From Deltaproteobacteria bacterium (GTDB lineage: Bacteria; CG2-30-53-67): 5,524 nt of DNA. How positions within the stretch are numbered: the first letter of the stretch is position 1; the number at the start of each line of letters is the position of its first letter. Location of the stretch: NCBI GenBank assembly GCA_013151235.1, contig JAADIO010000044.1, positions 1 to 5,524 of the forward strand, written 5' to 3'. A model generated the notes under the pieces. It made no database searches. It was not told where the DNA came from and saw only the letters and a program-made list of their open reading frames with translations. A program made the translations under genes and the position numbers. Positions 1-5,524 of this stretch are shown one piece after another.

Positions 1-86
1 GCCAGGCTCTCCACATATTCAGGGGAGTCTTCCCCCTTGATCGTGAACTCCTGTCCGAAGATTTTCACATTTACCTGGGTTGCCAT
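1..86 (-). CDS. zapA: Cell division protein ZapA, N-terminal fragment (runs off window)
   Basis: ZapA is a small cytoplasmic protein that binds FtsZ and promotes bundling of its filaments at the division ring. Only the first 28 residues are in the window: the product begins MATQVNVKIFGQEFTIKG and continues EDSPEYVESL. This matches the family's N-terminal beta-hairpin pattern (V-x-I-x-G-x-x-[YF]-x-[IL]-[KR]-G), followed by the start of the first helix, where (E)YVESLA is typical. The ATG at 86-84 is preceded by a strong Shine-Dalgarno GGGAGGGG at 101-94 with a 7-nt spacer. The gene starts 27 nt after the stop of the ZapB-like gene and is almost certainly co-transcribed with it from the promoter at 479-507. 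The identification rests on a short fragment but is supported by its neighbour. Confidence 0.85.
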   Translation of the reverse strand, partial: MATQVNVKIFGQEFTIKGEDSPEYVESL

Positions 87-113
87 ACTCCATCCCCTCC
101 CACCGGCATCCGC

Positions 114-434
114 CTAATCCCTTCCAAAGAGATCCCGCTGAACCTGATCCGACCGTTTTTCCTTCAATTTGATCCCTTCCAGCTTTCTCAAGGCACTACG
201 AACCTTCTTGCGGATCGTCATACGATCACTCTTCAGATATTTCAACTCCTCTTTCATCTTTTTCATTTTTACCGCGATTTCAGCGTCAACCTTTCCCTTC
301 CCCGTCTCTTTGCGGAGAGCACCTTCGAGTTCACGAAGCCGACCTTTCAGTGCGATATTCTCCTCCCGCAATGCGGCAATCAACTGAACGGCCTCACGAA
401 TCTTATGATTCAGATTTTCTTGATTGGAATTCAT
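114..434 (-). CDS. zapB: ZapB-like coiled-coil cell division protein
   Basis: This 106-residue product is hydrophilic and almost wholly helical. An N-terminal heptad-rich segment (about residues 8-42, with IREAVQLIAALREENIALKG and then RLRELEGAL) leads into a very basic middle (about 43-75, many Lys). A short C-terminal motif, VRSALRKLEGI, resembles the end of the ZapB-like proteins encoded beside zapA in deltaproteobacteria. Such proteins join the division ring through ZapA and FtsZ; that role is inferred from the coiled coil and from zapA lying 27 nt downstream. At about 106 residues it is longer than E. coli ZapB (about 80), mainly because of the basic middle and a charged tail ending QRDLFGRD. 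The start is uncertain. I chose ATG 434-432, giving a leader of about 38 nt from the predicted promoter. An in-frame GTG at 446-444 would add four residues (MFWA). Neither start has a convincing Shine-Dalgarno. Confidence 0.7.
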   Translation of the reverse strand: MNSNQENLNHKIREAVQLIAALREENIALKGRLRELEGALRKETGKGKVDAEIAVKMKKMKEELKYLKSDRMTIRKKVRSALRKLEGIKLKEKRSDQVQRDLFGRD

Positions 435-478
435 AGCCCAAAACACTCAATTATTTCTTATGGTTACAATCTTTATCT

Positions 479-507
479 ATAATAAAACCTTAAAAGTAAC
501 ATGTCAA
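479..507 (-). promoter_or_regulatory. Strong sigma70-type promoter for the zapB-like/zapA unit
   Basis: Read on the minus strand, a perfect -35 hexamer TTGACA (507-502) is followed by exactly 17 bp and then TATTAT (484-479), one mismatch from the consensus TATAAT. An A-rich stretch (GGAAAAAGC) lies immediately upstream of the -35 box. The expected transcription start is around 473-471, giving a 5' leader of about 38 nt to the ATG of the ZapB-like gene. It lies in the gap after the chemotaxis operon, so the division genes are probably expressed independently of it. Confidence 0.85.
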
Positions 508-614
508 GCTTTTTCCGGTTCAGGCCGCAACAAAACGAAATGAATCCCTTATGAATTTTTTGATGATCACTGTCTGTCGGAAAGAATGAAGAGGGGGGAC
601 TGTGAGATTTATCA
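508..614. other. Intergenic gap between the signalling operon and the zap promoter
   Basis: This is the stretch between the stop of the small ORF and the zap promoter. I see no GC-rich hairpin followed by a T-run on the minus strand, so the end of the upstream operon has no recognisable intrinsic terminator here. It contains a direct repeat ATGAAT at 540-545 and 551-556, with an 11-bp period. It also has a weak long-range inverted match, TGATGAT near 560-566 against ATCATCA at 611-617. Neither can be assigned a function. Confidence 0.4.
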
Positions 615-857
615 TCAAATAATGATGTCAATTACACTTTTCGTCGGACCGGAATCGGAGTCCCGGGGGGGGTCTTCCGTTTTGCTCTCTTTTTCATGCC
701 TGTTTCTGCGCTTCTCACTTTTACGCCTCCTGATCACATTCGGAGGAGATTCCGTCGCAATATCCTCTTTTTGAATCCCCGTACCTTTTTTCGATGCCCT
801 GGGAATTCCGTCTGTAACCGGGGGGGCTATACGCTGAATGTCAAAGGGATCGCTCAT
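615..857 (-). CDS. Small charged hypothetical protein at the end of the operon
   Basis: I do not recognise this 80-residue product. It begins MSDPFDIQRIAPPVTDGIPR and continues into a strongly charged, low-complexity middle rich in Arg, Lys, Glu, Asp, Ser and Pro (about residues 22-72, including RRRKSEKRRNRHEKESK). It ends in a short hydrophobic tail, KSVIDIII. No membrane segment, signal peptide or enzymatic motif is visible; the middle looks disordered. The ATG lies 3 nt after the HD-GYP stop codon, the spacing of a translationally coupled last gene. Its Shine-Dalgarno is poor (GAAAG abuts the ATG), which also points to coupling. Two conspicuous C-runs (8 at 672-665 and 7 at 826-820, read on the minus strand) lie inside the frame. 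The defined N-terminal DPFDIQRI and C-terminal IDIII segments around a variable centre suggest short binding motifs, but that is inference. It could be a chance open frame, though position and length favour a real gene. Confidence 0.6.
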   Translation of the reverse strand: MSDPFDIQRIAPPVTDGIPRASKKGTGIQKEDIATESPPNVIRRRKSEKRRNRHEKESKTEDPPRDSDSGPTKSVIDIII

Positions 858-860
858 CTT

Positions 861-2096
861 TCAAACGCTTTCAGGCTCTGCTTTCAAGGGAACATCCACC
901 AGCACATTCAGGGAAATGCCGGCCTGATCCTGGTGGATGACCTCTTTGATCCTGCGATGACTTTTATCATGAAGCAGGTCAATTCGATTCAAATTCTCAG
1001 AAGGATTCCCTGCCGGGTCCACAAAAATCCGTACAATGGGGGTCAGAAGATGATCCCGGTGGATCTCCGTCACCACACCGATCTCTCCCGAGGAGAGGAT
1101 CACCACAGTCCCGACCGGGTAGATACCAATCCGGGCGATAAAACGCTCCACCAGACCGGGTTCGAAGTTACCTTTCGCCATTCGGTAAATACGAGCAATC
1201 GCTGCATAAGGCATAAGCTTCGTCTGATAGACCCGTTCGGTCGTCATCGCATCGTAGACATCGGCAATGGCTGCGATCTTTCCGAATTCGGAGATTTCCC
1301 TCCCCTTTAGTCCGCGGGGGTACCCCTTTCCGGAGACTCGTTCGTGATGTTCCAGAGCGACCTGCATGCTTTCCATATTCATCCCCGGAATCTCCCGGAG
1401 GAGTTCCACACTGAAGACGGGATGCCGCTGAATCATTTTCAGTTCCGCTGGATCGAGTTTGCCCGGCTTGTTCAAAATTTCCTTGTTCACCCGCGTCTTT
1501 CCCACATCATGAAAGAGGGCACCCACCCCAAGTTTTTTCAATTCACTCTGGGTATAGTGCAGGGCCTTCCCGAGAATCAGGGAAAAGGTCGAAACATTCA
1601 CACAGTGCATAAAAGTATATTCATCAAAGTCCTGCAGTTTGGAAAGAATAAAGAGAACATCGGGATGATGGGTAATATGATCAATCATCCGGTCCACCAC
1701 CTCTTCAGCGGATTCCAGATCGGGAGATCCTCCTTCGGCAATATCCCGGTAAACCCCTTTAACACATTCTACGGCATGCCGCTGCAGAGCCTTGGCAACC
1801 CGGATTTCCTCAGGATCAAAAATAGACGGAATCTCTTTCGCCTGTTTGCTCGAGGATTCCGACTCCCCCTTCTTTCCCGGGGCAGGAGCGAACTCCGGTG
1901 AAACAGTCGCAGACCCGGCCCAGTCGCCCTTCTCCGTATCAACGTACAAAACGTCCACGTGATACTTCCGGAGCTTTTCAACCTGTTGCGGAGACTGGAT
2001 ATGCTTTTTGAAGAAGGGGATCTCGATCCAGGAGCGGTCCACTTTTTCAACGTACATGCCGATTTGAAGGTCATTGATATGGATCTTTTTCAGCAT
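861..2096 (-). CDS. DUF3391 and HD-GYP domain protein, predicted cyclic-di-GMP phosphodiesterase
   Basis: This 411-residue cytoplasmic protein is predicted to hydrolyse cyclic-di-GMP. Residues about 1-130 match the DUF3391 N-terminal region (KKIHINDLQIGMYVEKVDRS, then a LYVDTEKG strand), followed by a Ser/Lys/Pro-rich linker (about 62-92). The HD-GYP domain spans about 150-325. Visible signature residues are ALFHDVGK (H196, D197), the following NKPGKL segment, RHP (about 224-226), the H250-H251 pair in EHHERVSGKGYPRGL (GYP at 258-260), and IADVYDAMTTERVY (D279, D282). All expected metal ligands appear present. A C-terminal extension of about 90 residues (IGIYPVGTVVILSSGEIGVV and on) is common in this family. 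The start is ATG 2096-2094, because MLKKIHINDL is the conserved beginning of the family and AAGGTG lies 7 nt upstream. The frame stays open to 2240, but that extension is encoded by a repeat element and is not expected to be protein. No diguanylate cyclase domain is present. Confidence 0.92.
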   Translation of the reverse strand: MLKKIHINDLQIGMYVEKVDRSWIEIPFFKKHIQSPQQVEKLRKYHVDVLYVDTEKGDWAGSATVSPEFAPAPGKKGESESSSKQAKEIPSIFDPEEIRVAKALQRHAVECVKGVYRDIAEGGSPDLESAEEVVDRMIDHITHHPDVLFILSKLQDFDEYTFMHCVNVSTFSLILGKALHYTQSELKKLGVGALFHDVGKTRVNKEILNKPGKLDPAELKMIQRHPVFSVELLREIPGMNMESMQVALEHHERVSGKGYPRGLKGREISEFGKIAAIADVYDAMTTERVYQTKLMPYAAIARIYRMAKGNFEPGLVERFIARIGIYPVGTVVILSSGEIGVVTEIHRDHLLTPIVRIFVDPAGNPSENLNRIDLLHDKSHRRIKEVIHQDQAGISLNVLVDVPLKAEPESV

Positions 2097-2103
2097 TGCT
2101 CCG

Positions 2104-2109
2104 CACCTT
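2104..2109 (-). promoter_or_regulatory. Ribosome binding site deciding the HD-GYP start
   Basis: On the minus strand AAGGTG (2109-2104) sits 7 nt before the ATG at 2096. A second purine block, GGAG (2102-2099), is only 2 nt from the ATG and too close to be the main site. The AA of the site belongs to the TAA copy left by the inserted repeat, so the insertion preserved a complete Shine-Dalgarno. This supports starting the protein at 2096 rather than inside the repeat. Confidence 0.65.
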
Positions 2110-2134
2110 AGTGGTCCTGTTCGCAAATACTGTG
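2110..2134 (+). repeat. Left terminal inverted repeat of the element
   Basis: This arm begins AGTGGTCCTGTTCG and ends AAATACTGTG. It pairs with the reverse complement of 2217-2241 at 21 of 25 positions. On the plus strand two of the four differences would be G-U wobbles in RNA, so the helix is well kept in transcripts of that sense. Confidence 0.8.
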
Positions 2135-2216
2135 ACGCACCGAGAGGATCGCAGGGTGGTCTCGTCAAGGCGCTCGACTGAGGCGTACCCCCTGTGGTAC
2201 GGGGCAACTCAAATGC

Positions 2217-2241
2217 CACTGTATTTACGAATAGGGCCACT
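2217..2241 (-). repeat. Right terminal inverted repeat of the element
   Basis: Read on the minus strand this arm begins AGTGGCCCTATTCG and ends AAATACAGTG, mirroring 2110-2134. Its outermost bases overlap the TAA stop codon of cheW (2243-2241), so the element abuts the coding sequence without altering the CheW product. Confidence 0.8.
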
Positions 2242-2735
2242 TAGAGGCCATGCTCACCCAGCAAAATTTGCAGGTTGAGAAAAATCAGCAGACGGTCTTC
2301 CAGTTTTGCCACCCCCTGAATGAATTCAATATTGTTGTCCGAACCGTTCTCGGCATCGGGGGGCGCCAGAATAAAGGTATTGGAGATATTCAACACCTCG
2401 GACATGGAATCGACCATCAAACCGACGTTCTTTCCCGACTCTTCCACCACCACGATCCTTGCTTCTTTCTTCAGTTCGATCGCTTCCATCCGGAACCGTC
2501 TCCGAAGGTCCATGACGGGAATGATCTTTCCCCGGAGATTGATGACACCCTTCAGATAATCCGGCGTATTGGGCACCCGGGTCATCTCCTGCACCCGGAT
2601 AATCTCCTGCACCCGGAGAATATCAACGGCATATTCTTCCCGGCCCACATGAAAAGTCACTAATTGCAGCAGATTTTTCTCGGGTTCAACCTCCGACACC
2701 ACCTCCGTGGCTGCTCCGTTCGTTTTGACTTCCAT
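2241..2735 (-). CDS. cheW: Chemotaxis coupling protein CheW
   Basis: CheW is the cytoplasmic scaffold that joins the receptor tip to the histidine kinase CheA. This product has 164 residues. A non-conserved N-terminal tail (about 1-20) precedes a full CheW domain (about 21-162): LLQLVTFHVGREEYAVDILR, the conserved RVPNTPDYLKGVINLRGKII core (about 53-72) with VMDLRRRF after it, then RIVVVEESGKNVGLMVDSMS and the closing RLLIFLNLQILL strand. Length is normal for a single-domain CheW, and no CheA or receiver domain is fused. I start at ATG 2735-2733, because GGAGA lies 5 nt upstream. An in-frame ATG at 2765-2763 forms an ATGA overlap with the HDOD stop and would add ten residues (MKCRKGLEND), but it has a poor ribosome site. 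The stop TAA coincides with the border of the inserted repeat element. The adjacent MCP and CheB imply the same signalling complex. Confidence 0.95.
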   Translation of the reverse strand: MEVKTNGAATEVVSEVEPEKNLLQLVTFHVGREEYAVDILRVQEIIRVQEMTRVPNTPDYLKGVINLRGKIIPVMDLRRRFRMEAIELKKEARIVVVEESGKNVGLMVDSMSEVLNISNTFILAPPDAENGSDNNIEFIQGVAKLEDRLLIFLNLQILLGEHGL

Positions 2736-2740
2736 ATCGT

Positions 2741-2745
2741 TCTCC
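2741..2745 (-). promoter_or_regulatory. Ribosome binding site deciding the CheW start
   Basis: On the minus strand GGAGA (2745-2741) lies 5 nt before the ATG at 2735. It favours this start over the ATG at 2765, which is preceded only by ACATATTCGG. The site lies just downstream of the HDOD stop codon, so translation of the two genes may still be coupled. Confidence 0.6.
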
Positions 2746-2761
2746 AGCCCCTTCCGACATT

Positions 2762-3610
2762 TCATCCGAATATGTTCTTTTCTTCTTTGTAGTTCTTTTC
2801 AATCACCGGAATCAGCTCATCGAGTTGTGCGCCCGTGAAACCGAGGGTTTTCGCCGACTCCGAACCGTTCACATCGATGCCTTCCTCCGGTCCTTTGGTC
2901 CCGACCCCCAGGCGGTGGCAGATCATGTCGGCCAGATTGATGATCGCCGTCAGCGTCAGGATGTATTCATCCTCATCGGCCACCAACGTCGGGTTGTGAT
3001 GGAACTGAACGGCCTTTTCCAGTTCGTCGGTCAGGTTCCACTTCTTGATCACCAACGCCCCCACCTCGGGATGGGTAAATCCGAAAAGATCCTGCTCCGC
3101 CTCCAGCGCCGTGATCCCCTCATTGTAGGTCCGCTCCATCACCGCATTATAGAGATCACGGTTACTGTTGTTCATAATCACCTTGCCGATATCGTGCATC
3201 AGACCGCAGACGAAGACATCATCGACCTTGCTGATCTTGGCCTCCTTCGCCAGGATATGGGAGGCAATCCCCATTCCCACCGAATGTTCCCAGAGCATTC
3301 GCTCCGTCAGGCCGAAACTCTTGTAGACCTCCTTTGTCGAGACGGCAATCACCAGACTCCGGATGGCGCTGTACCCGATGATCACAATGGCGGACTGTAG
3401 ATTATTAATCGTCCGCAGACAACCATAGAAGGCGGAATTTGAAATTTTCAGAATTCGGGCCGTCAGGGCCGAGTCATCGGAGATGGTGCGGCAGATCATC
3501 GCTGAAGAGGTGTTGGGATCGGCAAGAAGTTTCATGACCTTATTGGCCACGTCGGGTACCGCCGGCAAATCACATGCGTCCATAATCACTTCTTCAATCG
3601 TCGCAGTCAT
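2762..3610 (-). CDS. HDOD domain signalling protein with intact HD residues
   Basis: This 282-residue soluble protein is built around one HDOD domain (about residues 8-212), a relative of the HD phosphohydrolases found in many bacterial signalling pathways. The N-terminal part has the family pattern LPAVPDVANKVMKLLADPNT (15-34), followed by ISDDSALTARILKISNSAFY (43-62). Many HDOD domains have lost the metal ligands, but this one shows H109 (WEHS), H139-D140 (GLMHDIGK), H180 (THPEVGA), H204-H205 (FHHNP) and D228 (NLADMI), so it may bind metal and be catalytic. The C-terminal tail (about 232-282) is variable and ends in a charged helix. ATG 3610-3608 has a strong Shine-Dalgarno, GGGAGGAA (3624-3617), 6 nt upstream. 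The gene lies 69 nt after the MCP stop and runs into the cheW start region. Its substrate is unknown. Position suggests it modulates or reports on the chemosensory system. Confidence 0.9.
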   Translation of the reverse strand: MTATIEEVIMDACDLPAVPDVANKVMKLLADPNTSSAMICRTISDDSALTARILKISNSAFYGCLRTINNLQSAIVIIGYSAIRSLVIAVSTKEVYKSFGLTERMLWEHSVGMGIASHILAKEAKISKVDDVFVCGLMHDIGKVIMNNSNRDLYNAVMERTYNEGITALEAEQDLFGFTHPEVGALVIKKWNLTDELEKAVQFHHNPTLVADEDEYILTLTAIINLADMICHRLGVGTKGPEEGIDVNGSESAKTLGFTGAQLDELIPVIEKNYKEEKNIFG

Positions 3611-3679
3611 AATACGTTCCTCCCTGGCAGAAGATCTCGTGGATCAGAAAATCCTTTTCTATGCTTCTTCCGATCCTGT

Positions 3680-4945
3680 TTACTGAACCTTGAACACCGA
3701 CAGATCCTGCTCCATTTCCATGGCAAGGCGGCTCAGGTTCTCACAAGCCTTGCGAGACTCTTCCCCTTCGTTGGAAAATTCTCTGCCGAGTTGGGCGATT
3801 TCCTGGGTGTTCTCCGCAATCATCCCGGAGGTCTGAGCTTCCTCCTGAGCCGAGGTGGAAATCTGCTGTACCATCTCCTTGACCTGGACAACACCATTGA
3901 GCATCTGTTGCAGAAGCGCTTTGTTCTCCTGGGTTCTTGCCGTTCCTCCTTCCAGGAGTTCGATTCCCTCACAGAGCCTCACCACGGCATCTCCACTGAC
4001 CTCCTGTATCTGTGAAATCATCTCCACGATTTCTTTCGTCGCCTTGGAAGTCCGTTCCGACAGTTTCCGGACCTCATCGGCCACCACGGCAAATCCTCTG
4101 CCCTGCTCGCCGGCATGTGCCGCCTCAATGGCTGCATTGAAGGCAAGAAGATGGGTCTGTTCCACGATGTCGTCGATCACCTTCGTGATGTTTCCGATCT
4201 CCAGGCTCTTCCGTGAAAGATCGGCACTCATCTCAGAGGCCCCCGTGAGTATCGTTCCAAGTTGATCCAGATTCGTCAGGACCTCTTCATTTTTTTCATT
4301 GCCCTCTCTGGAGTATTGCACCATCGCTTCCGCCGACGCCAACGATCGTTCGGCATATTGGGCCACCCCTTGGATCGAGTGGTTCATTTCTTCTACGGCC
4401 GTAGCAATTTCTTCGCCGCGGCGAGCCTGATCTTTCATTCTCTCCGTCATTTGTGTCGAGGTACTGGAGAGTTCCTCCGAGGCCGAGGCCAAGTGCGTGC
4501 TGCTATGGGCCACCCCCTCAATGAGAGAGCGAAGATTCTCCTGCAGCTTCATCATATCGTGATAGAGATCGCCCAACTCGTCATTGCTCTTGACCGCGTC
4601 AACATCCACACTGAAATCTCCGGCAGCCACGCTTTGCACCATCCGGGAGATACGCTGCAGGGGCGAGACAAGATTACGGAACAACAGAAAGGCCGCCCCC
4701 CAGGAGAGAGCAATCAGAGAAACCGCCATAAACAGCAGGGTCCTCTTAAAACTCCGTAGGACCTCCCAAAACTCCCCGCTCTCTACCGTTGTTCCGGGAA
4801 GCATTTCCGTCTGCTGCCGGAGCACCTGTTGATACCCGGTCTCCATTTTCCGAAGGTCCCGGACCGCCACTCCGCCCATCAGAAAAATCCCGACCGTGAC
4901 CAAGGCCGCAGCGAGCGCAAGTTTATGACTGATTTTAATTCTCAT
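3680..4945 (-). CDS. Methyl-accepting chemotaxis protein with a very short periplasmic segment
   Basis: This 421-residue inner-membrane chemoreceptor controls CheA through CheW. TM1 is at about residues 9-28, followed by a periplasmic stretch of only about 40 residues and TM2 at about 69-90. A HAMP domain (about 88-141: [20 protein letters not shown], then SNDELGDL) leads into the cytoplasmic signalling coiled coil (about 142-421). The hairpin tip is at about 257-300 and reads [20 protein letters not shown], then [18 protein letters not shown]. Compared with the common tip (TNLLALNAAIEAARAGE), Asn-to-His (265) and Arg-to-His (277) changes stand out. The C-terminus ends SVFKVQ with no NWETF-type tether for CheR/CheB. 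The periplasmic part is too small for a PAS/Cache or four-helix ligand domain, so the signal may be membrane-linked or come through a partner. ATG 4945-4943 overlaps the cheB stop as ATGA, with AAAAGGAGT 6 nt upstream. Confidence 0.95.
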
Positions 4946-5524
4946 ACCCGGACTCCTTTTCGAAGACAGTCCCCTGTTTCCGCATAGACAGCCTGCGTGA
5001 TCTCTTCCGCCAAGCGGTTCAACCGCACCCGGGCATCGACCACACCCGCCCGTTCCGCAGAACCGGGCATCCCATCCACTACGCAGCTTTCATGATCCTG
5101 TGCCATCGTCCGGCCGGAAAACTTTTTGATGCTTGCCATCCCTTCCCGGCCGTCGCATCCCATTCCGGTCAGGATAACCCCTAAAACTTTTTTTTGATAG
5201 ATCCGGGAAATGGTTTTCATGGCCACATCCACAGAAGGACGAAAAAGAAGCCCCGCCGGTGAATCGGAGAGATGAATCACACAGGATTCCCCGGCCGGGC
5301 TTCTCACGGACAGATGGCAGCCTCCCGGTGCAACGAAGACCCTCCCGGAGACAACGGGGTCCCCTTCCTCCGCTTCCTTGACCGAAAGGCGGCTCATCGT
5401 ATTTAATCGTTCCGCAAAAACCCGTGTAAATTCCTTCGGCATATGCTGCACAACGATCACCGCCGCTCCCAGGTTCTCCGGCAACAGCGGGATCACATCC
5501 TGCAATGCACTCGGACCGCCGGCG
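4942..5524 (-). CDS. cheB: Chemotaxis methylesterase CheB, C-terminal catalytic part (runs off window)
   Basis: CheB removes methyl groups from glutamates on chemoreceptors (and deamidates glutamines in many species), resetting sensitivity. The visible 193 residues are the methylesterase domain, entered just after its nucleophile. The first residues, [10 protein letters not shown], follow the expected S-x-G-G-P motif, so the catalytic Ser should lie one codon outside the window. The other triad members are present: His27 of the visible part in [16 protein letters not shown], and Asp124 in [15 protein letters not shown]. Further family marks are [19 protein letters not shown] and [13 protein letters not shown]. 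The frame is open to the window edge. Whether an N-terminal receiver domain exists cannot be seen. The TGA stop overlaps the MCP start (ATGA), indicating translational coupling of enzyme and probable substrate. CheA and CheR are presumably encoded upstream, beyond 5524, or elsewhere. Confidence 0.95.

Follow-up and report, generated by a model that had tools for sequence, protein, structure and literature searches.

A multicopy palindromic element between cheW-like and HD-GYP genes, probably a TNA-duplicating miniature inverted-repeat transposable element

RESULTS

Anatomy of the cheW/HD-GYP junction

The window, the whole 5,524-nucleotide stretch of contig JAADIO010000044.1 that was analyzed, comes from a bacterium of CG2-30-53-67, a candidate phylum (PMC10591310). 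Two genes lie on its minus strand, and the gap between them is occupied by a short palindromic element. The features are as follows.

861 to 2096, minus strand: HD-GYP/DUF3391 gene (PF13487, PF11871), the downstream flank in the transcript; likely ATG at 2096, also the ATG in the empty-site relative
2108 to 2110, no strand: left copy of the target duplication TTA, within CTTAG at 2107-2111 (from family TNA duplications and empty sites)
2111 to 2240, plus strand: probable MITE copy with a 33-bp internal deletion relative to the 163-bp standard (multicopy; aligned with standard copy L031:1505-1667)
2111 to 2135, plus strand: left terminal inverted repeat GTGGTCCTGTTCGCAAATACTGTGA, conserved across the 69-copy alignment
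2185 to 2201, plus strand: apical hairpin GTACC..GGTAC of the element (from folds; helix 4 of the covariation analysis)
2216 to 2240, minus strand: right terminal inverted repeat, which reads GTGGCCCTATTCGTAAATACAGTGG from 2240 inward, conserved across the 69-copy alignment
2241 to 2243, minus strand: right copy of TTA, which is the cheW stop TAA (open reading frame 2241-2765, minus; G001, where the site is empty, has this stop too)
2241 to 2765, minus strand: CheW-like gene (PF01584, E 1.9e-39), the intact upstream flank in the transcript

The exact borders of the element are 2111 and 2240, giving 130 bp that begin with GTGG and end with CCAC, with TTA on either side. The terminal repeats are imperfect, 20 of 25 positions matching when counted from the first element base; the 21 of 25 given in the initial annotation is correct for a stretch shifted one base outward. 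The CTTAG copies that it reported are at 2107-2111 and 2240-2244, although the true direct repeat is the TTA within them, and the inner perfect hairpin that it described is present as well. A repeat finder at default settings reported none of these features.

The insertion left both genes intact and the operon readable, because the duplicated TTA is itself the cheW stop and the HD-GYP ATG lies beyond the left duplication. The stop (minus strand, 2243-2241) is found at the same place in a same-genus genome, G001, that lacks the element at this junction, and the likely HD-GYP start is 11 bases past the left duplication. An open reading frame with a GTG start that runs through the element (861-2240, minus) was rejected as spurious, since the element-free relative keeps the ATG at 2096.

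A multicopy family in one lineage

A similarity search of the host genome with a 151-bp segment gave 31 matches, corresponding to about 20 distinct copies. Five same-family relatives also carry the element family, four of them with dozens of copies, and 35 more distant genomes gave zero matches at E 0.001. When ends were counted with up to 3 mismatches, the host genome had 37 and G001 to G005 had 166, 63, 81, 174, and 23, respectively, compared to 0 or 1 for the reversed pattern used as a control. From these counts, the family reaches roughly 80 to 90 copies per genome. When 84,980 species genomes were scanned for exact ends, matches came mainly from the host genome and its same-family relatives, plus a few metagenome-assembled genomes (MAGs) labelled Desulfobacterota. 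No family copy was found in plasmids or phages, and viral contigs held no exact match to the element ends.

Some of the copies in Desulfobacterota-labelled MAGs (L061, L141, L099, and L106) have the ends in common and a different core, or have the ends only. For instance, L061 (671-830) and L141 (4092-4251), both labelled as a Desulfobacteraceae MAG, combine near-exact ends with a different core in the same architecture, which suggests transfer or a shared transposase. The L064 and L131 copies, also from Desulfobacterota-labelled MAGs, resemble the main family and may sit on mis-binned contigs.

Family members range from 130 to 263 bp, with 163 bp the commonest size (162 to 163 bp in most copies); the 69 aligned copies have terminal inverted repeats of 20 to 25 bp, and the copies that were read hold no transposase-sized open frame. 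Solo or shortened ends are numerous. The window copy is short because 33 bp that the standard has in its right inner arm are missing, and in the 263-bp form a nested module of 100 bp sits at one constant internal point. This module (CATCCCAAGATACCTTAATG...GGGGAAAAGA) has hairpins of its own and is found at the same internal point in many copies (L041, L051, L035, and L044); in L063 (7095-7292) it is present twice in tandem. Copies in L008, L015, L025, and L026 contain another nested hairpin, GCCTGCCTGTGCGG...CGCACGCAGACAGGC or one of its variants. At the other extreme are 28-bp remnants in L093 (6327-6354) and L106 (1439-1466), in which the two ends are directly joined; these are perhaps deletion footprints.

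Target site and evidence of insertion

Identical 3-bp flanks were found in 57 of 102 full copies (TAA in 33, TTA in 23, and TCA in 1), whereas random re-pairing of the flanks averaged 26 and never exceeded 39, and shifting the register outward reduced the number to between 0 and 4. The duplication is 3 bp long, of the TNA type, and lies inside C-TWA-G. This is because the flanking C and G occur about 90% of the time while the terminal G and C of the element are invariant in intact copies: among 59 intact cases, the preceding base was C in 52 and the following base was G in 55, compared to 59 of 59 for the element-end G and C (Fisher p 0.0008). The alternative of IS3-like TG..CA ends with CTWAG as a 5-bp duplication was therefore rejected, since the flanking C and G vary (11 of 118) and the element ends never do. 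The 3-bp TTA duplication suggested in the initial annotation agrees with the TNA duplications that many family copies carry.

Two filled/empty site pairs were found against G001, the cheW/HD-GYP junction of the window and the L015 site. The empty sites are about 80% identical and represent orthologous junctions rather than the ancestral sequence itself. A second same-genus pair, G002/G004, yielded no clean empty site. Near-identical copies occupy different sites in G004 (L179, L182, and L184), which suggests fairly recent movement. The initial annotation had held that a single-copy segment, or conservation running on into both genes, would speak against mobility. A search for copies, which it had proposed, found many that have the ends in common and differ in their flanks, both in the host genome and in its relatives; conservation stops at the element borders, the flanks beyond the shared ends being unlike, and the same-genus junction is empty.

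The landing at the cheW stop is not an isolated case: of 121 inward-reading frames, 21 have their end precisely in the duplication. There was no excess of such landings, however: 17 were at stops and 24 elsewhere, compared to 57 and 61 for all noncoding CTWAG sites in the examined DNA (p 0.47). This means that stop-codon landing reflects where CTWAG sites are, not a special preference. Insertions within coding frames were rarer than the CTWAG sites there would give, as selection predicts.

Folding and covariation

The element of the window folds better than all 200 of 200 shuffles on either strand (z of -5.0 on plus and -4.7 on minus). The initial annotation had described a branched secondary structure; the strong fold is real, but the branching is that of a damaged copy, arising because the window copy lost 33 bp of its right inner arm, and the standard copy folds as one long hairpin with internal loops. 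Across 69 distinct copies, 95.6% of hairpin cells are paired. The compensatory stem changes that the annotation had proposed looking for are present, with 18 pairs changed on both sides compared to 6.3 when shuffled, and not one of 500 shuffles reached any of the measures, although the hairpin was derived from the same 69 copies and is favored over slid controls for that reason.

Two further explanations bear on this covariation. The first, which is possible, is that the arms are kept alike by arm-to-arm copying, through template switching at imperfect palindromes, so that the compensatory changes in a plain MITE would record how it mutates and not selection for the fold. Several copies have stretches that look copied, such as TTTGATCCG in the right arm and ATCTCCG/ATCCCCG in the left arm. 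Stretches apparently swapped between the arms of single copies were seen in L154, L162, L166, L168 to L170, L172, L179, and L182, a pattern that suggests template switching. Arm-to-arm copying thus seems to occur and may account for a share of the covariation. However, it should leave residual mismatches that are strand symmetric, yet the inner stem is lopsided, and the internal-loop bases stay unpaired and conserved.

The second explanation is that one strand (plus, as oriented) folds as RNA or single-stranded DNA and that this fold drives movement or retention, in which case the element would be a mobile element dependent on its hairpin, or else a structured RNA, and not a plain MITE recognized through its double-stranded ends alone. 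We regard this as unlikely, and the narrower version, in which spread depends on the single-stranded fold of a hairpin-guided element that resembles a TNA-duplicating MITE and uses machinery as yet unrecognized, as slightly more so. The excess of pairs changed on both sides agrees with such a fold. So do the arm mismatches: with the strands treated alike, 520 were G-U on the plus strand compared to 172 on the minus strand, and all ten of the ten full copies folded were more stable on plus. However, the lopsidedness lies mostly in the inner stem (columns 38 to 53, 13 to 1) and a few family-fixed columns while the terminal-repeat columns are near even (12 to 8), which points to few independent events. 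The columns are not independent of one another, nor are the copies; the sign test over all aligned columns gave p 0.054. Neither is there a preferred transcribed strand, as no clear orientation bias relative to genes was found (22 versus 29 for co-directional neighbors), and a 3-bp duplication suits an ordinary DDE transposase. The G-U lopsidedness therefore hints, but does not prove, that folding of one strand, as RNA or single-stranded DNA, matters to the element.

That the element is a cis-acting terminator, attenuator, or riboswitch of the cheW/HD-GYP operon is barely credible, despite its strong fold and its position between two same-strand genes: copies lie beside unrelated genes, Rfam 15 covariance models gave no match to the window up to E 1 and none at the gathering score to L063, L075, or L124, and the empty junction in the same genus rules out a regulatory RNA of the cheW operon.

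Search for a mobilizing partner

No full-length insertion sequence (IS) with GTGG(C/T)CCT ends, which the initial annotation had suggested looking for, was found. Among 84,980 species genomes, draft assemblies of which often lose repeated IS, a scan for the exact pattern gave no autonomous element with the family ends, and stretches of 300 to 1400 bp between two ends proved to have unrelated or degenerate ends or to be nested insertions. In six genomes (drafts, from which repeated IS are often lost), DUF4096 (PF13340) and DDE_Tnp_1_2 (PF13586) had no match; DDE_Tnp_1 (PF01609) loci occur in four of the six and lack the family ends, and DUF772 (PF05598) matches fall in the same genes, again with the family ends absent. 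The IS5-family parent considered in the initial annotation thus found no support in these six genomes, where no IS5/IS4-type transposase locus had the family ends. The mobilizing partner may be missing from the drafts, may have been lost, or may be of another kind than those searched.

DISCUSSION

The element is very probably a miniature inverted-repeat transposable element that duplicates TNA and would be moved in trans by a transposase. It is short, has terminal repeats and a target duplication, is multicopy, and is absent from orthologous sites, which sustains the initial reading of a MITE-like nonautonomous element without a transposase. As judged from sequence patterns, a transposase supplied in trans would bind the inverted ends of about 20 to 25 bp and insert the element at C-TWA-G, with duplication of TWA; the pattern is observed, and the enzyme is putative. 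The end bases of the element itself restore CTWAG on both sides, so that an insertion at a TAA or TAG codon that ends a frame, as at cheW, keeps the frame and the stop. Copies would then decay through internal deletion and nested insertions, and the window copy is probably one such decayed copy. Transcripts across a copy would bear a stable putative hairpin, to which we assign no function.

The kind of element is already known, and the family is new to the collections and literature searched, in which no MITE description was found for the lineage around CG2-30-53-67. The TNA target duplication marks some IS5-family groups (IS427/IS1031-like), and the window family shares the 3-bp duplication with them, but no transposase or full-length IS with the family ends was found; TNA is the one feature connecting the two and is an unproven hint. 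The IS427-group elements tabulated in PMC3281130 have mostly 2-bp duplications. Prokaryotic MITEs are thought to need an IS in trans, according to PMC10969869. The same paper, citing Chen et al. 2008, describes the Chunjie MITE of Geobacter uraniireducens, with about 38 copies of 178 to 235 bp, conserved ends and duplications, and many partial copies. Conserved ends, duplications, and partial copies are shared with the window family, although the host lineage differs and the comparison is by that description, not by sequence. ERIC, Correia/NEMIS, RUP, and YPAL/RU-2 are nonautonomous repeats of <200 bp with target duplications and hairpin-folding transcripts, most with TA termini and A+T rich, and YPAL has empty and filled sites and duplications of 3 to 26 bp (PMC2229807). 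YPAL/RU-2 resembles the window family as a short nonautonomous repeat with filled and empty sites; in contrast to ERIC, Correia/NEMIS, RUP, and YPAL, the window family combines a G+C-rich body and GTGG/CCAC ends with TNA duplications in CTWAG.

As it stands, the finding is chiefly useful annotation, defining a MITE family in the lineage around the candidate phylum CG2-30-53-67. The cheW gap does not amount to a regulatory leader in its own right, and the HD-GYP annotation should begin at 2096. The family also offers a neat case in which the target site and the element ends jointly preserve stop codons. If the strand lopsidedness is confirmed, what reads the folded strand would become a question.
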